Below, one piece after another: positions 1 to 64,000 of a DNA stretch of 64,000 nucleotides. The first letter of the stretch is position 1. Each line of letters opens with the position of its first letter. The DNA is from Solirhodobacter olei (lineage in GTDB: Bacteria > Pseudomonadota > Alphaproteobacteria > Rhodobacterales > Rhodobacteraceae), in the NCBI RefSeq assembly GCF_004010155.1, contig NZ_RRYH01000019.1, forward strand, positions 1 through 64,000, in the 5' to 3' direction. The notes below the pieces were generated by a model. That model saw nothing but the letters and a program-made list of their open reading frames with translations. It ran no database searches and was not told where the DNA came from. A program made the translations under genes and the position numbers.

Positions 1-102
1 CTGACCCTGCCCTATTCGAAATTCGTCCACGGGCTCTACCGCTTCGCGGCCCTCGCCCGCGCCGCGGCCGAGCGGCGGGCGGCGGAGCAGACCGAGGGTT
101 AG
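1..102 (+). CDS. C-terminal end of a TcuB/CitB-like tricarballylate utilisation protein (partial)
   Basis: Frame 1 is open from the window edge to a TAG stop and gives the last 33 residues of a protein. The segment YSKFVHGLYRFAALAR resembles the C-terminus of TcuB/CitB proteins, membrane-bound Fe-S and haem electron carriers that reoxidise the flavin of tricarballylate dehydrogenase TcuA. The final residues are a charged Ala/Arg/Glu tail. Only the 3' end is present, so the identification rests on one short stretch. A perfect palindrome follows 30 bases after the stop and probably ends this transcript. The next gene (LysR) converges on it. Confidence 0.55.
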   Translation: MTLPYSKFVHGLYRFAALARAAAERRAAEQTEG

Positions 103-131
103 TGGAACTACCCCTCACCGCCCAATGAAAG

Positions 132-155
132 ACGGTGCCTCCATGGAGGCACCGT
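132..155. terminator. Perfect 24-bp palindrome, probable bidirectional terminator
   Basis: A 12-bp arm (acggtgcctcca) is followed directly by its exact reverse complement. It lies between two convergent genes, the TcuB-like gene and the LysR gene. It lacks a strong T-tract (gctatttcct follows), so termination is inferred from stem strength and position. Confidence 0.6.
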
Positions 156-266
156 GCTATTTCCTAAATTAGGTCGCCGTTCTGGCCGCACTCAGTGCTG
201 AAAACCACCGACCCCGTGCTGCAACCAGCGCCTGAACCATCTGTTCATTGCCGACCTCGCAGAGTC

Positions 267-1181
267 TTATTGAGAGAAACGCTCTTTGCAGAGGCTCATC
301 AGTTCTTCCAACGGCGGCCAGCCCGCCATCTCCTGACGGAATATTGCGCCTGAATGGACTTGCCTACGGCTCATCGAGACCGGAACGGGCACGATCCGGG
401 GATTGCGCGTTTCAGTCAGCGCGGCATCGGGCAGGATGCATAGGCATTCGCTGTTTTGCAGCAGTCCGATCGCAGAAATAAGTGACTCGCATCTTATCTT
501 TACGTCTGGAGAAAAGCCCACCCGCTCCAGCGGCGCGTGCATCGTCGCATCGGCATAGTTAGGGTCGCCCGAATAGACGAGCCAAGGATAATCAAGCAAC
601 CATTCGGGCTCAATTTTTCTGCCGTACCGAGCCCGAGCGAAGACGGGATGGTCCTCGCGCGCAACAACCACGTCGTTTACGGAGGTAAATTGCATCGCCT
701 GCAACCGCCGATCAGCCGGACCGATGATCTGGGTCCCGCCGAACAGGATGTCGCAGCGGCCTTCGAGCAGGTCGACCATGTTGCCGTCACCCTGGAGGTT
801 CTGCAGGTCGATGACGAGTTCGGGGAAGCGCTCCTGCAGCCGCCCGATCAGCTTCGGGAGCACCACGGCACGCCAGAGCGGGCCTGCGCGCAGCAACAGC
901 CGGCCACGAAGACTGGCGTCGGAGGTCTTCAGTTCCTCCTCAGCGATCTCCCAGTGCCGCGCCAACCGCTGCACGGAGGCGAGTACCCGAGCACCGTACT
1001 GGGTGAGCGTGACGCCTTGTGAGCTGCGCTCTAGCAGCGGCTGGCCGAACCGCGCCTCGAGCTGCGCAATGGTGCGAGAAAGCGCAGGCTGAGTGACGTT
1101 CAGCACCGCCGCGGCCTTGCGTAGGCTGCCTGCCTCGGCAATCGCCTTCAGCCGGAACAGGTGGGTCATCTGATCCAACAT
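267..1181 (-). CDS. LysR-family transcriptional regulator
   Basis: A 304-residue protein of normal LysR length. Residues about 6-65 form the winged helix-turn-helix, with the typical LRKAAAVLNVTQPALSRTIAQ pattern, and residues about 95-300 form the periplasmic-binding-protein-like effector domain. The open frame extends much further upstream, but ATG at 1181 is the only start placing the helix-turn-helix at the N-terminus, and the extension overlaps the divergent solute-binding-protein gene. It diverges from the transporter/sulfatase operon beginning at 1308, so it is the likely regulator of that operon. Its effector is unknown; a sulfated or desulfated sugar or another imported solute is inferred from neighbours. 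Autoregulation through the dyad at 1187-1201 is plausible. Confidence 0.88.
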   Translation of the reverse strand: MLDQMTHLFRLKAIAEAGSLRKAAAVLNVTQPALSRTIAQLEARFGQPLLERSSQGVTLTQYGARVLASVQRLARHWEIAEEELKTSDASLRGRLLLRAGPLWRAVVLPKLIGRLQERFPELVIDLQNLQGDGNMVDLLEGRCDILFGGTQIIGPADRRLQAMQFTSVNDVVVAREDHPVFARARYGRKIEPEWLLDYPWLVYSGDPNYADATMHAPLERVGFSPDVKIRCESLISAIGLLQNSECLCILPDAALTETRNPRIVPVPVSMSRRQVHSGAIFRQEMAGWPPLEELMSLCKERFSQ

Positions 1182-1186
1182 GGGTG

Positions 1187-1201
1187 ATAAAATCCAGTTA
1201 T
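1187..1201. promoter_or_regulatory. Candidate LysR box (T-N11-A) in the divergent promoter region
   Basis: The sequence ATAA-N7-TTAT lies 6 bases upstream of the LysR start codon and within the 126-bp gap shared with the SBP gene. It satisfies T-N11-A (T at 1188, A at 1200) with dyad symmetry. This is typical LysR operator geometry, but such short motifs occur by chance. Confidence 0.35.
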
Positions 1202-1307
1202 AGGGGTGACGTGTTATTATATTATCTTCTGATCCCCATGCGGTGTACAGAAGCATTGAGCGTCGCGCCCTGGAGGTGGGAGTAGCGGCGTCCAGGGGAG
1301 GAATACT

Positions 1308-2840
1308 ATGCACAAGATCTCGTACGGCGGGCTTTCCCGCCGGAGCTTTCTGCAATCCACGGCTGCGCTGGGTGTCGTGGCGCTGGCCGGACCGGCGTTG
1401 GCACAATCTGCCGACTTCGGACCCGCGCCTAAGGGGCTGCCGCCGGCGAACGGGCCGGTGCGCTGGCTCGACACGGGCGACCAGAAGGGCATCTTCATCA
1501 AGAAGTATCTGACCGAGTTCGGCAAGGCCCGGGACGTCAAGGTTGTCTATGACGGGCTGCCCTGGAAGCAGCTCAACACGGTGGTTCCGCTCGGCATCTC
1601 CAACAACTCGGCGCCCGACACGTTCAACCTGCCGCAGACGCTGGAACCGGCGGTGGCGATCTCGGAAGGCTGGTTGCAGCCCTTCGACGATTACATCCCC
1701 GATTTCGAGAACTGGAAGAAGGCCTTCCCCGACGGCGCCTTCGTCGAGGGCATCAACGTCTTCGGCGGCAAGACCTACGGTTTCACTTTCTCGACCAACC
1801 GCCGTTTCGAGAATGCGGTGCTGTTCGACCAGAAGATGATGAACGAGGCCGGCTACGACAAGATCGGCGCTGATCAGGCGCTGACGTTCTCCGAGATGCG
1901 CGATGCCGCGAAGAAGATCACGAAGAATTCGAAGGGCAAGGCCTTTGGCTTCATTATTGGCGGCAGCCAAGTTCAGCGCTGGGGCGATGTGGCCACCATG
2001 CTGGCACAGCGTGGCGGGGCGCCGGTGGGCTTCCGCGGCCTGATCGAGGGCCTCAACCTGAAGACCGGCGAATTCGCCTTCGACGACGATGCCTATGTCG
2101 CCGGGGTGGAGCTTCTCCTCGGCATGCGGGACGACGGCTCGGTCTTCCCGGGCTCACTGACCATCATTGCGCCGCAAGCGCGCTCCTTCATCACTCAGGG
2201 CGCAGCTGGCATGATCATTCAGGGTCCCTGGAACATCCCGATCTGGGAGAAGAAGGTGCCGAACTGGAACTTTGGCGTCTCCCCCGGCCCGGCGCCAGAC
2301 AAGGCAGCGATGGAGAACCCGGTCTGGGTCGGCCAGCTCCCGAGCTCGACCAACATGATGTGGCTGAACGCCAAAGCGAAGAACCCTGCCTATGTCGGCG
2401 ACTTCGACCACTGGTTCGGCTCCATGGCCGGCCAGATCGCCTATGCCGAGATCGGCAGCTGCGGCGACCCGGCGATCTTCCCGGAGGCGTCAAAGAAGGC
2501 CGACCTCTCGAAGCGGGCCCACGCGATGCTTGCCATGGCGGAGAAATACGTCCGGATCTCGCCGAATCCGTTCGTTCGCAACCCGGAGCTGGGCAAGGTT
2601 GCCGCGGTCTATATCGCGCCGACGCCGACATTGAGCCAGACCGTCCAGGGTCTGTTCGCGGGCCAGCTGAAGGGAGTGAAGGAGACACTCAAGAAGCTCT
2701 CCGATGCGCAGAACAAGGCGCTCGATGCCGCGATCGCCAAGGCCAAGTCCCAGGGTGCCAAGGTAAGCCGGAACGATTTCGTCTTTGCGGACTGGAATCC
2801 CAAAACCGACTTCGGTCCCGCGGACTACGCGAAACTCTGA
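1308..2840 (+). CDS. ABC transporter extracellular solute-binding protein (family 1, carbohydrate type)
   Basis: A 510-residue periplasmic binding protein and the first gene of a rightward operon. The N-terminus carries twin arginines (SRRSFLQ, residues 10-16), a hydrophobic stretch and an Ala-x-Ala site near residue 32, so Tat export is likely. The body is that of carbohydrate-type family 1 binding proteins and is longer than the usual 400-450 residues. A strong ribosome site (ggggaggaa) precedes the ATG. Two permeases and a MalK/UgpC-like ATPase follow, completing an importer, and then sulfatases. A sulfated sugar or sulfated small organic ester is therefore a reasonable substrate guess, though nothing in the protein proves it. 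Confidence 0.88.
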   Translation: MHKISYGGLSRRSFLQSTAALGVVALAGPALAQSADFGPAPKGLPPANGPVRWLDTGDQKGIFIKKYLTEFGKARDVKVVYDGLPWKQLNTVVPLGISNNSAPDTFNLPQTLEPAVAISEGWLQPFDDYIPDFENWKKAFPDGAFVEGINVFGGKTYGFTFSTNRRFENAVLFDQKMMNEAGYDKIGADQALTFSEMRDAAKKITKNSKGKAFGFIIGGSQVQRWGDVATMLAQRGGAPVGFRGLIEGLNLKTGEFAFDDDAYVAGVELLLGMRDDGSVFPGSLTIIAPQARSFITQGAAGMIIQGPWNIPIWEKKVPNWNFGVSPGPAPDKAAMENPVWVGQLPSSTNMMWLNAKAKNPAYVGDFDHWFGSMAGQIAYAEIGSCGDPAIFPEASKKADLSKRAHAMLAMAEKYVRISPNPFVRNPELGKVAAVYIAPTPTLSQTVQGLFAGQLKGVKETLKKLSDAQNKALDAAIAKAKSQGAKVSRNDFVFADWNPKTDFGPADYAKL

Positions 2841-2930
2841 GCCGCAGCGCCGCGGCCAATTAGCCATTGGCCGCGGCCTTGCCGGTTGCAGGCGCAGACA
2901 ACACCCCAGTCACGAAGGGCGACCACAGCG

Positions 2931-3905
2931 ATGGTGGCATATGCGAATGTTTCTGACATCGGCAGTCCACCGCCGCGAAAGCGCCTGGTCGCCCGGATCT
3001 GGTCAGCGCGCCTCGACTACCTTTTCCTCGTTCCGGGCCTGATCATCTTCGGGGCCTTCATCGTCTGGCCGCTGATCGCATCGATCTATTATTCCACGCT
3101 GGATTGGAGCGGCTTCAGCCGCAATGCCACATATGTCGGCCTCGCCAATTTTCGCGCGCTCTTGCAGGACTCGTATTTTCTGTCTGCGCTCTGGCGATCC
3201 TTCGTATTCACGTTGATGACCGTTCCGCTGCAGATGCTCCTTGGTCTCGTCTTCGCGATCGTCCTCAACAACAAGCTACTGAAGTTCTCGACGCTGTTTC
3301 GGGCCCTCATCTTTCTGCCGGTCGTGGCGCCGGTGGCGGTGATCGGCATCGTCTGGGTGCTCCTGCTCAGCCCGTTCAACGGACCGATCAACGGCTACCT
3401 GCTCGACGGCCACCTCGTCCAGCGTGCGATCGACTTTCTGGGCACACCAAACCTGGTCATGTGGTCCCTGGCAGGGATCTTTGTCTGGAAATGGACCGGG
3501 ATCACGATGATCTACTGGCTGGCCGCGCTGCAGACGGTGCCCGACGAGCTTTACGAGGCGGCCAAGCTCGATGGTATCCGGATGCGCCAGGTCGTCGTCC
3601 ACATCGTTCTGCCGATCATCGCACCCTTTGCGGCCGTCATAGCCCTGATCTCAGCAATCTGGGCGCTCAACGTGTTCCCGCTCATCCAGGCCACAACCGA
3701 GGGCGGGCCATTCTTCTCGTCCGAGGTGATGGAGGTCTTCATCTTCCGCAACGCCTTCGCCCCGCCCTCCGGCCAGTTCCCGCGCCTGGGATATGCCAGC
3801 GCAGCGGGCGTGCTGTTCGGTGTCGCGATCATGTTCCTGACAATCCTTCAAGCGCTGGCTGTGCGCCGTGCGCGGGCCCGGCGGGGAGAGAACGGGAATG
3901 ACTGA
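2931..3905 (+). CDS. ABC sugar-type permease, MalF/UgpA-like
   Basis: A 324-residue inner-membrane protein with about six transmembrane segments, beginning with one containing FLVPGLIIFGAFIVWPLIA. The cytoplasmic EAA loop is visible (DELYEAAKLDG), which docks on the ATPase. ATG 2931 is chosen over an upstream TTG at 2886 because a purine-rich site (gaaggg) lies about 9 bases before it. It pairs with the next permease, whose start lies inside the last codons of this gene, indicating coupled translation. Confidence 0.87.
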   Translation: MVAYANVSDIGSPPPRKRLVARIWSARLDYLFLVPGLIIFGAFIVWPLIASIYYSTLDWSGFSRNATYVGLANFRALLQDSYFLSALWRSFVFTLMTVPLQMLLGLVFAIVLNNKLLKFSTLFRALIFLPVVAPVAVIGIVWVLLLSPFNGPINGYLLDGHLVQRAIDFLGTPNLVMWSLAGIFVWKWTGITMIYWLAALQTVPDELYEAAKLDGIRMRQVVVHIVLPIIAPFAAVIALISAIWALNVFPLIQATTEGGPFFSSEVMEVFIFRNAFAPPSGQFPRLGYASAAGVLFGVAIMFLTILQALAVRRARARRGENGND

Positions 3906-4767
3906 CGCCACGCATTTCAGGGCGCCGAGGCGCGAGGGCTTCTTCACTCCGAGGCGCCGGCGGTTCCTGACCTCGGTCGTACTCGCGGTGATCTGCGCGA
4001 TCTGGGTCTACCCGATGGTTTGGATGATCGCCGCCTCGTTCAAGCCGAACTCGGAGCTTTTCCGCAATCCGGGCCTGATCCCGATCCACCCGACGTTTGG
4101 GAACTACGTCCGCGCCTGGACCGAGGCACATATTCAACGCTACTTCTTCAACACGCTCTTCGTGGCCGTCGGCTCGGTGATCATCACTACGACCTCGGCG
4201 GCATTGATGGGCTATGTCCTGGGGCGTCGGCCGATGCCGGGCAAATGGTTGCTCATGGGCCTGATGGTGTTCACCGTCTTCATCCCGCAGGGCTACACCA
4301 TCATCCCGGTGTTCGAGCTTCTGAGCCGTCTCGGCCTGGGTCAGTCGCTGTGGGGGCTGATGCTGGCCACCTGCGGACAGTCGATCGTCGTCTTCACGCT
4401 GCTCTTCGCTGGATACTTTACCCAGGTGCCGAACGAGCTCGACGAGGCCTCGAGGATGGATGGCGTCGGCCCAGTGAAGACTTTCCTGTTCGTGATGCTG
4501 CCGCTTGCCAAGCCCATCATCGTCACCGTGGTGGTGCTGCAGTCGCTGCAGGCCTGGAACGACTTTCTGCTGCCCCTGGTCATCACGCTGGCCAATCCGG
4601 CGCTGCGGACGCTCTCGGTTGGCATCTATTCGTTCAAGGGCGAGAACTTCGTCGATTGGGGCGGCATGACCTCCGCCTCGACGATCGCGATCGTGCCGAT
4701 CATCCTGCTCTTTCTTTTCCTGCAACGCTACTTCATCGACGGCCTCGCCGGCGCGGTGAAGGGTTGA
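3898..4767 (+). CDS. ABC sugar-type permease, MalG/UgpE-like
   Basis: A 289-residue membrane protein, second permease of the importer. The EAA motif reads NELDEASRMDGVG, followed by a membrane helix, as in MalG/UgpE proteins. ATG 3898 sits 8 bases inside the end of the preceding permease and has a good ribosome site (ggggagag). An earlier in-frame start would overlap the upstream gene more and lacks one. The ATPase gene follows 13 bases downstream. Together the three cytoplasmic/membrane components form an ATP-driven carbohydrate-type importer. Confidence 0.87.
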   Translation: MTDATHFRAPRREGFFTPRRRRFLTSVVLAVICAIWVYPMVWMIAASFKPNSELFRNPGLIPIHPTFGNYVRAWTEAHIQRYFFNTLFVAVGSVIITTTSAALMGYVLGRRPMPGKWLLMGLMVFTVFIPQGYTIIPVFELLSRLGLGQSLWGLMLATCGQSIVVFTLLFAGYFTQVPNELDEASRMDGVGPVKTFLFVMLPLAKPIIVTVVVLQSLQAWNDFLLPLVITLANPALRTLSVGIYSFKGENFVDWGGMTSASTIAIVPIILLFLFLQRYFIDGLAGAVKG

Positions 4768-4780
4768 ACCGGAGACCGGA

Positions 4781-5866
<1,086 letters not shown>

Positions 5867-5878
5867 GGGGAGGCACGC

Positions 5879-7432
5879 ATGCGCCCGAACATCATCTTCA
5901 TCCTGTGCGACGATCATGCCTCCCGGGCGATCTCAGCCTATGGGGCGGGGATCAACCACACGCCGCATATCGACCGGCTGGCGGCCGAGGGGATGCGGCA
6001 TGATGCGACCTATGTGACGAACTCGATCTGCACGCCCTCGCGGGCGGCGATCCTGACCGGGACACATAACCACGTGAACTGCGTCACCACGCTGGATACG
6101 CATATCGACAACCGCCTGCCCAATGTCGCCAAGCACCTGCGCGCCGGCGGCTACGCTACGGGGATCTTCGGCAAGTGGCACCTCGGCGAGGGCGTGGCGC
6201 ATGAGCCGACGGGCTTCGACGAATGGGCCGTGGTCCCCGGCCAGGGCGATTACTGGGATCCGGCCTTCATCTTCCCCGAGGGGCGGCGGCGGATCCCGGG
6301 CTATGCCACCGACATCATCACCGAGATGTCGGTCGATTTCATCGAGCGTCGCGCCGGGGGCGAGAAGCCGTTCTTCATGATGTGCCATCACAAGGCGCCG
6401 CATCGGAACTGGCAATACCACCCGCGCTACCGCGACATCCACGCGCCGGGCACGATCCCGCTGCCCGCCACCTTCGACGACGACTATTCGAACCGCGCCA
6501 AGGCCGCCGAGGTCGCCAAGATGCGGGTGCGCTCGGACATGGTCTACGAGGACCTGGGCCTCGTGCAGCCCGAGGGTGGGGCGGATATCGCCGGCCCCCT
6601 GATGGTCGACGACTGGCACATGCGGAAGGTCCCAGAGCTTGCGCCGGGCGAGACCATTTCGGTCCTCTGCGCCGAGACCGGCGAGCGGTTCAGCTTCGAC
6701 GACCCGCAGGCCTTCGCCGAGTTCAAATACCAGCGCTACATGTCGCGCTACCTGCGCACCGTGCAGGCGATCGACGACGGGGTAGGCCGCATCCTCGAGA
6801 CGCTGGATGACCGCGGCCTGACCGAGAACACGATCGTCATCTACACCTCCGACCAGGGGTTCTTCCTCGGTGAGCACGGCTGGTTCGACAAGCGATTCAT
6901 GTATGAGGAGAGCTACCAGATGCCCTTCCTCGTGCGCTACCCGGCGGCAATCCCGGCGGGGGCGACTTCGAAGGACATCGCCTGCAACGTCGACTTCGCG
7001 CCGACCTTCCTCGATTATGCCGGTCTGCCGGTGCCCTCCTACATGCAGGGCCGCTCCATGCGCGGCGTGCTGGAGGGGACAACGCCCGGGGACTGGGATC
7101 AGCTCGCCTATCACCGCTACTGGATGCACAACGATGCGATCCACGAGGCCTGGGCGCATTACGGGGTGCGCGATCAGCGCTGGAAGCTGATCTACTGGTA
7201 CAATGACGACCTCGGCCAGCTCGGCGCGCGGCCCAACGGGGCGGCGCCAGAATGGGAGCTCTTCGATTGTGAGGCCGATCCCTACGAGCTGACCAACCTC
7301 GCGAGCGACCCAGCCCATGCCGGGGTCTTTGCCGAGATGCTGGCCAAGCTCGACGCCAAGATGGCCGAGATCGGCGATGTGGCGGAGCATGACAGCGCCG
7401 CTGTCCTCGCGGCGCTGGGGGGGGCGGGCTGA
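5879..7432 (+). CDS. Sulfatase (type I, formylglycine-dependent)
   Basis: A 517-residue alkaline-phosphatase-superfamily sulfatase that would hydrolyse a sulfate ester. The signature NSICTPSRAAILTG contains Cys51 and Arg55 of the CxPxR motif, where Cys is converted to formylglycine by the FGE encoded next door. Asp11 and Asp12 (LCDDH) and a later SDQG segment supply calcium ligands. No signal peptide is visible: the sequence starts directly with MRPNIIFILCDD, so it probably acts in the cytoplasm on imported substrate. It is embedded between the importer ATPase and FGE genes. Substrate is not deducible; choline-sulfate, sulfated monosaccharide and other esters are all possible. Confidence 0.93.
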   Translation: MRPNIIFILCDDHASRAISAYGAGINHTPHIDRLAAEGMRHDATYVTNSICTPSRAAILTGTHNHVNCVTTLDTHIDNRLPNVAKHLRAGGYATGIFGKWHLGEGVAHEPTGFDEWAVVPGQGDYWDPAFIFPEGRRRIPGYATDIITEMSVDFIERRAGGEKPFFMMCHHKAPHRNWQYHPRYRDIHAPGTIPLPATFDDDYSNRAKAAEVAKMRVRSDMVYEDLGLVQPEGGADIAGPLMVDDWHMRKVPELAPGETISVLCAETGERFSFDDPQAFAEFKYQRYMSRYLRTVQAIDDGVGRILETLDDRGLTENTIVIYTSDQGFFLGEHGWFDKRFMYEESYQMPFLVRYPAAIPAGATSKDIACNVDFAPTFLDYAGLPVPSYMQGRSMRGVLEGTTPGDWDQLAYHRYWMHNDAIHEAWAHYGVRDQRWKLIYWYNDDLGQLGARPNGAAPEWELFDCEADPYELTNLASDPAHAGVFAEMLAKLDAKMAEIGDVAEHDSAAVLAALGGAG

Positions 7433-7433
7433 C

Positions 7434-8387
7434 ATGGGCTGCTGCGCGGATCGCTCGACGGGCGGCGCGGGCGGAGGCGGCGAGAAGCCCGGCCACGCCC
7501 TGCCCGAGGCGGCCCGCGCGATCGCCGATGCCACCCCGCCGGAGCGGATCCGTTTCGCCGGCGGGATCGGCCATACCGGCACCACTTCCCCCGCGATCCC
7601 CACCGACGGCGAGGGGCTGGTGCGCAAGGTCCGACTGAAGCCCTTCGCAGCCGACGCGAGCCTGGTCACCAACGCACGGTTCGCGGCCTTCGTTGCCGCT
7701 ACCGGCTATGTTACTGAGGCCGAGCGCTTCGGCTGGGCCCCGGTCTTCCGCCTGCTCCTGCCCGATCCCGAGAGCATCCCTCCCTCGCAATCGCGAACGC
7801 CCTGGTGGGTGAAATGCGACGGCGCCTGGTGGGCCGAGCCGGAGGGCCCGGGAAGCCATGTCGGCGCGCGGGCGGATCACCCGGTCGTCCATGTCTCGTG
7901 GGCGGACGCCCGCGCCTTCGCCGCCTGGGCCGGTGGCCATCTGCCGAGCGAGGCGGAATGGGAACATGCCGCCCGCGGCGGGCGTTCGGGCGATCCGCGC
8001 TTCCCCTGGGGCGACCGCGAGCCGGATGACACCGAGTTCCTGCCCGCCAACATCTGGCAGGGCCAGTTCCCCGAGATCAACAGCTGTGCCGACGGCTGGC
8101 TCGGCACCTCGCCAGTGGGGGCCTTCGCGCCGAATGAGGCCGGGCTCTACGATATGTCTGGTAATGTTTGGGAGTGGACGTCGGAGCCCTTCCGCATCCG
8201 CTCCGCCAGCCGAGGCGCACAGGCCCGCAACGAACTAGCCCGCGCCGCCGACCAGAAGGTGATGAAGGGCGGCAGTTTCCTCTGCCATGTCTCATATTGC
8301 TACCGCTACCGCATCGCCGCGCGCTCCGGCACCTCGGCCGACAGCGGCACCTCGAATACCGGCCTTAGGGTGTTCTACAACGACTGA
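7434..8387 (+). CDS. Formylglycine-generating enzyme (SUMF1/FGE family)
   Basis: A 317-residue enzyme that oxidises the sulfatase-motif cysteine to formylglycine. The FGE-sulfatase fold is evident (HLPSEAEWEHAARGG, DMSGNVWEWTSE). Near the C-terminus KGGSFLCHVSYCYRYR carries both cysteines of the copper site, Cys284 and Cys289, five residues apart as in human FGE Cys336/Cys341. It is therefore a true aerobic FGE, not merely a homologous domain such as in EgtB. The start at 7434 begins one base after the preceding stop; the longer frame overlaps the sulfatase and is rejected. Placement amid three sulfatase genes ensures co-production of the maturation factor and its clients. Confidence 0.93.
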   Translation: MGCCADRSTGGAGGGGEKPGHALPEAARAIADATPPERIRFAGGIGHTGTTSPAIPTDGEGLVRKVRLKPFAADASLVTNARFAAFVAATGYVTEAERFGWAPVFRLLLPDPESIPPSQSRTPWWVKCDGAWWAEPEGPGSHVGARADHPVVHVSWADARAFAAWAGGHLPSEAEWEHAARGGRSGDPRFPWGDREPDDTEFLPANIWQGQFPEINSCADGWLGTSPVGAFAPNEAGLYDMSGNVWEWTSEPFRIRSASRGAQARNELARAADQKVMKGGSFLCHVSYCYRYRIAARSGTSADSGTSNTGLRVFYND

Positions 8388-8399
8388 AGGGAAGGCCCC

Positions 8400-9926
8400 A
8401 TGCGCGCGATATTCGTCCTGTTCGACAGCCTCAACCGGCTGGCTCTCGGCCCTTATGGCGGCTCGATCGGCACGCCGAACTTCGATCGGCTCGCCCAGCG
8501 TGGGGTGACATTCGACAAGCACTATGTCGGAAGCCTCCCCTGCATCCCGGCGCGGCGCGACCTGCAGACCGGGCGGGCGAGCTTCTTTCACCGCAGCTGG
8601 GGGCCGATGGAGCCCTTCGACCGCTCCTTCACCGGCGTCCTGCGCGAGAAGGGCGTCCATTCCCGGCTCGTGACTGACCATTACCACTATTTCCGTGAGG
8701 GCGGCTCGCATTACCACACCCGCTACGACAGCTGGGACCTGATCCGCGGGCAGGAGAACGACAATTGGAAGGCGCTGGTCGATCCGCCGCTGGAGCGGTG
8801 GGCACGGGATTACGACCCACGCCATTACCTCGCCGAGGGCCTGAAGATCCGCCAGCGCCACCTGATGAACCGTGAATATGAGCGGGGCGAAGAGGACATG
8901 CCGATGCCGCGATGCTTCGACGCCGGTTTCGAGTTCCTCGAGGCGAACCGCGCGGCCGACGACTGGATGCTCCAGCTCGAGCTCTTCGACCCACACGAGC
9001 CTTTCGACGTGCCCGAGCGCTTCCGCCGCCCCGGCGACAGCACCTGGCAGGGCGGGGTTCTGAACTGGCCGCCCTACAAGCGGGTCGACGAGACGGAAGA
9101 GGAGATCGCCGAGATCCGCGCCTCTTACGCTGCGCTGGTCCGGATGTGCGACGAATACCTCGGCCGGCTACTGGACTACATGGATGCCCATGACATGTGG
9201 CGCGACACGGCGCTGGTGGTGACCACCGATCACGGCTTTCTGCTGTCAGAGCACGACTGGTGGGGCAAGGGGCGGATGCCCTATTACGAAGAGCTCGTGC
9301 ATACCCCCCTCTTCGTCTGCCACCCGGACCATGCCGGCCGTGGTGGGCACCGCTGCGGCGCGCTCACTCAGACGATCGATGTCATGCCGACCATCATCGA
9401 CATCTTTGGCGGCACCGTTCCGGCCGAGGCGCGAGGGCGCTCGCTCCTGCCGCTCGTGGCAGGTGCCAAGGCAGAGGACCGTATCGTGGCCTTCGGCTAT
9501 TTCGCCGGGCCGGTGGGCGTGATGGATGGACGCTACAAGATGCTCCACTACCCGCCAGACATCGCCGGCAAGGGGTTGCACGAATACACCCTCATGCCAC
9601 AGCATCTCGCCGCGCCGTTCACGGTGGAGGAACTTCAAACTGCCCGTCTCCATCCGCCCTTCGATTTCACCCGGGGCATCCCGCTGCTGCAGATCGACGC
9701 GCTGATCGGCGCGGCGCGGCCGCCCGGACGGTTTGATGACTGTGCGTTTCGCCTGTTCGATCTCGAAACAGATCCGCAAGAAACGCGCCCGTTCCGTGAC
9801 GCCGAGATCGAGGCACGGCTCTACGCCGGGCTCGGTGCCTACATGGAGGCGCATGACGCTCCGACGGAATACGCCACCTGGCTGGGACTGAATGAAAGGG
9901 CTCAAAGCCATGAACCCACCCCCTGA
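8400..9926 (+). CDS. Sulfatase (type I, CxPxR variant CIPAR)
   Basis: A 508-residue sulfatase. The modification motif reads LPCIPARRDLQTGR, with Cys48 and Arg52; the usual Ser at the fourth position is Ala, which the CxPxR consensus tolerates. Other landmarks are the N-terminal LFDSLNR segment and a TTDHGFLLSEHDWWGKG metal/catalytic region. No signal peptide is seen, so a cytoplasmic location is inferred. It starts 12 bases after the FGE gene and overlaps the next sulfatase by 17 bases, so translation is probably coupled. It is only distantly similar to its two neighbours, suggesting sequential removal of different sulfate groups or different substrates. Confidence 0.92.
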   Translation: MRAIFVLFDSLNRLALGPYGGSIGTPNFDRLAQRGVTFDKHYVGSLPCIPARRDLQTGRASFFHRSWGPMEPFDRSFTGVLREKGVHSRLVTDHYHYFREGGSHYHTRYDSWDLIRGQENDNWKALVDPPLERWARDYDPRHYLAEGLKIRQRHLMNREYERGEEDMPMPRCFDAGFEFLEANRAADDWMLQLELFDPHEPFDVPERFRRPGDSTWQGGVLNWPPYKRVDETEEEIAEIRASYAALVRMCDEYLGRLLDYMDAHDMWRDTALVVTTDHGFLLSEHDWWGKGRMPYYEELVHTPLFVCHPDHAGRGGHRCGALTQTIDVMPTIIDIFGGTVPAEARGRSLLPLVAGAKAEDRIVAFGYFAGPVGVMDGRYKMLHYPPDIAGKGLHEYTLMPQHLAAPFTVEELQTARLHPPFDFTRGIPLLQIDALIGAARPPGRFDDCAFRLFDLETDPQETRPFRDAEIEARLYAGLGAYMEAHDAPTEYATWLGLNERAQSHEPTP

Positions 9927-11349
9927 CAATCGACCGCATATCGTTCTGGTCATGACCGACCAGCAGAGGTTCGACACGATCCGCGAGACCGGCGCGAGCT
10001 GGATGGAGACACCCGTTCTGGACCGGCTGGTGCGTGAGGGTGTCTACTTCGAGAACTGCTTCGTCAACGCACCCTCCTGCGTGCCGTCCCGGGCGTCGCT
10101 GTTCAACGGGCTCGAGCCGCATGCCTCGGGGGTGCTGCGGAACGGCCAGCCGTGGTCGCGAACCTGGGTCTCGAACCTCGCTGCGGCCGGTTACCACTGC
10201 GTCAGCGTCGGCAAGATGCATACCATTCCCTATGACGCAAAGGCCGGATTTCACGAGCGCTTCGTGGTGGAGAACAAGGATAGGTTCTACGAAGGGCGCT
10301 GGTTTGCTGACGAGCTCGACAAGGCGATCGCGGCGCATAAGCTGCAGAAGCCGTCCCGCGCAGGATACCGGGCCTTGCCGGATTACCGCGACCGCCTCGG
10401 CGCGGTCGACTGGGCCTTGCCGCGCAGCCTTCATCCAGATGCCTTCGTTGCCGACACCGCCCGCTGGTGGCTGGAAACGCGCCCCAAGCCGGAGAGGCTG
10501 TTCCTTCAGGTCGGTTTTCCCGGCCCGCATCCGCCCTACGATCCGCCGACCGAGTATGCCGCCCGGTATCTGGACAAGGCCGGCCTGCCGGTTCCCTCCG
10601 TCACGCAGGACGAACTCGACCATCTGCCAGCCTATCTGCAGGAGAAGCGCCGCCATGACGTCGAGGTGGATCACGATGCGGTCGCCTGGAAGGCGGATCC
10701 GACAGAAGCCGAATACCGCCGTCTGCGCGCCCATTACTATGGAAATGTCACCCTCATCGACGAGGAACTCGGCAGACTGATCGAGACGCTCGAGCGAACC
10801 GGATATCTGGAGAATTGCGTGGTCATCTTCATGTCCGACCACGGCGATGCGCTCGGCGATCACGGCCTCAGCCAGAAATGGTCGATGTACGAACCTGTGG
10901 TAAAGGTTCCGGCGCTGGTCTGGGCGCCCGGACGGTTTGCGCCGCGGCGGGTGCGCGAGCTCTGCCAGCTGTTCGACTTCGGCCCGACGATCCTGGATCT
11001 GGCACATGCCGATCATCCCAGACCCTGCCAGGCGCGTTCGTTGCTGCCGGCACTGACCGGAGAGGGGTTCGAGGGCCGCCAGGTCGTGTTCTGCGAGCAG
11101 GCCGGCGACGTTTCGATGACGGGCGCGCGGCTCGTCTCCATGGTCCGAGACGCGGAGTGGAAAGCGGTCTTCATCCATGGCGCAGAGGACGGCCAGCTCT
11201 TTGACCTGACGGCCGACCCGGGCGAGACCCGGAACCTCTGGGGCGACCCTGCGTCCCGGGGCACGCGCGACCGGCTTGCGCGGGCCTATCTTCAATGGCG
11301 CCAGGACGGCCTTCTTGACACAATGGATCGTTACGCTGAAGCGCGGTAG
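9910..11349 (+). CDS. Sulfatase (type I), choline-sulfatase/arylsulfatase-like
   Basis: A 479-residue sulfatase and last gene of the operon. The signature APSCVPSRASLFNG places the modified Cys at 57 and Arg at 61. The N-terminal VLVMTDQQRFDTI and internal MSDHGDALGDHG segments are typical of the choline-sulfatase/phosphonate-monoester-hydrolase branch. ATG 9910 is preferred over 9892 because aaaggg precedes it at a suitable distance. No export signal is visible. The operon ends here: a degraded IS6 transposase begins about 100 bases later and may have cut away further genes. Confidence 0.9.
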   Translation: MNPPPDNRPHIVLVMTDQQRFDTIRETGASWMETPVLDRLVREGVYFENCFVNAPSCVPSRASLFNGLEPHASGVLRNGQPWSRTWVSNLAAAGYHCVSVGKMHTIPYDAKAGFHERFVVENKDRFYEGRWFADELDKAIAAHKLQKPSRAGYRALPDYRDRLGAVDWALPRSLHPDAFVADTARWWLETRPKPERLFLQVGFPGPHPPYDPPTEYAARYLDKAGLPVPSVTQDELDHLPAYLQEKRRHDVEVDHDAVAWKADPTEAEYRRLRAHYYGNVTLIDEELGRLIETLERTGYLENCVVIFMSDHGDALGDHGLSQKWSMYEPVVKVPALVWAPGRFAPRRVRELCQLFDFGPTILDLAHADHPRPCQARSLLPALTGEGFEGRQVVFCEQAGDVSMTGARLVSMVRDAEWKAVFIHGAEDGQLFDLTADPGETRNLWGDPASRGTRDRLARAYLQWRQDGLLDTMDRYAEAR

Positions 11350-11378
11350 CCGAAGAATTGAATATGTAGCGAAGAGGA

Positions 11379-11570
11379 TGTGTCGCAAACTTTTCAGTTC
11401 TGCGGCTGTCGGTGATATGTCAACGTTATCAGATAGTTGGTGAGGGGTTTGTCGTGATCGAGTTCAAGGGCGTGCACTATCCGTAGTCGGTGATCCTACA
11501 TGCGGTGTTCTTCTATCTCCGTTACGCCGTCTCCTACCGTGACCTGTAGGAGATCCTGGCGAAGTCGTCA
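11379..11570 (+). pseudogene. Decayed IS6-family transposase, N-terminal remnant
   Basis: Translation from GTG 11454 gives IEFKGVHYP, stop, SVILHAVFFYLRYAVSYRDL, stop, EIL, the N-terminal signature of IS6-family transposases (intact versions read HYPKSVIL and RDLEEIL). TAG codons lie at 11484-11486 and 11547-11549. Similarity fades after about 11565, so only some 40 codons remain. Upstream, gtgtcgcaaac near 11380 resembles an IS6 terminal repeat (tgttgcaaa core). The element is from a different subgroup than the intact IS6 copy at 56651-57459, whose terminal repeats differ. It marks the junction between the sulfatase and polyamine-type operons. The remaining sequence to 11797 shows nothing recognisable. 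Confidence 0.75.
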
Positions 11571-11797
11571 CCCTTATTGGCTACCTCCTGTCGAGTGGGC
11601 TCAAGAGCCTTACGGGACAGCAGATCGTGCTCTGTGCCGGGGCCTCGCTGTAGCTGGTGTCCGACGGTGCTGACGCTCTCGTGATGCACGAGCGTATTTG
11701 GGCGGCACCAGCTTTTCCGCTCTCGCTGCGAATGTCGGATTGGAGGGGCCGCAGCGCAGAATGTTGGTGGTAGCAAGGGCGGCAGCATTGCGCCACG

Positions 11798-12613
11798 TCA
11801 CTTCCGTTCGCGGCCACCGATGAAGGCGCAGGCCATTAGCACCGTCGAGACGAACATCATCAGTGTGGAGACGGCGGCGATGGTTGGGTCTATCTGGTTG
11901 CGCAGGGCGTTGAACATGATCCGCGTCAGCGTGGGGTGGTCTCCGCCGGAGATGAAGAGGGCGATCACCACCTCGTCGAAGGCGGTCAGGAAGGAGAGCA
12001 CAGCCGCCGTCACAACGGCAAAACGGATCTGCGGCAGTGTCACCCGAATGAAGGCCCCGAAGCGGGTGGCGCCGAGGTTTCGCGCCGCCATCTCCTGGCG
12101 CGGGTCGTGGCCGCGCAGCGCTGCCGTGATTACCATGAACACGATCGGCACGGCGAGCGTGCTGTCGGCTAGGACCAACCCGCCGATGCTGTCGAGCAGT
12201 TTGATCTTTACGAAAATATAGAAGATGCCGATCGCGGTTAGGATGACTGGCACGATGATCGGCAGCAGCAGGATCACCCCGGCCAGCTGCGCCAGCCGCA
12301 TCCGGCTGGCACTCAGCCCGTAGGCCGCCGCGGTGCCGACGGTGGTTGCCACCAGAGAGGTCAGCACCGACACTTCGAGCGAGGTCTCTGTCGCCTGCTG
12401 CCAGGTGATTGAGCCGAGGTAGTGCTCATACCAGTGTAGAGAGATGTGCTGCGGCGGAAATTCCAGAAACCGCGAGGCCGAGAAGGACATCGGGATCACT
12501 AGGAGCGTTGGCAGCACCAGGAAAGCGAGCAGCAGGCCGCTCAGCAGGTAGAGCCACAACCGGTCGCGGTGGGTAATGCCGGTCTCGGTCGCCGAGGATC
12601 CGAACCAGCTCAT
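11798..12613 (-). CDS. ABC permease, PotC-like (spermidine/putrescine type)
   Basis: A 271-residue membrane protein with about six helices and the binding-protein-dependent permease domain of the PotC/PotI branch (initial LSGLLLAFLVLPTLLVIPMS, EAA-type loop AARNLGATRFGAFIRVTLP). It is the last gene of a leftward operon SBP-ATPase-permease-permease. Its ATG overlaps the stop of the upstream permease by four bases (ATGA), so translation is coupled. Its 3' end abuts the region holding the IS6 remnant. Confidence 0.87.
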   Translation of the reverse strand: MSWFGSSATETGITHRDRLWLYLLSGLLLAFLVLPTLLVIPMSFSASRFLEFPPQHISLHWYEHYLGSITWQQATETSLEVSVLTSLVATTVGTAAAYGLSASRMRLAQLAGVILLLPIIVPVILTAIGIFYIFVKIKLLDSIGGLVLADSTLAVPIVFMVITAALRGHDPRQEMAARNLGATRFGAFIRVTLPQIRFAVVTAAVLSFLTAFDEVVIALFISGGDHPTLTRIMFNALRNQIDPTIAAVSTLMMFVSTVLMACAFIGGRERK

Positions 12614-13503
12614 GCCCCGCCTCCGAAGATCCGGTCAAGCCGGGCGAAGCGCGAGGCAGTGAAGAGGATCGTCAGGGTGATGACAAGCAGCACCACGCCG
12701 AAGGCGCTGGCTGGGCCCCAGCTAAAATAGAGCTCAACATCGCCGGCGATGCCGTTCGCTGCCATCACGATCTTACCGCCGCCGAGGACGGCAGGCGTCA
12801 CATACGAGCCCAGACAGAGGATGAAGGTAATCGTACCGCCGGCAAAGAGACCGGGGCGCGAGAGCGGAAGATAGACATGCCAGAAGACCTGTATGGGCCC
12901 GGCCCCGAGGTTTGCAGCGCCGCGCACATAGTCGCGGTCTATCGCGCGCATCGAATTGTAGAGCGGCAACACCATGAACGGGAGCATGATGTGGACCAGC
13001 CCGACTACCGTGCCCTCCATGTTGTAGACCAGCGCTAGCGGCTTCTGCCAGAACCCCAGATGCTCACCGATGACGTTGATCAGCCCATCGCGCTGCAGAA
13101 GGACCAGCCAAGCGTAGGTTCGAACCAGGATCGAGGTCCAGAATGGCATCAGCACCCCGAGCATCAGGACGCCGGCGACGCGGCGTGGCAGTTGCGCCAG
13201 CAGATAGGCGAGCGCGTAGCCCAGCACGATGCACATCGCCGTCACCGTGAGGCTGATCTCGAAGGTCATCGCGAGGATGCGCCTGTAGGAGGGCTGGTCG
13301 ATCAGACGCTGGTAGTTGGCGAGAGTGAAGGCGCCGCCCTCAGTCTGAAACGACAGGAGAAACAGCCAGGCGATCGGCAGTACCACGACGAGTCCCACCA
13401 GAAGAAGCGCCGGCAGGCTGAGCCCGAAGAGCATCCAGCGCTCGCTGCGGGCGTCGCGCCCCAGTTCCGTGGCATTCGGGCCCTCTGCGGCTAAGGCCTT
13501 CAT
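12610..13503 (-). CDS. ABC permease, PotB-like (spermidine/putrescine type)
   Basis: A 297-residue permease with a hydrophilic 25-residue N-terminus, a first helix around residues 25-50 and the EAA loop RGAANLGAGPIQVFWHVYLP. It is homologous to PotB/PotH and forms the heterodimeric channel with the downstream PotC-like protein. It starts one base after the ATPase stop. This gene order (SBP, ATPase, PotB, PotC) is standard for polyamine, putrescine or other small cationic or compatible solute importers. Confidence 0.87.
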   Translation of the reverse strand: MKALAAEGPNATELGRDARSERWMLFGLSLPALLLVGLVVVLPIAWLFLLSFQTEGGAFTLANYQRLIDQPSYRRILAMTFEISLTVTAMCIVLGYALAYLLAQLPRRVAGVLMLGVLMPFWTSILVRTYAWLVLLQRDGLINVIGEHLGFWQKPLALVYNMEGTVVGLVHIMLPFMVLPLYNSMRAIDRDYVRGAANLGAGPIQVFWHVYLPLSRPGLFAGGTITFILCLGSYVTPAVLGGGKIVMAANGIAGDVELYFSWGPASAFGVVLLVITLTILFTASRFARLDRIFGGGA

Positions 13504-13504
13504 C

Positions 13505-14620
13505 TCAGCCCGCCTCGCCGCACAGAAGGTTCATGTCTTCCGGGGCGAAGGCCAGCCGCGCCGACGCGCCCGGGACGGGCACCGCGCCCAGGGCCGCACG
13601 GGCGGAGCTGACGCGGGCCGCAACCGTCCCGCCGTCGTCGAGTCGGATCTGAACCAGCACGCTTTCCCCCTGATAGACGATGTCGGTGACACGGCCGGTG
13701 ATCACGTTGTAGCGCGGATCGGGCCCCGGCGCGCCCTCGGGCAGCAGGGCCAGCCGCTCAGGGCGCAGCATCAGGAGGTTCGCGCCCGGCGGCGGCGTAT
13801 ACCCTTCGAGTTTCAGCGCCTGAGCCCCGAGGCGGAAAGTTCCACCCGAGCCGGTGACTGGCAAGAAGGTCGACTCTCCGATGAAATCTGCGACGAACCG
13901 GGTTGACGGGCGGTCGTAGATCTCCTTCGGCGTGCCGAGCTGGATGATGCTGCCCCTGTCGATTACCGCAATCCGGTTCGACATGGTCAGCGCCTCGCGC
14001 TGGTCGTGGGTGACGCAGACTGTGGTGATGCCGAGCCGGTCGTGCAGCGCCCGAAGCTCGATCTGCATACGCTCGCGCAGCTGTTTGTCGAGCGCCGACA
14101 GCGGCTCGTCCATCAAGAGGATACCCGGCTCGAAGACGATGGCGCGGGCGAGCGCCACGCGCTGACGCTGGCCGCCCGAGAGCGCGTCGACACCTCGCCC
14201 GCCGAAGTCGGGCAGCTGGACGAGGTCGAGGACCGCCTCCACCCGCCGCATCGCCTCCGGCCGGGGCACGCGCCGCAGCTTCAGTGGAAACGCGATGTTC
14301 TCGGCCACCGTCAGATGTGGAAAAAGCGCGTAGGACTGAAATACCATGCCGACGCCGCGTTTGTGCGGGGCCAGCCGCAGCACGTCCCTCTCGCCGAAAT
14401 GCAGGCTTCCCTGATTGGGCCGAACGAAACCGGCCAGCACCATCAGGAGGGTGGTCTTGCCCGACCCCGAGGGGCCGAGCAAGGTGAGGAATTCGCCGCT
14501 TTGCACATCCAGATCGACTTGGTCCAGTGCGACGGCACGACCATAGGTCTTGCTCACTTGGCGAACGCGGATCGGCAGCCCCTTTTGCTGCGGCCTGGCA
14601 TCCGTCGGGGAAGGCGTCAT
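13505..14620 (-). CDS. ABC transporter ATPase, PotA-like
   Basis: A 371-residue ATPase. Walker A is GPSGSGKTT starting at residue 49, the signature is [14 protein letters not shown] and Walker B is ILLMDEPLSALD. The C-terminal third is a TOBE domain (LMLRPERLALLPEG, VYQGESVLVQIR), as in PotA. The ATG overlaps the stop of the upstream binding-protein gene by four bases. It powers the PotB/PotC-like permeases encoded immediately downstream. Confidence 0.9.
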   Translation of the reverse strand: MTPSPTDARPQQKGLPIRVRQVSKTYGRAVALDQVDLDVQSGEFLTLLGPSGSGKTTLLMVLAGFVRPNQGSLHFGERDVLRLAPHKRGVGMVFQSYALFPHLTVAENIAFPLKLRRVPRPEAMRRVEAVLDLVQLPDFGGRGVDALSGGQRQRVALARAIVFEPGILLMDEPLSALDKQLRERMQIELRALHDRLGITTVCVTHDQREALTMSNRIAVIDRGSIIQLGTPKEIYDRPSTRFVADFIGESTFLPVTGSGGTFRLGAQALKLEGYTPPPGANLLMLRPERLALLPEGAPGPDPRYNVITGRVTDIVYQGESVLVQIRLDDGGTVAARVSSARAALGAVPVPGASARLAFAPEDMNLLCGEAG

Positions 14621-15681
14621 CCGGTGATCATGTCCTGATATGCGGCCTGCGCCTTTTGATAGTATTTCATGTACCAGGCATCGTCGATCAGCAACTGCTT
14701 GGCCGTGTTGGCCGGGGACGACGGCAGCTGCGCGGCATAGGCGGGAGAGATGATCGAGGTCAGGTCATAGGCCTTCTCGTTGGTCGGTCCGTAAGTGATG
14801 TATTTCGTCAGATCCGCCTGATATTTCGGCTTGCTGATCTCCGCGATGAAACGCATCGCCAGATCGCGCTTCTTGGTGCCTTTCGGGATCACGAAGCAAT
14901 CGGTGTCCAGAAGCCCCTGCTCGTAGGTATAGGCGCAGGCCGCCCCGTCCTTGTTGGCGGCGTCGAGCCGGCCGTTCCAGGCTGCGATCATGTCCACCGC
15001 GCCATCCTTCATCAGCTGCGCCGATTGCGCACCTGAGGACCACCAGACCGCGATATGCGGCTTCAGTTGCTTCATCTTGTCGATCGCCCGCTTCAGCCCT
15101 GCCTCGGTCGACAGGACCTTGTAGACCTCGTGCATCGGCACGCCGTCGGCCATTAGCGCCGGCTCCAACATTGCATTGTTGCGATACGCCCGGCTGCCCG
15201 GGAACTTCCTCACGTCCCAGAAATCGACCCAGTTCTGAGGCCCGTTCTTGCCGAAGGTCTTGGTGCTCCAGCCGACCACGGTCGAGAAAACGTCATTGCC
15301 GATGTAATAGGGTTGCGCTGTGCCGGAGATGAGGCTCTTTGCGTCGATCACGGAGTAGTCGAGCTTCTCCAACAGCCCTTCCTTGCCCGCCCGCGCCGCG
15401 GTTCCGGAGCCGGAGCTGACCACATCCCATCCGCCGGCGCCCGATTTTACGCGCAGCCGAAGCTCGGCCAGCCCGCTGTATGTCTGCTGCTTCACGGTGA
15501 TGCCGAGCGCCTTGGCCGCCGGCTCGAATTCAGCTTTGCTCTGCGCGTCCTGGTAGGAGCCTCCCCAGGAGACGATGGTGAGCTGGTTTTCGTCCGCGGC
15601 CTCCGCCCTGCGTGCGCCTGTGATGATCGCCGGCATTGCCAGAGCCGCTATTGAACCGCCAAGTAACTCCCTGCGCCGCAT
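14617..15681 (-). CDS. ABC extracellular solute-binding protein, PotD/PotF-like
   Basis: A periplasmic binding protein of about 354 residues, first gene of the leftward importer operon. An Arg-rich Tat/Sec signal (MRRRELLGGSIAALAMPAI) precedes ADENQLTIVSWGGSYQDAQ, the start typical of PotD/PotF-type family 1 binding proteins. Two adjacent ATG codons exist (15684 and 15681); the second leaves five bases from the ggagg ribosome site and is preferred. The 33-base motif at 15745-15777, shared with two other promoters of this cluster, lies about 64 bases upstream. With an amine-type FAD oxidase next to it, an amine or amino-acid-like substrate is plausible. Confidence 0.87.
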   Translation of the reverse strand: MRRRELLGGSIAALAMPAIITGARRAEAADENQLTIVSWGGSYQDAQSKAEFEPAAKALGITVKQQTYSGLAELRLRVKSGAGGWDVVSSGSGTAARAGKEGLLEKLDYSVIDAKSLISGTAQPYYIGNDVFSTVVGWSTKTFGKNGPQNWVDFWDVRKFPGSRAYRNNAMLEPALMADGVPMHEVYKVLSTEAGLKRAIDKMKQLKPHIAVWWSSGAQSAQLMKDGAVDMIAAWNGRLDAANKDGAACAYTYEQGLLDTDCFVIPKGTKKRDLAMRFIAEISKPKYQADLTKYITYGPTNEKAYDLTSIISPAYAAQLPSSPANTAKQLLIDDAWYMKYYQKAQAAYQDMITG

Positions 15682-15744
15682 CATTCCCTCCGATTTTCGA
15701 ACCCTGTTGTATTTCAAGTGAACCTACGTTTTGGCTGCCTGAAT

Positions 15745-15777
15745 AGGTCCAATCTGGAAGGAGAAGCAGACCAGTTT
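15745..15777. promoter_or_regulatory. Candidate MocR operator, copy 1 (in front of the PotD-like operon)
   Basis: AGGTCCA (15745-15751) and GACCAGTTT (15769-15777) are 24 bases apart start to start. Exactly the same two blocks with the same spacing occur at 18381-18413 and a close relative at 21627-21659. The site lies between the amine-oxidase stop and the start of the PotD-like operon. Binding by the MocR protein encoded at 18431 is inferred. Confidence 0.6.
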
Positions 15778-15780
15778 GAC

Positions 15781-17076
15781 TCAGGCTCTGCGCTCGTCCT
15801 TCCATCGATAATAGGCGACCGAGGGAGCCAGGAACCAAGGATTGCCGGTGTAGAGCGGCCGGGTAGGGAAGCGGATTGCGGCAAGTCCGGTGCCTTCGGG
15901 GCCGCCCACGACCTGCCGGCCGAGCCGCATGCCGAGATAGCTCGCCATGCCGACGCCGGAGCCGCAGTAGCCCATGGCATAGTGGAGCCCGTCCTGCTGG
16001 CCCATGTGCGCGAGCGTGTCGAAGGTGTAGCCGACGAAGCCCATCCAGGAATGGCTGATCCGCACCCCGCTGAGTTCCGGAAAGAGGCGGACGAGTTCGC
16101 GCAGCAGCAGCGGGCCGCTGACCCGTGGATCGGACTCCCTCAGGCTCACCCGTCCGCCGAAGACGATGCGCCGACGGTCCGGCGAGGGCCGGTAGTAGTA
16201 GACCACCTTACGCGTGTCCGACACGATCCGGTCCGTCGGCATCAGCCGCGCCATCACGTCTTCGGGTACCGGCTCGGTGGCGATGACATAGCTGCCGATC
16301 GGGATGATGCGCCTCTGCAGCCAGGGTGTCAGCGGCCCTGTGTAGCCGTTCGTCGCCACGACCACCTCGCGTGCGCGTATTTCGCCACGGGTGGTCCTCA
16401 GCACGAAGCCGGACACCCCCCGCGCGATCCCCTCTACCGCAGCCTGCTCCGCGACCTGCGTGCCGGCGGCCAGAGCACGGTTGAGCAGGCCCTGATGATA
16501 GCGCCCCGGATCGACCGAGGCATGGTTCGGGAAGACCACCCCGCCGTGGTAGCGGTCCGTGCCAAGCTCGCGCCGCTGCTTCTCGCGCGGAACGACTACG
16601 GCGCCGGTGCGGAACTCTGGATCCTCGGCCTGGGTGCTGGCCACCAGTTCGTCGAAGGCACCGGCGCTGTGGGCGGCGTGGAACCGCCCGACCGTCCGGA
16701 GGTCGCAGTCGATCCCCTCCTCCTCGATGAACGATTGGATCCAGGCTAGCGAGCAGACGCCGTCGCGCATGATCTCCCGTGCGCGCGTCTCTCCGTAGCG
16801 TCGCGTCAGCGCGGCAAGGCCCGGCTTGATGCTGGTACTGATCTGCCCGCCGTTGCGGGTGCTGCAGCCACTGCCGACCTCGCCGCGCTCGAGCACCAGC
16901 GTCGAACGTCCCGCCCGCGCCGTGACCAGCGCCGCATGAAGGCCCGAATAGCCGGAGCCGATGACGGCCACGTCGATGGCGGGGGGAAGCTCAGCGGGCG
17001 CGATCAGTGGCCGCGGAGTGGCTTCCCACCAGTAGGGCTCGCTCTTGTAGTCGTCGGTGAAAACATCGGGGTTCAT
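15781..17076 (-). CDS. FAD-dependent oxidoreductase, DAO family (gamma-glutamylputrescine oxidase-like)
   Basis: A 431-residue flavoprotein. The dinucleotide-binding motif VIGSGYSG is at residues 38-45, preceded by the YKSEPYWWEATP leader characteristic of PuuB/OrdL-type amine oxidases, and followed by GSGCSTRNGGQIS, the FAD-contacting segment. The C-terminal MGYCGSGVGMASYLG segment is the second FAD contact. It likely oxidises a secondary or primary amine, such as a glutamylated polyamine or an N-alkyl amino acid. No glutamylation ligase is nearby, so the classical Puu route is not complete here. It lies between the enolase-superfamily gene (100 bases upstream) and the importer operon, in the same direction. 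Confidence 0.85.
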   Translation of the reverse strand: MNPDVFTDDYKSEPYWWEATPRPLIAPAELPPAIDVAVIGSGYSGLHAALVTARAGRSTLVLERGEVGSGCSTRNGGQISTSIKPGLAALTRRYGETRAREIMRDGVCSLAWIQSFIEEEGIDCDLRTVGRFHAAHSAGAFDELVASTQAEDPEFRTGAVVVPREKQRRELGTDRYHGGVVFPNHASVDPGRYHQGLLNRALAAGTQVAEQAAVEGIARGVSGFVLRTTRGEIRAREVVVATNGYTGPLTPWLQRRIIPIGSYVIATEPVPEDVMARLMPTDRIVSDTRKVVYYYRPSPDRRRIVFGGRVSLRESDPRVSGPLLLRELVRLFPELSGVRISHSWMGFVGYTFDTLAHMGQQDGLHYAMGYCGSGVGMASYLGMRLGRQVVGGPEGTGLAAIRFPTRPLYTGNPWFLAPSVAYYRWKDERRA

Positions 17077-17176
17077 GTTCGCTAGTCATCTCCGGCACGG
17101 GCCATGGCAGATCTGGCATTTTCCACCCTCCAGAAGACCGTTTTCCGGTTGGCGGCGCAATCGGTCGTGGTCGGGC

Positions 17177-18283
17177 TCAGCCGTCCCATTCGCTCATGGA
17201 ATAGCGCGAGCGCGACAGCCAGTCCGGATGCGGCTCGAGACCCCAGCCTGGCTCTTCGCCGATCGTCACATGGCCGTCACGCACCGAGTAGGGCCAGGTC
17301 GTGAAGAGCCCCTCCTGCCAGGGATAGTAGTCCGGCCCCTCGATCGAGAATTCGAGGTATTTTCCGGCATTGGGCAGCGCCGGCAAGAGATGCATGGTGA
17401 AGAGCGTCACCATGCTCAAATTCGCTGCATGGGGCGTGACCGGCAGATCCTGCGCCTCCGCGAGCTGCGCGACCCGCAGCGTCCTGGAGATGCCGCCCAT
17501 GTAGCAGACGTCGGGCTGGGCGATGTCGACGACGCCGGTACCCAGCATCACCTTCCAGAGTGCCAGCTCGCAATCCTGCTCGCCGCCGGAGACATCCATG
17601 CTCAGCGCCTCCTTCACCTGGCGGGTCTGGTCGAGGTCCCAGTAGGGGCAGGGCTCCTCGAAATGCGTCATCCCGTTGTCTTGCATCATCTGGCCGACCT
17701 CGATTGCCCGCTCCGGCGTGAAGCAACTATTGCCGTCGGCCAGAAGCTCCACCTCGTCGCCAAGCGCCTTGCGGATCGTTGGGATGATCTTCTCCGTCCG
17801 GCCCGGCCATTCGTCCTGGTTGCGGCCGCATTCGGCGCCAACGCGGAACTTGAAGGCGTCGAAGCCATGTGCGTCGCGGAGCCGCAGGAACCGCTCGGCC
17901 TCCTCCTTCGGGGTGATGTCGCGCCGCATCGAGGAGGCATAGGTGCGCAGCCGGCCCGGCTTGCCGCCGAGGAGCGAGACCACCGGCTTTTCGGCCAGCT
18001 TGCCGCGCAGGTCCCAGATCGCGGTGTCTAGCCCGCAGAGCGCGCGGCAGAGGTAGGAGCCTGGGAACTTGTGCTCGCGCTCCTTGACGAGGTCCAGAAG
18101 GTCGTCGAGATCGTCGAAGCCTTGGCCCAGCACCCAGGGTGCGACCTGCCGATGGACGATTCGCGAGGTGATGTCGGCGTTGTAGGCGGAGACCTGCCCC
18201 CAGCCGGTCGCACCGGTGTCGGCGGTCAGCCGGACAAAGCCGACGAACTGGTTGCTGAACGTCTCCAGCTTCTTGATCTTCAT
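17177..18283 (-). CDS. Mandelate racemase/muconate lactonising enzyme family protein (enolase superfamily)
   Basis: A 368-residue two-domain protein. The N-terminal capping domain spans about 1-115 and the TIM barrel the rest. Visible active-site positions are Lys145 and Arg147 (FKFR), metal ligands Asp183 (ADGNS), Glu209 or Glu210 (FEEPC) and Glu235 (GGEQD), Asp258 (QPD) and His285 (TPHAAN). A Lys plus a His/Asp dyad is the mandelate-racemase-type arrangement used for acid-sugar dehydration or racemisation. ATG 18283 is used; the longer frame is an antisense shadow of the MocR gene. It diverges from MocR across a 147-bp gap with the operator-like dyad, so it is a probable regulatory target. 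Confidence 0.87.
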   Translation of the reverse strand: MKIKKLETFSNQFVGFVRLTADTGATGWGQVSAYNADITSRIVHRQVAPWVLGQGFDDLDDLLDLVKEREHKFPGSYLCRALCGLDTAIWDLRGKLAEKPVVSLLGGKPGRLRTYASSMRRDITPKEEAERFLRLRDAHGFDAFKFRVGAECGRNQDEWPGRTEKIIPTIRKALGDEVELLADGNSCFTPERAIEVGQMMQDNGMTHFEEPCPYWDLDQTRQVKEALSMDVSGGEQDCELALWKVMLGTGVVDIAQPDVCYMGGISRTLRVAQLAEAQDLPVTPHAANLSMVTLFTMHLLPALPNAGKYLEFSIEGPDYYPWQEGLFTTWPYSVRDGHVTIGEEPGWGLEPHPDWLSRSRYSMSEWDG

Positions 18284-18380
18284 TAGAAACTCACTCCAGG
18301 GGCCTTGCCGGACAAAGCTCGGCGAATGCCGCGGGCCGTCCGGACAGAGCAAATCCAATCGAGATAATGGCTGGAAAGTA

Positions 18381-18413
18381 AGGTCCATTTTTGCTAATCT
18401 TCTGGACCAGTTT
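18381..18413. promoter_or_regulatory. Candidate MocR operator, copy 2 (divergent gap between enolase-family gene and MocR)
   Basis: GGTCCA (18382-18387) and its reverse complement TGGACC (18403-18408) form a dyad whose half-sites are 21 bases apart, two helical turns. The flanks match copy 1 at 15745-15777. The site is 18 bases before the MocR start codon and about 100 bases before the enolase-family gene, suited to autorepression and activation of the divergent gene. Confidence 0.65.
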
Positions 18414-18430
18414 GGTGGGGGCGGACGAGG

Positions 18431-19939
18431 ATGGTGAAGCATGCGGGTGGCGCGCTGCTGCCGATGCTGGAGATTGACCGCTCGTCCGGTGTTCCGATCG
18501 GCCACCAGCTTGCGAGCGGCATCCGAAACCTGATCCTTCATGGCGAGCTGGCGCCGGGTCAGCGCCTGCCGTCGAGCCGTACCCTCTCCCGCGATCAGCG
18601 CGTTTCGCGTACGACGGCGGTCGGGGTCTACGAGCAACTCGCCGCCGAAGGGCTGATCATCTCGAAGATTGGCGCCGGCGCCTTTGTCAGTGATGCGCTC
18701 GAAACCCTCTATGTCGGCAAGCGCGACACCGCAGACCGGCCGGAGCCGGACAGCCGGACGCCGGCGCGCCTCGACCGGCTCGCCCGGAGCGCGTCGGAGC
18801 GGTATTTCTCCCGTCTGCCGCATCCGACGCATTCGCGGGCCTTCGTCACCGGTACGCCCGATCTCGATTCCTTTCCGGTCGCGCAATGGGCGCGGCTGAC
18901 GGCGCGCCACTGGCGCCAGGACCGGAGCGAGATCCTCGGCTATCCGCAGCCCGGCGGCCTGCCGCGTCTGCGCGAGGCGATTGCACAGCATCTGCGGGCC
19001 AACCGGGGCGTTACCTGTGAGGCAAGCGAGGTCTTCGTCTTTAACGGCGCGCAGGATGCCTTCAACTGGATCGGCAACACGCTCCTCGACCCCGGCGACG
19101 CGGTCTGGTTCGAGAACCCAGGCGCGATCGGGGCCCGCAACAGCCTGATCTCGGCGGGCGCCCGGCCCATCCCGGTGCCGGTCGACGACGAGGGGATGAG
19201 CGTCGCCGCCGGCCTCGAGCGGGCGCCCGACTTCCGGCTCGCTTTCGTCACGCCCTCTCACCAGCATCCGCTCGGCGTGACGATGAGCATGGAGCGGCGG
19301 TTCGAGTTGCTAATGGCGGCGGAACGCGCTGGCGCCTGGATCGTCGAGGACGATTACGACGGCGAATTCTACTATTCCGGCCGCCCACCACCGACCCTGC
19401 GCAGCGTCGACACCACCGGCCGCGTGATCTATGTAGGCACCTTCAGTAAGTCGCTGTTTCCGGCGTTGCGGCTCGGCTTTGTGGTCGCCCCACCCTCTGT
19501 CGTCGACGTTTTCGACCGACTCGCCGGCGCAACTTCTCAGGGCACCGCGACCAACCAGCAGGCCGTGCTCGCAAGCTTCATCGAAGAAGGCCATTTCGCT
19601 GCCCATATCCGCCGAATGCGCAAGCTCTATCAGGAGCGCCAGACCGCACTGATCGAGGCGGCGGATGAGCATCTGGCCGGGCTGATGGAGGTGAAGCGTG
19701 CCGAAAGCGGCATCCAGACGGTCGGCTATCTCGCCCCGGGCTTCGACGAGGTCGAGGTGGCTCGGCGGGCGGAATCAGTGGAAGTGATCGGAACCCCGAT
19801 CAGCCGCTTCTGCCTTGAGCCAATCGGCATTTCCGCCCTTGCGCTCGGCTTCAGCACCTGTAGCCGGCGTGACAGCCTCTGGGGGGTAAAGTGCCTGCGA
19901 ACGATCCTCGAAGGCATGGCCCGCGAGGTGCGGGGCTGA
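18431..19939 (+). CDS. MocR-type transcriptional regulator (GntR HTH fused to aminotransferase-like domain)
   Basis: A 502-residue fusion, the usual length for MocR/PdxR/GabR proteins. Residues about 15-85 are a GntR winged helix (LPSSRTLSRDQRVSRTTAVGVYEQL). Residues about 125-495 are a fold-type I aminotransferase domain with VEDDYDGEF and the PLP-binding lysine in GTFSKSLFP. Such regulators sense an amino compound, or PLP adduct, and commonly bind paired sites two turns apart, as found at 18381-18413, 15745-15777 and 21627-21659. The ligand is probably an amine or amino acid handled by the adjacent importer and oxidases. The gene ends two bases before the convergent GMC gene. Confidence 0.9.
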   Translation: MVKHAGGALLPMLEIDRSSGVPIGHQLASGIRNLILHGELAPGQRLPSSRTLSRDQRVSRTTAVGVYEQLAAEGLIISKIGAGAFVSDALETLYVGKRDTADRPEPDSRTPARLDRLARSASERYFSRLPHPTHSRAFVTGTPDLDSFPVAQWARLTARHWRQDRSEILGYPQPGGLPRLREAIAQHLRANRGVTCEASEVFVFNGAQDAFNWIGNTLLDPGDAVWFENPGAIGARNSLISAGARPIPVPVDDEGMSVAAGLERAPDFRLAFVTPSHQHPLGVTMSMERRFELLMAAERAGAWIVEDDYDGEFYYSGRPPPTLRSVDTTGRVIYVGTFSKSLFPALRLGFVVAPPSVVDVFDRLAGATSQGTATNQQAVLASFIEEGHFAAHIRRMRKLYQERQTALIEAADEHLAGLMEVKRAESGIQTVGYLAPGFDEVEVARRAESVEVIGTPISRFCLEPIGISALALGFSTCSRRDSLWGVKCLRTILEGMAREVRG

Positions 19940-19941
19940 GG

Positions 19942-21567
19942 TCAATCCTCGCCGAGGATCATATCGGCCGCCTTCTGTCCGACCAGCATCGCCGCAGCAT
20001 TGATGTTCCCGGCCGGCAGGGCCGGAAAGATCGAGGCATCGGCGATGCGCAGCCCGTCGATGCCATGCACCTTCAACTCGTGATCGACGACCGCCCGAGC
20101 CGGGTCTGGGCCCATGGCGCAGGTGCCGCAGGGATGGAAGATCGAGGAGGCCCGGGCGCGGATGTCGGCGATGAGCTCGTCTTCGGCCTGGGTTGCCGGC
20201 CCAGGTGCGATCTCCTCGGCGATGAGCGCACTCAGCGCTTTCGTTCCGGCCAGCCGGCGCAGGAGACGGACGCCATCCACAAGCTCTCGAATGTCCTCCT
20301 CGGTCGCGAGATAGTTCGGCTGGATCGCGGGCGCCTGGCGCGGATCCGCGGAGCGGATGCGGACATGGCCGCGGCTCGTGGGGTGGCAGTTCGAGATGCC
20401 GAGGAGGAAGCCGGGGAATGGGTCGGGCCGCAGCAACTCGCGCTTGCCCGGGACGGAGCGGACATAGCTCATCGGTGAAAAGTAGAGTTGGAGGTTGGGC
20501 CGTGACCGCCCTTGGTCGCTGCGGACGAAACCGCCGGCCTGGTTAACGCTGAGCGCCAGCGGCCCGCCGCGGGTGAACAAATATCTCAGCCCCAACGCCG
20601 CCTGCCCCCCGAGTGTGCCGAGTTGGCTATTCAGCGTTGGCCGCGTGGCGCGGTAGATGTAATCAATCCCGACATGATCCTGCAACGCCTCGCCGACGCC
20701 TGGCAGTGCCCGGACGACCTCGATCCCCTGCGCCGCCAGAAGCGCCGGATCACCGATCCCGGACAGTTGCAAAAGTTGCGGCGTGTTGATTGTGCCCGCC
20801 GAGAGGATCACCGCGCGGCGCGCCCGGGCGAGGCAGGGCCGGCCGGCCTTCTCATAGGCGACGCCGACGGCGCGGGCGCCTTTCACCAGCACCTTCGTCG
20901 CGAATGCCTCGGTCTCGACCGCGACGCGGTGCAGCCGCATCGCCGGACGCAGGAACGCGGCGGCTGAGGAGGCGCGGACGCCATGGTCGATGGTGACCTG
21001 ATAAAGGCCCACACCTTCTTGCGATGCGCCGTTGAAATCCGGGTTCCGGGGCAGGCCGAGCTCTGCCCCGGCGGCGATGAAGGCCCTGCAGGTCGGGTGA
21101 ACGAAGCGGTCCGTCGTGGTCACCGCGAGCGGCCCGCCGGTGCCGCGCCATTCGTCGGCTCCGGCTAGATTGTTCTCCATGCGTCGAAAAAGCGGCAATA
21201 GCTCGGCATAGGACCAGCCGGGATTTCCGCGGGCCGCCCAGCCGTCATAATCCTCGCGCTGGCCACGGATGAAGACCATCGCATTTATCGAGGAGGAACC
21301 GCCGAGGACCTTGCCGCGCGGGCAATAGACCTCGCGCTTGCCAAGGCCATCGATCCCGTCGGTGTAATAGCGCCAGTTGAGCCGAGGGTGATAGAAGGTC
21401 TTGCCGTAGCCGATAGGCATCTTCACCCAGAGGCTCCGGTCGCTCCCTCCGGCCTCCAGCACGAGAATGCTGGCGCCACCGTCCTCCGCCAGCCGGCCCG
21501 CGAGGGCGCAGCCGGCCGAGCCAGCACCGACGACTACATAATCGAACGCCTGTCCCTGATCCACCAT
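19942..21567 (-). CDS. GMC-family oxidoreductase (choline dehydrogenase-like)
   Basis: A flavoprotein of about 541 residues. The N-terminal FAD motif VVGAGSAGCALAGRL lies at residues 12-26; GKVLGGSSSINAMVFIRG and, near the C-terminus, SSIFHPCGTCAMG and DASIFPALPAGNINAA are GMC signatures. The His in SIFHPCG is the conserved active-site histidine. Family members oxidise alcohols such as choline or polyethylene-glycol-type alcohols to aldehydes. A TTG two codons upstream (21573) is an alternative start. Copy 3 of the MocR-type motif lies 60 bases upstream, tying it to the cluster. It could act before or after the amine oxidase in one pathway. Confidence 0.88.
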   Translation of the reverse strand: MVDQGQAFDYVVVGAGSAGCALAGRLAEDGGASILVLEAGGSDRSLWVKMPIGYGKTFYHPRLNWRYYTDGIDGLGKREVYCPRGKVLGGSSSINAMVFIRGQREDYDGWAARGNPGWSYAELLPLFRRMENNLAGADEWRGTGGPLAVTTTDRFVHPTCRAFIAAGAELGLPRNPDFNGASQEGVGLYQVTIDHGVRASSAAAFLRPAMRLHRVAVETEAFATKVLVKGARAVGVAYEKAGRPCLARARRAVILSAGTINTPQLLQLSGIGDPALLAAQGIEVVRALPGVGEALQDHVGIDYIYRATRPTLNSQLGTLGGQAALGLRYLFTRGGPLALSVNQAGGFVRSDQGRSRPNLQLYFSPMSYVRSVPGKRELLRPDPFPGFLLGISNCHPTSRGHVRIRSADPRQAPAIQPNYLATEEDIRELVDGVRLLRRLAGTKALSALIAEEIAPGPATQAEDELIADIRARASSIFHPCGTCAMGPDPARAVVDHELKVHGIDGLRIADASIFPALPAGNINAAAMLVGQKAADMILGED

Positions 21568-21626
21568 TTCCAACTGCGTCTGCCCCCGGATGAGCCAGAC
21601 CCTAGAGACCCGGCGAGAGGCCGGCT

Positions 21627-21659
21627 GCGTCCATTCCGTCTAAACTTGCGGACCACTTG
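21627..21659. promoter_or_regulatory. Candidate MocR operator, copy 3 (in front of the GMC gene)
   Basis: GTCCATT (21629-21635) and GGACCA (21650-21655) occupy the same relative positions as in copy 2, with 24 of 33 bases identical by hand alignment (including CTAA and CTT inside the spacer). It is located 60 bases upstream of the GMC start codon on the opposite strand sense. Confidence 0.55.
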
Positions 21660-22200
21660 GACGCCAGCCACGAGGCCTTGGGCCCATGTGTCAGATTATG
21701 TTGTCACCAAATAAGAATGACGCCGGTTCTGCAAAGTAGAACTGTCGCCTTGGGGCGGTCGGAGCCGGGCCGGGCAGGGCGGAGACCCGCGATATTGGGG
21801 ACCTGACCGGCCCGGCGGGGCGCGGGACCGGCGGACCGCACATTCCCTTCCGCCGCCTCGCCCCAGGGGCGGCGTCACCCTTGTCGTCTGAATGGGTTTG
21901 GTGGGATTGAAGGCACCGGTGATATCGCGTCGCCGGAGGCGTGGGCTGTGATGGTGGTGGGCCTCCAACCCCTGCTGCCCGCCGCCGACCTGGCCTGGAT
22001 TGATCGCCCAAGCTTCTGGCGCGCACCTCGCCACGAGGTTGGGCCCATATCCTGCTTACCGGCGAATACAGGTGGCCGTGAGGGCCTTTGCGTAGGATCC
22101 AGCGCAGCAACGGCTGGCGATGTTTGAGTGAGACTTCGCACCAGTTGTTCTCATGGAACGGCATCCTTATGCCCTAAGGACATATGGATAGAGATGGCGC
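21660..22200. other. Gene-poor gap, no recognisable gene
   Basis: Both strands were read. Several overlapping open frames exist on the minus strand but none matches a known family, and they are Arg/Pro/Gly-rich in the manner of GC-rich non-coding DNA. The gap separates the MocR regulon from a scar of gene fragments and may itself be part of a decayed mobile element. Confidence 0.5.
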
Positions 22201-22319
22201 ATGATATTCTCTGAAGGCCTCGAAAAATTCATGCTCGAGAAGGATTTGCCAGTCACAACCTTCTACGATCCCTTCGTTCTTGGCTATCGCCTGTTTCATG
22301 CAAAAGCCCTAGATGGGGT

Positions 22320-22520
22320 GCCTTTGAAGCGCCTGCCGCATGGCTGGGATCAGACGCGCGCCAAGAAACGATCATCGACAAGATGGAAGACCAGGTCGAA
22401 GCGAGCTGGTACGACACCGCGCGCCGAGAAGGCGTGTCCGAACAAGATTGCGAGACGATCGGTAGCGCATTTGCCTATCCGGGTTTCCGCCTTCCCCTCG
22501 AACTGGCAGTGAAGGGTTGA
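22320..22520 (+). pseudogene. Possible C-terminal fragment of a HipA-type toxin kinase
   Basis: The frame ending at TGA 22518-22520 reads AWLGSDARQETIIDKMEDQV then EASWYDTARREGVSEQDCET and IGSAFAYPGF. The pattern (charged helix, W-x-x-x-A-R-x-x-G-[VL]-S, then SAF) matches the C-terminal end of HipA-family kinases. No kinase core is present upstream in any frame, so this is at best a truncated remnant. It is followed three bases later by the start of another truncated ORF. The identification is tentative because the segment is only about 65 residues. Confidence 0.35.
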
Positions 22521-22522
22521 GC

Positions 22523-22693
22523 ATGTTTGGCGACGGGAAGATTCCAGCGATATTCATCCAATACGTTGCCAACTTGTTGGCAGACACAAACTCCGGATTG
22601 AGTGGAGCGAACATCGTCAGGGAGACGGCAGCCTACGCCGTCGAATACGACGTGAACCTGCCGCACCCGACTTACCCTTTCGATGAGCTCTGA
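22523..22693 (+). CDS. Short ORF, unrecognised, probably a truncated N-terminus
   Basis: A 56-residue ORF beginning three bases after the hipA-like stop. It starts MFGDGKIPAIFIQYVANLLA and ends HPTYPFDEL. Its composition looks like real protein: mixed hydrophobic and acidic residues, unlike the Arg-rich shadows around it. It ends abruptly as if the rest of a larger gene had been replaced. I do not recognise the family; similar-looking starts occur in uncharacterised defence-island proteins, but I cannot support a function. Sequence beyond 22694 up to the IS110 fragment shows no continuation in the other frames. Confidence 0.35.
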   Translation: MFGDGKIPAIFIQYVANLLADTNSGLSGANIVRETAAYAVEYDVNLPHPTYPFDEL

Positions 22694-22841
22694 TGATGTG
22701 ACCGCCCCCCGACGGCATCTGTGTGCCGAAGATTCCTCTTGCGCAAGAGGCGGTTATGCATGTTGCGCAAACCCCTGGCGGGATTCATCTTGTGAATCCA
22801 GATGGGGTATTCGGCGTGAGTCGCGACCTCGACTGTAGAGC

Positions 22842-22980
22842 ATGCGGGAGGTGCTGCGCTTCGAGCTGATGGTAAACGTGGTCGGTACTGGCAGCCACAA
22901 ACATCAGGAGGAACCGCAGCATGAAGCATCTTATCGGGCTCGACGTAGCAGTGAAAGAGACGGGTGTCTCTTCGGCCAGA
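22842..22980 (+). pseudogene. IS110-family transposase, 5' remnant
   Basis: ATG 22921 opens MKHLIGLDVAVKETGVSS, then AR and a TAG stop at 22978-22980. LIGLDVAVKET is the N-terminal strand of IS110-family DEDD transposases, holding the first catalytic Asp. The preceding 80 bases (aaacatcaggaggaaccgc) resemble the leader of these elements. Only about 16 codons of homology survive; the rest of the element is missing. It belongs to a different branch from the longer copy at 46982-47944. The 300 bases from here to efeU contain no other gene, only an AT-richer stretch around 23108-23145 that could hold the efeU promoter. Confidence 0.65.
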
Positions 22981-23282
22981 TAGTACTGAACCGTTCAGTT
23001 TCACCGGCGCAGCGATCCCATTCCTTGCCGGGGCGACGTTGCCAAGTTGGTGGTGAAGCGGCCGGGCATTCCGGCCCGCCAGGGAAAGGTATCATACGGC
23101 CAGCACTGATTCCTGACAAAAACAATCGGAATTTATGTTGACAGGCTCGGGCGGGCCCCGTAGCAAAGCCTAGCATTTCAGTCAGGATTCCTTCTGGCCG
23201 GTTTCCGCCAGCGGTGACGCCGAAAAGAGGGGCGCGAGGACAGGATGAACGCTCGGATCGACGGGACCCGCAGGGCGCGGGC

Positions 23283-24857
23283 ATGCTAGCGACTTTCGTC
23301 ATCGGATTGCGCGAGGGGCTGGAGGCCGCGCTGATCGTCGGCATCATCGCCGCCTTCCTGCGCCGCAACGGTCGCAGCCTCGGCCCGATGTGGCTGGGCG
23401 TGGCGCTCGCCGTGGCGCTTTCCTGCGCCGTTGGGGTGGGCCTCGATCTGGCCGAGAAGGCGCTGCCGCAGGCGGGACAGGAGGCGATGGAGACGGTGAT
23501 CGGCGCGATCGCCGTGGTCTTCGTCACCGGCATGATCGCCTGGATGAGCCGCCACGCGCGGGAGATGAAGCGCCAGCTGGAAGCGGAGGCGGCCGAGGCG
23601 CTTACACGCTCCGGCGTCCTGGCGTTGGTCAGCATGGCCTTCCTCGCAGTGCTGCGGGAAGGGTTCGAGACCAGCGTCTTCCTTCTTGCCACCTTCTCGG
23701 CCGCGCAATCGGCGGCGCTGGCGGCGGCGGGGGCGATGATCGGGCTTGTCCTCGCGGTGGCGATCGGCTGGGGGATCTACGCGGGCGGCGTCAGGATCAA
23801 CCTGTCGCGCTTCTTCCGGGTGACCGGCGGGTTCCTTCTCCTCGTTGCGGCGGGCCTCGTGATCGCGTCGCTGAGGACCGCGCATGACGCGGGCTGGCTG
23901 AACGGCGGGCAGCAGGCGACGGTGGACCTGGGCTGGCTAATGGCGCCGGGGACGGTGCAATCGGCGATGATTACCGGTGTGCTGGGCATCCCCGCCGATC
24001 CGCGGCTGATCGAGGTGCTGGGGTGGCTGGCCTACCTGATCCCCGTCTCTGCCCTGATCTACTGGCCCCAGGCGCGCCGGCCCGGCCCGGCGGGGGCTGC
24101 CCGGCTGAAGCTGGGTGCGGCGGCGGCGCTGGCGGTGCTGGCTGGGGGGCTTGCGCTTTTCACCCCGGTGCCGCGGGCCGAGGTCGGCGCCCAGGCTGAG
24201 ATGGTGGCGGCCTCCGGGGCAGCCGGGGCAGGGCGCGCGCGCCTCGGGGTGGCGCGGCTCGACGCGGCAGCCGCCCGAGCGCCCGCGCAGCTGATCCTCG
24301 CCGGGCGCGGCGATGCGGCGCGGGTGCTGGCGCTGCCCGCCGACGCGCGGGCGAGTGCAGAGCATGACGGCATCGCCGCGACCCGCTGGACGCTGAGCGA
24401 GAGCGGCCCGCTCACCGGGACGCCGGCGCGGCTGACGCTGGCTCAGGTCATGGTGCTCAACGGCGGGCGGCTCCCGATCGGGCTGAACCCGGCGCAGCAT
24501 CCCGGCCCCTTTGACGCGGTCTGGACGGTGCGGCGGAGCGTGAATGTCTGGGCCTCGGGCGAGGTGCTGCTGGATGCGGCCGAGCGCAGCACGGCGGTTG
24601 TGGTGCTTTCGGGCAGCGGGCTTGCCACGCCCCGGGCGCTTGGCGTGAGGGTGCGGCCGGCGGGGCTGCATGCCGGAAACTGGCGGGTCTCGCCGGCCTA
24701 TGTCGACAAGGCCACGGCGGCGCTGCGGGCGCTGGGCCACGCGCGGGCGGAGCGGCACCTCTGGGCATTTCAGCTGCCCGTGGCGCTGCTGATCGCGGCG
24801 CTTCTGCTGTTCCTCTCCGCGCTTGGCGGAGAGGTCCGGCGCCGCCGTGTGCCGTGA
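23283..24857 (+). CDS. efeU: EfeU-type iron permease (FTR1 family) with C-terminal extension
   Basis: A 524-residue inner-membrane protein. The N-terminal 280 residues form the seven-helix FTR1 permease with two REGLE-type iron motifs, LREGLEAAL (residues 9-17) and LREGFETSV (124-132); the second has Phe for Leu. Residues about 300-490 form a soluble, probably periplasmic domain (LTLAQVMVLNGGRLPIGLNP), followed by a final helix near 495-515. E. coli EfeU has only the permease portion, so this is the longer two-domain form. ATG 23283 is chosen because the frame upstream lacks hydrophobicity. It is the first gene of efeUOB, an uptake system for ferrous or ferric iron. Confidence 0.9.
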   Translation: MLATFVIGLREGLEAALIVGIIAAFLRRNGRSLGPMWLGVALAVALSCAVGVGLDLAEKALPQAGQEAMETVIGAIAVVFVTGMIAWMSRHAREMKRQLEAEAAEALTRSGVLALVSMAFLAVLREGFETSVFLLATFSAAQSAALAAAGAMIGLVLAVAIGWGIYAGGVRINLSRFFRVTGGFLLLVAAGLVIASLRTAHDAGWLNGGQQATVDLGWLMAPGTVQSAMITGVLGIPADPRLIEVLGWLAYLIPVSALIYWPQARRPGPAGAARLKLGAAAALAVLAGGLALFTPVPRAEVGAQAEMVAASGAAGAGRARLGVARLDAAAARAPAQLILAGRGDAARVLALPADARASAEHDGIAATRWTLSESGPLTGTPARLTLAQVMVLNGGRLPIGLNPAQHPGPFDAVWTVRRSVNVWASGEVLLDAAERSTAVVVLSGSGLATPRALGVRVRPAGLHAGNWRVSPAYVDKATAALRALGHARAERHLWAFQLPVALLIAALLLFLSALGGEVRRRRVP

Positions 24858-24918
24858 CCCGAGATCCCTTCCAACCCCGGCTTTTCCGCCGGATCCCACA
24901 CAGCCAAAGGAGCTTCCC

Positions 24919-26139
24919 ATGCCGCGCCCTGACGTGACCCGGCCCATCCTCGCCTCTGTCGGGTTTGCCGCCCTTCTCGCCTTCTCGCAGGGAGGCGCGG
25001 CGCAGGCCGCCGAGGAAGGAAGCCCCGCCCCGGTGGTGAACGGGGCCGCGCAGGTGGCCATCACCCTGACCGGCGAGGCGGGCGGCACCTGCGCGCTTGA
25101 CCATGCCGAAGCCAAGGCCGGGCCGGTGACCTTCACCGTCACCAACAGGACCGCCACTGCGATCACCGAGGTCGAGCTGATGAGCGGCAGCCGGATCCTC
25201 GGCGAGAAGGAAAACCTCGCCCCCGGCCTGGCGCCGGTGAGCTTCACCGTCACCCTCGGCGGCGGCAGCTACGAGGTCTACTGTCCCGGCGCGAAGGTGG
25301 AGACCGTCGCCTTCAAGGTGAACGGCGCCGTTGCCACGCCCACCGGGGCCACCGCGGCGATCCTCGCCGAGGGGACCAAGGGCTATGCGCGCTATGTCGA
25401 CGGCATGGTCTTGGCCATGGTGACGGCGGTGGATCGGCTGAAGGCGGATATCGACGTGGGCGACCTGGCCAAGGCACAGGCCGCCTATGCCCGGGCTCGG
25501 CCGTTCTACGAGCGCATCGAATCCGATGTCGAAGGCTTCGTGCTGCCCGGCTTCAAGCCGACCGACAATGCCGGCAACCTCGACTACCTGATCGACATGC
25601 GCGCCTCCAACCTCGACCCGGCGGTGGGCTGGCACGGCTTCCACGCGATCGAGCGCGACCTGTTCCGGGACGGAAGGATCACCGCGGGCACCCGGAAACT
25701 CGCGGCCGGGCTGCAATCGAACATAGCCCGCCTCGGGAAGCTGGTGCCGGGGCTGACCTACCGTCCCGAGGACCTCGCCAATGGCGCGGCGGCGCTGCTG
25801 GAGGAGGTGCAGAGCGGAAAGATCTCCGGCGAGGAGGAGGCCTACAGCCACATCGACCTGGCCGATTTCGCTGCCAACGTGGAAGGCGCGCGGCAGGCCT
25901 TCGCCTTCCTGGAGCCGGGGATGAAGAAGATCGACCCGGACCTGACGGCCCGGGTGGACGCGCGGTTCGCGGCGGTGGACAAGCTGCTGGAAGGCTACCG
26001 CGACCCGACGGCGATCGGCGGATACATCCGCTACACGGCCGCGGTGAAGGCGGCCGACGCGGTGAAGCTTTCCAAGGCGATCCAGGCGCTGCAGGAGCCG
26101 CTGTCGCGGATCGCCGAGAAGGTGGCCACGGCCGGCTGA
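24919..26139 (+). CDS. efeO: EfeO: periplasmic cupredoxin plus M75 imelysin-like protein
   Basis: A 406-residue periplasmic protein with a Sec signal (residues 1-30, ending AAQA). Residues about 35-140 form a cupredoxin-like domain (TCALDHAEAKAGPVTFTVTN, YEVYCPG). Residues about 150-400 form the M75 imelysin-like helical domain, with GWHGFHAIERDLF carrying the HxxE metal motif. In EfeUOB systems EfeO binds metal and passes iron to EfeU. The ribosome site is aaaggagc. Spacing to efeU is 61 bases and to efeB 11 bases, consistent with one operon. Confidence 0.92.
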   Translation: MPRPDVTRPILASVGFAALLAFSQGGAAQAAEEGSPAPVVNGAAQVAITLTGEAGGTCALDHAEAKAGPVTFTVTNRTATAITEVELMSGSRILGEKENLAPGLAPVSFTVTLGGGSYEVYCPGAKVETVAFKVNGAVATPTGATAAILAEGTKGYARYVDGMVLAMVTAVDRLKADIDVGDLAKAQAAYARARPFYERIESDVEGFVLPGFKPTDNAGNLDYLIDMRASNLDPAVGWHGFHAIERDLFRDGRITAGTRKLAAGLQSNIARLGKLVPGLTYRPEDLANGAAALLEEVQSGKISGEEEAYSHIDLADFAANVEGARQAFAFLEPGMKKIDPDLTARVDARFAAVDKLLEGYRDPTAIGGYIRYTAAVKAADAVKLSKAIQALQEPLSRIAEKVATAG

Positions 26140-26150
26140 GGAGACCTGGA

Positions 26151-27410
26151 ATGACCGACGAGACAAACAAGACGACAGGCGCGCGTGCGCGCCTGTCCCG
26201 CCGGGGGCTGCTGATCGGGGCCGCCGGCTCTGCGGCCGCCGCTGCCGCTCTGCCCGGCGCGGCGCGCGCGGCGGGAATGGCGCCGGGAGAGCTGAACCCG
26301 GACCTCTCCTACCCGTTCTACGGTGCGGCCGGGCAGGCCGGGGTGATGACGCCGCCGCAGCGCTACGTCTTCTTTATGACCTTCGATCTGACCACGGACC
26401 GCAGGCGCGACCTGCAGGTGCTGCTGGCGCGCTGGTCCGGCGCCATCGCGCAGCTGATGAAGGGTGAGACGATCGGGCAGGTCGAACCCTCGCGCCCTGA
26501 TGCGGTGGGCTTCGACACCGGTGAGGCGCTGAGCCTCGGGGCCTGCGGGCTGACGGTGACGGTGGGCCTCGGTCCCCGGGTGTTTACCGGGACCTACGAG
26601 CTGGCCGAACGCAAGCCGGCGCTGCTACGCGCGCTGCAGCGGCTGCCGAGCGACGCGCTGAGGCCGGAACTGACCGGGGGCGACCTGTCGCTGCAGGCCT
26701 GCGCCGACGATCCGCAGGTGGCTTATCACGCCGTCCGCGACCTTGCCCGCATCGCCAAGGAGACCGGCGCCGCCGTGACCCGCTGGACGGTGATGGGCTT
26801 TGGCCGCGCCTCCGCGGGCAAAGGGCAGGCGACGCCGCGCAACCTTCTGGGCTTCAAGGACGGCACCCGTAACATCCGCGAGGCCGGCGAGTTCGACCGC
26901 CATGTCTGGCTGAATGAGGGCCCCGCCTGGCAGCGCGGCGGCACATTCCAGGTGGTGCGCAAGATCCAGATGCATATCGAGAACTGGGACACCGACCGGG
27001 TCTCGGACCAGAACGCGGTCTTCGGGCGCCACAAGCTCTCCGGCGCGCCGCTGACGGGGAAGGCGGAGTTCGACACCCCCGACTTCGCGATGAAGAAGCC
27101 CGATGGCGCACCGGTGATCCCGGACAACGCCCATATCCGGCTGGCCGCGCATGAGAACAACGGCGGGATCAAGATCCTGCGCCGCTCGTTCAATTATACC
27201 GACGGGATCAACCAGTACGGGCTTCTCGACGCGGGGCTTCTGTTCATCAGTTACCAGACCGACCCGGCGCATTTCGAGGCGCTGCAGCAGAAGCTCGGCG
27301 CCGCAGACGCGCTGAACGAATATATCGCGCATATCGGGTCGGGGCTGTTCTTCGTGCCCCCTGCGCCGCGCGAGGGTTCCTACATCGCCGAGGGGATGTT
27401 TGCCACCTGA
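26151..27410 (+). CDS. efeB: EfeB: Tat-exported DyP-type haem peroxidase
   Basis: A 419-residue peroxidase. The Tat signal has LSRRGLLIG at residues 15-23 followed by a long Ala-rich hydrophobic stretch and AARA near residue 40. The DyP signature GxxDG appears as LLGFKDGTRN, and the conserved C-terminal region is RRSFNYTDGINQYGLLDAGL. In EfeUOB the peroxidase is thought to oxidise ferrous iron, or release iron from haem, in the periplasm before uptake. It completes the operon. Confidence 0.92.
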   Translation: MTDETNKTTGARARLSRRGLLIGAAGSAAAAAALPGAARAAGMAPGELNPDLSYPFYGAAGQAGVMTPPQRYVFFMTFDLTTDRRRDLQVLLARWSGAIAQLMKGETIGQVEPSRPDAVGFDTGEALSLGACGLTVTVGLGPRVFTGTYELAERKPALLRALQRLPSDALRPELTGGDLSLQACADDPQVAYHAVRDLARIAKETGAAVTRWTVMGFGRASAGKGQATPRNLLGFKDGTRNIREAGEFDRHVWLNEGPAWQRGGTFQVVRKIQMHIENWDTDRVSDQNAVFGRHKLSGAPLTGKAEFDTPDFAMKKPDGAPVIPDNAHIRLAAHENNGGIKILRRSFNYTDGINQYGLLDAGLLFISYQTDPAHFEALQQKLGAADALNEYIAHIGSGLFFVPPAPREGSYIAEGMFAT

Positions 27411-27771
27411 ACCGCTTGGGCAACCGATTTCGCAAGTGCGATGCGCCCCATCCTGACCGGGCATCTCCTGACCATGACCCAGGTTGCCACCGTCAGGTCC
27501 AATTTCTCGTTGCGGCCGATCCGTACGGGGTGAGGACACCGTCAGCTTCCCGACTGACACCCGGAGACCACCGACGACGTTGACCGTGGGATCTACATCC
27601 GCCCGGCGGAAGGGTAAGGCACAGCTCTATCCTGGCACGCGTTTCGCGGCCGAATGACTGGACAGAAACATTTGGATCATATTATGTCTGTATGAAACGA
27701 TTGAATTAGAATCGGCGTGAGGCGTGTCTTCCTCCTCGTCGCCCGTTCTCCCGGGGAGGAAGAGCTCATCA
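27411..27771. other. Intergenic gap with a candidate operator dyad at 27662-27691
   Basis: No gene is seen. Close to the downstream amino-acid importer, ACAGAAACAT (27662-27671) and ATGTCTGT (27684-27691) form an imperfect inverted repeat in an AT-rich island (atcatattatg). It lies about 80 bases before the ATPase start and could hold the promoter and a binding site for the RpiR regulator encoded downstream. That link is a guess from position. Confidence 0.35.
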
Positions 27772-28545
27772 ATGGCCAGCCAGCAGCCGGAAACAGCATT
27801 GGAGGTGAAAGGCCTCGAAAAGAGCTATGGCCAGGTGAAGGTGCTGCGCGGCATCAACCTGCGCGCCTATCCTGGGGAAGTGGTCTCTATCATCGGTGCG
27901 TCGGGCTCGGGCAAGTCGACCTTTCTGCGCTGCATCAACATGCTGACGAAGCCCTCAGGGGGAACGATCCGCGTGGCCGGCGAACTAATCGAGACGCGGC
28001 AGACTGCGGAGGGCCTTGAACCGGTCGACAAGCGGCAGCTGCAACGCATCCGCTCGGAACTCGGCATGGTGTTCCAGGACTTCGCACTTTGGAGTCACCT
28101 CACCATCCTCGAAAATGTCATCGAGGGCCCGATCCAGGTGCTGGGTTTGCGGCGCGCGGAGGCGAAGGATCGTGCCGAGGCACTGCTCGACAAGGTAGGC
28201 CTTGCCGACAAGCGCGATAGCTACCCCGCCCATCTTTCAGGCGGCCAGCAGCAACGGGCGGCGATAGCGCGTGCGCTGGCGATGGAGCCCAAGGCGCTGC
28301 TATTCGATGAACCCACCTCGGCGCTTGATCCGGAGCTCGTGGGTGAGGTGCTTCGGGTGATGCAACTGCTCGCTGAAGAAGGCCGGACGATGATCGTGGT
28401 GACCCACGAGATGCAGTTCGCCCGCAACGTCTCCAGCAAAGTGATGTTCTTCCATCAGGGTCTGGTCGAGGAAGAGGGCACGCCGGAGGAGCTTTTCCTA
28501 AACACGAAATCCGAGCGCTGCCGGCAGTTTCTATCGGGACACTGA
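27772..28545 (+). CDS. Polar amino-acid ABC transporter ATPase (HisP/ArtP/GlnQ-like)
   Basis: A 257-residue ATPase. Walker A is GASGSGKST (residues 42-50), the signature is [17 protein letters not shown] and Walker B is [13 protein letters not shown], followed by [12 protein letters not shown], all typical of the HisP/GlnQ family. [13 protein letters not shown]-loop with Trp is as in HisP. ATG 27772 follows the ribosome site gggaggaag; upstream in-frame starts would add an Arg/Ser-rich tail. It is the first gene of an importer operon with binding protein and two permeases. Confidence 0.9.
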
Positions 28546-28611
28546 CGTCAGCCGCTCAGGGCCACAAGCCACTGAATAATCAAAGGCAATCGCGACAACA
28601 GGAGGGAAACC

Positions 28612-29373
28612 ATGATCCGCGAGATCCTAACCGCCGCCGCTTTGGCGTTGGTCTGCGCCCAAGGGGCGCAGGCTGAAAACATCCGCATCGCCACCGAGGG
28701 TGCTTACCCGCCCTTCAACCTGGTGGACTCCAGCGGCAAGCTGAAGGGCTTCGACGTCGACATTGCCAAGGCGCTCTGCGCGGAGATGAAGGCTCATTGC
28801 ACCATCGTCGCCCAGGCCTGGGACGGCATTATCCCCGGCCTCAAGGCTGGCAAGTACGACGCTATCATCGCCTCGATGTCCATCACGCCTGCGCGCAAGA
28901 AGGCAGTGGACTTCACCGCGCCCTATTACGTTGCCGGAGCCGCGCTGGTCGGGCCCGCGAAGAGTGACATCACCTTCACGCCCGCGGGGCTGAAGGGAAA
29001 GACGATCGGCGTCCAGCGCGCCACCACTTATGCGGCGCTCCTGAAGGAAAAGTTCCCCGGTGCGAAGATCAAACTCTACGACACCGTGGACAATCAGAAC
29101 CTTGACCTGAAGGCTGGCCGGCTCGACGGTGTCGTGGCCCAGCAGGTCGTGATGTACGAATGGCTGAAGAAGGATGGGGGCAAGGCCTTCGCTTTCAAGG
29201 GAAAGCCGTTCCTCGATCCGAAGTACATCGGAGACGGCGCTGGAATCGCGGTAAACAAGGGCAATACGAAGCTGCGCGATCAATTCGACGCCGCGCTCAA
29301 GACGATCATGGCGAACGGCACCTACGCCAAGATCAACGCGAGTTATTTCCCGTTCTCGATCGCCCCGAAGTGA
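28612..29373 (+). CDS. Periplasmic amino-acid-binding protein (lysine/arginine/ornithine type)
   Basis: A 253-residue family 3 binding protein. The Sec signal covers residues 1-21 (AQGAQA). The mature protein begins ENIRIATEGAYPPFNLVDSSG, with the GFDVDIAKALC segment and the Arg that grips the substrate carboxylate (SMSITPARKKAVDFT). It resembles ArgT/HisJ and octopine/nopaline-binding proteins, so a basic amino acid or a derivative is likely. Its ribosome site is aggagggaaacc. It serves the ATPase upstream and permeases downstream. Confidence 0.9.
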   Translation: MIREILTAAALALVCAQGAQAENIRIATEGAYPPFNLVDSSGKLKGFDVDIAKALCAEMKAHCTIVAQAWDGIIPGLKAGKYDAIIASMSITPARKKAVDFTAPYYVAGAALVGPAKSDITFTPAGLKGKTIGVQRATTYAALLKEKFPGAKIKLYDTVDNQNLDLKAGRLDGVVAQQVVMYEWLKKDGGKAFAFKGKPFLDPKYIGDGAGIAVNKGNTKLRDQFDAALKTIMANGTYAKINASYFPFSIAPK

Positions 29374-29448
29374 GCCCAGGTTCCCGCTGCCGCCCCCGAC
29401 CCGGGGCGGCGGCACCCGGCATGAACATGCGGCTGCGCAGGATACCTC

Positions 29449-30147
29449 GTGTTTGACCTTTATGGCTTTGGCCACCTCCTTTTCGAGGGCACGCTCGTGA
29501 CCATCGAGCTGTCGCTGGCCGCGCTTGTCTGCGGGCTGGTGCTTGGCCTCGCCGGCGCGGCAATGAAACTTTCTGGCCTGTGGCCGCTGCGACTGCTGGC
29601 CGGGATCTACACCGCCGTGATCCGCGGCGTTCCAGAACTGGTGGTGATCCTGTTCATCTATTACGGCGGCGTGATCCTCCTGAACAAGTTCGCCCATTCG
29701 CTGGGGTATGTGGGCTATATCAACGTGAACGCCTTTACCGCCGGCGTTACCGCGCTCTCGCTGACCTTCGGTGCCTATGCGACCGAAGTCTTCCGCGGGG
29801 CAATCGCGGCCGTGCCGGCGAACCAGATCGAAGCGGCGCGTGCGATCGGGATGCGCCCGAGAACGATCTTCCGCCGGATTCTTCTTCCGCAGGTCTGGCG
29901 CTTCGCGCTGCCGGGCCTTGGGAACATCTTCCTGATCATCATCAAGGAAACCGCCTTGGTTTCGGTGATCGGGCTCGATGAGTTGATGCGCAAGGCCGAT
30001 CTGGCGGTCGGCTATACCAAAAAACCGTTCACCTTCTTCCTGTTCGCGGCCTGCATCTACCTATCCATGACCGCGGTGGCGATGCTGTTTCAGCGGGGGC
30101 TGGAGCGTCGCGCGAACCGCGGCGTGGCGGGGAGGCCTATGGCATGA
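29449..30147 (+). CDS. Amino-acid ABC permease (HisQ-like)
   Basis: A 232-residue membrane protein starting at GTG (VFDLYGFGHLLFEGTLVTIE). It has the His/Glu/Gln/Arg/opine permease family pattern: TAVIRGVPELVVILFIYYGG near the N-terminal third and the EAA loop NQIEAARAIGMRPRTIFRRI. The next permease starts inside its stop codon region (ATGA overlap at 30144-30147). The two form the heterodimeric channel. Confidence 0.88.
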   Translation: MFDLYGFGHLLFEGTLVTIELSLAALVCGLVLGLAGAAMKLSGLWPLRLLAGIYTAVIRGVPELVVILFIYYGGVILLNKFAHSLGYVGYINVNAFTAGVTALSLTFGAYATEVFRGAIAAVPANQIEAARAIGMRPRTIFRRILLPQVWRFALPGLGNIFLIIIKETALVSVIGLDELMRKADLAVGYTKKPFTFFLFAACIYLSMTAVAMLFQRGLERRANRGVAGRPMA

Positions 30148-30830
30148 ACATCTCTGTCATGATAGGCGCGCTGCCGGATCTGTTGGGCGGGGTGGCGCTT
30201 ACGACCGAGCTTGTGGCGCTGGCGCTGCTGGTCGGCTTTGTCATTGCGTTGTCGACTGCGCTGGCCCGATTGAGCGGGGTTGCGGTATTGCGCTGGCTCG
30301 CCACGGCCTATGTCTTCACGTTCCGCGGCACACCGCTTCTGGTGCAGATATTTCTAATCTACTACGGCCTATCGCAATTTGCCTTTGTCCGCGACAGCGT
30401 CGCGTGGGTGGTGCTGAAGCAGCCGTTCTGGTGCACGCTGATGGCACTCGCACTCAATACGGGGGCCTATACGGCGGAGGTGTTCCGAGGTGGCATCCTG
30501 TCGGTGCCGCACAACCAGATCGAGGCGGCGCGCGCCATTGGCATGTCGCCGGTAACCGCATTTCGCCGCATCATCTGGCCGCTGGCGATCCGCCAGGCCC
30601 TGCCGGCATATGGCAACGAGATGATCCTGATGGTGAAGGCAAGCTCGCTGGCGTCGACGGTGACGCTGATGGATATCACCGGGGTTGCCCAGACGCTCGC
30701 AGCCGACACCTACATGCCGATCGAAATATTCACGGCGGCGGCCTTGGTCTACCTGTGCCTGACCTACGCCATGACCCAAGCTATCCATTTTTTCGAACGG
30801 CGCCTGGATGTGACGCGCCGTCGGTCCTGA
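30144..30830 (+). CDS. Amino-acid ABC permease (HisM-like)
   Basis: A 228-residue membrane protein with the motif YVFTFRGTPLLVQIFLIYYG and EAA loop NQIEAARAIGMSPVTAFRRI, both diagnostic of the HisM/OccM branch. The overlapped start indicates translational coupling with the HisQ-like gene. It completes the importer; the aminotransferase gene follows after 70 bases with its own good ribosome site. Confidence 0.88.
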   Translation: MNISVMIGALPDLLGGVALTTELVALALLVGFVIALSTALARLSGVAVLRWLATAYVFTFRGTPLLVQIFLIYYGLSQFAFVRDSVAWVVLKQPFWCTLMALALNTGAYTAEVFRGGILSVPHNQIEAARAIGMSPVTAFRRIIWPLAIRQALPAYGNEMILMVKASSLASTVTLMDITGVAQTLAADTYMPIEIFTAAALVYLCLTYAMTQAIHFFERRLDVTRRRS

Positions 30831-30900
30831 CCGGGGGCGCCGTCCCCGAAACCATTCGTTGGCCCGCCATTCACCGTGCGGCCCTTAGGGAGATGAGACG

Positions 30901-32277
30901 ATGAAAGACCAACCGCTGGCAAACCGTTCGGGCTCCGATCTGCGTGCTTCAGATCTGGCTCATCATCTGCATCCGTTCACCGACCATACGGTGCTTGCCG
31001 CTGAGGGCGGGCCGCGTGTCATCACCCATGGCGAGGGCGTCTACCTTTGGGACAGCGAGGGCCGCCGGCTGCTCGACGGTATGGGCGGGCTGTGGTGCGT
31101 GAACCTCGGATACGGGCGCAAAGAACTCGGTGAAGTGGCGCGGCAGCAGATGGACCAGCTCGCCTTCTACAACACGTTCTTCAAGACTTCGCACGAGCCG
31201 GTGATCGCGCTCGCCGAGAAACTCGCCGGACTGACGCCGGACGGAATCGACAATTTCTTCTTCGCGAATTCCGGCTCGGAGGCCAATGACACAGCCATCC
31301 GTCTGGTGCGGACCTACTGGGCTGCGCAGGAGCGGCCCGAGCGGCAGATCATCATCAGCAGAGAGTATGCCTACCACGGCTCCACCCTCGCTGCGGCGAG
31401 CCTTTGCGGTTTGCCGGGGATGCACGGGATCAGCGGTTTGCCTATTGCAGGCATCGCGCATGGGAAGGCGCCTTATGCCTGGGCCGCCGGGCGCGACCTG
31501 GACGATCCCGACTATGGTCGCGAGGCTGCCGATGCGCTGGAGGCTAGGATACTGGAACTGGGTCCGGAGAACGTCGCGGCCTTTATCGGTGAACCCGTGA
31601 TGGGCGCCGGCGGCGTGATTACGCCGCCTCCGGGCTACTGGGCGCGGGTCCAGGAGATCTGCCGCACCTATGACATCCTGTTGGTCTGCGACGAGGTGAT
31701 CTGCGGCTTTGGCCGGACCGGACGGTGGTTCGGGGCACAGACCTTCGACATTACGCCCGACATCATGTGCATGGCGAAGGGCCTGAGCTCTGGTTACCTG
31801 CCGATCTCTGCGGTAGGTACCGGGCCCCGGGTGACAGAGGCACTACGTGGCAAGCCCGGCGTCTTTTCCCACGGCTTCACCTATTCCGGCCATCCTGTCG
31901 CCGCGGCAGTGGCGTTGAAGAACATCGAACTGATCGAGGCGGAAGGCGTGGTCGATCACGTCCGAACGGTAGCCGGGCCTGCACTCGCCCGCCGCCTCGG
32001 CGCGTTGACGGACCATCAGCTTGTCGGTCAGGTGCGGGGCGTCGGTGCAATGTGGGCGGTGGAACTGACCTCTGACAAGGCGACGCGCGCGCCGTTTACG
32101 CCGGTAGGATCGGTCGCGACGCGGGTCCGAAATCTCTGTTTTGAGCATGGCCTGGCAACCCGCGCAGTGCGCGAGGGCCTGGTGTTCGCCCCGCCGCTAA
32201 TCATCAATGAGGCACAGGTGGATGAGATGGTTGGGATCCTGACCGACTGCCTCGATACTGTCGCGGCCGGGCTCTGA
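30901..32277 (+). CDS. Class III PLP-dependent aminotransferase (omega-amino acid type)
   Basis: A 458-residue fold-type I transaminase. The PLP lysine is Lys293 (MAKGLSSGYLP), preceded by the cofactor aspartate Asp264 in LLVCDEVICGFGRTG. NSGSEANDTAIRL binds the PLP phosphate. The branch is that of omega-amino acid:pyruvate and putrescine/beta-alanine aminotransferases. It most likely removes a terminal or beta-amino group from the imported amino acid. A second, clearly different class III aminotransferase is encoded four genes later, so two transamination steps or alternative substrates are probable. Confidence 0.88.
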   Translation: MKDQPLANRSGSDLRASDLAHHLHPFTDHTVLAAEGGPRVITHGEGVYLWDSEGRRLLDGMGGLWCVNLGYGRKELGEVARQQMDQLAFYNTFFKTSHEPVIALAEKLAGLTPDGIDNFFFANSGSEANDTAIRLVRTYWAAQERPERQIIISREYAYHGSTLAAASLCGLPGMHGISGLPIAGIAHGKAPYAWAAGRDLDDPDYGREAADALEARILELGPENVAAFIGEPVMGAGGVITPPPGYWARVQEICRTYDILLVCDEVICGFGRTGRWFGAQTFDITPDIMCMAKGLSSGYLPISAVGTGPRVTEALRGKPGVFSHGFTYSGHPVAAAVALKNIELIEAEGVVDHVRTVAGPALARRLGALTDHQLVGQVRGVGAMWAVELTSDKATRAPFTPVGSVATRVRNLCFEHGLATRAVREGLVFAPPLIINEAQVDEMVGILTDCLDTVAAGL

Positions 32278-32330
32278 ACCTCAGGGCCGGCCCGATCGGC
32301 GCCAGGCAGTTCGGATAAGGAGAGATTGGA

Positions 32331-33821
32331 GTGAAGATCGGTGTCGCCCGCCTGTGGCACGAGGCCAACTCGTTCACCCCGACCAATATCGGGTTAGGGC
32401 ATTTCCAGGCTCGGGAATTCACCAGCGGGACTGCGGCTGCGCAGGTTTTTCGCGGTACGTCCGTGGAGACCGGCGGCGTTTTCCGCTGGGCGGAGCGCGC
32501 AAGGGCAGAGCTCGTCTTCAGTCGTCTTGCGGCATCCGCTCCCGGCGGCACGGTGGAGCAGCTGGTGCTCGACCGGATTATCGGGGAAATTGTCGAGGAT
32601 CCGGAGCTAGAAGCCGTTGACGGGCTCTATCTCTCGCTGCACGGCGCCTGCCTCGGCACCGAGGATCTTTCACCTGAAACCACCTTGGTCACACGCTTGC
32701 GCGCCCGGTTTCCGGAGTTGCCGATCGTTGCCTCCTTCGACATGCATTGTATCCCGACGCCTGACCTTGCGGCGGCCCTCGACGGGGCGACCATCTACCG
32801 CCGCTATCCACATACCGACATGGCCGAGACGGCGGAGCGGGCGCTGGATCTGCTGAGTGCGCTGGTGCGCGGTGGCGCCCGAGGGCGGGTGACGCTGGCA
32901 CGCTGCGGAATGGTGCTGCCGAGCTTCAGGATGGGTACGGACGGCCCAGGCCCGATGACAGAGATCGAGGCACTCGCTCTCGCAGAGGAGAGCAAGGCGG
33001 CCGCGCATGGCGTGCCTATCTCCGTCTACCCGTTCGCCAGCTTCGCGTATGCCGACAGCCCGGAAACCGATTCCGGCGTGCTGGTCACGAACCTTGCCCC
33101 GATGGATGCAGACGCTTGCCGCATGGCGGACGCGAGTGCTCGACGCCTGGTGTCTGACATGCGCAGGCTGAGCGGTGACTTTGTTCCGGACCTTCCTACG
33201 GCCGAGGCATTCCTTGCCACCCGGCCATGGCGCGACGGGCGGCGTTGGGCGATCCTCGAGCCATCGGACAACCCTATGTCCGGCGGCGCTGGCGATACTC
33301 CCGGGCTTCTCGCGGCGGCCTTGGGGGCCGAGCTTCCCGAAGGCTCGGTTTTCGCCTTCTTTGACGATCCCGAGGCGGTGGCGGCAGCGCAGATAGCCGG
33401 TTTGGGCGGCGCAGTGTCGCTGACCCTCGGTGGCAAGCTGGATGACCGTTTCGGGGCACCCATCCGGGTCGATGGAACCGTCGATCGGCTGACCGACGGG
33501 CAGTTTGCGAACACCGGCCCCATGGAGACCGGTATATCCGTGTCTCTCGGTCCTACGGCCGTTGTGCGCGTGGGGCCGCTCCGGATCATAGTCACTAGCA
33601 GCTGCTATTCGCCGAACGATCCGCAATATTTCCATCTTCACGGCATCGATCCGGACCGCGTGCCGGTTCTGCTGGCGAAAGCAAAGAACCATTTCCGCGC
33701 CTCGTTCGGCGATGTGTTCGATGCGATTGCACAGGTCGAGACACCCGGCCCGGCGATGGCGGAGGCAACCAGGTTGCCGTTCCGGCAAATCCCGCGCGAA
33801 CGGCTGGAACTCTCGCGTTGA
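32331..33821 (+). CDS. M81 family protein (MlrC, microcystinase C-like)
   Basis: A 496-residue protein starting at GTG after aaggagag. The start MKIGVARLWHEANSFTPT is the M81 hallmark (HEANSF, zinc-ligand region), with further conserved segments LSLHGACLG, ASFDMHCIPT and YRRYPHTDMAETAERALDLL. The family was named for MlrC, which hydrolyses the linear fragments of microcystin. Most members are uncharacterised and sit in amino-acid or small-amide gene sets. Here it lies between an aminotransferase and an RpiR regulator in an amino-acid importer operon. It may therefore open an amide, lactam or dipeptide-like substrate, which is inferred from context. Confidence 0.88.
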   Translation: MKIGVARLWHEANSFTPTNIGLGHFQAREFTSGTAAAQVFRGTSVETGGVFRWAERARAELVFSRLAASAPGGTVEQLVLDRIIGEIVEDPELEAVDGLYLSLHGACLGTEDLSPETTLVTRLRARFPELPIVASFDMHCIPTPDLAAALDGATIYRRYPHTDMAETAERALDLLSALVRGGARGRVTLARCGMVLPSFRMGTDGPGPMTEIEALALAEESKAAAHGVPISVYPFASFAYADSPETDSGVLVTNLAPMDADACRMADASARRLVSDMRRLSGDFVPDLPTAEAFLATRPWRDGRRWAILEPSDNPMSGGAGDTPGLLAAALGAELPEGSVFAFFDDPEAVAAAQIAGLGGAVSLTLGGKLDDRFGAPIRVDGTVDRLTDGQFANTGPMETGISVSLGPTAVVRVGPLRIIVTSSCYSPNDPQYFHLHGIDPDRVPVLLAKAKNHFRASFGDVFDAIAQVETPGPAMAEATRLPFRQIPRERLELSR

Positions 33822-33842
33822 CCATTTAAGCAAGGTAGCACG

Positions 33843-34724
33843 ATGACATTTCAGGAACTTCAGGCGCTGATCATCGAGAACTTGCCCAGGATGCCACGGC
33901 AGGTTGCCACGGCCGCGCGCCACATTGCCGATCATCCCGACGAGGTGCTGGTGCATTCCATGCGCGATCTGGCGTCGCGCGCGTCAGTTTCGCCGGCCAC
34001 GATGCTGCGCCTTGCCCAAGCGCTGGAGTTCGGGTCCTGGGCAGATTTCCGGGCAGTCTATGCGGGCGAGCTTCGAAGCGCACCGGACGCATATGCGGAG
34101 CGAGCAAGCCGGGCCCTCGACCGTTCCGGTTTTTCCATCCTGTTGCAGGAGAGTTTCTCGGCGCAACGGGCCAATCTAGATCATGCGGCAGGCGTGAATG
34201 AGCCCGAGGTATTCGCGCGGTCGGCAGAAATCCTGGCTGGCGCGGATCGCGTGTTCATTTCCGCCTTCATGAGCTGTCGGGGGCCGGGTCTTACCTTCAC
34301 CTATCTCTGCCGTATGCTTCGAGACAACGTTATGTTGCTCGGCGGCGAAGCCACTCCGCTTGCCGCTGACCTTGCGCTCCTCCGGTCCTCGGACGCGGTG
34401 CTGACGATCAACTTCCAACCGTATGGCCAGGAAATCGACAAGGTTGCCAGAGCCGTCGCGGAAAGCGGCGCGAAACTCATCTGTCTGTCTGACAGCCGCG
34501 CAACTCAGGTCACCCGAGTGGCGACGGAGACGTTGATCTTTCCCGTCGAGGGGCCGTCCTTCTTTCCCTCACTCACCGCCGCTCATCTTTTGGTGGAAAG
34601 CTTGGCGATCTCGATACTCAAGCATCTTGGCGACGAGGCTATCCAGCGCATCCGAAAGATAGAGAATGCCTATTACGATAGTGGAACCTACAGCGCGGCG
34701 AACAGCCCGCGGAAAGTGAATTAG
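33843..34724 (+). CDS. MurR/RpiR-family transcriptional regulator
   Basis: A 293-residue regulator. Residues 1-77 are the RpiR helix-turn-helix (LASRASVSPATMLRLAQALEF). Residues about 125-265 are the SIS domain that normally binds a phosphosugar (ADRVFISAFMSCRGPG, SDAVLTINFQPYGQEIDKVA). RpiR proteins in amino-acid operons are known, so the ligand need not be a sugar. The gene is within the operon, 22 bases after M81 and one base before the next aminotransferase, so it is co-transcribed and probably autoregulated. Confidence 0.88.
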   Translation: MTFQELQALIIENLPRMPRQVATAARHIADHPDEVLVHSMRDLASRASVSPATMLRLAQALEFGSWADFRAVYAGELRSAPDAYAERASRALDRSGFSILLQESFSAQRANLDHAAGVNEPEVFARSAEILAGADRVFISAFMSCRGPGLTFTYLCRMLRDNVMLLGGEATPLAADLALLRSSDAVLTINFQPYGQEIDKVARAVAESGAKLICLSDSRATQVTRVATETLIFPVEGPSFFPSLTAAHLLVESLAISILKHLGDEAIQRIRKIENAYYDSGTYSAANSPRKVN

Positions 34725-34725
34725 A

Positions 34726-36060
34726 ATGAGTCACGTCTTCCACCGCTCCGCGCTCAGCGTTCCCCCATCCGCCATCGCGGCTGACGGAAACTACATCTTC
34801 GATGCGTCCGGCCGGCGCTACCTCGACGCGTCGGGAGGCGCCGCGGTCAGCTGCATCGGACACTGTGATCCGCGCGTGGTTGCCGCCGTTTCGCAGCAGA
34901 TCGCCCGGCTGGACTATGCCCATACCGGCGCCTTCACGAACGAGCCGGCGGAAGTGCTCGCGACACATATCTGCGAGGCGGCGGGTGAGGGAATGGCCCG
35001 GGTCTATTTCGTTGGATCCGGATCTGAGGCGGTGGAGACCGCGATCAAGATGGCGCGCCAGTGCCAGATCGAGCGTGGGCAGTCGGACCGCCACGTGGTG
35101 ATCTCGCGCCGTCAGAGCTACCATGGCAACACCCTCGGAGCGCTCGCGCGCTCGGGTAGTGAGGCCCGCCGCTCCCCCTATGCGCCCCTGTTGCCGGAAC
35201 GGGCGCAGATCGCGCCCTGTTTCTACTACCGCTACGCCGAACCGGGCGAGACGCCGGAGGCCTACGGGCGCCGCGCCGCCGATGCGCTGGAGGCGGAGAT
35301 TTTGCGCCTGGGGCCGGAAAATATCGCGGCCTTTCTGGCCGAGACCGTTGTCGGCGCGACGTCCGGCGCGGTCGCGCCGGCGCCCGGCTATTTCAAACGC
35401 ATCCGGGAGATCTGTGACCGCTACGGCGTGCTGCTGATCTGCGACGAGGTGATGTGCGGTGTCCATCGCACCGGACCCTTCCTGGCCTGCACGGATGAGG
35501 GCGTATCCCCCGACATCGTAACGCTCGCCAAGGGACTGGGGGGTGGCTACCTACCGATCGGGGCCGTTGTCTGCCGGGCCGAGGTCTACGACAGCTTTGC
35601 GACGGGCTCTGGCGCGTTTATCCATGGGCACACCTACATGGCGCATCCGGTTGCCTGCGCGGCGGCTCTTGCGGTGCAGCGGGTGATCGTCGAGGACGGA
35701 TTGCAGGCCCGGGTCGCCGCGCGAGGTGCCGAGCTGGATGCGGCACTTCGGGAGCGCCTGTCGCAGCATCCCCATGTCGGCGATATCCGCGGCCGCGGAC
35801 TGCTCTACGCGGTCGAACTGGTTGCCGACCGGGAGACGGCCTCGCCGTTTCCGGCGGCGCGAAAGCTTGCGACCGACATCGGTGCGCGAGCAAAGGCCCA
35901 AGGGCTGCTCGTCTATCCTGGCAGCGGAACCATCGATGGTACCCATGGCGATCATATACTGCTCGCCCCGGCCTATTCGATTGGAGAGCAGGAAATCGAA
36001 CTGATCGCCGATGGCCTTCTCTCCTCGATTGACGCGGCGCTGGCGGGCTCTGGCAGATAG
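34726..36060 (+). CDS. Class III PLP-dependent aminotransferase
   Basis: A 444-residue transaminase. VGSGSEAVETAIKMARQ binds the PLP phosphate; Asp240 (LLICDEVMCG) and Lys269 (TLAKGLGGGYLP) are the cofactor residues. It starts without an extended leader and is shorter than the paralogue at 30901, with which it shares only family-level similarity. It ends the operon; immediately after it the sequence turns into an IS630 fragment. Genes downstream of this point in the ancestral operon may have been lost. Confidence 0.88.
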   Translation: MSHVFHRSALSVPPSAIAADGNYIFDASGRRYLDASGGAAVSCIGHCDPRVVAAVSQQIARLDYAHTGAFTNEPAEVLATHICEAAGEGMARVYFVGSGSEAVETAIKMARQCQIERGQSDRHVVISRRQSYHGNTLGALARSGSEARRSPYAPLLPERAQIAPCFYYRYAEPGETPEAYGRRAADALEAEILRLGPENIAAFLAETVVGATSGAVAPAPGYFKRIREICDRYGVLLICDEVMCGVHRTGPFLACTDEGVSPDIVTLAKGLGGGYLPIGAVVCRAEVYDSFATGSGAFIHGHTYMAHPVACAAALAVQRVIVEDGLQARVAARGAELDAALRERLSQHPHVGDIRGRGLLYAVELVADRETASPFPAARKLATDIGARAKAQGLLVYPGSGTIDGTHGDHILLAPAYSIGEQEIELIADGLLSSIDAALAGSGR

Positions 36061-36082
36061 GCCGATTCCCGGCCTTGCATCC

Positions 36083-36247
36083 GGGCGGTTCCGTCGCGAA
36101 CTTTACCGGATGAAGGCCATCTGCGATTATCTGCTACGTCACAACACCAAGCCAAAGCGCTTCGTTTGGACCAAATCCGCCGAAGATACCCTCGCCAGAG
36201 AACGCAGCGCTCTCGATAAACTCGATGCAATCCGAGGGAACAGGTAA
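36083..36247 (+). pseudogene. IS630-family transposase, C-terminal remnant
   Basis: In one frame GRFRRELYRMKAICDYLLR is followed by HNTKPKRFVWTKSAEDTLAR and ends at TAA 36245-36247. The pattern I-x-x-Y-L-x-x-H-N-x-x-P-K-x-F-V-W-T-x-x-A is the well-known C-terminus of IS630-family DDE transposases. The catalytic core is absent. The fragment begins about 20 bases after the aminotransferase stop. Confidence 0.7.
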
Positions 36248-36305
36248 TAAGCGTCAGACTCGCGGCGCTAAAGGAAATGTCTGAGACCTTGCGACCGTTT
36301 TATCG

Positions 36306-36442
36306 TTCGTCAATTACGCCGGCATGACGCTAGAGGTCATCGACGGGACGTCCGGCGAGGTGGGCCAGGCACAGCTCATCGTGGCGGCCTTCGGCGCCTC
36401 GAATCTGGGCTATGCCGAGGCGACTTGGGTCCAGACTGCGGT
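36306..36442 (+). pseudogene. IS21-family transposase (IstA), internal remnant
   Basis: The frame beginning TTC 36306 reads [19 protein letters not shown], then [25 protein letters not shown]. This is the core-domain signature of IstA proteins (F-V-D-W-A-G-D-T, then V-A-V-L-G-A-S-N-Y-T-Y-A-E-A-T). The catalytic Asp of the DWAGDT-type motif is changed (Asn-Tyr-Ala-Gly-Met-Thr), and no start or end is present, so it is a dead fragment. It directly precedes the convergent end of the LysR gene at 36471. Confidence 0.7.
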
Positions 36443-36470
36443 TTTCTTGCGCAATGGCCAAGTCACACTG

Positions 36471-37472
36471 TTAGCCGAGCGTTTGTTCACAAATGTCGCG
36501 TAGGTGGCGGATGTAGGTATTCGAACCGAGAAAGACCGTGTGCGCGAACCACAGTTTCATCGGTTCCATCTCGGCCAGCACGAATTTCGCGACACGGGGA
36601 TGACCGTCCGGCACGCTCCATTCGGGGACCACGCCGTATCCTAGTCCCGCTTCGACCAGCCTCGTGACCGAGGTGCTGCCCGACGCGGTTGTGGATATTC
36701 GTGGCGGGACGCCGATGCGCCGTTCGAGGTAGTCGGAGGCGCGCACCCGGACGGTCTGACCGCTTTCATAGGTAACGAAGGGGCGATCGCGGAACGTCGA
36801 GAGATCCGGCTGGATCGGATCGATCCCCCAGTCCGCGGGCCAGATCAGCGCAAGGCGGTAGGTGCCCAGCAGTTTTTGAGAAATCGCTGGGTGGCTGAAG
36901 CTGCGTTCGCTGATCGCTGCGTCCAGCGCTCCATCCATCATCATCTGTTCCAGCGTTGTGTCGCGTTCGTAAAAGGCCAGCTCGATCTCCGGGGCCTCTT
37001 CGCGGAACTGTTGCAGGATGGTCGGAAAAAACTGGTGAAACAACGCCTGCGGCACCCCGACACGCAGGAGCGAACGGACATCGTGCAACAGAACTCCGAT
37101 GCGTGACAGGATCGTGTCCAGCTCCTGGCCGAGCGAGGCATGAAGGGCCTTCCCCTGCGGCGTCAGGTTGACACGGCGAGAACCCTTCTCTGCTTCGATC
37201 AGACGCGCGCCGTAAAGCTGCTCCAGCCGACGAACGTGGTTGGCGGCGGATTGATACGACAGGTTCAGCTCGCGCGAGGCCCCCGAGAAGGATCCGGTCC
37301 GCGCGACAAGGTGGAAGGTCTGCAACAGGGAAATATCGACCTTCGCGCGCTTGCGCCCCTGATGTTCACCGTCGGTAATGGTCCGTCTCCCCGCTGGCGT
37401 GGCTGTCCTTCGCCTCGCGGTCGAGCAGAGCAAAGAACGGGCTTTCGCGCAAGCGGGCGACGGGGACGGCAC
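36471..37472 (-). CDS. LysR-family transcriptional regulator (start uncertain)
   Basis: LysR protein with helix-turn-helix [20 protein letters not shown] followed by [20 protein letters not shown], and a full effector domain ending QTLG. It would be about 295 residues from the helix-turn-helix onward. No ATG, GTG or TTG lies just before VDISLL; the nearest in-frame starts are GTG 37472 and a TTG nearby, both inside the upstream saccharopine-dehydrogenase-like gene. The given start is therefore provisional and adds about 40 unlikely residues. It is the last gene of the leftward importer operon and the probable regulator of both divergent operons. Confidence 0.75.
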
Positions 37473-38493
37473 CCGGCGCGATCAGCCCGCGCAAGGGGGG
37501 CCGACCCGTCAGAACGAGGTCGAGCATCGCGGCCACGTGGGCGGCCGTCGTGGTCGCGATCGCGCTGTCCCGACGACCATCGGAGCGTGGCGTCGCGCGC
37601 AGGGTGCGTTCACTCCAACGAGTTGGGCGTCCCGGTTCGACGGTGCGCAGGGCGATCACCACTCGGTCGTCGTCGCTCTGCGGGAGAGAGGACAACAGCA
37701 GGCTTTTCAAACGATAGAGCTGGCGGGACAGGCCAAGGTCTTCCAGGAGGAAGCGGATATAATCGAGATGGCCGGGGTAGCGCAGCGTCTTGAAAACCAG
37801 TCCGCGCACCTCGCCTGCGTGGCGCGCGGCCAGCGCATCGAGGCTTCCGGCCGTTGTGAAAGCCTCAAGCCGTTGGCCGCCGATCTCAACCTCTTCGCGT
37901 TCTGACAGGGGGGCGATCCGGTCAAGGGCCCAGTCGCGCAGACACAGGCAGGGCTGGGTATATTCATCGATGAGACCCGAGACCCCCCAGATATTGGCAT
38001 ATCCTAGCCGGTTTGTCGGATCGGCGGGCAGGACGCCGACGAAAACGGTGACCTCGGCCTGGGGGCCGGCGGCGGCAAGGTCGGCCGATGCCAGTGCGGT
38101 GACATAGCCGGGGGCGAGGCCGCAGCCTGGTGCAAAGCCAACCTTGGCAGGTGCCGCTACGGCGGCCTTCCCCACTGCCTTTGCCGATACGGCGCTTTCC
38201 AGCACGTCGAGGTAATGGCACCCCTGCGTGGCGGCGCAGGCAGCGATGTCCGGGGCACTGTCGGCGGCATCGGACACGATCACCGCCGCCTGTCCCGTCA
38301 TCGCGCGTAAGAGCGCCTCGCGATAGGATGGACCGGCGATCGGCCGCGTGTGGTAGCCTGCGATCTGCGCCGCGTGTAGCCCGTCGCCGTCGCGATCAGC
38401 AATCGTTGGGCAAAAGCGGCCATCGGCGGCCAGAACGTCGGCGATGCGCCGCGAGAGGACGCCGCAGCCAAGGATGAGGATGGGATGCGCCAC
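37366..38493 (-). CDS. Saccharopine dehydrogenase-like NAD(P)-binding protein
   Basis: A protein of about 375 residues. The N-terminal Rossmann motif is ILILGCGVLSRRIADVLA; a DAADSAPDIAACAATQGCHYLD segment and GCGLAPGYVTALAS are typical of saccharopine dehydrogenase-like and carboxynorspermidine-synthase-like reductases. The C-terminal part contains FKTLRYPGHLD, the substrate-domain hallmark. These enzymes reductively join, or oxidatively split, an amino acid and a keto acid or aldehyde (opine-like C-N bond). GTG 38493 is preferred to TTG 38499 because of its distance from gaggtgggg. It is co-transcribed with an amino-acid importer, so it probably acts on the imported compound. Confidence 0.8.
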   Translation of the reverse strand: MAHPILILGCGVLSRRIADVLAADGRFCPTIADRDGDGLHAAQIAGYHTRPIAGPSYREALLRAMTGQAAVIVSDAADSAPDIAACAATQGCHYLDVLESAVSAKAVGKAAVAAPAKVGFAPGCGLAPGYVTALASADLAAAGPQAEVTVFVGVLPADPTNRLGYANIWGVSGLIDEYTQPCLCLRDWALDRIAPLSEREEVEIGGQRLEAFTTAGSLDALAARHAGEVRGLVFKTLRYPGHLDYIRFLLEDLGLSRQLYRLKSLLLSSLPQSDDDRVVIALRTVEPGRPTRWSERTLRATPRSDGRRDSAIATTTAAHVAAMLDLVLTGRPPLRGLIAPGAVPVARLRESPFFALLDREAKDSHASGETDHYRR

Positions 38494-38508
38494 GGTCAAC
38501 GCCCCACC

Positions 38509-39285
38509 TCAGCCGTGGAACCGCGAAAGGAACGCCTTCAGCCGCTCGGACTTTGGGTTGCGTAGGATCTCTTCGGGGCTGCCCTCCTCGGCGATGCGGC
38601 CGGCCTCCATGAAGATCACACGGTTTGCCACATCGGCGGCAAAGCCCATCTCGTGCGTCACGAGGATCATCGTCATCCCCGCATTCGCTAGGCGGCGCAC
38701 GACAGTCAGCACCTCCCCCACCAGTTCCGGGTCCAGCGCCGACGTGATCTCGTCCAGCAGCAGGACATCGGGGTCCATGGCCAGCGCGCGGGCGATGGCC
38801 ACGCGCTGCTTCTGTCCGCCCGACAGCTGCGAGGGGAAGAAGTTCGCCTTCTCGGCGAGCCCCACTTGGGACAGCAGGTCCATCGCGTGGGCCTCGGCCT
38901 CGGCCCTGGATTTGTCCAGCACGACACGGGGCCCCTTGGTGACATTGTCCAGCACGCTCAGATGCGGGAACAGGTTGAAATGCTGGAAGACCATCCCGAC
39001 ATGGCGACGCAGGTCCCCCATGCCGATCTTCTTGCCGTCGCCCTTGAAGCGGGGCAGGACCTCCTTGCCACGAAAGTGGAAGGTGCCGCCGGAGGGTGCC
39101 TCCATCATGTTCAGGCAGCGGATAAGCGTGGATTTCCCGGATCCCGACGGGCCGATCACGCCCAGCACGTCGCCACGCGTTAGGGTCAGGTCGATGCCGT
39201 GAAGGACGGTCAGCGCCCCGAAGGTCTTAGTCAAGCCCGAGATCGAGATGACGGAGTTTTCCGCGATGGCTTCAGGCTTGGTCAT
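38509..39285 (-). CDS. Polar amino-acid ABC transporter ATPase
   Basis: A 258-residue ATPase. Walker [10 protein letters not shown] is at residues 45-53, the signature is [17 protein letters not shown], Walker B is [13 protein letters not shown] (Ile replaces the usual Pro after Glu) and [12 protein letters not shown] follows. It resembles GlnQ/HisP but is not closely related to the copy at 27772. It works with the single permease encoded upstream and the binding protein at 40034. Confidence 0.88.
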
Positions 39286-39297
39286 TGGACACTCCGA

Positions 39298-39960
39298 TCA
39301 GTCATGGCGCCGCATGCGGCGTTCGTAGTGATCCGCGATCTGGGTCAGCGGGAACAGCATGGCAAAATAGAGGATTCCGGCCAGCGTGTAGGATTCGAGC
39401 GGCCGATAGGTCTGGGCGTTCACCTCGGACGTCATGTAGGTGAGCTCCGCCACCGATATCGCATAGAGTAGCGAGGTGTTCTTTAGCTGGATCACGGACT
39501 GGTTGATGAACGCCGGCAGCATGTTTTTTATCGCCTGCGGCATGATGATGTGACGCATCGTCTGGCGTCCCGACATACCCACGGCCAGCGCGGCCTCGGT
39601 TTGGCCTCGGTCAACCGCGAGGATCCCGCCACGAAAGATCTCGGCGTAGAACGATCCCACGTAAAGTGACAGGGTCATCAGGCCCGCCGTGGTATTCGAG
39701 ATGTTGATGCCCAGAAGCATCGGCAGCGCGTAATAGGCCCAAAGGATCTGCACCAGCAGCGGCGTGCAGCGGAAGAGTTCCTGATAGACGCGCGCCACCA
39801 GGCGCAGAAGGCGATAGTTGGATAGGCGGGCAAAGCAACTTGCCAGGCCGATGACGATACCAAAGGCGATTGAGCCGACCGTGTAGAGGAACGTGGCCCA
39901 CATGCCCCAGAGAAACAGGTCGAACGACTGCAAGACCGCGTAGAAGTCCCAGTGATACAT
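39298..39960 (-). CDS. Amino-acid ABC permease
   Basis: A 220-residue membrane protein of the His/Glu/Gln/Arg/opine permease family. YQELFRCTPLLVQILWAYYAL and the EAA-type loop GQTEAALAVGMSGRQTMRHI are visible. It is the only permease gene in this operon, so it probably works as a homodimer. It is preceded by 73 bases after the binding-protein gene. Confidence 0.87.
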   Translation of the reverse strand: MYHWDFYAVLQSFDLFLWGMWATFLYTVGSIAFGIVIGLASCFARLSNYRLLRLVARVYQELFRCTPLLVQILWAYYALPMLLGINISNTTAGLMTLSLYVGSFYAEIFRGGILAVDRGQTEAALAVGMSGRQTMRHIIMPQAIKNMLPAFINQSVIQLKNTSLLYAISVAELTYMTSEVNAQTYRPLESYTLAGILYFAMLFPLTQIADHYERRMRRHD

Positions 39961-40033
39961 CAGTGAGTGCTTTCTGTTCTCTGGGTGAAAGGGAAGGGGA
40001 GGGGCCGGGGGCAGGGTTCCCCCGGCCGGCCAT

Positions 40034-40879
40034 TCAGCCGTTGAAGGAGAAGCCTTTCGGCAGGTCGTCCAGCGTGATTCCGAAGGGCTTCAGGCCGTCA
40101 ATGATCCAGGTCTGGTTGTTGCCCACGCGGCGATTGTAGTCCGCCCAGGCCGAGACGAAGGATTTCCACTGGTCGTCGGTATTGTAGTTGATCCCGATGA
40201 CCGAGGGCGACGACAGCAGCGGCTTCGGCACGATGACCTTGCCAAGCGCGGGGTTCTTCTTGACCATCACCATTCCGTTGAGAACCGTGTTGATCACCGC
40301 GTCCGCTTTGCCCGTTGTCAGTGCCAGAACGGCCTGATCGCGTGTCTGGAACCGCAGTATGTGCGCTTTGGGCAGGTATTGCTTGGTGATCTGGTCTTGC
40401 GCCGAGCCGAGATCGACGGCGATCGTATATTTGGGATTGTTGAGTTGCGCCCAGCTCAGCCCGTCTAGCTCGGCCTTGGGTGAGATGATGACGAAACTAT
40501 TGTAATAGGTCGGATGCGAGAACTTCACCGCCAAGGCGCGCTTGGGAAGCGCGGTTAGCGCGAAGGCCACGTCCACCTTGCCGGATTCGACATCGAGGAT
40601 CGAGTTGGCCCAGCTCGATTCCACGACCTGAAGCTTCACGCCCAGGTCCTTGGCCATGTCGCGGCCCATCGCGACGGCAAAGCCGTGCCATTCCCCGGTG
40701 CGCGGATCCTTCGAGAAATAGGGATCTTCGTTCAGGATGCCGGCCATGCGCAGCACGCCGCGGGCCCGGATCTGGTCAACCTTGGATTTCTGCTGCTGCG
40801 CCTGTGCGGGGCTGAGCGAGATGCTAAGCGCGGCCGCGGCAAGGGCGGCGGCGGTCGCCAATCTTTTCAGAAGGGTCAT
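40034..40879 (-). CDS. Periplasmic amino-acid-binding protein (family 3)
   Basis: A protein of about 281 residues. The signal peptide runs to AQAQQ near residue 27. The mature part has the family 3 pattern RARGVLRMAGILNEDPYFS, DVAFALTALPKRALAVKFSH and DLGSAQDQITKQYLPKA. The canonical Arg position within the T-A-L-P-K-R segment is retained. ATG 40879 is chosen for its ggag ribosome site; 40891 is an alternative. It is the first gene of the leftward operon and faces the dehydrogenase operon across a 285-bp gap. Substrate probably an amino acid or opine-like derivative. Confidence 0.87.
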   Translation of the reverse strand: MTLLKRLATAAALAAAALSISLSPAQAQQQKSKVDQIRARGVLRMAGILNEDPYFSKDPRTGEWHGFAVAMGRDMAKDLGVKLQVVESSWANSILDVESGKVDVAFALTALPKRALAVKFSHPTYYNSFVIISPKAELDGLSWAQLNNPKYTIAVDLGSAQDQITKQYLPKAHILRFQTRDQAVLALTTGKADAVINTVLNGMVMVKKNPALGKVIVPKPLLSSPSVIGINYNTDDQWKSFVSAWADYNRRVGNNQTWIIDGLKPFGITLDDLPKGFSFNG

Positions 40880-41010
40880 GGGGTACTCCATGTCGGACGG
40901 TTTCGGTCAAGTGTTTCTGTCCGGCTTCTCGCGATGCTGACCTGGCCGGTTGGGAGCATGCGAACCCGTTTCAGGCCCCATTTCAATACAAGATTCCAGC
41001 GCCATCCTGT

Positions 41011-41037
41011 AAAATTTCTTATATTTCAGAAGATTTT
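41011..41037. promoter_or_regulatory. AT-rich dyad in the divergent promoter region of the dehydrogenase/importer locus
   Basis: AAATTTCTT and AAGATTTTT flank a central ATATTTCAG, forming an imperfect inverted repeat in an otherwise GC-rich gap between the binding-protein and oxidase genes. Its LysR-like geometry suggests the operator of the regulator at 36471. This is tentative because the dyad is imperfect and AT-rich. Confidence 0.35.
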
Positions 41038-41164
41038 TGATCGTTAGGCGCGCTCTGTTTTGCGCGTCCTCCAATGATATTTGTATGTTGACCGGTACAT
41101 TTTGCATCGTCCAGCGGGGTGGGACGGCGCTAGCCTAGCGTTATCGCAACCCGTGGAGTTCGCC

Positions 41165-42331
41165 TTGACCCCTTCCCCCGACATCGACGTGGCGATTGCC
41201 GGTGCTGGCGTGATCGGCGCATCAACGGCCTGGCACCTGGCCCAAGCCGGCCTCAGGGTCGCCATCATCGACGCAGAGGGACCAGCCGCCGCCGCCTCGG
41301 GCGCCTCCGACGGCGCGGTCTCTGTCGCCTCGAAGAAGCCCGGCGTGATGGCGCGGCTGGCCTCGGCCTCGCTGGCGCATACGGCGACCCTGGCCAAAGG
41401 GGGGCCCTTGTCGCGCGCCTTCAGGCGGCGGCCGTCCTTCCTGTTTGGGCAGGGCCCGGAAGAGGCCGCCGCGCTAGATGCGCTCGCGGCGAAGCTGGCC
41501 CAGATCGGCGGGCCAGTGTCGGTCGAAAACGATGGTGGCGCCGCGCTTCTTCCCGGATGCGGCATGGGCGTGGACCGCATCGTTCGGCTGATGGGCGAGG
41601 GACATATGCCCGGCCACAAGGCGGTGCACGGCTACCTTGCGTCGGCGGGTGATCGCGTTCAACGGATTTGGCCCGCGAGGTTGAAGGGGCATGAGGCCGA
41701 CGCCACGGGCGTCACTCTCGATCTGGGCATGTCGCAGCTGCGTGCAGGCTTCCTGATCGTCGCAGCGGGGCTTGGCGCCGGAGAGCTTTGGCCGCAGCTG
41801 CCGCTGATTCCGCGGGCGGGGCAATTGATTGTCACCGACAGCGGCCCAGCGGGTGTCCTACCCGGAGCGCTGACTGCCGCGGCCTATCTTCTGGCCAAGA
41901 CCCGCGATGGCGCGCCGCCGCCGCGCCCGCCGGTGGTTATCGACCCTCTTTCGACCGGCCAATACCTTGTCGGTTCCACCCGCGAGGCGCATGGCGATCC
42001 CCGCCTGAACGACTTCGCCACGATCGCAGCCCTCATGGAGCGGGCGGCGGCCGTCTGGCCCCCGCTTCTCGGCCGGCGGATCATCCGTATCTTCACCGGC
42101 GTGCGGGCGGCCGTGGCCGACGGGCTGCCCGTGTTTGGAACCCTGCCGGACAGCCCGCGCGTTCTGCTGGCGACCGGTTTTGAGGGCGACGGCATCTGCC
42201 TTTCAGCGCTGATCGGGCGGGAGGCCGCGCGCATCGCCTGCGGCGATGGTGTGACGGCGGGGCTGGAGGCCGACCTGGCCGCCCTCTCGCCCACACGGTT
42301 CACCAAGCACGCGAGGTGGGGAGCAGCATGA
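41165..42331 (+). CDS. FAD-dependent amino-acid dehydrogenase, beta-type subunit (DAO family)
   Basis: A 388-residue flavoprotein with IAGAGVIGASTAWHL (FAD motif at residues 11-25) and a C-terminal IFTGVRAAVADGLPVFG segment of D-amino-acid dehydrogenases. TTG 41165 is selected because ggag lies six bases before it; the longer ATG start at 41081 would add an unrelated leader. With the next two genes it forms the alpha-beta-gamma flavin/iron-sulfur dehydrogenase known from D-hydroxyproline dehydrogenase, octopine/nopaline oxidase and HCN synthase. This subunit carries the substrate site. All three genes overlap by four bases. Confidence 0.87.
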   Translation: MTPSPDIDVAIAGAGVIGASTAWHLAQAGLRVAIIDAEGPAAAASGASDGAVSVASKKPGVMARLASASLAHTATLAKGGPLSRAFRRRPSFLFGQGPEEAAALDALAAKLAQIGGPVSVENDGGAALLPGCGMGVDRIVRLMGEGHMPGHKAVHGYLASAGDRVQRIWPARLKGHEADATGVTLDLGMSQLRAGFLIVAAGLGAGELWPQLPLIPRAGQLIVTDSGPAGVLPGALTAAAYLLAKTRDGAPPPRPPVVIDPLSTGQYLVGSTREAHGDPRLNDFATIAALMERAAAVWPPLLGRRIIRIFTGVRAAVADGLPVFGTLPDSPRVLLATGFEGDGICLSALIGREAARIACGDGVTAGLEADLAALSPTRFTKHARWGAA

Positions 42332-42579
42332 CCGAAAGCATCCTCTGGCAGGGCCGTATAGTGCCGTTCGAAGTTGGCGACACGGTCGCCGGCGCGCTGA
42401 CGCGTGCGGGCATCGCCGACTTCGGCGCGGGCAGCCGGGGCCAACGCCGGGGCGTCTTCTGCGGCATCGGCCAGTGCCAGTGCTGCCTGGTGACCGTTGA
42501 TGGCTGCGTGACCGAGGCCTGTTTGATGCCGTGCGCGCCGGGGCTGTCGGTCACTCCTGAGATGGGGGCCGAAGGATGA
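42328..42579 (+). CDS. Small (2Fe-2S)-binding subunit, gamma-type
   Basis: An 83-residue ferredoxin-like protein. Cysteines 45, 50, 52/53 and 65 (FCGIGQCQCCLV, EACLMPC) match the C-x4-C-x2-C cluster pattern of the small subunit found in D-hydroxyproline dehydrogenase, opine oxidase and HcnA-type complexes. It passes electrons between the two flavin subunits. Its ATG overlaps the oxidase stop and its own stop overlaps the next ATG, so the three proteins are made in concert. Confidence 0.88.
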   Translation: MTESILWQGRIVPFEVGDTVAGALTRAGIADFGAGSRGQRRGVFCGIGQCQCCLVTVDGCVTEACLMPCAPGLSVTPEMGAEG

Positions 42580-43847
42580 CCGGACAGGTGGTTCTTGTGG
42601 TCGGCGCCGGTCTTGCCGGACTTGGCGCCGCTGTCGAACTGGTGCGTGCAGGGCAGCGCGTCACTGTGGTGGATCAGACCCAGGCGGCGGGCGGGGCGAT
42701 CCATCGTCAGCCGCTTCCGGGTCGCCCGTCGATTGCGCGGACCGCCGAGCATCGCCGATGGCAATCCCTGATGGCCGAGGTGCGGGCGGCGGGCATCGAG
42801 ATCCGGACCGAGACCCGGTTCGGCGGGATCGATTCTACGGGTGAAGTCTTGCTGACGGGCGCCGCGCCCGGTTTTCTGCGGCCCAAGGCGCTTGTCCTTG
42901 CAACTGGCGCACGCGAGGCGGTGCAGCCGCGCCCTGGCTGGACGCTGCCCGGCGTGATGACCGTGGGGGCGATCCAGACCTATCTGAAGACACAGGCCGC
43001 CCCGCCGCTCGGGCGGATCGCGCTGGCGGGCTCCGGCCCTCTGCTGCTGGCCGCCGCGGCGCAACTATGCGCGCTTGGCCGGCCCCCCGTCGCGGTAATC
43101 GAGGCGGGCCGCCCCTTCGCCCATCCCCTCGCGGCGCTTCGCCTGCCGCCCGGGTACCTGGCCGAGGCGGCGGCCTACATGCGTCGCCTGGTCGTCGCGC
43201 GGGTGCTGATTCTAACGGCAAGCCACGTCACCCGTATCAGCGAAGACGCCGCGGGACTTACGGTCGAGATTGAGCGGGGCGCCCGGCGCCGACGGCTTGC
43301 CTGCGACCTCGTCGGGTTACACGATGGGATCCGTCCGAACGACGCGGGCCTGCCCGACATTGCGCCCATCCCCGTCGTGCGCTTAGGCGACTGCCGCGAG
43401 GCGCTTGGCGCAAGGGCGGCGCTTGCCGATGGGCGCAACGGCGGGCGACGTCTTGCGGCGCAGCTTTCCGGTACGCTTGCGCCCGCCCTGTCTCAGGAGT
43501 TGCAGCGTCAGCGCCGAGCGCAGGGGCTGCTTGCTCGAATCTACGCCAATGACGGGGCCGACCGGCTGGCCACGCTGCCGGGGGATACCGTGTTGTGCCG
43601 GTGCGAGATGCGCACGCTGGACGACCTGCGTGCGCTTGGCCCCGCGCCGACCGACAGGATGCTGCGGCTCGATGGCCGCTTTTCGATGGGCCCCTGCCAA
43701 GGCCGCTTCTGCGCCGAATGGGTTCAAAGGCTGGCAGGACGCAGCGGGCCGGCCCGCCGCATTGGGGCGGCACGCTATCCCGCGGCCCCGATCACCGTTG
43801 CCGATCTGCTGGCCGCACAGAAATCAAGAGAAGGAGAGTCCCCATGA
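42576..43847 (+). CDS. FAD/NAD(P)-type oxidoreductase, alpha-type subunit with C-terminal [2Fe-2S] motif
   Basis: A 423-residue subunit with two nucleotide-binding motifs, VVGAGLAGLG (residues 8-17) and LAGSGPLLLAAA (near 148), as in pyridine-nucleotide disulfide oxidoreductases. The C-terminal CRCEMRTLDDLRALG and GPCQGRFC segments are a BFD-like Fe-S site. This domain order is that of HcnB, OoxA/NoxA and the D-hydroxyproline dehydrogenase alpha subunit. It is the electron-exit subunit, probably feeding the respiratory chain. The next gene starts inside its stop region. Confidence 0.87.
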   Translation: MTGQVVLVVGAGLAGLGAAVELVRAGQRVTVVDQTQAAGGAIHRQPLPGRPSIARTAEHRRWQSLMAEVRAAGIEIRTETRFGGIDSTGEVLLTGAAPGFLRPKALVLATGAREAVQPRPGWTLPGVMTVGAIQTYLKTQAAPPLGRIALAGSGPLLLAAAAQLCALGRPPVAVIEAGRPFAHPLAALRLPPGYLAEAAAYMRRLVVARVLILTASHVTRISEDAAGLTVEIERGARRRRLACDLVGLHDGIRPNDAGLPDIAPIPVVRLGDCREALGARAALADGRNGGRRLAAQLSGTLAPALSQELQRQRRAQGLLARIYANDGADRLATLPGDTVLCRCEMRTLDDLRALGPAPTDRMLRLDGRFSMGPCQGRFCAEWVQRLAGRSGPARRIGAARYPAAPITVADLLAAQKSREGESP

Positions 43848-45241
43848 CAGCCGCCGCCTCCCGGTTTGCTGCCGAAACAGGTACGCTTGAGGTGTTCAAC
43901 CCGTTCGACGGGAGTCCCGTCGGCTTTGTCCGCGAAAGCACGGCCAGTGGAATCGACCAGGCCATCGAAGAGGCGCGCAGGGCAGCGGCAGACTTCCGCA
44001 GCACGACCCCGGCCATGCGGCGGGTTTTGCTGGAGCGGCTGGCTGCACTTGTTGCCCGCGATGCCGAGCCAATGGCGCGGACGATCGCTGCAGAGATGGG
44101 CAAGACCCTGACGGAGGCGCGCAACGAGGTGCGCCGCGCGCAGAACACGCTGCGGCTTTCGGGTGATGCGGCGACCTTTCTGGACGGCGAGGTGCTGAAT
44201 TGCGCCATTGTGTCAGGCGGTGCGGACCGGCAGGCGGTAGTGACCTATGTCCCGGTGGGCGTCGTAGGTGCGATCACGCCGTTCAACTATCCGGTCAACC
44301 TGCTCTGCCACAAGCTGGGTCCGGCCATCGCCGCTGGTAACGCGGTCATCGCCAAGCCCTCGCCCAAGGCGCCGCTGGCGGCCGATCACCTCGTGCGGTT
44401 GACGGTCGAGGCAGGATTCCCCGACGGGCTTGTGCAGATCGTGCATGGCGGTGCCGATGCCGCGGTGGCGTTGGCGCAGGGCGGGATCGACCTTTTGTCC
44501 TTCACCGGCGGCCCTAAGGCGGGCCTCGCGCTCAAGCGCGCATCGGGGCTTGTGCGCTGTCTGATGGAACTGGGCGGGAACGATCCGCTGTTTGTGATGC
44601 CCGATGCCGACCTGGAGGCTGCCGCCCGCACCGCCATCGCCCATCGCTTCGAGATCGCGGGCCAAAGCTGCGCGGCGGTCAAGAAGCTCTATGTGCACCA
44701 GGCCGTGGCCGGAGCCTTCACCGCTCGGCTTGCAGAGATGGTCGCCGCACATCGGGCGGGCGATCCGATGGCCGAAGACACGGAAATGGGCCCGGTTATC
44801 GACGCCTCCGCCGCGCAAGAGATCATGGATCGGCTTGATCAAGCTCAGGCGATGGGCGCGCGGCTGGTGCAGGGTGGAACCCGGCTCGGAAACCTTATCG
44901 CGCCGACCCTGATTGAGGATGTCCCCCCTGAGGCGCGGCTTTGGGCCCAGGAGACGTTCGGACCTGTTCTGGCCATACGGCGCTTCACCGATCTCGATGC
45001 CGCGGCGGCAGAGGTTAATGCCACGGCCTATGGCTTGCAGGCAGGGATTTTCAGCAATGACCATGCGGCGATCCGTAAACTCTCGCGGCAGTTGCAGGTG
45101 GGCGGGCTCATGGTGAACGAAGGCCCGGATTTCCGCGCCGAGCATGTTCCATTCGGCGGCGTGAAGCAGTCAGGTCTTGGGCGTGAGGGTGTGCGCATCG
45201 CTCTGCGTGAGATGAGCGAAACCCGCGTGGTGATCGACTGA
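43844..45241 (+). CDS. Aldehyde dehydrogenase (semialdehyde type)
   Basis: A 465-residue NAD(P)-dependent aldehyde dehydrogenase. Catalytic residues are Asn148 (PFNYP), Lys171 (AKPS), Glu242 (ELGGN) and Cys276 (GQSCAAVKK). The ribosome site aaggagag and ATG 43844 are clear. In D-hydroxyproline pathways the equivalent gene oxidises alpha-ketoglutarate semialdehyde; an aminoadipate- or succinate-semialdehyde-type substrate is equally possible. It overlaps DapB-like gene by one base (TGATG). Confidence 0.88.
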   Translation: MTAAASRFAAETGTLEVFNPFDGSPVGFVRESTASGIDQAIEEARRAAADFRSTTPAMRRVLLERLAALVARDAEPMARTIAAEMGKTLTEARNEVRRAQNTLRLSGDAATFLDGEVLNCAIVSGGADRQAVVTYVPVGVVGAITPFNYPVNLLCHKLGPAIAAGNAVIAKPSPKAPLAADHLVRLTVEAGFPDGLVQIVHGGADAAVALAQGGIDLLSFTGGPKAGLALKRASGLVRCLMELGGNDPLFVMPDADLEAAARTAIAHRFEIAGQSCAAVKKLYVHQAVAGAFTARLAEMVAAHRAGDPMAEDTEMGPVIDASAAQEIMDRLDQAQAMGARLVQGGTRLGNLIAPTLIEDVPPEARLWAQETFGPVLAIRRFTDLDAAAAEVNATAYGLQAGIFSNDHAAIRKLSRQLQVGGLMVNEGPDFRAEHVPFGGVKQSGLGREGVRIALREMSETRVVID

Positions 45242-45921
45242 TGCGGGTCGCGGTGCTGGGCGCAAGTGGCAAGGTCGGCCGCGAAGTTGTCGCGTTGATC
45301 GAGGCGGCAAGCGATCTTGCCTTGGACGAGGCGATTGGTGGGCGGGATGGCTCAGCCCTGGCAGCGGCGAGGCTTGGTGCCGAGCTGCTGGTGGACTTCT
45401 CGACACCTGCCGCGGTGATGGCGCTTCTCGAACGGTTGGATCCGTCGCATTCCCTGGCCCTAGTCATCGGCACGACCGGTTTTTCGGAAGCACAGAGCGC
45501 GCGTCTTCGGGCCGAGGCGGAACATCGTCCGGTGCTGGTCGGGGCAAATTTCGCCCACGGCTTTGGGCCGTTTCGCGCTGCCTTGGTGGCCCTTGCCGTG
45601 GCGTTGCCACAGGCGCGGCTGGCGCTGTCCGAAACGTATAACGCCGCCAAGAAGCCGCAGCCCTCGGGCACGACGCGGGGCCTTCTGACCGATTTGGCGG
45701 CTATGGATCGCGTGGCCAACGTTGAGGTTCACCGCATCGGCGATACGCCGGGCATTACCGAGCTGCGCTGTGATCTCGGTGTGTCCGAAATCACCCTGCG
45801 CATGGCCGTGGCCGGTCGCCCTGCCTATGCCGCCGGTGCGCTGGCCGCCGCGCGCTGGCTGCGTGGGCGGCCAGCCGGATTCTATACCCCTTCCGACATG
45901 CTGAGCGAGGATCACCCATGA
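45241..45921 (+). CDS. DapB-family reductase with altered catalytic residues
   Basis: A 226-residue homologue of dihydrodipicolinate reductase, about 45 residues shorter than typical. The Rossmann motif GASGKVG is at residues 7-13, DFSTP at 52-56 and IGTTGFS at 77-82. In the active-site loop E. coli DapB has His159, His160 and Lys163; here the aligned stretch ETYNAAKKPQPSGT gives Tyr133, Asn134 and Lys137. The catalytic His pair is therefore replaced while the substrate-binding Lys and PSGT are kept. It probably reduces an imine or related compound other than dihydrodipicolinate. It is translationally coupled with its neighbours on both sides. Confidence 0.82.
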   Translation: MRVAVLGASGKVGREVVALIEAASDLALDEAIGGRDGSALAAARLGAELLVDFSTPAAVMALLERLDPSHSLALVIGTTGFSEAQSARLRAEAEHRPVLVGANFAHGFGPFRAALVALAVALPQARLALSETYNAAKKPQPSGTTRGLLTDLAAMDRVANVEVHRIGDTPGITELRCDLGVSEITLRMAVAGRPAYAAGALAAARWLRGRPAGFYTPSDMLSEDHP

Positions 45922-46811
45922 CTTCCCCCACCCGTTTCGACGGCATTTTCACGGCGCTCGTTACGCCCTTCACCGCAGCCGGCGCCATCGACTGGGCCGC
46001 GCTGGACCGTTTGGTTGTCCAGCAGATCGAGGCGGGCATCGCGGGCCTTGTTCCCGTCGGTACGACGGGTGAGGCGGCAACCTTGTCCGAGGCTGAGCAG
46101 CTCGCCGTCATCTCGCACGTGGTCAACCGGGCCGATGGGGCTGCTTATGTGATGGCGGGCGCCGGCACCAATGACACGGCGCGTACGCTGGACACGACGC
46201 GACGGGCGACCGAGGCCGGCGTGGACGGCGTTCTGCTTATCACGCCCTACTACAACCGACCTAGCCAGGAGGGATTGGTTGCGCACTTCACGGCTGTGGC
46301 GACGACGACGCGTGCGGATGTGATGCTGTACTCGGTTCCTGCCCGGACCGGCGTGACAATTGCGGCAGAAACCGCTGCGGAACTGTCGCGCAGTTGCGGG
46401 AATATCGTCGCGATCAAGGAGGCCGGCGGCGATCCCGGCCGGGTCACCACGCTGCGGGCGGCTTGCGGGCCCGATTTCGCAGTGCATTGCGGCGACGACG
46501 GGCTGGCGCTGCCGTTCTACGCGCTTGGCGCCTGCGGCCTGACCTCGGTCCTGTCGAATCTGCGCCCGCGAGATGTCGTCCGGTTGCACCAGGCCTGGCG
46601 CAGCGGCGATCACGAGACCGCACTGGCGCTGCACGATCACCTTGCGCCGCTCGCGGCGGCCATGTTCCTGGAGCCAAGCCCCGGCCCGGTGAAACACGCG
46701 CTGGCGATCGAAGGGCTGATCGAGGACAAGCTGCGCCTGCCGATGATGCCGGTATCCGCCGCCGCCGACCGGCATCTGCGGTCACTGATGGGACAGGCCA
46801 CCGGGCAATGA
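45918..46811 (+). CDS. DapA-family (DHDPS/NAL) aldolase or deaminase
   Basis: A 297-residue TIM-barrel class I lyase. GTTGE (residues 48-52), Tyr138 and Arg143 (LYSVPARTG), and Schiff-base Lys167 (VAIKEAGG) match dihydrodipicolinate synthase. The family also contains the pyrroline-4-hydroxy-2-carboxylate deaminase of hydroxyproline breakdown, but retention of the Arg that binds the aspartate-semialdehyde carboxylate leans towards DHDPS-like chemistry. It is last in the operon, overlapping the DapB-like gene by four bases. The likely role is a step on the product of the dehydrogenase, not housekeeping lysine synthesis. Confidence 0.85.
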   Translation: MTSPTRFDGIFTALVTPFTAAGAIDWAALDRLVVQQIEAGIAGLVPVGTTGEAATLSEAEQLAVISHVVNRADGAAYVMAGAGTNDTARTLDTTRRATEAGVDGVLLITPYYNRPSQEGLVAHFTAVATTTRADVMLYSVPARTGVTIAAETAAELSRSCGNIVAIKEAGGDPGRVTTLRAACGPDFAVHCGDDGLALPFYALGACGLTSVLSNLRPRDVVRLHQAWRSGDHETALALHDHLAPLAAAMFLEPSPGPVKHALAIEGLIEDKLRLPMMPVSAAADRHLRSLMGQATGQ

Positions 46812-46981
46812 TACTGTTCGGCCGTCAGCTTCGGAGGAGATCAATCCCATGCGACGCTCCTCCGGTTGCCGAGGGCGCATTTGCCTGTTTCCCTCGCAGA
46901 GTGGGTTACTTCTGGCTTTGTCATCTGTGGACGCCCCCGGGGGAGAGCCTTCGAACGCAACCGCTGAGAAGGAGGAACCCG

Positions 46982-47944
46982 ATGCGGATCGTTCGAATTG
47001 GGTCGGACTTGGCGAAGTACGTGTTCGAAGTTCATGGTGCCGACGCGGAGGACAGGGTTGTGCTCCGGAAGGCGCTGCGACGGGATGGGGTCGCTCAATT
47101 CTTCGCCGAATTGCCGACCTGCGTCGTTGGCATGGAGGCATGCGGCGGCGGCCACTACTGAGCAAAGGTGTTGTCCGATCTCGGGCACGAGGTGCGCCTG
47201 ATCTCGCCGCAGTTCGCGACGCCCTACGTGAAGTCGAACAAGAACGACCGCAATAATGCTGAGGCTATCTACGAGGCTGTCGGCCGGCCATCGATGCGGT
47301 TCGTGCCGCCAAAGTCGCCCGAACAGCTGGCGCTTCAGGCGGTGCATCGCATCCGCCAGCGCTTGGTCTCAGACCGGACACGACTGGTGAACCAAATCCG
47401 GAGCCTTCTGGCCGAGCATGGCATCGTGATCGCGCGCGACATCTCCCACCTGCGCAGCGCCCTCGGGGAGATCGCTGATGGAGCAGATGCCGGCCTTGGC
47501 GATCTGATCCGGGACCTGGCGCGGGACGTGCGCGAGGAGTTGGTCGAGCTGGACCGACGCATCGCCAGGATCGAGGGCATCGGTCCGGTGACGGCGACGG
47601 CATTGGTTGCGGCAGTGGGGGATCGGACCTGCTTCAAGAACGGGCGCCAGTTCGCCGCCTGGCTGGGACTGGTTCCCAAGCAAAGATCAAGCGGAGGGAA
47701 GGCGCGGCTCTTCGGGATCAGCAAGCGGGGCGACCGATACCTGCGGACGCTGATGATCCACGGTGCCCGTGCTGTCCTCGGCAAGGCCGGTGGCAAGCAG
47801 GATCCGAGAAGCCAGTGGATCGGGCGGATGCGCGACCGGGGTCACCCGAACGTGGTGACCGTCGCGCTCGCAAACAAGAACGCCAGGATCGTCTGGTCCA
47901 TCCTGTCGCGGGGAGATGATTGCCACTCCGCTCAGGTGGCCTGA
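46982..47944 (+). pseudogene. IS110-family (IS1111 group) transposase inactivated by a nonsense codon
   Basis: One continuous frame encodes about 320 residues of an IS1111-type transposase, broken only by TGA at 47159-47161 where relatives have Trp (EACGGGHYW). The first Asp (GSDLAK) and the Glu (MEACGG) of the DEDD site are present, but the fourth acidic residue is lost: NKNDRNNAEAI replaces NKND-x-NDAEAI, the AAT codon at 47255-47257. The C-terminal Tnp_20 part (IEGIGPVTATALVAAVGD, FAAWLGLVPKQ) is intact. Both changes are explained by single G-to-A transitions. The 170 bases before it, after the dapA-like gene, contain the element's left flank with ribosome site aaggaggaa. Confidence 0.88.
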
Positions 47945-48387
47945 GGGCAACAGCGAAGAAACAGAACGCGGGAGGTCTCGCTCCGGAACATTGCAGCACA
48001 CTGGCAGGAGATGGTGAAAGGGTCACGGCCCGTCGCTTCGTGAACCTGATTTGTGAACCGGCACGGCGATCGCCGGTGTCTTGGGGCTGTTGAGGTCGAA
48101 GCGTGCGGAAACCCATCGGGGCTCGCGGCGACGATGTATCGGCCCGCATCAGGAAACCGGATATACGTCAGCAATCGTGACGCTCAACCCAGAACCCGCC
48201 AGACCGTTGCAGTCACGTGGGGTCCATATACGTCCACATATGATAACGCCTGATAACGCCGTCCAAACAGCGGACGAAGCTGTCGTCCTGTGCGGGATTT
48301 TGAGTGTCCACCTTGTTTCCAGTGGCTAGTTTAACGGATCGTCGCCTAATCGTCTCTGCGGCGCCGGTCAGAAGGCAGGAATACAGT
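47945..48387. other. Right-hand non-coding region of the IS1111-type element; possible bridge-RNA relic
   Basis: No gene is seen in 443 bases. Sequence after the transposase stop is rich in short inverted repeats (for example ggcacggcgatcgccgg near 48060 and tatacg/cgtata-type stretches near 48160-48235). IS1111-group elements carry a non-coding RNA in the segment after the transposase gene, so this interval is the expected location. I cannot fold it, and the right end of the element is not defined. Confidence 0.35.
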
Positions 48388-48723
48388 ATGGCCCAATCCT
48401 TTGACCGCCTCGTGGAGCGGCAAATCCAGAAGGCTCTCGCGGAGGGCAAGCTGCGCGGCCTCGAAGGCGAGGGGAAGCCACTGCCCGAGCGCTCAGGCGA
48501 GGCTTTCATCGACACGGCGACAGCAGTGGCGGCCCGCATAATGGCCGAGGCAGGCGCATCGCCCGAGCAATTCAGAATCAAGAAGCTGCTGGAAGCAGCG
48601 AAGCAGAGCTACAGGGAGGCAGAGGGCGACGATACCAAACGCGTTGCGATGGCTCTGATCGCTGACCTCCAGCAGCGCTACAACATGGCCGTGGAAGCAA
48701 GGCGGCGGTTCATGGGGTCATAG
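48388..48723 (+). CDS. DUF1992 (DnaJ-homologue-domain) protein
   Basis: A 111-residue protein. SFDRLVERQIQKALAEGKLR followed by GLEGEGKPLPE is the DUF1992 signature, a domain also found in the human DNAJC28 protein. Bacterial members are small cytosolic proteins of unknown function. Charge-rich helices follow to the C-terminus (YREAEGDDTKRVAMALIADL). ATG 48388 has a moderate purine-rich leader (aggcagga). It stands alone between the IS remnant and the riboswitch. Confidence 0.8.
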   Translation: MAQSFDRLVERQIQKALAEGKLRGLEGEGKPLPERSGEAFIDTATAVAARIMAEAGASPEQFRIKKLLEAAKQSYREAEGDDTKRVAMALIADLQQRYNMAVEARRRFMGS

Positions 48724-48979
48724 CCCGACGCGGCCGCTCGTCTGCTGCGCAGCATTCGACACAATGGGCTCGGTGTTGCCCTTCGCCGCGCGCGGCGTGA
48801 AGGGCAGCAAAATCCGCTGATACGCCTTTCTTGGGGCATAGCATTGGTCGAAGCACGACCCTTGATCAAGAGCTTCGCATCGCTGAAGGGTCACGGCAAC
48901 GTGTCAGGGCTGATGGTGTCGGTGAAAGAAAACGTTTCCATGATGGACAACAATTGCGCAGCGTGTCAGTCATGAACTT

Positions 48980-49153
48980 GATGGTGTCCGGTTCTTCAGG
49001 ACCGGCTGAAAAGGGAACGCGGTGCGGGTCTTGACCCTATTCCGCGACTGCCCCCGCAACTGTGAGCGGAGAGCGACTGCGAGATTGACCACTGGGCCGT
49101 GCGCTCGGGAAGGTTCGTGGAAGCGATGATCCGCAAGTCAGGAGACCTGCCAT
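48980..49153 (+). ncRNA. Cobalamin riboswitch (B12-box type)
   Basis: The conserved cobalamin-aptamer landmarks occur in order: ggctgaaaagggaacgcggt (about 49005-49023), ccgcgactgcccccgcaact (from 49042), gagcggagagcg, ccactggg (about 49090), cgggaagg, and ccgcaagtcaggagacctgc (from 49131). Spacing and order fit the full aptamer including the B12 box. It should lower expression of the downstream transcript when adenosyl- or related cobalamin is plentiful. The downstream gene is the small ORF at 49289; no known B12 or cobalt transport gene follows. Confidence 0.93.
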
Positions 49154-49288
49154 CTCCGGCGCCAGACGCGCCGCAGTCGACTTGAACCCGGGCGGGGCAC
49201 CCCGGGAGGGAGAGACCTGGATGGACCACAACGGCCTGTCGACATCGCTGCTTCTCGCTTGCGCCCGCTCACCTGTGCGGAGGGCGCA

Positions 49289-49597
49289 ATGCTTCTGGAA
49301 CACACAATACTGCAACTCGACATAGGACTGGTGCCCCCCGATCGGGCGCGCGAGCTTGGACAGCTTGGCTATATGCAGTGGCTGGGCGCATTGCCCGGTA
49401 ATCTAGGCTACCGGCAGGAGGCCGAGCGGGCCTATTCGCTGGCTTGCCCATTCGCGGTTACTTCCCCTGCAATCGCCATATTCTGCGACCTGGTGAATAC
49501 CTCCATCCGATCGCCACTTGCGCCGTTGGCGCTCTCCATGCCCGCCAAACGACGGCGTGGCGGGGCCCGCGCGCGGCGCGCACTGACAGGAGGCTGA
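49289..49597 (+). CDS. Small unrecognised protein downstream of the cobalamin riboswitch
   Basis: A 102-residue ORF beginning ATG 49289 after ggagggcgca. It contains LEHTILQLDIGLVPPDRARE and a fairly hydrophobic LACPFAVTSPAIAIFCDLV stretch near residues 50-70, then an Arg/Lys-rich tail. I do not recognise the family. Its position 136 bases after the riboswitch, with no other ORF of better quality, makes it the probable regulated gene, or the gene normally controlled has been lost. The tail might reflect a frameshift or truncation. No transport or enzyme motif is visible. The 200 bases beyond it hold nothing recognisable. Confidence 0.45.
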   Translation: MLLEHTILQLDIGLVPPDRARELGQLGYMQWLGALPGNLGYRQEAERAYSLACPFAVTSPAIAIFCDLVNTSIRSPLAPLALSMPAKRRRGGARARRALTGG

Positions 49598-49806
49598 AGG
49601 AATAGGATCCGCTTCGCCCCTTACAGCAGTCCCTCTCGTCAGCGGTCGGTTTTCTACCAAGCGGACACTCCGATTGCTTCCATGGGCGGGATCGCTGTTG
49701 TCTATTTGATGGAGCCCTGACCCGGTACATCTTTCATGTTCGGCTGAGGCGCTCAGTCGATTATCAATAGTGGTCATTGACACAGGAGTTTGTCAAAACG
49801 GATGAT

Positions 49807-50793
49807 ATGGGGACCAAAGGACCACCCGTAGGCCGGCCTGAACCCATCGAGGGCCGACCGATCCATTTCAGCCTGCTTCTTTTTGCTGGCTTTCCGTTCA
49901 TGGCCTTCGCCTCGGTGATCGAGCCGCTTCGGGCCGCGAATGTCATTTCCGGCCGACAGTGCTATTCTTGGTCCATCGTCGCGCCGGAGGCTGCGCCAAT
50001 CCGGGCGTCGAGTGGCTACGCATTGCAGCCCGATCATTCGGTCAAGGAAGCGCCAATCCCCGACCGGATCGTTGTGTGCTCGGGCGGCGATGCCGATACG
50101 CTCAAATCCGAAGCTTCGCTGCGATGGATCCGGCGGGCGCTGCGGGCCGGCGCTAAGCTGGGCGCGGTCGCCGATGCATCCTTCTTTCTAGCGCGAGCCG
50201 GCCTGCTTGATGGTTACCGCTGCACCCTGCATTGGACCAGCCAACCGGCCTTCGGCGAGGCTTTCCCCCGGGTCGAGCTCGACCGCTCGCTCTTCGTAAT
50301 CGACCATGACCGTTTCACGGCAATCGGCGGTGTGGGCAGCTTCGACATGATGCTGGCCCTGATCGAGAAGGATTTCGACACCGCTCTGGCCCTCTCGGTT
50401 GCGGACTGGTTCGCACACTCGCCCCTGCGATCGCCGCTCGATCGCAGCCAGATGCCGCTCCGACTTCGTAGTGGGATTCGCGACGAGATAGTTCTGGCCT
50501 GCGTCGAAGACATGGAGAATTCGGCTGAGGACGCCCTGAGCGTCAGTGTACTTGCCGCTCGCCGCGGCATCTCGCGTGACCGTCTGGAGCGGGCCTTTCG
50601 CGCCGAACTGGGCGACACGCCGGGACGTTACATGCGCAAGCTCAGGATGCGCCGTGCTCGAGACCTGCTCATCCACTCCCGCCTGCCCGTGCGGGAAGTG
50701 GCACTCTCTTGCGGCTATGGCGACCCCTCCGCCTTCGCTCGTGCCTTCCGTGCCACGTTCGGCGTCCAGCCCGACAGTATCCGCCGCAGCTGA
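49807..50793 (+). CDS. GlxA-type AraC-family transcriptional regulator
   Basis: A 328-residue regulator. Residues about 20-180 form a DJ-1/PfpI (class I amidotransferase-like) sensor domain (FSLLLFAGFPFMAFASVIEP, VVCSGGDADTL). Residues about 225-325 are the AraC double helix-turn-helix, with RRGISRDRLERAFRAELGDT and VREVALSCGYGDPSAFARAF. ATG 49807 is used; TTG 49777 is an alternative in the same frame. GlxA-type regulators control amino-acid, betaine and carnitine metabolism. It is followed after 98 bases by the M24 gene, and a perfect direct repeat in that gap is its likely binding site. Confidence 0.88.
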   Translation: MGTKGPPVGRPEPIEGRPIHFSLLLFAGFPFMAFASVIEPLRAANVISGRQCYSWSIVAPEAAPIRASSGYALQPDHSVKEAPIPDRIVVCSGGDADTLKSEASLRWIRRALRAGAKLGAVADASFFLARAGLLDGYRCTLHWTSQPAFGEAFPRVELDRSLFVIDHDRFTAIGGVGSFDMMLALIEKDFDTALALSVADWFAHSPLRSPLDRSQMPLRLRSGIRDEIVLACVEDMENSAEDALSVSVLAARRGISRDRLERAFRAELGDTPGRYMRKLRMRRARDLLIHSRLPVREVALSCGYGDPSAFARAFRATFGVQPDSIRRS

Positions 50794-50805
50794 TCACGTA
50801 GTGGG

Positions 50806-50839
50806 ACGGCAAACGGCATAGAAATCACGGCAAACGGCA
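50806..50839 (+). promoter_or_regulatory. Tandem 13-bp direct repeat, candidate AraC-type operator
   Basis: ACGGCAAACGGCA occurs at 50806-50818 and again, base for base, at 50827-50839, a period of 21 bases (two helical turns). Each copy itself contains CGGCA twice, separated by AA. It sits between the GlxA-type regulator gene and the M24 gene, ending 52 bases before the M24 start, as expected for an AraC-type activator site overlapping the promoter. Confidence 0.75.
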
Positions 50840-50891
50840 CGAACGAATCGCAGCCGATTTGGATACTGGGCCCGCGGACAGGAGGGTTCCA

Positions 50892-52199
50892 ATGAGCATC
50901 GTCGTATTCGATCCCGACAACACTGATGACGTCGACTGGAAGGACCGGATGCGTCATCCAATGGCAGAGGACCCGGCCGGCGGCATGTGGCTCTCGGATA
51001 CAGAGCCAAGTTTCATCAATACGGTGAAGCTCCGGGCCGAGCGGCTGGCCCGACTACGGAGCTGGATGGTGCGCGACGGCTATGGCGGGGTGGTGCTCTT
51101 CGATCCGTATAACCAGCGCTATGCCACCGGAACGCGCAACATGTTCGGTTACTTCCTGAGGAATTCCACCCGCTACTTCTTCATTCCCGCGGAAGGCCCG
51201 GTGGTGCTCTTCGATTATCCGCAGAGCTATCATGTCTCCGCCTCCGCTGACACGGTGGACGAGGTCCGCCCGTCAAAGCTCGTCTGGTCAGCTGTCTCTG
51301 GCAAGGACGGTGAGACGGTACGTCCGTTCGCGCAGGAGATCTCTGACCTGCTGAAGTCTCATGGCGACGGTTCGATGAAGATCGGGATGGATCGCTGCTC
51401 GCATATCCAAGCGGTTGCGCTTGAACAGGAGGGCTGCGAGGTCGTCGACGTCGCGGGTGCGATCCTGACGGAGGTTCGCGCGGTAAAGACGAAGGAGGAG
51501 GTAAAATGCCTTCAAGCCTCCATGGCCGGCGCCGAGGCCGCGGTGGCTGCGGTCCGCGAGGCGATCAAGCCAGGGGTGACGGAACAGGAGCTCTTCGCTG
51601 TCATGTATCATGAGGTGATCCGCCAGGGTGGCGAGTTCATCGAAACCCGGCTTCTGACGTCTGGTCAACGCACCAATCCCTGGTTCGGCGAGGCGTCGGG
51701 CCGTGTCGTCCGACCGGGAGAGCTGGTGGCACTCGACACCGACACGATCGGATGCTTCGGCTACTTCTCCGACTTCTCACGGACGTTCCGCTGCGGCCCT
51801 GGCTCGCCCACCCGCGAGCAGAAGACGCTCTACCGCATGGCGTGGGAACAGGTGCAGCACAACATGTCGATCATGAAGCCTGGAATGGAGTTTCGCGAAA
51901 TCGCCAATAAGGCATGGAAGATCCCGGAGAAATACGTGGAGCAGCGCTACACCTCGGTGATGCACGGGGTTGGCATGCATGGTGAAACGCCCTTCATCGC
52001 TCATGCGATGGACTACAACACCTACGGCCGCGACGGCATCCTGCTGCCCGGCATGTGCCTCTCGGTCGAAAGCTACATTGGCGAGAAGGGCGGCAAGGAG
52101 GGTGTGAAGCTTGAAGACGAGGTTCTGGTGACGGAAACCGGCATCGAGCTGCTGTCGCGCTTTCCATACGAGGAAGAGTTTCTGTCGGGCGAACTCTGA
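50892..52199 (+). CDS. DddP-like M24 family metallohydrolase/lyase
   Basis: A 435-residue M24 fold protein with the unusual DddP metal layout rather than the normal aminopeptidase P spacing. Metal residues are Asp282, Asp284 (LDTDTIG), Asp294 (FSDFSRT), His358 (MHGVG), Glu393 (SVES) and Glu408 (LEDE). With a constant offset of 13 these match Asp295, Asp297, Asp307, His371, Glu406 and Glu421 recalled for the DMSP lyase DddP; Tyr353 matches Tyr366. However the catalytic Asp377 position is Gly364 (GMHGET instead of GLCDEW), so DMSP cleavage is doubtful. It is coupled by overlap to a cysteine hydrolase. A substrate with a similar quaternary or carbamoyl group is possible. Confidence 0.85.
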   Translation: MSIVVFDPDNTDDVDWKDRMRHPMAEDPAGGMWLSDTEPSFINTVKLRAERLARLRSWMVRDGYGGVVLFDPYNQRYATGTRNMFGYFLRNSTRYFFIPAEGPVVLFDYPQSYHVSASADTVDEVRPSKLVWSAVSGKDGETVRPFAQEISDLLKSHGDGSMKIGMDRCSHIQAVALEQEGCEVVDVAGAILTEVRAVKTKEEVKCLQASMAGAEAAVAAVREAIKPGVTEQELFAVMYHEVIRQGGEFIETRLLTSGQRTNPWFGEASGRVVRPGELVALDTDTIGCFGYFSDFSRTFRCGPGSPTREQKTLYRMAWEQVQHNMSIMKPGMEFREIANKAWKIPEKYVEQRYTSVMHGVGMHGETPFIAHAMDYNTYGRDGILLPGMCLSVESYIGEKGGKEGVKLEDEVLVTETGIELLSRFPYEEEFLSGEL

Positions 52200-52882
52200 T
52201 GCACCAGCCGCTGGCCCTGCCGCTGCAAAAGACGGCGCTCGTCGTCGTTGATCTGCAGGAGGAACATCGCGCGGACCAACGCTTCCTCGTCGCGGATTTT
52301 GGATCTGTCCTGGCCCGCGCGGCGCAGTTGATCGACGCCGCGCGGGCGTCAGGAGTGCCGGTCCTGCATGCGGCCTATGTACGCGACTTTACGCTTGTGC
52401 CGCCGCGCAAGCTGGAGCCGCTCGGTGCCAGTGGCACGCCGCTCTTCAGTCCGCTCGGCCATGCGCTGACCGAGATCTGCCCAGAGGTAGCGCCGGCGCC
52501 CGGCGAATTCGTCCTGCGCAAGAACGACGCGAGCTGCTTCAGCGCCGCGGCGTTCCTCGCCGAGGTCACTCGCATCGGGGCCACCCACCTCGTCGTCTGC
52601 GGCGTCTGGACGGAGGCCTGCATCGCCGCAACCGTCCGCGATGCCGTGGCTGAGGGGCTGCGCGTTGTGCTGGTCAAAGACGCGTGTGGCTCCGGCACGG
52701 CGACGATGCATCAGACAGCGCTGCTCCACCTCGTCAACCGAATGTACGGCGGGGCAGTGACGGTGACCGAGGCTGCGGTAGGCCTTCTTGCCGGCGCCAC
52801 CCGCCCGGTTTGGCAGCTGCAGGGCTCCGCCCCCCTCCGCTTCGAGATCGATACGATAGCGCGGGACTACGACGCGCTCTGA
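52199..52882 (+). CDS. Isochorismatase-family cysteine hydrolase
   Basis: A 227-residue alpha/beta hydrolase of the N-carbamoylsarcosine amidase/nicotinamidase family. The catalytic triad is visible as Asp18 (VVVDLQEEH), Lys108 (VLRKNDAS) and Cys141 (VCGVWTEACIAA), with a preceding cis-peptide-type Val-Trp. The ATG overlaps the M24 stop (TGATG). Reactions in this family are hydrolysis of amides, ureides or carbamoyl groups. M24 creatinase plus N-carbamoylsarcosine amidase is a known catabolic pairing of the same two folds, offering one model for the locus, although the M24 protein resembles DddP more than creatinase. Confidence 0.87.
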   Translation: MHQPLALPLQKTALVVVDLQEEHRADQRFLVADFGSVLARAAQLIDAARASGVPVLHAAYVRDFTLVPPRKLEPLGASGTPLFSPLGHALTEICPEVAPAPGEFVLRKNDASCFSAAAFLAEVTRIGATHLVVCGVWTEACIAATVRDAVAEGLRVVLVKDACGSGTATMHQTALLHLVNRMYGGAVTVTEAAVGLLAGATRPVWQLQGSAPLRFEIDTIARDYDAL

Positions 52883-52923
52883 ACCGGCCCTCGGAAGAGG
52901 CCACCTGGACAGGGAGACCGACC

Positions 52924-54570
52924 ATGAAGAACTTCATGCTGACCGATCGAAAGCTCCATCCCTTCGCGCTCCGCTACGCGCGCGAATACCGAGAGGGCGC
53001 CCTATCGCGGCGAGAATTTTTCGCGGCAATGGCTGGTGTCGGCGTCACAGCTGCCGGTGCCATCGCGCTCGGCGGTATCGCACCAGAGGCGGCTAGGGCA
53101 GAAACAGCGCCAGTGAAGGGGGGCACCCTCCGCATTGGCCAGGTGGTGAAGCCTTTCCGCGACCCGCGCACCTTTGATGGCACCGAGATGGCCAACATCG
53201 CGCGCCAGTGCAACGAATACCTTGTGCGCTGGAAGCGGGACTTCAGCTTTGAACCGATGCTTCTTGCAGGCTGGGAAGCCTCGGACGACGCCAAGGCCCT
53301 GACCCTCAAGATCCGCCCCGGGATCACCTGGTCAAACGGCGACAAATTCGACGCGACGGATGTGATCTTCAACCTCACCCGCTGGTGCGACGCCACCGTC
53401 CCGGGCAATTCCATGGCCAGCCGCATGGCTACCCTGATCGACCCCAAGACGAAGCAGGCAGTGAAGGGCGGCATCGAAAAGGTCGATGACATGACCGTCC
53501 GGCTGAACCTGCCCAACCCAGACGTGACCCTCATAGCGGGCATGGCGGATTATCCGGCGCTCATCATGCACCGCTCCTATGACGGTGGCAGCGATCCGAT
53601 GAAGGCTCTCGCGATCACGACCGGGCCGTGCAAACTGGTTTCGTGGGAGCCTGCCAACAAGGCCTCCGTAAAACGCTCGTCCCGACCTTGGTGGAACGGT
53701 TCCTTCTGGCTCGAGGGTGCGGAATGGAACGATCTTGGCACGGATCCGACCGCGATGGTGTCCGCCTATGAGAGCGGTGAGATTGACGCCAATTACGAAA
53801 CGCCAGCATCCATGGTCGGCATGATGAAGGAGGCCGGCGCCGCCACGACAGATATCGCCACCGCCTCTACCATCGTCGCCCGGATGCAGGTCAATACCGC
53901 TCCCTATACTGACGAAAAGGTACGACAGGCCGTGCAGATGGCGGTGCGTAATGAGGTGCTCCTCGATATCGGCATCGACGGAAAGGGTGCGGTGGCCGCC
54001 GATCACCATGTCGGTCCCATGCATCCGGATTATGCCGATGTCGGACCTGCCAACTACGATCCGAAAAAGGCAATGACGTTGCTCAAGGCGGCAGGCAAGA
54101 CGGGTTTCGAGCATAATATCGTCTCAGTCGCCACCGATTGGCAGACGAATACCGCCGACGCTTTGGCCAACCAACTGCGCAAGGCCGGCCTCAAGGTGAA
54201 GCGGACCGTAGTGCCCGGGCCGGTCTACTGGACAAACTGGACGAAGTATCCGTTCTCCCTGACGGAATGGACCGGCAGGCCTCTCGGCATACAGGTCCTG
54301 TCTCTCGCCTATCGCTCCGGTGCGGCATGGAACGAGAGCGGCTTTGCCGATCCTCAGTTCGACAAGTGGCTCGACAAGGCCCAGGCCATCCCCAGCTCCA
54401 AGATCCGCCAGGCGGTAATGGCGAAGCTGGAGACCAGGCTCCGCGGCGCGGGCGTCATCATTCAACCCTATTGGCGGTCGGTCTTCCGATCCAACCGACC
54501 GAACGTGCATGGCTACGCGGCGCACCAGGCCTTCGAGCAGCATCTCGACCTGGTCTGGATGAGCGCGTGA
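52924..54570 (+). CDS. ABC transporter binding protein, family 5 (peptide/opine type), no transporter genes alongside
   Basis: A 548-residue DppA/OppA-type binding protein. The N-terminus is unusual: about 35 residues with YREGALSRREFFAAMAGVGV give a delayed twin-arginine Tat signal, followed by AETAPVKGGTLRIGQ at the start of the mature domain. GITWSNGDKFDATDVIFNLT is the family 5 signature. It follows the cysteine hydrolase after 41 bases and precedes an esterase gene. No Dpp-type permeases or ATPases are in the window, so either they lie elsewhere or were removed by the IS events just downstream. Confidence 0.88.
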   Translation: MKNFMLTDRKLHPFALRYAREYREGALSRREFFAAMAGVGVTAAGAIALGGIAPEAARAETAPVKGGTLRIGQVVKPFRDPRTFDGTEMANIARQCNEYLVRWKRDFSFEPMLLAGWEASDDAKALTLKIRPGITWSNGDKFDATDVIFNLTRWCDATVPGNSMASRMATLIDPKTKQAVKGGIEKVDDMTVRLNLPNPDVTLIAGMADYPALIMHRSYDGGSDPMKALAITTGPCKLVSWEPANKASVKRSSRPWWNGSFWLEGAEWNDLGTDPTAMVSAYESGEIDANYETPASMVGMMKEAGAATTDIATASTIVARMQVNTAPYTDEKVRQAVQMAVRNEVLLDIGIDGKGAVAADHHVGPMHPDYADVGPANYDPKKAMTLLKAAGKTGFEHNIVSVATDWQTNTADALANQLRKAGLKVKRTVVPGPVYWTNWTKYPFSLTEWTGRPLGIQVLSLAYRSGAAWNESGFADPQFDKWLDKAQAIPSSKIRQAVMAKLETRLRGAGVIIQPYWRSVFRSNRPNVHGYAAHQAFEQHLDLVWMSA

Positions 54571-54577
54571 CGCTCCG

Positions 54578-55411
54578 ATGCCGGACTGGGCAGAGGGAGA
54601 CCCGGCCATGCTTCGGGCGTGGCGCGACGCGCAGCCGGAGGTGGTCTCCCCCATCCTGCCGACGGGGCTGCGCGAGAAGGTAGTTCCGGCTGCGGGCGCA
54701 TTTTGCGGCGGTATTCTTTTTGAACCATTCCAGCGCGTTGACCCTAGGATGGTGTTGCACTTCCACGGAGGTGGTTTCGTCGTAGGCTCGCCCCACACAC
54801 ACCGGATCGTCGCAGCCACTATCTGCGCGGAACTTGGTTTACCCGTTCTGTCCGCAGCCTATCGCCTTGCGCCGGAGCACTGCCTGCCTGACCAACCTGC
54901 GGATGCCGCCGCGGCAATCGAGGTAGCCGAGGCGATGTTCGACGGCACAGTAATCCTTGCCGGCGACAGCGCCGGAGCACTCGTGGCCCTTTGGGGGTAT
55001 CACGCGGCTCCGGCTTCGCGTCGAGACAGGATCGCCGGTGCGCTCCTCTTCTACGGCATCTTCGGCACACCGCCCTCTCCCGATGAAGGCGACCCCGCAC
55101 TTGTCGCGGCGGGACTGGACGCACGATCGATAGGGGCTGCCTATCGGCGGGTCGACCCCAAGTGTCTGATCGGGACAGCCAAGGAGTTCACACCAATGTC
55201 AGCAGGGTTTCGCCTGCCTGCGAAGACGGTCGTCATAGGGGCAGGGGCGGACCCCCTAGTTGCAGACAGCCACCGCTTCGCCGCGTGCCGGCCGGAGTGT
55301 TGCACACTGCAACTGGTAGCGGACGAGCCGCACGGTTTTCTGTCCTCGCCGCAGCCTTCGGCGAGAGCGCGAAGCGCCGTTCGCTCTGCTGCTGCAAGCT
55401 TGATGTTGTAG
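54578..55411 (+). CDS. Alpha/beta hydrolase, hormone-sensitive-lipase type esterase
   Basis: A 277-residue esterase. The oxyanion-hole HGGG is at residues 63-66 (LHFHGGGFVVG), the nucleophile Ser131 in GDSAG, and the Asp and His candidates lie in GAGADPLVADS and EPHGF. It resembles acetyl-esterase/lipase family IV enzymes, but the C-terminal part is shorter than usual (family 300-320 residues). It starts 7 bases after the SBP stop, so it is the last gene of the M24 operon. Its role is probably to hydrolyse an ester of the imported compound. Confidence 0.85.
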   Translation: MPDWAEGDPAMLRAWRDAQPEVVSPILPTGLREKVVPAAGAFCGGILFEPFQRVDPRMVLHFHGGGFVVGSPHTHRIVAATICAELGLPVLSAAYRLAPEHCLPDQPADAAAAIEVAEAMFDGTVILAGDSAGALVALWGYHAAPASRRDRIAGALLFYGIFGTPPSPDEGDPALVAAGLDARSIGAAYRRVDPKCLIGTAKEFTPMSAGFRLPAKTVVIGAGADPLVADSHRFAACRPECCTLQLVADEPHGFLSSPQPSARARSAVRSAAASLML

Positions 55412-56108
55412 CCCAACGCATCTTGCAGAACGTGCGATAAGCACTTTCTCGCCGGACCTGTAGATCTGGCGAAGGCTGAGGGTGCGGGACGCGGCGGAGG
55501 ACATAGGCCGGATACCCTTTGCCGCGCCCTGCTCGAGCGGCGGCAAGGCGCCCCATCTCGGCTGTTCCACGCCCGAGTTCAATACCCTGGGAGCGGTCTG
55601 GCCGCTTTCCCGTTGGCGCGGACCATTGGCCGCCGGCGCGCGGTGGCGGCATCAGTGCCAGGCGGATATTGATGCGGAGCGCAGGTCGCGCAATGTCTCG
55701 CGCAAGGAGCTTGTGAGAGCCAGCTTCTATCGCCCGCCTGCTTACCTCAACGCGTTGTGTCGTGGGTGGTCTCCTGACAATCTTCGACCTGAAGCCGTGC
55801 GAGAGGAACTTGAAGCCATTCTTAATGATCCCGGGCGCTTCGTTGGCACGTTCGATGATCCAGGTGCCGCGGTAGAACCTGCCGTTCGCCGCGGTCCATT
55901 CAGCGGTCTAGGAAGCGGACGAAGCGGACGTCGCTCCCAGCGCAAGACGTTGATCGGCAACCAACATCAGTCGACCATCCGTTCGACCTGTGGGAGGCCA
56001 CTCAGGGAACGTTGGCCAACAACTCCACAGGAGGCGCAGGATGATCATCCGCGAGGGAACCGTGAAGACGGTCAAGGCTCCGGCCGAGAACTGCCCCGAA
56101 TATGGCCT
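55412..56108. other. Gap with no recognisable gene; probable recombination scar
   Basis: Nearly 700 bases between the esterase and the IS5 remnant. A long frame on the plus strand runs from 55482 into the IS5 fragment. One part of it, SPDNLRPEAVREELEAILND (around 55765-55830), reads like genuine protein, but no family is recognised and the rest is Arg/Gly-rich. Treated as decayed or chimeric DNA. Confidence 0.45.
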
Positions 56109-56650
56109 GATGGTTTGGTCGAGAGCCCGATCCGGATGGCTGGGCTCGACTGGCCAGTTAGGGACTTTTCGACGCTTTGCAGGCGGCAAGCGCGGATCGG
56201 GGTTCAGATCCCCTATCGCCGCACGGGGAAACCTTGAGCCTGCTTGTCGACATTCAGCCGGTACGTGCCACTGATGAGGTTCGTGTGAACCGGCGAGGGG
56301 GGAGTGAAGTTCCGGGGCGATGGCGAATAGTTGTCCCGCGAGCATGGGCCCTCCCGCCGCAGGCAATGGCGGAAGGTCCACATCGCCATGGATACGGAGA
56401 CCGGCGACATACGCGCGGTCAAGTTCACCTCGAGCCGTCAAGGGGACAGCCCTCTGCTACCGGAACTGCCGGCGCAATTCCCCGGGGATGAGGAGGTCGC
56501 CACCGTCACCGCGGATGGTGCCTATGACACGCGACGATGCCACGCCGCGATCATCGCGCACGGTGCCCATGCCGGCATTCCAATCCGCCGCAACGGGCGC
56601 GCCTGAAAAGAGGACTGCCCTGCAGCCTCGGCTCGAAACGAGATCCTGCG
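56109..56650 (+). pseudogene. IS5-family transposase, broken by stops and truncated
   Basis: Reading frames give MAGLDWPVRDFSTLCRRQ, then (after stops) GVKFRGDGE, TAG 56328-56330, SREHGPSRRRQWRKVHIAMD, VATVTADGAYDTRRCH, IPIRRNGRA, TGA 56604-56606, KEDCPAASARNEILR. This follows the IS5-family DDE transposase order (GLDW-P-DFSTL, GDGEW, RKVH, VTADGAYDTR with catalytic Asp, RNGR-WKEDC). Both named stops replace a conserved Trp. A frameshifted patch lies between about 56237 and 56300. The gene is cut exactly at 56650 where the IS6 element's left repeat begins, so the C-terminal catalytic Glu region is missing. Confidence 0.82.
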
Positions 56651-56667
56651 GGGATTGCCAATTTGTT
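56651..56667 (+). repeat. Left terminal inverted repeat of the IS6 element
   Basis: gggattgccaatttgtt; matches the right repeat with one mismatch (T/G at position 12). Confidence 0.85.
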
Positions 56668-56701
56668 GGGCCGAAATCGGCATGGGCCTGAGTGGTGTTC
56701 G

Positions 56702-57421
56702 TCAGGCGCTCATTTCGAGGGCATAGATAGCCCAGAGATCGAAGGCGTCGGATCTGGCGTGTCGCCAGGAGAGAGCGGAGAGACGATAGCGGCGGGGTCG
56801 GAAGAGCGTGTCGACCTGGTCACGTGCGGCGAGGAACCTCTGGGCCTGTCCGGGTGACTTGAGCCGCCCCATGATCTTCTCGCGCTTTCGGGTCGACCGG
56901 TGCGATCCTTCGATGCGGTTGTTGAGCCCCTTGTGCGCGCGGTGATCCGCATCGGGTGCGAGATGGCCGATCGGTCTGGTATAACTGCGCAGCTTGTCGG
57001 TGACGACGACACGCGGAGTGACGAACCGGCCGATCAGCCGCTTCAGGAACCGCTTTGCTGCTTTCGCATTCCGCTGTTTCTGCACGAGGATGTCGAGCGC
57101 ATCGCCGTTTGCGTCGACTGCTCGCCAAAACCAGAACTTCTCGCCGTTGATCGGCACGACGACCTCGTCGAGGTGCCACTTGTCGCTGGCGGTCGGCCTG
57201 TCGCGCCTGATGCAGGCGGCGAAGTGGCTCCCGAAGCGGTTCACCCACTGCCCCACGGTTTTCCGACTGATAATCACCCCGCGCTCGGCAAGCAGATCCT
57301 CGACATCCCCGGTACTGAGCGCGAACCGGTGATAGGCCCGGACCGCGTAAGCCACGATCTCGCGAGGAAGACGATAGCCCTTCAGGCGCGGCAGGGTGTC
57401 AGGCATCTTCATCCTCGCCAC
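56702..57421 (-). CDS. IS6-family transposase (intact)
   Basis: A 239-residue DDE transposase. The N-terminal helix-turn-helix is in LAERGVIISRKTVGQWVNRF. The catalytic triad is visible as Asp in KWHLDEVVVPI, Asp in VVVTDKLRSY and Glu in NNRIEGSHRSTRKRE. The length fits the family (230-240). There are no stops or frameshifts, so the element may be active. Members move by cointegrate formation and often delete or bracket adjacent DNA, which fits its junction between two unrelated gene blocks. Confidence 0.92.
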   Translation of the reverse strand: MARMKMPDTLPRLKGYRLPREIVAYAVRAYHRFALSTGDVEDLLAERGVIISRKTVGQWVNRFGSHFAACIRRDRPTASDKWHLDEVVVPINGEKFWFWRAVDANGDALDILVQKQRNAKAAKRFLKRLIGRFVTPRVVVTDKLRSYTRPIGHLAPDADHRAHKGLNNRIEGSHRSTRKREKIMGRLKSPGQAQRFLAARDQVDTLFRPRRYRLSALSWRHARSDAFDLWAIYALEMSA

Positions 57422-57442
57422 CTAAGACAACGCTACCCCAGG

Positions 57443-57459
57443 AACAACTTGGCAATCCC
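57443..57459 (-). repeat. Right terminal inverted repeat of the IS6 element
   Basis: aacaacttggcaatccc on the plus strand, reverse complement of the left repeat except for one base; it lies 21 bases before the transposase start codon. Confidence 0.85.
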
Positions 57460-57502
57460 AAGTTGTCCGGTGGTCACAACGGCACCTGCGTGCAGCGACG
57501 GT

Positions 57503-58279
57503 TCAGACTGTCAAATAACCGCCGTCGACGAACACCGTCGTCCCGGTGACATAGGCCGAGGCGTCGGACGCCAGGAACACCGCCGCGTCGGCAACCTCTT
57601 CCGGCCGCCCCATGCGCCCCATCGGGATGTGGGCGAGCGACTGGCGGCGGCTCTCGGCATGACCCGGGTCGCCGCCCCGCGTCATAGGCGTATCGGTGAA
57701 GCCCGGCGCCAGCGCGTTGACCCGCACCCCGAAGGGAGCGAGGTCGAGCGCCATCGCCTTTACCAGCATTTTCGCCCCGCCCTTGGAGGCGACATAGGCC
57801 GCGCAGTTCCTCTGCGCCACTTCGCTCACTTGCGAGGTGACGAGCGTGATCGAGCCGCCCCCCCGCGGTACCATCGCCCGCGCAGCAGCCGCGGCGAAAA
57901 GAAAGGAGCCGGTCAGGTTGGTGGCGATTACTGCCTCCCACTGCGCGGGCGTGATTTCGTGGGCGAGCGCCGCCGGCCCACCGATCCCGGCCGAGGAGAT
58001 CGCGGCATCGATCCGGCCGAGCCGCTCCACTGCCCGGGCGAAGAGCGCCGCGCTCGCCTCCGGATCGCGCACGTCGCAGGCCGCCGCCTCCACCCTTATG
58101 TCCCCACGCGCTATGCCGGCCGCCGTCTCGGCCGCGCCGGCCTCGGCCAGGTCGGCGAGGAGCAGATCGGCCCCGGCCCCGGCCAACGCCTCGGCGATTG
58201 AGCGGCCGATGCCGCTACCGGCCCCGGTCACCACTGCCACCCGTCCCTTCAGTGCATCGCTTGCCCAAGCCCCGCTCAT
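57503..58279 (-). CDS. Short-chain dehydrogenase/reductase (SDR)
   Basis: A 258-residue classical SDR. The cofactor motif is TGAGSGIG (residues 18-25), NAG-equivalent is SSAGIGG, the catalytic Ser lies in LVTSQVSE and Tyr/Lys in AAYVASKGG. An acidic residue after beta-2 (LLLADLAEAG) suggests NAD preference. The start overlaps the aminotransferase stop by four bases (ATGA), so it is the second gene of a leftward pair. The IS6 right end is only 43 bases beyond its stop; genes after it were probably removed. Confidence 0.9.
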   Translation of the reverse strand: MSGAWASDALKGRVAVVTGAGSGIGRSIAEALAGAGADLLLADLAEAGAAETAAGIARGDIRVEAAACDVRDPEASAALFARAVERLGRIDAAISSAGIGGPAALAHEITPAQWEAVIATNLTGSFLFAAAAARAMVPRGGGSITLVTSQVSEVAQRNCAAYVASKGGAKMLVKAMALDLAPFGVRVNALAPGFTDTPMTRGGDPGHAESRRQSLAHIPMGRMGRPEEVADAAVFLASDASAYVTGTTVFVDGGYLTV

Positions 58280-59625
58280 AGCATCCCCTCGCGTTTCAGC
58301 ATCCCAAGGCTTTCGTCGAAGGCGGCGACCGTCACCGCCACATCCCCTGGCGTATGGGCGGCGGAGAGAAGCCCGCCGGGCCAGCCGCTGAGATCGATGC
58401 CGTTCACGAGCATCGCCATCCGAAGAAGTCGCGCGAGCCCCGGCGGCTGCGCCTGCAGCCCCGCACGTCCGAGCCGCCTCGGATCGAACGGCGCCTCAGC
58501 GAGATCGGGCGCCGTGCACAGGTGAAAGGCCGAGGCCTCGCCATAGACGTGCCAGGCCACTTGCCTGGCGGCGAGCACCTCTGCGAGCCCGCGCCGCAGG
58601 TCGGCGGCCAGCGCCTCGGCCCGCCGGTTCGGTGCCCCGTCCCGGATCGCGGCGAGCGTGGCCACCCCGGCCGCCGCCGAAGCCGGCGCCGCGTTGAATG
58701 TGCCGGGGTGGTAGATCTTCTGTCGCCCGGCGCGCTCCGCGACCTCGAAATCGAGCCCTTCGAGAATCTCTGCCCGCCCCGCCACCGCGCCGCCCGGCTG
58801 CCCGCCGGCGACGATCTTGGCGAGTGTGGTCAGGTCAGGGGTGATCCCGGTCTTCTCCTGCACCCCGCCGGGGCTGACCCGGAAGCCGGTGATCACCTCA
58901 TCGAAGATCAACAGCGTGCCAGTCTCGCGCGACCAGTTTCGGAGCTGTGCGAGAAAGTCGGTCGAAAGCGGGATCTTCCCCGTACAGGCGCCAAGGGGCT
59001 CCAGGATCACCGCCGCGAAGGCGCCCGTCCGTAGCGCCGCCTCAACCCTCGCCTCGTTGTAGGGGTCGAGTGCGGCGGTCTGCGCGGCCACCGCCTCGGG
59101 CACGCCGATCACCGTGCCGCCGTTGAAATGCGAGGCATAGCCAGCAGTCATGTCGTCCTGCCAGCCGTGATAGTGGGCGTGAAACCGCATCAGCCGGTCC
59201 CGCCCTGTGAAGGCACGGGCGAGGCGGACGGCCATCTGGGTGGCTTCCGAGCCGGAGGCGTGGAAGCGTACCTTCTCGGCCGAAGGCACCATGGCGACGA
59301 TAGCCTCGGCCCAGGCCACCTCGGCCTCGTGGCAGGCGGCGAAATGGGTGCCGCGGGCCATCTGCTCCGCGACTGCCCGCATCACATCGGGGGGGTTGTG
59401 GCCGAGCAGCAGCGCGCCGTGGCCGCCGAAATAATCGATGTAGCAATTGCCGTCGGCGTCCCACTTCCGCGCGCCCTCGGCATGGGTGGCATAGACCGGA
59501 TGCGGCCTCAAGTGGCGGGAATCGTGGACGATCCCGCTCGGCAGCACCGACCGAGCCCGTTCCGCCAGCACCGCCGACCGTGCAGTGCGTGCGCTGTAGA
59601 GAGCCTCGATCCTCCCCTCCGTCAT
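58276..59625 (-). CDS. Class III aminotransferase/aminomutase (glutamate-1-semialdehyde aminomutase-like)
   Basis: A 449-residue PLP enzyme of the HemL-like branch of class III. HASGSEATQMAVRLARAFTG binds the phosphate; LLIFDEVITGFRVSPGG supplies the cofactor Asp and LTTLAKIVAGGQPGG the PLP Lys. True HemL catalyses glutamate-1-semialdehyde isomerisation, but members like this in catabolic clusters act on beta- or other amino acids. ATG 59625 follows ggggagacgga; upstream in-frame starts are less credible. It diverges from the N-carbamoyl hydrolase gene, with two dyads in the intervening gap. Confidence 0.87.
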   Translation of the reverse strand: MTEGRIEALYSARTARSAVLAERARSVLPSGIVHDSRHLRPHPVYATHAEGARKWDADGNCYIDYFGGHGALLLGHNPPDVMRAVAEQMARGTHFAACHEAEVAWAEAIVAMVPSAEKVRFHASGSEATQMAVRLARAFTGRDRLMRFHAHYHGWQDDMTAGYASHFNGGTVIGVPEAVAAQTAALDPYNEARVEAALRTGAFAAVILEPLGACTGKIPLSTDFLAQLRNWSRETGTLLIFDEVITGFRVSPGGVQEKTGITPDLTTLAKIVAGGQPGGAVAGRAEILEGLDFEVAERAGRQKIYHPGTFNAAPASAAAGVATLAAIRDGAPNRRAEALAADLRRGLAEVLAARQVAWHVYGEASAFHLCTAPDLAEAPFDPRRLGRAGLQAQPPGLARLLRMAMLVNGIDLSGWPGGLLSAAHTPGDVAVTVAAFDESLGMLKREGML

Positions 59626-59721
59626 TCCGTCTCCCCGGGGAACCCACTCATTGCAGTCCCGAGAAAAGGAGCTCGGTTCCACGAAGTCACGAAATTTTAT
59701 AGGGGTCTAAGGGTCGAAACA

Positions 59722-59761
59722 GCTTGCCGCGCTCGGAATGTTCCAGTTCAGGGCGGCAAGC
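59722..59761. promoter_or_regulatory. Perfect 9-bp inverted repeat in the divergent promoter gap
   Basis: GCTTGCCGC (59722-59730) and GCGGCAAGC (59753-59761) are exact reverse complements, 22 bases apart, in the 263-bp gap between the aminotransferase and carbamoylase genes. This could be a regulator site or the base of a stem; no regulator gene is in this block of the window. Confidence 0.45.
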
Positions 59762-59819
59762 CCCGGGATTGTTGCGCCGATGGCCTCGAAAATATTGCGC
59801 TCGCATGGCCCGTCTAATT

Positions 59820-59840
59820 CGCCGCGCCAGTTGCGCGGCG
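59820..59840. repeat. GC hairpin upstream of the carbamoylase gene
   Basis: CGCCGCGC (59820-59827) and GCGCGGCG (59833-59840) form a perfect 8-bp stem with a 5-base loop, 49 bases before the carbamoylase start codon. It could affect the leader of that transcript or end a leftward one. Confidence 0.4.
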
Positions 59841-59888
59841 ACGCCATTCGCTTAGCGTCTCTGCATGCTGCACATCTCGGGGAGCCCA

Positions 59889-60812
59889 ATGGCCCGCACA
59901 TTCGTTGCCGCCGCCGCCCAGCTCGGCCCAATCGCTCGGCACGAGGGCCGCGTACCCGTCGTCGCCCGCATGGTGACGCTCCTTCACGAGGCGAAGGCCC
60001 GCGGTGTCTCCTTCGTCGCCTTCCCAGAGATGGCGCTCACCACCTTCTTCCCGCGCTGGCATATCGAAGATTCAGATGAGGTGCTTTCCTATTTCGAAGC
60101 CTCGATGCCCGGGCCCGAAACCCGGCCGCTGTTCGATACCGCCCGCGACCTCGGCATCGGCTTCTACCTCGGTTATGCCGAACTGATCCCCGGCCGCTCG
60201 GGCCTCAACCATCTGGGCTATAACACCGCGATCCTGGTCGACTCGGCTGGAAACGTCACCGCCAAGTACCGCAAGGTCCATGTCCCGGGCAACGCCGTGC
60301 CAGATGCCAGCCTCAAGCTCCAGCACCTCGAGCCATGGTATTTTGACGATGGCAACCTCGGGTTCCCGGTCACCGAGACGATGGGCGGCAAGTTCGGCAT
60401 GCTCATCTGCAACGACCGTCGGTGGCCCGAGAGTTGGCGAATGCTCGGCCTCCAGGGGGCGGAGATTGTCGCGCTCGGCTACAACTCGCCCTCCCAGCTT
60501 CCTGACAATCCCGCCCAGAACGCGCTCCGCAAGATGCACCATCTGCTGCCGATGCAGTCGGCGGCCTACCAGAACGGCCTCTGGATCGTCGCCACCGCCA
60601 AGGCCGGGCTCGAAGGCGGCTGCCACATGATGGGCCACTCCTGCATTATCGCGCCCTCGGGAGAGGTGGTGGCCCTTTCTGCGACCGACGGCGACGAGCT
60701 TCTCACCTATCGCATCGACCTCGACGCTACCCAAGAATACAAGCGCTTCTTCGATTTCAAAACCTATCGCCGCCCCGAGGCCTACGGCCTGATCACCCAG
60801 CGGCACGAGTAA
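59889..60812 (+). CDS. N-carbamoyl-D-amino-acid hydrolase (nitrilase superfamily)
   Basis: A 307-residue carbon-nitrogen hydrolase. The triad is Glu47 (FPEMAL), Lys129 (KYRKVHVPG) and Cys174 (MLICNDRRWPE). The Lys-Cys spacing of 45 equals that recalled for Agrobacterium D-carbamoylase (Lys127, Cys172), and NDRRWPESWR is its family signature. It hydrolyses N-carbamoyl-D-amino acids to D-amino acid, CO2 and ammonia. ATG 59889 has a clear ribosome site (ggggag); the start 24 bases earlier lacks one. The next gene starts four bases after its stop, so they form an operon. Confidence 0.9.
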   Translation: MARTFVAAAAQLGPIARHEGRVPVVARMVTLLHEAKARGVSFVAFPEMALTTFFPRWHIEDSDEVLSYFEASMPGPETRPLFDTARDLGIGFYLGYAELIPGRSGLNHLGYNTAILVDSAGNVTAKYRKVHVPGNAVPDASLKLQHLEPWYFDDGNLGFPVTETMGGKFGMLICNDRRWPESWRMLGLQGAEIVALGYNSPSQLPDNPAQNALRKMHHLLPMQSAAYQNGLWIVATAKAGLEGGCHMMGHSCIIAPSGEVVALSATDGDELLTYRIDLDATQEYKRFFDFKTYRRPEAYGLITQRHE

Positions 60813-60816
60813 GCCC

Positions 60817-61731
60817 ATGATCGCCCCCACCCGCGATTTCATCGGCTATGCCGGCGAACCTCCCGCGGCCCACTGGCCGAACGACGCCCGTGTCGCCGTC
60901 AACTTCTGCCTGAACTACGAGGAGGGGGGAGAGCTCTCCATCCTGAATGGTGACGACCGGTCCGAGACCCGGATCTCCGACGTAGCGGTGGAGGCGCGGA
61001 TCGGTGCGCGCGACCTCAACATTGAATCTAGCTATGAATACGGCTCCCGCGTCGGCTACTGGCGGATCATGCGCGCCTTCACCGAGCGCGGGCTCGCCTG
61101 CACCGTCAACCTCGTCGGCCGTGCCGCCGAGGCGAACCCCGTCGCCGTGGCCGAGATGGTGAAGGCGGGCTTCGACCTCCAGCTCCACGGCTGGCGCTGG
61201 ATCGACCAGGAGACGCTTTCCGAGGCAGAGGAGCGCGACCACATCGCCCGCCAGATCGCGCTTGCCACTCGCCTGGCCGGCAGCGCGCCCCTCGGCTACT
61301 ACGCGGGCCTTCCCTCGATGAACACCCGCCGCCTGGTGGTGGAGGCCGGCTCCTTCCTCTACGACTCGGATGTCTACAACGACGACCTGCCCTACTGGTC
61401 GCCTGACCACCCGGGGCACCTGCTGGTCCCCTATTCCCTCGACACCAACGACTCGCGCTTCGGCCGCGCCGAGCGCTGCTATCAGGTCGGTGGTGAGTTT
61501 GTTGAATACATCAGCGACAGCTTCGACCTGCTTCATGCAGAGGGCGCTGGCCATCCCCAGATGATGACCGTCGGTTTGCACGCCCGCCTCATCGGCCGCC
61601 CCGGCCGGATTGGCGCGCTCCACCGGATCCTCGACCACATGAAGGCGAGGGGCGATGTCTGGATCTGCCGCCGCGCCGATCTCGCCCTTCACTGGGCCAA
61701 AGAGTGTCCCGACCCGCGGCTGAACACCTGA
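60817..61731 (+). CDS. Polysaccharide-deacetylase-fold amidohydrolase, PuuE allantoinase-like
   Basis: A 304-residue NodB-homology protein. RDFIGYAGEPPAAHWPNDAR and VAVNFCLNYEEGGELSILNG are typical of PuuE allantoinases, which open cyclic ureides. The usual NodB metal motif is partly modified (LNYEEG in place of a DDG-type motif), as in this subfamily. LQLHGWRWIDQ and YDSDVYNDDLPYW are further family marks. It is co-transcribed with the carbamoylase. A cyclic ureide (allantoin, hydantoin or dihydropyrimidine) is the likely substrate class. It converges with the M20 gene across a 59-bp gap containing a 7-bp inverted repeat. Confidence 0.85.
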   Translation: MIAPTRDFIGYAGEPPAAHWPNDARVAVNFCLNYEEGGELSILNGDDRSETRISDVAVEARIGARDLNIESSYEYGSRVGYWRIMRAFTERGLACTVNLVGRAAEANPVAVAEMVKAGFDLQLHGWRWIDQETLSEAEERDHIARQIALATRLAGSAPLGYYAGLPSMNTRRLVVEAGSFLYDSDVYNDDLPYWSPDHPGHLLVPYSLDTNDSRFGRAERCYQVGGEFVEYISDSFDLLHAEGAGHPQMMTVGLHARLIGRPGRIGALHRILDHMKARGDVWICRRADLALHWAKECPDPRLNT

Positions 61732-61770
61732 CCACCGATCCCTTTCCCCTTGGAGAACTATCTTCGGTGG
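61732..61770. terminator. Inverted repeat in a convergent gap, possible terminator
   Basis: CCACCGA (61732-61738) and TCGGTGG (61764-61770) are exact reverse complements flanking a 25-base loop, located directly after the PuuE-like gene and before the convergent M20 stop. The long loop weakens the terminator assignment. Confidence 0.3.
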
Positions 61771-61790
61771 GTAAGGCGGGGGCCGGCTTG

Positions 61791-63056
61791 TTAGCCCGCA
61801 CCGAACGTCAGAACAAACTCGGTGAGCAGGGCGATCCCGAGCCCCAGATCCTCCGCCTCCATCGCCTCGTCAGGGTTGTGGCTGCCGTTGGCATTTCGCA
61901 CGAAGACCATGGCCACCGGCACCCCCGCCGCCGCGAAGGCTGCCGCGTCATGGCCCGCTCCGCTCGGGATCGGAGCCGCCGGGATGCTAAGCCGTCCCGC
62001 CGCCGCCGAAAGCCCAGCCATGAGCCGCGGGTCCATTCGCGCGGGTGCCCAGTTGAAGCTTTGCCCGAGATCAAAACGCACCCGCCTATGAGCCTCGATC
62101 GTGGCCAGGGCCTGGCGGAGCTCCCGCTCCACCCGGTTGAGCACCTCGAGAAACTCGCAGCGCACGTCGAGGGAGAATCCCAGCTCCCCTAGCACCCGGC
62201 TGCCGCCGTGCTGGGTGGGATCGGATTCCACCCGCCCGAAGGTGATGGTGAGCTCACGCCCCTCGGCCTCCAGCTGGTCCCAGATTGCCTCAGTCGCGGC
62301 GACGAGATCGGCGAAGCCCGTCACCGCGTCCGACCGGGAAAACCGGGGCTCCGCCCCGGAATGGGCATAGGCGCCGAAGATGCGGGCCTTCGGAAAGCGC
62401 CAGCCACCGGTCATCGCGGTCACGATGCCCAAGGGTTCGCCCCGCGCCAGCAGCCGAGGACCCTGCTCGATATGAAGTTCCACGAAGCCCACGATCCGGT
62501 CGGGGGCGATCTGCGCCACGCCCCGGCCCACCGCGCCGGGGTCGAAGCCCAATTCTGCCATGTGTTCGGCAAGCGTCCGCCCTGTGTCGGCTCGCCGGGC
62601 ATCGAGCGCGGACACGGGCAGGCGGCCGAGCGCCGCCTCCGCCCCAGGGTAAGAGAGCGGGAACCACACCGCCTCCTCCGCCCGGGCCGCCATCACGATC
62701 AGGTCGCGCTCCGTCTCCACTCCCCGCCGGGCCAGCTCCGCCATCACCCCGAGCCCTGCGACGACCCCGGCCGCGCCGTCAAAATTGCCGCCATGCGGCA
62801 CCGAATCAAGATGCGAACCGATTACAAGCGCGGGCAGGCTGGGGTCGCGCCCAGGCAGAGTGAGGTAGAGGTTGCCCGCCGCATCCACTCGCGCCTTGGC
62901 GCCGAGCGCCCGGCCGGTGCGGGCCGCAATGTCATGCGCCCGCTGCTCCCCAGGTCCGTAGGAGGCGCGCGTGACCCCCGGCGGGTCGAGGCTCGCCTCC
63001 CGGATCTCGTCGAGAAGCGCCGCTGCGAAGCCGGTCATCTCGGCAAGCCCCTCCAT
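61791..63056 (-). CDS. M20-family Zn-dependent hydrolase (N-carbamoyl-L/beta-amino-acid hydrolase, AllC/HyuC-like)
   Basis: A 421-residue amidohydrolase of the hydantoinase/carbamoylase family. Metal ligands and catalytic residues are visible: His in VIGSHLDSVPHGG, Asp in NFDGAAGV, the Glu pair in RAEEAVWFP, His in VELHIEQGPRL and the terminal His in NGSHNPDEAM. It hydrolyses N-carbamoyl-beta-alanine, N-carbamoyl-L-amino acids or allantoate-type compounds. ATG 63056 follows aaggtg; GTG 63059 and ATG 63038 are alternatives. It begins a few bases after the BKACE stop, so both belong to one leftward operon. Confidence 0.88.
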   Translation of the reverse strand: MEGLAEMTGFAAALLDEIREASLDPPGVTRASYGPGEQRAHDIAARTGRALGAKARVDAAGNLYLTLPGRDPSLPALVIGSHLDSVPHGGNFDGAAGVVAGLGVMAELARRGVETERDLIVMAARAEEAVWFPLSYPGAEAALGRLPVSALDARRADTGRTLAEHMAELGFDPGAVGRGVAQIAPDRIVGFVELHIEQGPRLLARGEPLGIVTAMTGGWRFPKARIFGAYAHSGAEPRFSRSDAVTGFADLVAATEAIWDQLEAEGRELTITFGRVESDPTQHGGSRVLGELGFSLDVRCEFLEVLNRVERELRQALATIEAHRRVRFDLGQSFNWAPARMDPRLMAGLSAAAGRLSIPAAPIPSGAGHDAAAFAAAGVPVAMVFVRNANGSHNPDEAMEAEDLGLGIALLTEFVLTFGAG

Positions 63057-63060
63057 CACC

Positions 63061-63945
63061 TTAGCCCCGCCCGAGCCCGAGCCGAGCGCGGAGCTCCCGC
63101 GCCGAGAGCGGCGCCACCCCTACGCGCGCCATCACCGCGACCGCCTCCTCCACCAGCCGGGCATTCTCGACCAGCTCGCCGTCGAGTGTGGGGTGATCCT
63201 CGATCCCGGTCCTTAGGCCGCCCCCGCGCTCCACGACCAGGGGCGCGATGGCGCGGTGCGCCGTCTCGCCCTTCGAGCTTGCGCCCCAGTCGACACCCTC
63301 GGGCATCAGGTCCAGCATCGCCGCCAGCGCCGAGGGCCGGGCAGGTGCGCCCCAGACCACGCCGAAGCCGATCGAGAAGGGGGTCCGCTCCGGCACCGCG
63401 CCCAGGGACCGCATCTCGGCCGCAAGCGCCATCTGGCCGAGGTCGAAGACCGTCAGCTCCGGCAATACCCGGGTCGGGCGCAGAAGCTCTGCGATGCGGT
63501 AGAGCATGTCGGTCGGCGACAGGTAGACCTCGCCCCCCGTCCCGTAGGAGAAGCTTCCGCAGTCGAGCCCGGTCAGATCGGCGCCCGCCGGCACCAGATG
63601 GGCGATCCGCGCTTCCGGCGGCAGGATCGCCGCGGCATCCGCCGGTGCCACCGCGGGGGCGGTCAGCGCCACCGGCAGCGTCCCGCCGCCGCCGGAGGAG
63701 AGATGCACCAGCACATCCTCGTCCACCTCGCGGATGCGCGCCACCAACTCGGCGTAAAGCGCGGGATCGTTGGAAGAGCGGCCCGTCGCCGGATCGCGCA
63801 CGTGGCAATGGACCACCGCCGCCCCGGCCCGTGCGGCAGCGCAAGCGTCGGCCGCAATTTCGGCCGGGGTGATCGCGACATGGGGCGTGGCGTCGCGCCC
63901 AATCACCGACCCGTTCACCGCGCAGGTGATCCAGCGCGCCGTCAC
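63061..63945 (-). CDS. BKACE-family beta-keto acid cleavage enzyme (DUF849)
   Basis: A 294-residue TIM-barrel enzyme. ITCAVNGSVIGRDATPHVAI at the N-terminus, His46 and His48 in VVHCHVRDPATG (zinc ligands), and the C-terminal RTGIEDHPTLDG are BKACE hallmarks. These enzymes condense a beta-keto acid with acetyl-CoA to give acetoacetate and an acyl- or aminoacyl-CoA. The first member acts on 3-keto-5-aminohexanoate in lysine fermentation. The start is GTG 63945, overlapping the stop of an upstream gene as GTGA. Context suggests that the beta-keto acid comes from transamination of a beta-amino acid. Confidence 0.88.
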   Translation of the reverse strand: MTARWITCAVNGSVIGRDATPHVAITPAEIAADACAAARAGAAVVHCHVRDPATGRSSNDPALYAELVARIREVDEDVLVHLSSGGGGTLPVALTAPAVAPADAAAILPPEARIAHLVPAGADLTGLDCGSFSYGTGGEVYLSPTDMLYRIAELLRPTRVLPELTVFDLGQMALAAEMRSLGAVPERTPFSIGFGVVWGAPARPSALAAMLDLMPEGVDWGASSKGETAHRAIAPLVVERGGGLRTGIEDHPTLDGELVENARLVEEAVAVMARVGVAPLSARELRARLGLGRG

Positions 63946-63998
63946 GCTGGCCGCCCGCGCCGGAGAAGCGCTCCATGCCCCACTGCGCCAGGCTCAAT
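63942..63998 (-). CDS. 3' end of an upstream gene (partial, hydantoinase/dihydropyrimidinase-like guess)
   Basis: A frame open from the window edge ends in TGA 63944-63942 overlapping the BKACE GTG (GTGA), a typical coupled junction. The last 18 residues are IEPGAVGHGALLRRGRPA. The ending G-x-G-x-L-x-R-x-G-R-P is reminiscent of hydantoinase/dihydropyrimidinase C-termini and would fit the carbamoylase neighbours, but 18 residues cannot prove it. Confidence 0.35.
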   Translation of the reverse strand: MEPGAVGHGALLRRGRPA

Positions 63999-64000
63999 TC

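Follow-up and report, generated by a model that had tools for sequence, protein, structure and literature searches.

Layout and borders of the locus

The window analysed here is a stretch of 64,000 nucleotides from Solirhodobacter olei (contig NZ_RRYH01000019.1, positions 1 to 64,000), the right-hand end of which holds the block of genes listed in Table 1. A preliminary description of this DNA had named six clustered gene families, and their clustering is confirmed by the open reading frames and Pfam families found at 57503-63945. It had also suspected a hydantoinase past the window edge. When the sequence was extended beyond 64000, the next gene was indeed a member of the hydantoinase/dihydropyrimidinase family. 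Within the two minus-strand transcription units, gaps between genes are only -4 to +1 bp, with 4 bp overlaps between the SDR and aminotransferase genes and between the hydantoinase-family and BKACE-family genes. An IS6-family element directly outside the block is a border marker and not a pathway member; apparent transposase remnants also abut the block.

Table 1. Genes and features at the right-hand end of the window
Feature	Position	Strand	Basis
IS6-family insertion sequence	56651-57459	-	Transposase 56702-57421, PF13610; 17-nt terminal inverted repeats 56651-56667 / 57443-57459
SDR-family oxidoreductase	57503-58279	-	Pfam PF13561
HemL-like class III aminotransferase	58276-59682	-	Closest to D-phenylglycine aminotransferase (PDB 2CY8)
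N-carbamoyl-D-amino-acid amidohydrolase (DCase), CN-hydrolase family	59865-60812	+	53% identity to 1FO6
PuuE-like cyclic-ureide hydrolase, paralogue 1, deacetylase fold	60817-61731	+	TIGR03212, 367 bits
M20 hydantoinase/carbamoylase-family amidase, L-carbamoylase type	61791-63059	-	TIGR01879, 255 bits
BKACE-family (PF05853/DUF849) protein	63061-63945	-	PF05853, 212 bits
Hydantoinase/dihydropyrimidinase-family gene	Contig 63942-65351; 3' end 63942-64000 in window	-	

Co-inheritance of the block

A collinear copy of the whole block occurs in one other genome, the MAG Rhodobacteraceae RI_331, at about 79-80% nucleotide identity. The exact gene order is kept and the proteins share 70-89% identity; besides the named genes, the collinear set includes a second PuuE-like gene, a transporter binding protein and an epimerase. 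For all ten genes compared between the two genomes, dN/dS lies between 0.11 and 0.26 (0.13 for the SDR gene and 0.12 for the BKACE-family gene). On the left, homology to RI_331 stops exactly where the SDR gene does, at base 57503, and the left border given in the preliminary description is thus the true left border of the conserved block. A repeat of the form TTTCCG...CGGGAAA, found in a search of the two divergent intergenic regions for a shared operator, is conserved in both genomes upstream of the hydantoinase gene; a similar repeat lies upstream of the aminotransferase gene in RI_331 and is degenerate in the window.

The block could in principle be a loose set of nitrogen-scavenging genes with no common pathway, brought together by mobile elements. 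Such an origin would fit the IS6 element and transposase remnants at the block edge, the lack of a BKACE-family orthologue (E<=1e-60) in 294 other Rhodobacterales genomes, among them one congener, and the heterogeneous neighbours of aminotransferase homologues elsewhere, among which only an SDR recurred in more than two cases. However, the conserved order and protein identity in two genomes, the overlapping genes and the purifying selection throughout make this explanation very improbable. Because the intergenic gaps are so small, the block is collinear in RI_331 and dN/dS is low in all ten genes, we conclude that the clustering is not due to chance. The two outcomes that the preliminary description had named as refuting it, an unrelated next gene and a lack of co-inheritance, were not observed.

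On the right, the region common to RI_331 extends to about contig base 84145 and runs on into SoxA/GcvT-like and MttB-like (TIGR02369) genes. These neighbours raise the idea of an N-methylated ureide or creatinine-type substrate, in which ring opening and decarbamoylation would free a methylated amine or amino acid for demethylation by the SoxA-like and MttB-like proteins. In keeping with this idea, M24 (creatinase-fold) and isochorismatase-family genes adjoin the block on the left, within the window, and elsewhere (genome L136) an M24 homologue is found close to a DCase-PuuE locus. However, comparison with RI_331 places the M24/isochorismatase unit outside the conserved block, the sarcosine oxidase subunit genes sit in a stretch absent from the RI_331 copy, and N-carbamoylsarcosine needs neither a D-specific carbamoylase nor a D-aminotransferase. 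We therefore consider a methylated substrate quite unlikely.

Ring-opening enzymes and carbamoylases

The hydantoinase has the metal ligands of cyclic amidohydrolases (HxH, Lys, His, His and Asp), with motifs SHCH, TSLKLF, LVHAED, FHVSG and SSDHSP. It falls below the NCBIfam TIGR02033 equivalog cut-off (360 versus 393 bits) and scores 455 against 647 bits for the PRK13404 subfamily. Both PuuE-like paralogues, at 367 and 244 bits, are under the TIGR03212 cut-off of 424.6. The true PuuE of this genome is encoded elsewhere (G000:C69; TIGR03212 534 bits), and for this reason we rejected the two paralogues as the allantoinase of the organism.

The DCase keeps the triad E55/K137/C182 and all the D-recognition residues (H139, H154, R185, R186 and H225), which match the reference Glu-Lys-Cys triad and recognition residues His129/His144/Arg175/Arg176/His215 (PMC3546935). 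The M20 amidase exceeds the TIGR01879 cut-off (255 versus 204 bits), has the N-carbamoyl-L-amino-acid hydrolase 3N5F as its best PDB match, and carries the metal motifs GSHLD, EE, ELHIEQG and GSHNPDEA. Ring opening and decarbamoylation as a single clustered and co-inherited unit, as proposed in the preliminary description, are supported by these results.

Hydantoinase, M20 or PuuE genes flank the DCase in many other alphaproteobacterial loci, and also in a cluster on a Sulfitobacter plasmid that carries a racemase-family gene along with two deacetylase-fold genes. Bacterial hyu clusters, for example those of Rhodobacter sphaeroides and Aminobacter, likewise pair a hydantoinase/dihydropyrimidinase with one or both of a D-carbamoylase and an L-carbamoylase or beta-ureidopropionase (PMC3546935). 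The present block differs from them in adding two PuuE-like proteins, a D-phenylglycine-aminotransferase-like enzyme, an SDR and a DUF849 protein, and in having its two carbamoylases in different operons.

The aminotransferase points to alpha-amino acids as the more probable products

The aminotransferase, which has the PLP-lysine motif TLAKIVAGG, aligns with D-phenylglycine aminotransferase 2CY8 at 40% identity over 441 residues (E 1.8e-93), far ahead of the beta-transaminases 4AO9 and 2YKU (about 1e-40 to 1e-42). A difference from 2CY8 lies near the C terminus, where the GGRG motif has lost its Arg (SGWPGG), and identity of only 40% to the nearest characterised relative makes this affinity a tentative guide to the substrate. 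The adjacent SDR carries the YxxxK motif. Because the DCase keeps every residue for D-alpha-amino acids and D-phenylglycine aminotransferase is the nearest match of the aminotransferase, alpha-amino acids are more likely products than beta-amino acids. Of the beta- or D-amino acid named in the preliminary description, the beta form is the less likely; a beta-route may run through the hydantoinase and the M20 amidase. The proposed transamination to a beta-keto acid finds no support in the affinities of the aminotransferase.

Homologues of about 50% identity to the aminotransferase are present in 24 other genomes of 289 alphaproteobacterial genomes, with no clustering with BKACE in the loci inspected; in one genome (L053) the homologue adjoins a DCase. 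We found no close homologue in plasmids.

The BKACE-family protein has lost its catalytic and CoA-binding residues

The BKACE-family protein scores far above the PF05853 cut-off of 24.8 bits, and its AF2 model (pLDDT 89) has the TIM-barrel KCE fold, matching the KCE and BKACE15 structures with Z of 36-40. In common with KCE (2Y7D-G) and Paracoccus BKACE15 (8RIO/8RIP), it has an intact His-His-Glu zinc site (H46/H48/E249) and keeps the active-site Arg and Asp (R245 and D250). Unlike them, it has Thr165 at the position of the catalytic Glu (KCE E143, BKACE15 E171), as does the RI_331 protein, whereas Glu is present in 41 of the 42 other sampled relatives with a residue there. In both genomes Glu227 replaces a CoA-contacting Arg (BsfD R226), and a CoA-contacting Lys/Arg (BsfD K254) is deleted. 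Lys/Arg is found at the latter position in 39/42 relatives and Arg at the former in 31/42, although these contacts are taken from a single relative, BsfD, and the Arg is likewise missing from 11/42 other members. The near-invariant positions H81 and S83 are changed as well. We did not count a Tyr145 to Phe change against cleavage, as Phe occurs in 26/42 relatives with a residue there, including the carnitine-cluster-type paralogue. The genome encodes a paralogue of the BKACE-family protein at C102.

Replacement of the catalytic Glu by Leu abolished the activity of a characterised BKACE, the role of this residue being proven in that one enzyme and with malonate semialdehyde only (PMC11961710). 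Older work favoured an Arg as the base, and that Arg is present here. Residue mapping shows a zinc site that is kept and a retro-Claisen base and CoA contacts that are gone, on which grounds we rejected a plain BKACE reading. An annotation pipeline would name it a 3-keto-5-aminohexanoate or beta-keto acid cleavage enzyme with acetoacetate as product, and these residues make that name unsafe. No other protein of the block is as strongly conserved; this conservation and the intact zinc ligands suggest that its role is probably another zinc-dependent one.

These changes bear on the acetoacetate route outlined in the preliminary description. In such a route the hydantoinase would open a 6-substituted dihydropyrimidine, the M20 amidase would release a beta-amino acid, the HemL-like enzyme would transaminate it to a beta-keto acid, and the BKACE-family protein with acetyl-CoA would yield acetoacetate and an acyl-CoA. 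Tight coupling of the hydantoinase, BKACE and M20 genes is consistent with it, N-carbamoyl-beta-amino acids are reported as products of D-hydantoinases acting on aryl-dihydropyrimidines (PMC3546935), HemL-like enzymes include beta-transaminases, and in engineered E. coli a BKACE uses malonate semialdehyde formed from beta-alanine by a transaminase (PMC11961710). However, the D-alpha type of the DCase, the affinities of the aminotransferase and the absence of BKACE beside its homologues of about 50% identity in the loci inspected argue against it, as do the Glu-to-Thr replacement and the lost CoA contacts in both genomes. Since the protein is without catalytic and CoA-binding residues, the route as drawn is unlikely.

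The hydantoinase-DUF849-M20 triplet with the Thr165 signature was found in two genomes only, those of the window and RI_331. Across 385 alphaproteobacterial genomes the BKACE-family protein has no relative above 41% identity, and no orthologue was detected in plasmids at E<=1e-40. The association of hydantoinase, carbamoylase and PuuE-like genes recurs in other alphaproteobacteria, whereas the link to BKACE is found only in this pair, both members of which are Rhodobacteraceae, so that it rests on one lineage. Our literature search found no paper covering both BKACE and hydantoinase.

A putative hydantoin/ureide catabolic island

On balance, the block is probably a stereo-complementary hydantoin/ureide catabolic island that includes a divergent DUF849 enzyme and targets 5-substituted hydantoins and/or dihydropyrimidines. 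From gene content and order, co-inheritance, purifying selection and the residues kept or lost, all read from the sequence, we infer substrates, an order of steps and a DUF849 reaction as follows. The hydantoinase, aided by the two diverged PuuE-like paralogues, would open cyclic ureide rings to N-carbamoyl acids, from which the D-specific CN-hydrolase carbamoylase and the L-type M20 carbamoylase would strip the carbamoyl group, one for each enantiomer. The D-phenylglycine-aminotransferase-like enzyme would then turn the freed D-amino acid into a keto acid for the neighbouring SDR to reduce or oxidise. Given the retained zinc site and the lost base and CoA contacts, the reaction of the BKACE-family protein is most likely another zinc-dependent one, probably without CoA, that acts on an acid from this pathway.

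The DUF849/KCE fold family already includes other chemistries, in BsfD, CESH[D] and ObcA. Among solved structures, BsfD (9ZSC), a DUF849 enzyme of flavophos biosynthesis (PMC12871164), is the nearest in sequence (E 2.8e-45); it has a similar long loop after strand 3 and shows that the fold can perform non-BKACE chemistry. It differs in keeping the Glu and in binding CoA through R226, Y251 and K254, which are absent from the window protein, and its phosphonate-binding Arg91 corresponds to Thr89. The cis-epoxysuccinate hydrolase CESH[D] (5ZMU/5ZMY), alike in fold family and metal site, is a precedent for a CoA-independent hydrolase, although similarity is lower (E about 1e-15) and it conserves two of the three KCE metal ligands, whereas the window protein conserves all three. 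Tentatively, the DUF849 protein might act on an N-carbamoyl or ureido acid by new zinc-dependent chemistry that needs no CoA, and the operon might encode an undescribed ureide route in which the BKACE scaffold has been repurposed.

The block bears on a question in the hyu literature, the natural role of hydantoinase/carbamoylase clusters (PMC3546935). A conserved DUF849 protein under strong selection that lacks the base and CoA contacts, and whose gene lies between those of a hydantoinase and a carbamoylase, is a place to seek a new reaction of this fold.

Gene content and transcription units

All six genes named in the preliminary description have the coordinates and families assigned there. 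A hydantoinase had been suspected beyond the window edge. Contig G000:C35, at 133752 bp, extends past that edge, and the gene following there encodes a hydantoinase/dihydropyrimidinase-family amidohydrolase. Its nearest PDB matches are D-hydantoinases (E about 1e-82) and the cyclic-amidohydrolase metal motifs are present; NCBIfam equivalog cut-offs are not reached. One minus-strand unit runs from the hydantoinase through the BKACE-family gene to M20 (gaps -4 and +1 bp) and another from AT to SDR (-4 bp), with DCase and PuuE1 forming a plus-strand unit (4 bp). Transcription diverges in the pairs AT/DCase and hydantoinase/PuuE2 and converges in PuuE1/M20. An inverted repeat, TTTCCG-N-CCGGGAAA, is conserved between hydantoinase and PuuE2 (L007 15332-15485; L010 8456-8603 in the MAG Rhodobacteraceae RI_331) and is a possible operator. 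Among the genes of the block, none was recognised as a regulator.

Features of the block and its border (contig positions)
Feature	Position	Strand	Remark
IS6-family terminal inverted repeats	56651-56667 / 57443-57459		17 nt, clear; 43 bp outside 57503 border
SDR-family oxidoreductase (SDR)	57503-58279	-	
HemL-like class III aminotransferase (AT)	58276-59682	-	
N-carbamoyl-D-amino-acid amidohydrolase (DCase)	59865-60812	+	
PuuE-like paralogue (PuuE1)	60817-61731	+	
Carbamoylase-family amidase (M20)	61791-63059	-	
BKACE-family (DUF849) protein	63061-63945	-	
Hydantoinase-family protein	63942-65351	-	
Second PuuE-like gene (PuuE2)	65463-66431	+	
ABC binding protein	66516-68324	-	
NAD-dependent epimerase-like gene	68417-69457	+	

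Co-inheritance and distribution

The gene order of the block is identical in one other genome, RI_331; the two genomes belong to one family. DNA similarity begins exactly at base 57503, the SDR stop codon, and extends as far as contig position ~84145; within it, a single 4.9-kb stretch occurs in the Solirhodobacter olei contig but not in RI_331. Across all ten genes dN/dS is 0.11-0.26, and dN is lowest (0.069) for the BKACE-family protein.

Outside the border, the IS6-family element adjoins a stretch resembling transposase remnants (both within 55412-57502); in RI_331 the place of the element is taken by EutC/EutB-like genes, of hydroxyectoine utilisation, and by an ABC transporter of the amino-acid type (L010 16359-20487). 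A separate plus-strand unit at 50859-55411, outside the conserved block, encodes an M24 creatinase/DddP-like hydrolase, an isochorismatase-family amidohydrolase, a binding protein of the peptide type and an alpha/beta hydrolase, and resembles a further ureide or creatinine-type cluster. On the other side, the collinear region continues at contig 69480-84145 (L007 19480-20000, L008 1-14146) with SoxA/GcvT-like, HisC-like aminotransferase, MttB-like methyltransferase, D-2-hydroxyacid dehydrogenase and DapA-like genes and a further gene at 81718-83098; sarcosine oxidase subunit genes there lie within a stretch missing from RI_331.

No BKACE orthologue was found at E<=1e-60 in 294 other Rhodobacterales genomes, congener included. 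Among 385 alphaproteobacteria, the BKACEs next in similarity are 36-41% identical, and the ten inspected have no hydantoinase, DCase, M20 or PuuE homologues within ~10 kb each side. In many of 40-odd inspected loci, by contrast, DCase has a hydantoinase, M20 or PuuE homologue as a neighbour, and in one genome it directly adjoins an AT homologue. A Sulfitobacter sp. SK012 plasmid (L186 2082-17338) carries a further ureide cluster, which joins DCase and hydantoinase to a racemase-family gene and two deacetylase-fold genes; an ABC transporter, a GTP-binding protein and HyuA/HyuB-type genes are also there. The ureide core is therefore a recurrent module, and on the evidence here the DUF849, AT and SDR additions are lineage-specific.

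Enzymes of the block

DCase is 53% identical to 1FO6 and retains the triad plus all five recognition residues (as given in PMC3546935). M20 exceeds its family cut-off, nearest to N-carbamoyl-L-amino-acid hydrolase. AT is 40% identical to D-phenylglycine aminotransferase and far less similar to beta-transaminases. PuuE1 and PuuE2 (41% identical to each other) both score under the PuuE cut-off and a separate gene in the genome encodes a full-scoring PuuE, which makes them diverged paralogues.

Residues were mapped on KCE and Paracoccus BKACE15, both beta-keto acid cleavage enzymes, using KCE numbers that we take to be H46, H48, E143, R226, E230 and D231 on the PDB chain; these match the alignment without a gap, and BKACE15 R254/E171 versus KCE R226/E143 give one constant offset, 28. 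The BKACE-family protein retains the zinc ligands H46, H48 and E249, together with R245 and D250. At the catalytic Glu (KCE E143, BKACE15 E171), kept in 41/42 other sampled relatives, it has Thr165, and RI_331 also has Thr. In BKACE15, E171L abolished activity and E171D left 5% (PMC11961710). BsfD, of flavophos biosynthesis and nearest in sequence among solved structures, contacts CoA via R226, Y251 and K254 (PMC12871164), whereas the BKACE-family protein has E227, T253 and a deletion at these positions. Other near-invariant positions are altered jointly (among them N->H81, T->S83, Q->A229, G->R159), and the AF2 model is a normal KCE-type barrel (pLDDT 89). A same-genome paralogue (L006 1501-2283; G000:C56:17635-18417), nearest to KCE among solved structures, has Ile at the catalytic Glu and Asn at the conserved Asp.

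With zinc retained, base and CoA contacts lost and selection maintained, the BKACE-family protein is best read as repurposed, and its residues suggest that it is probably CoA-independent. Its fold family has precedents for divergent chemistry in BsfD (acetyl transfer with decarboxylation), CESH[D] (epoxide hydrolysis) and ObcA.

A putative ureide route

Of the ureide-to-acetoacetate route proposed earlier, the ureide logic is supported by the hydantoinase, the carbamoylases and RI_331 collinearity, whereas the acetoacetate end is weakened by Thr165 and the lost CoA contacts. Alongside the observed gene content, order, conservation and residues, we propose that a ureide ring would be opened, both enantiomers decarbamoylated and the D-amino acid transaminated; SDR would provide a redox step, and the DUF849 protein a zinc-dependent step on some pathway acid. 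Because SoxA/GcvT-like and MttB-like genes share the collinear region, N-methylated ureides are a possible substrate class.
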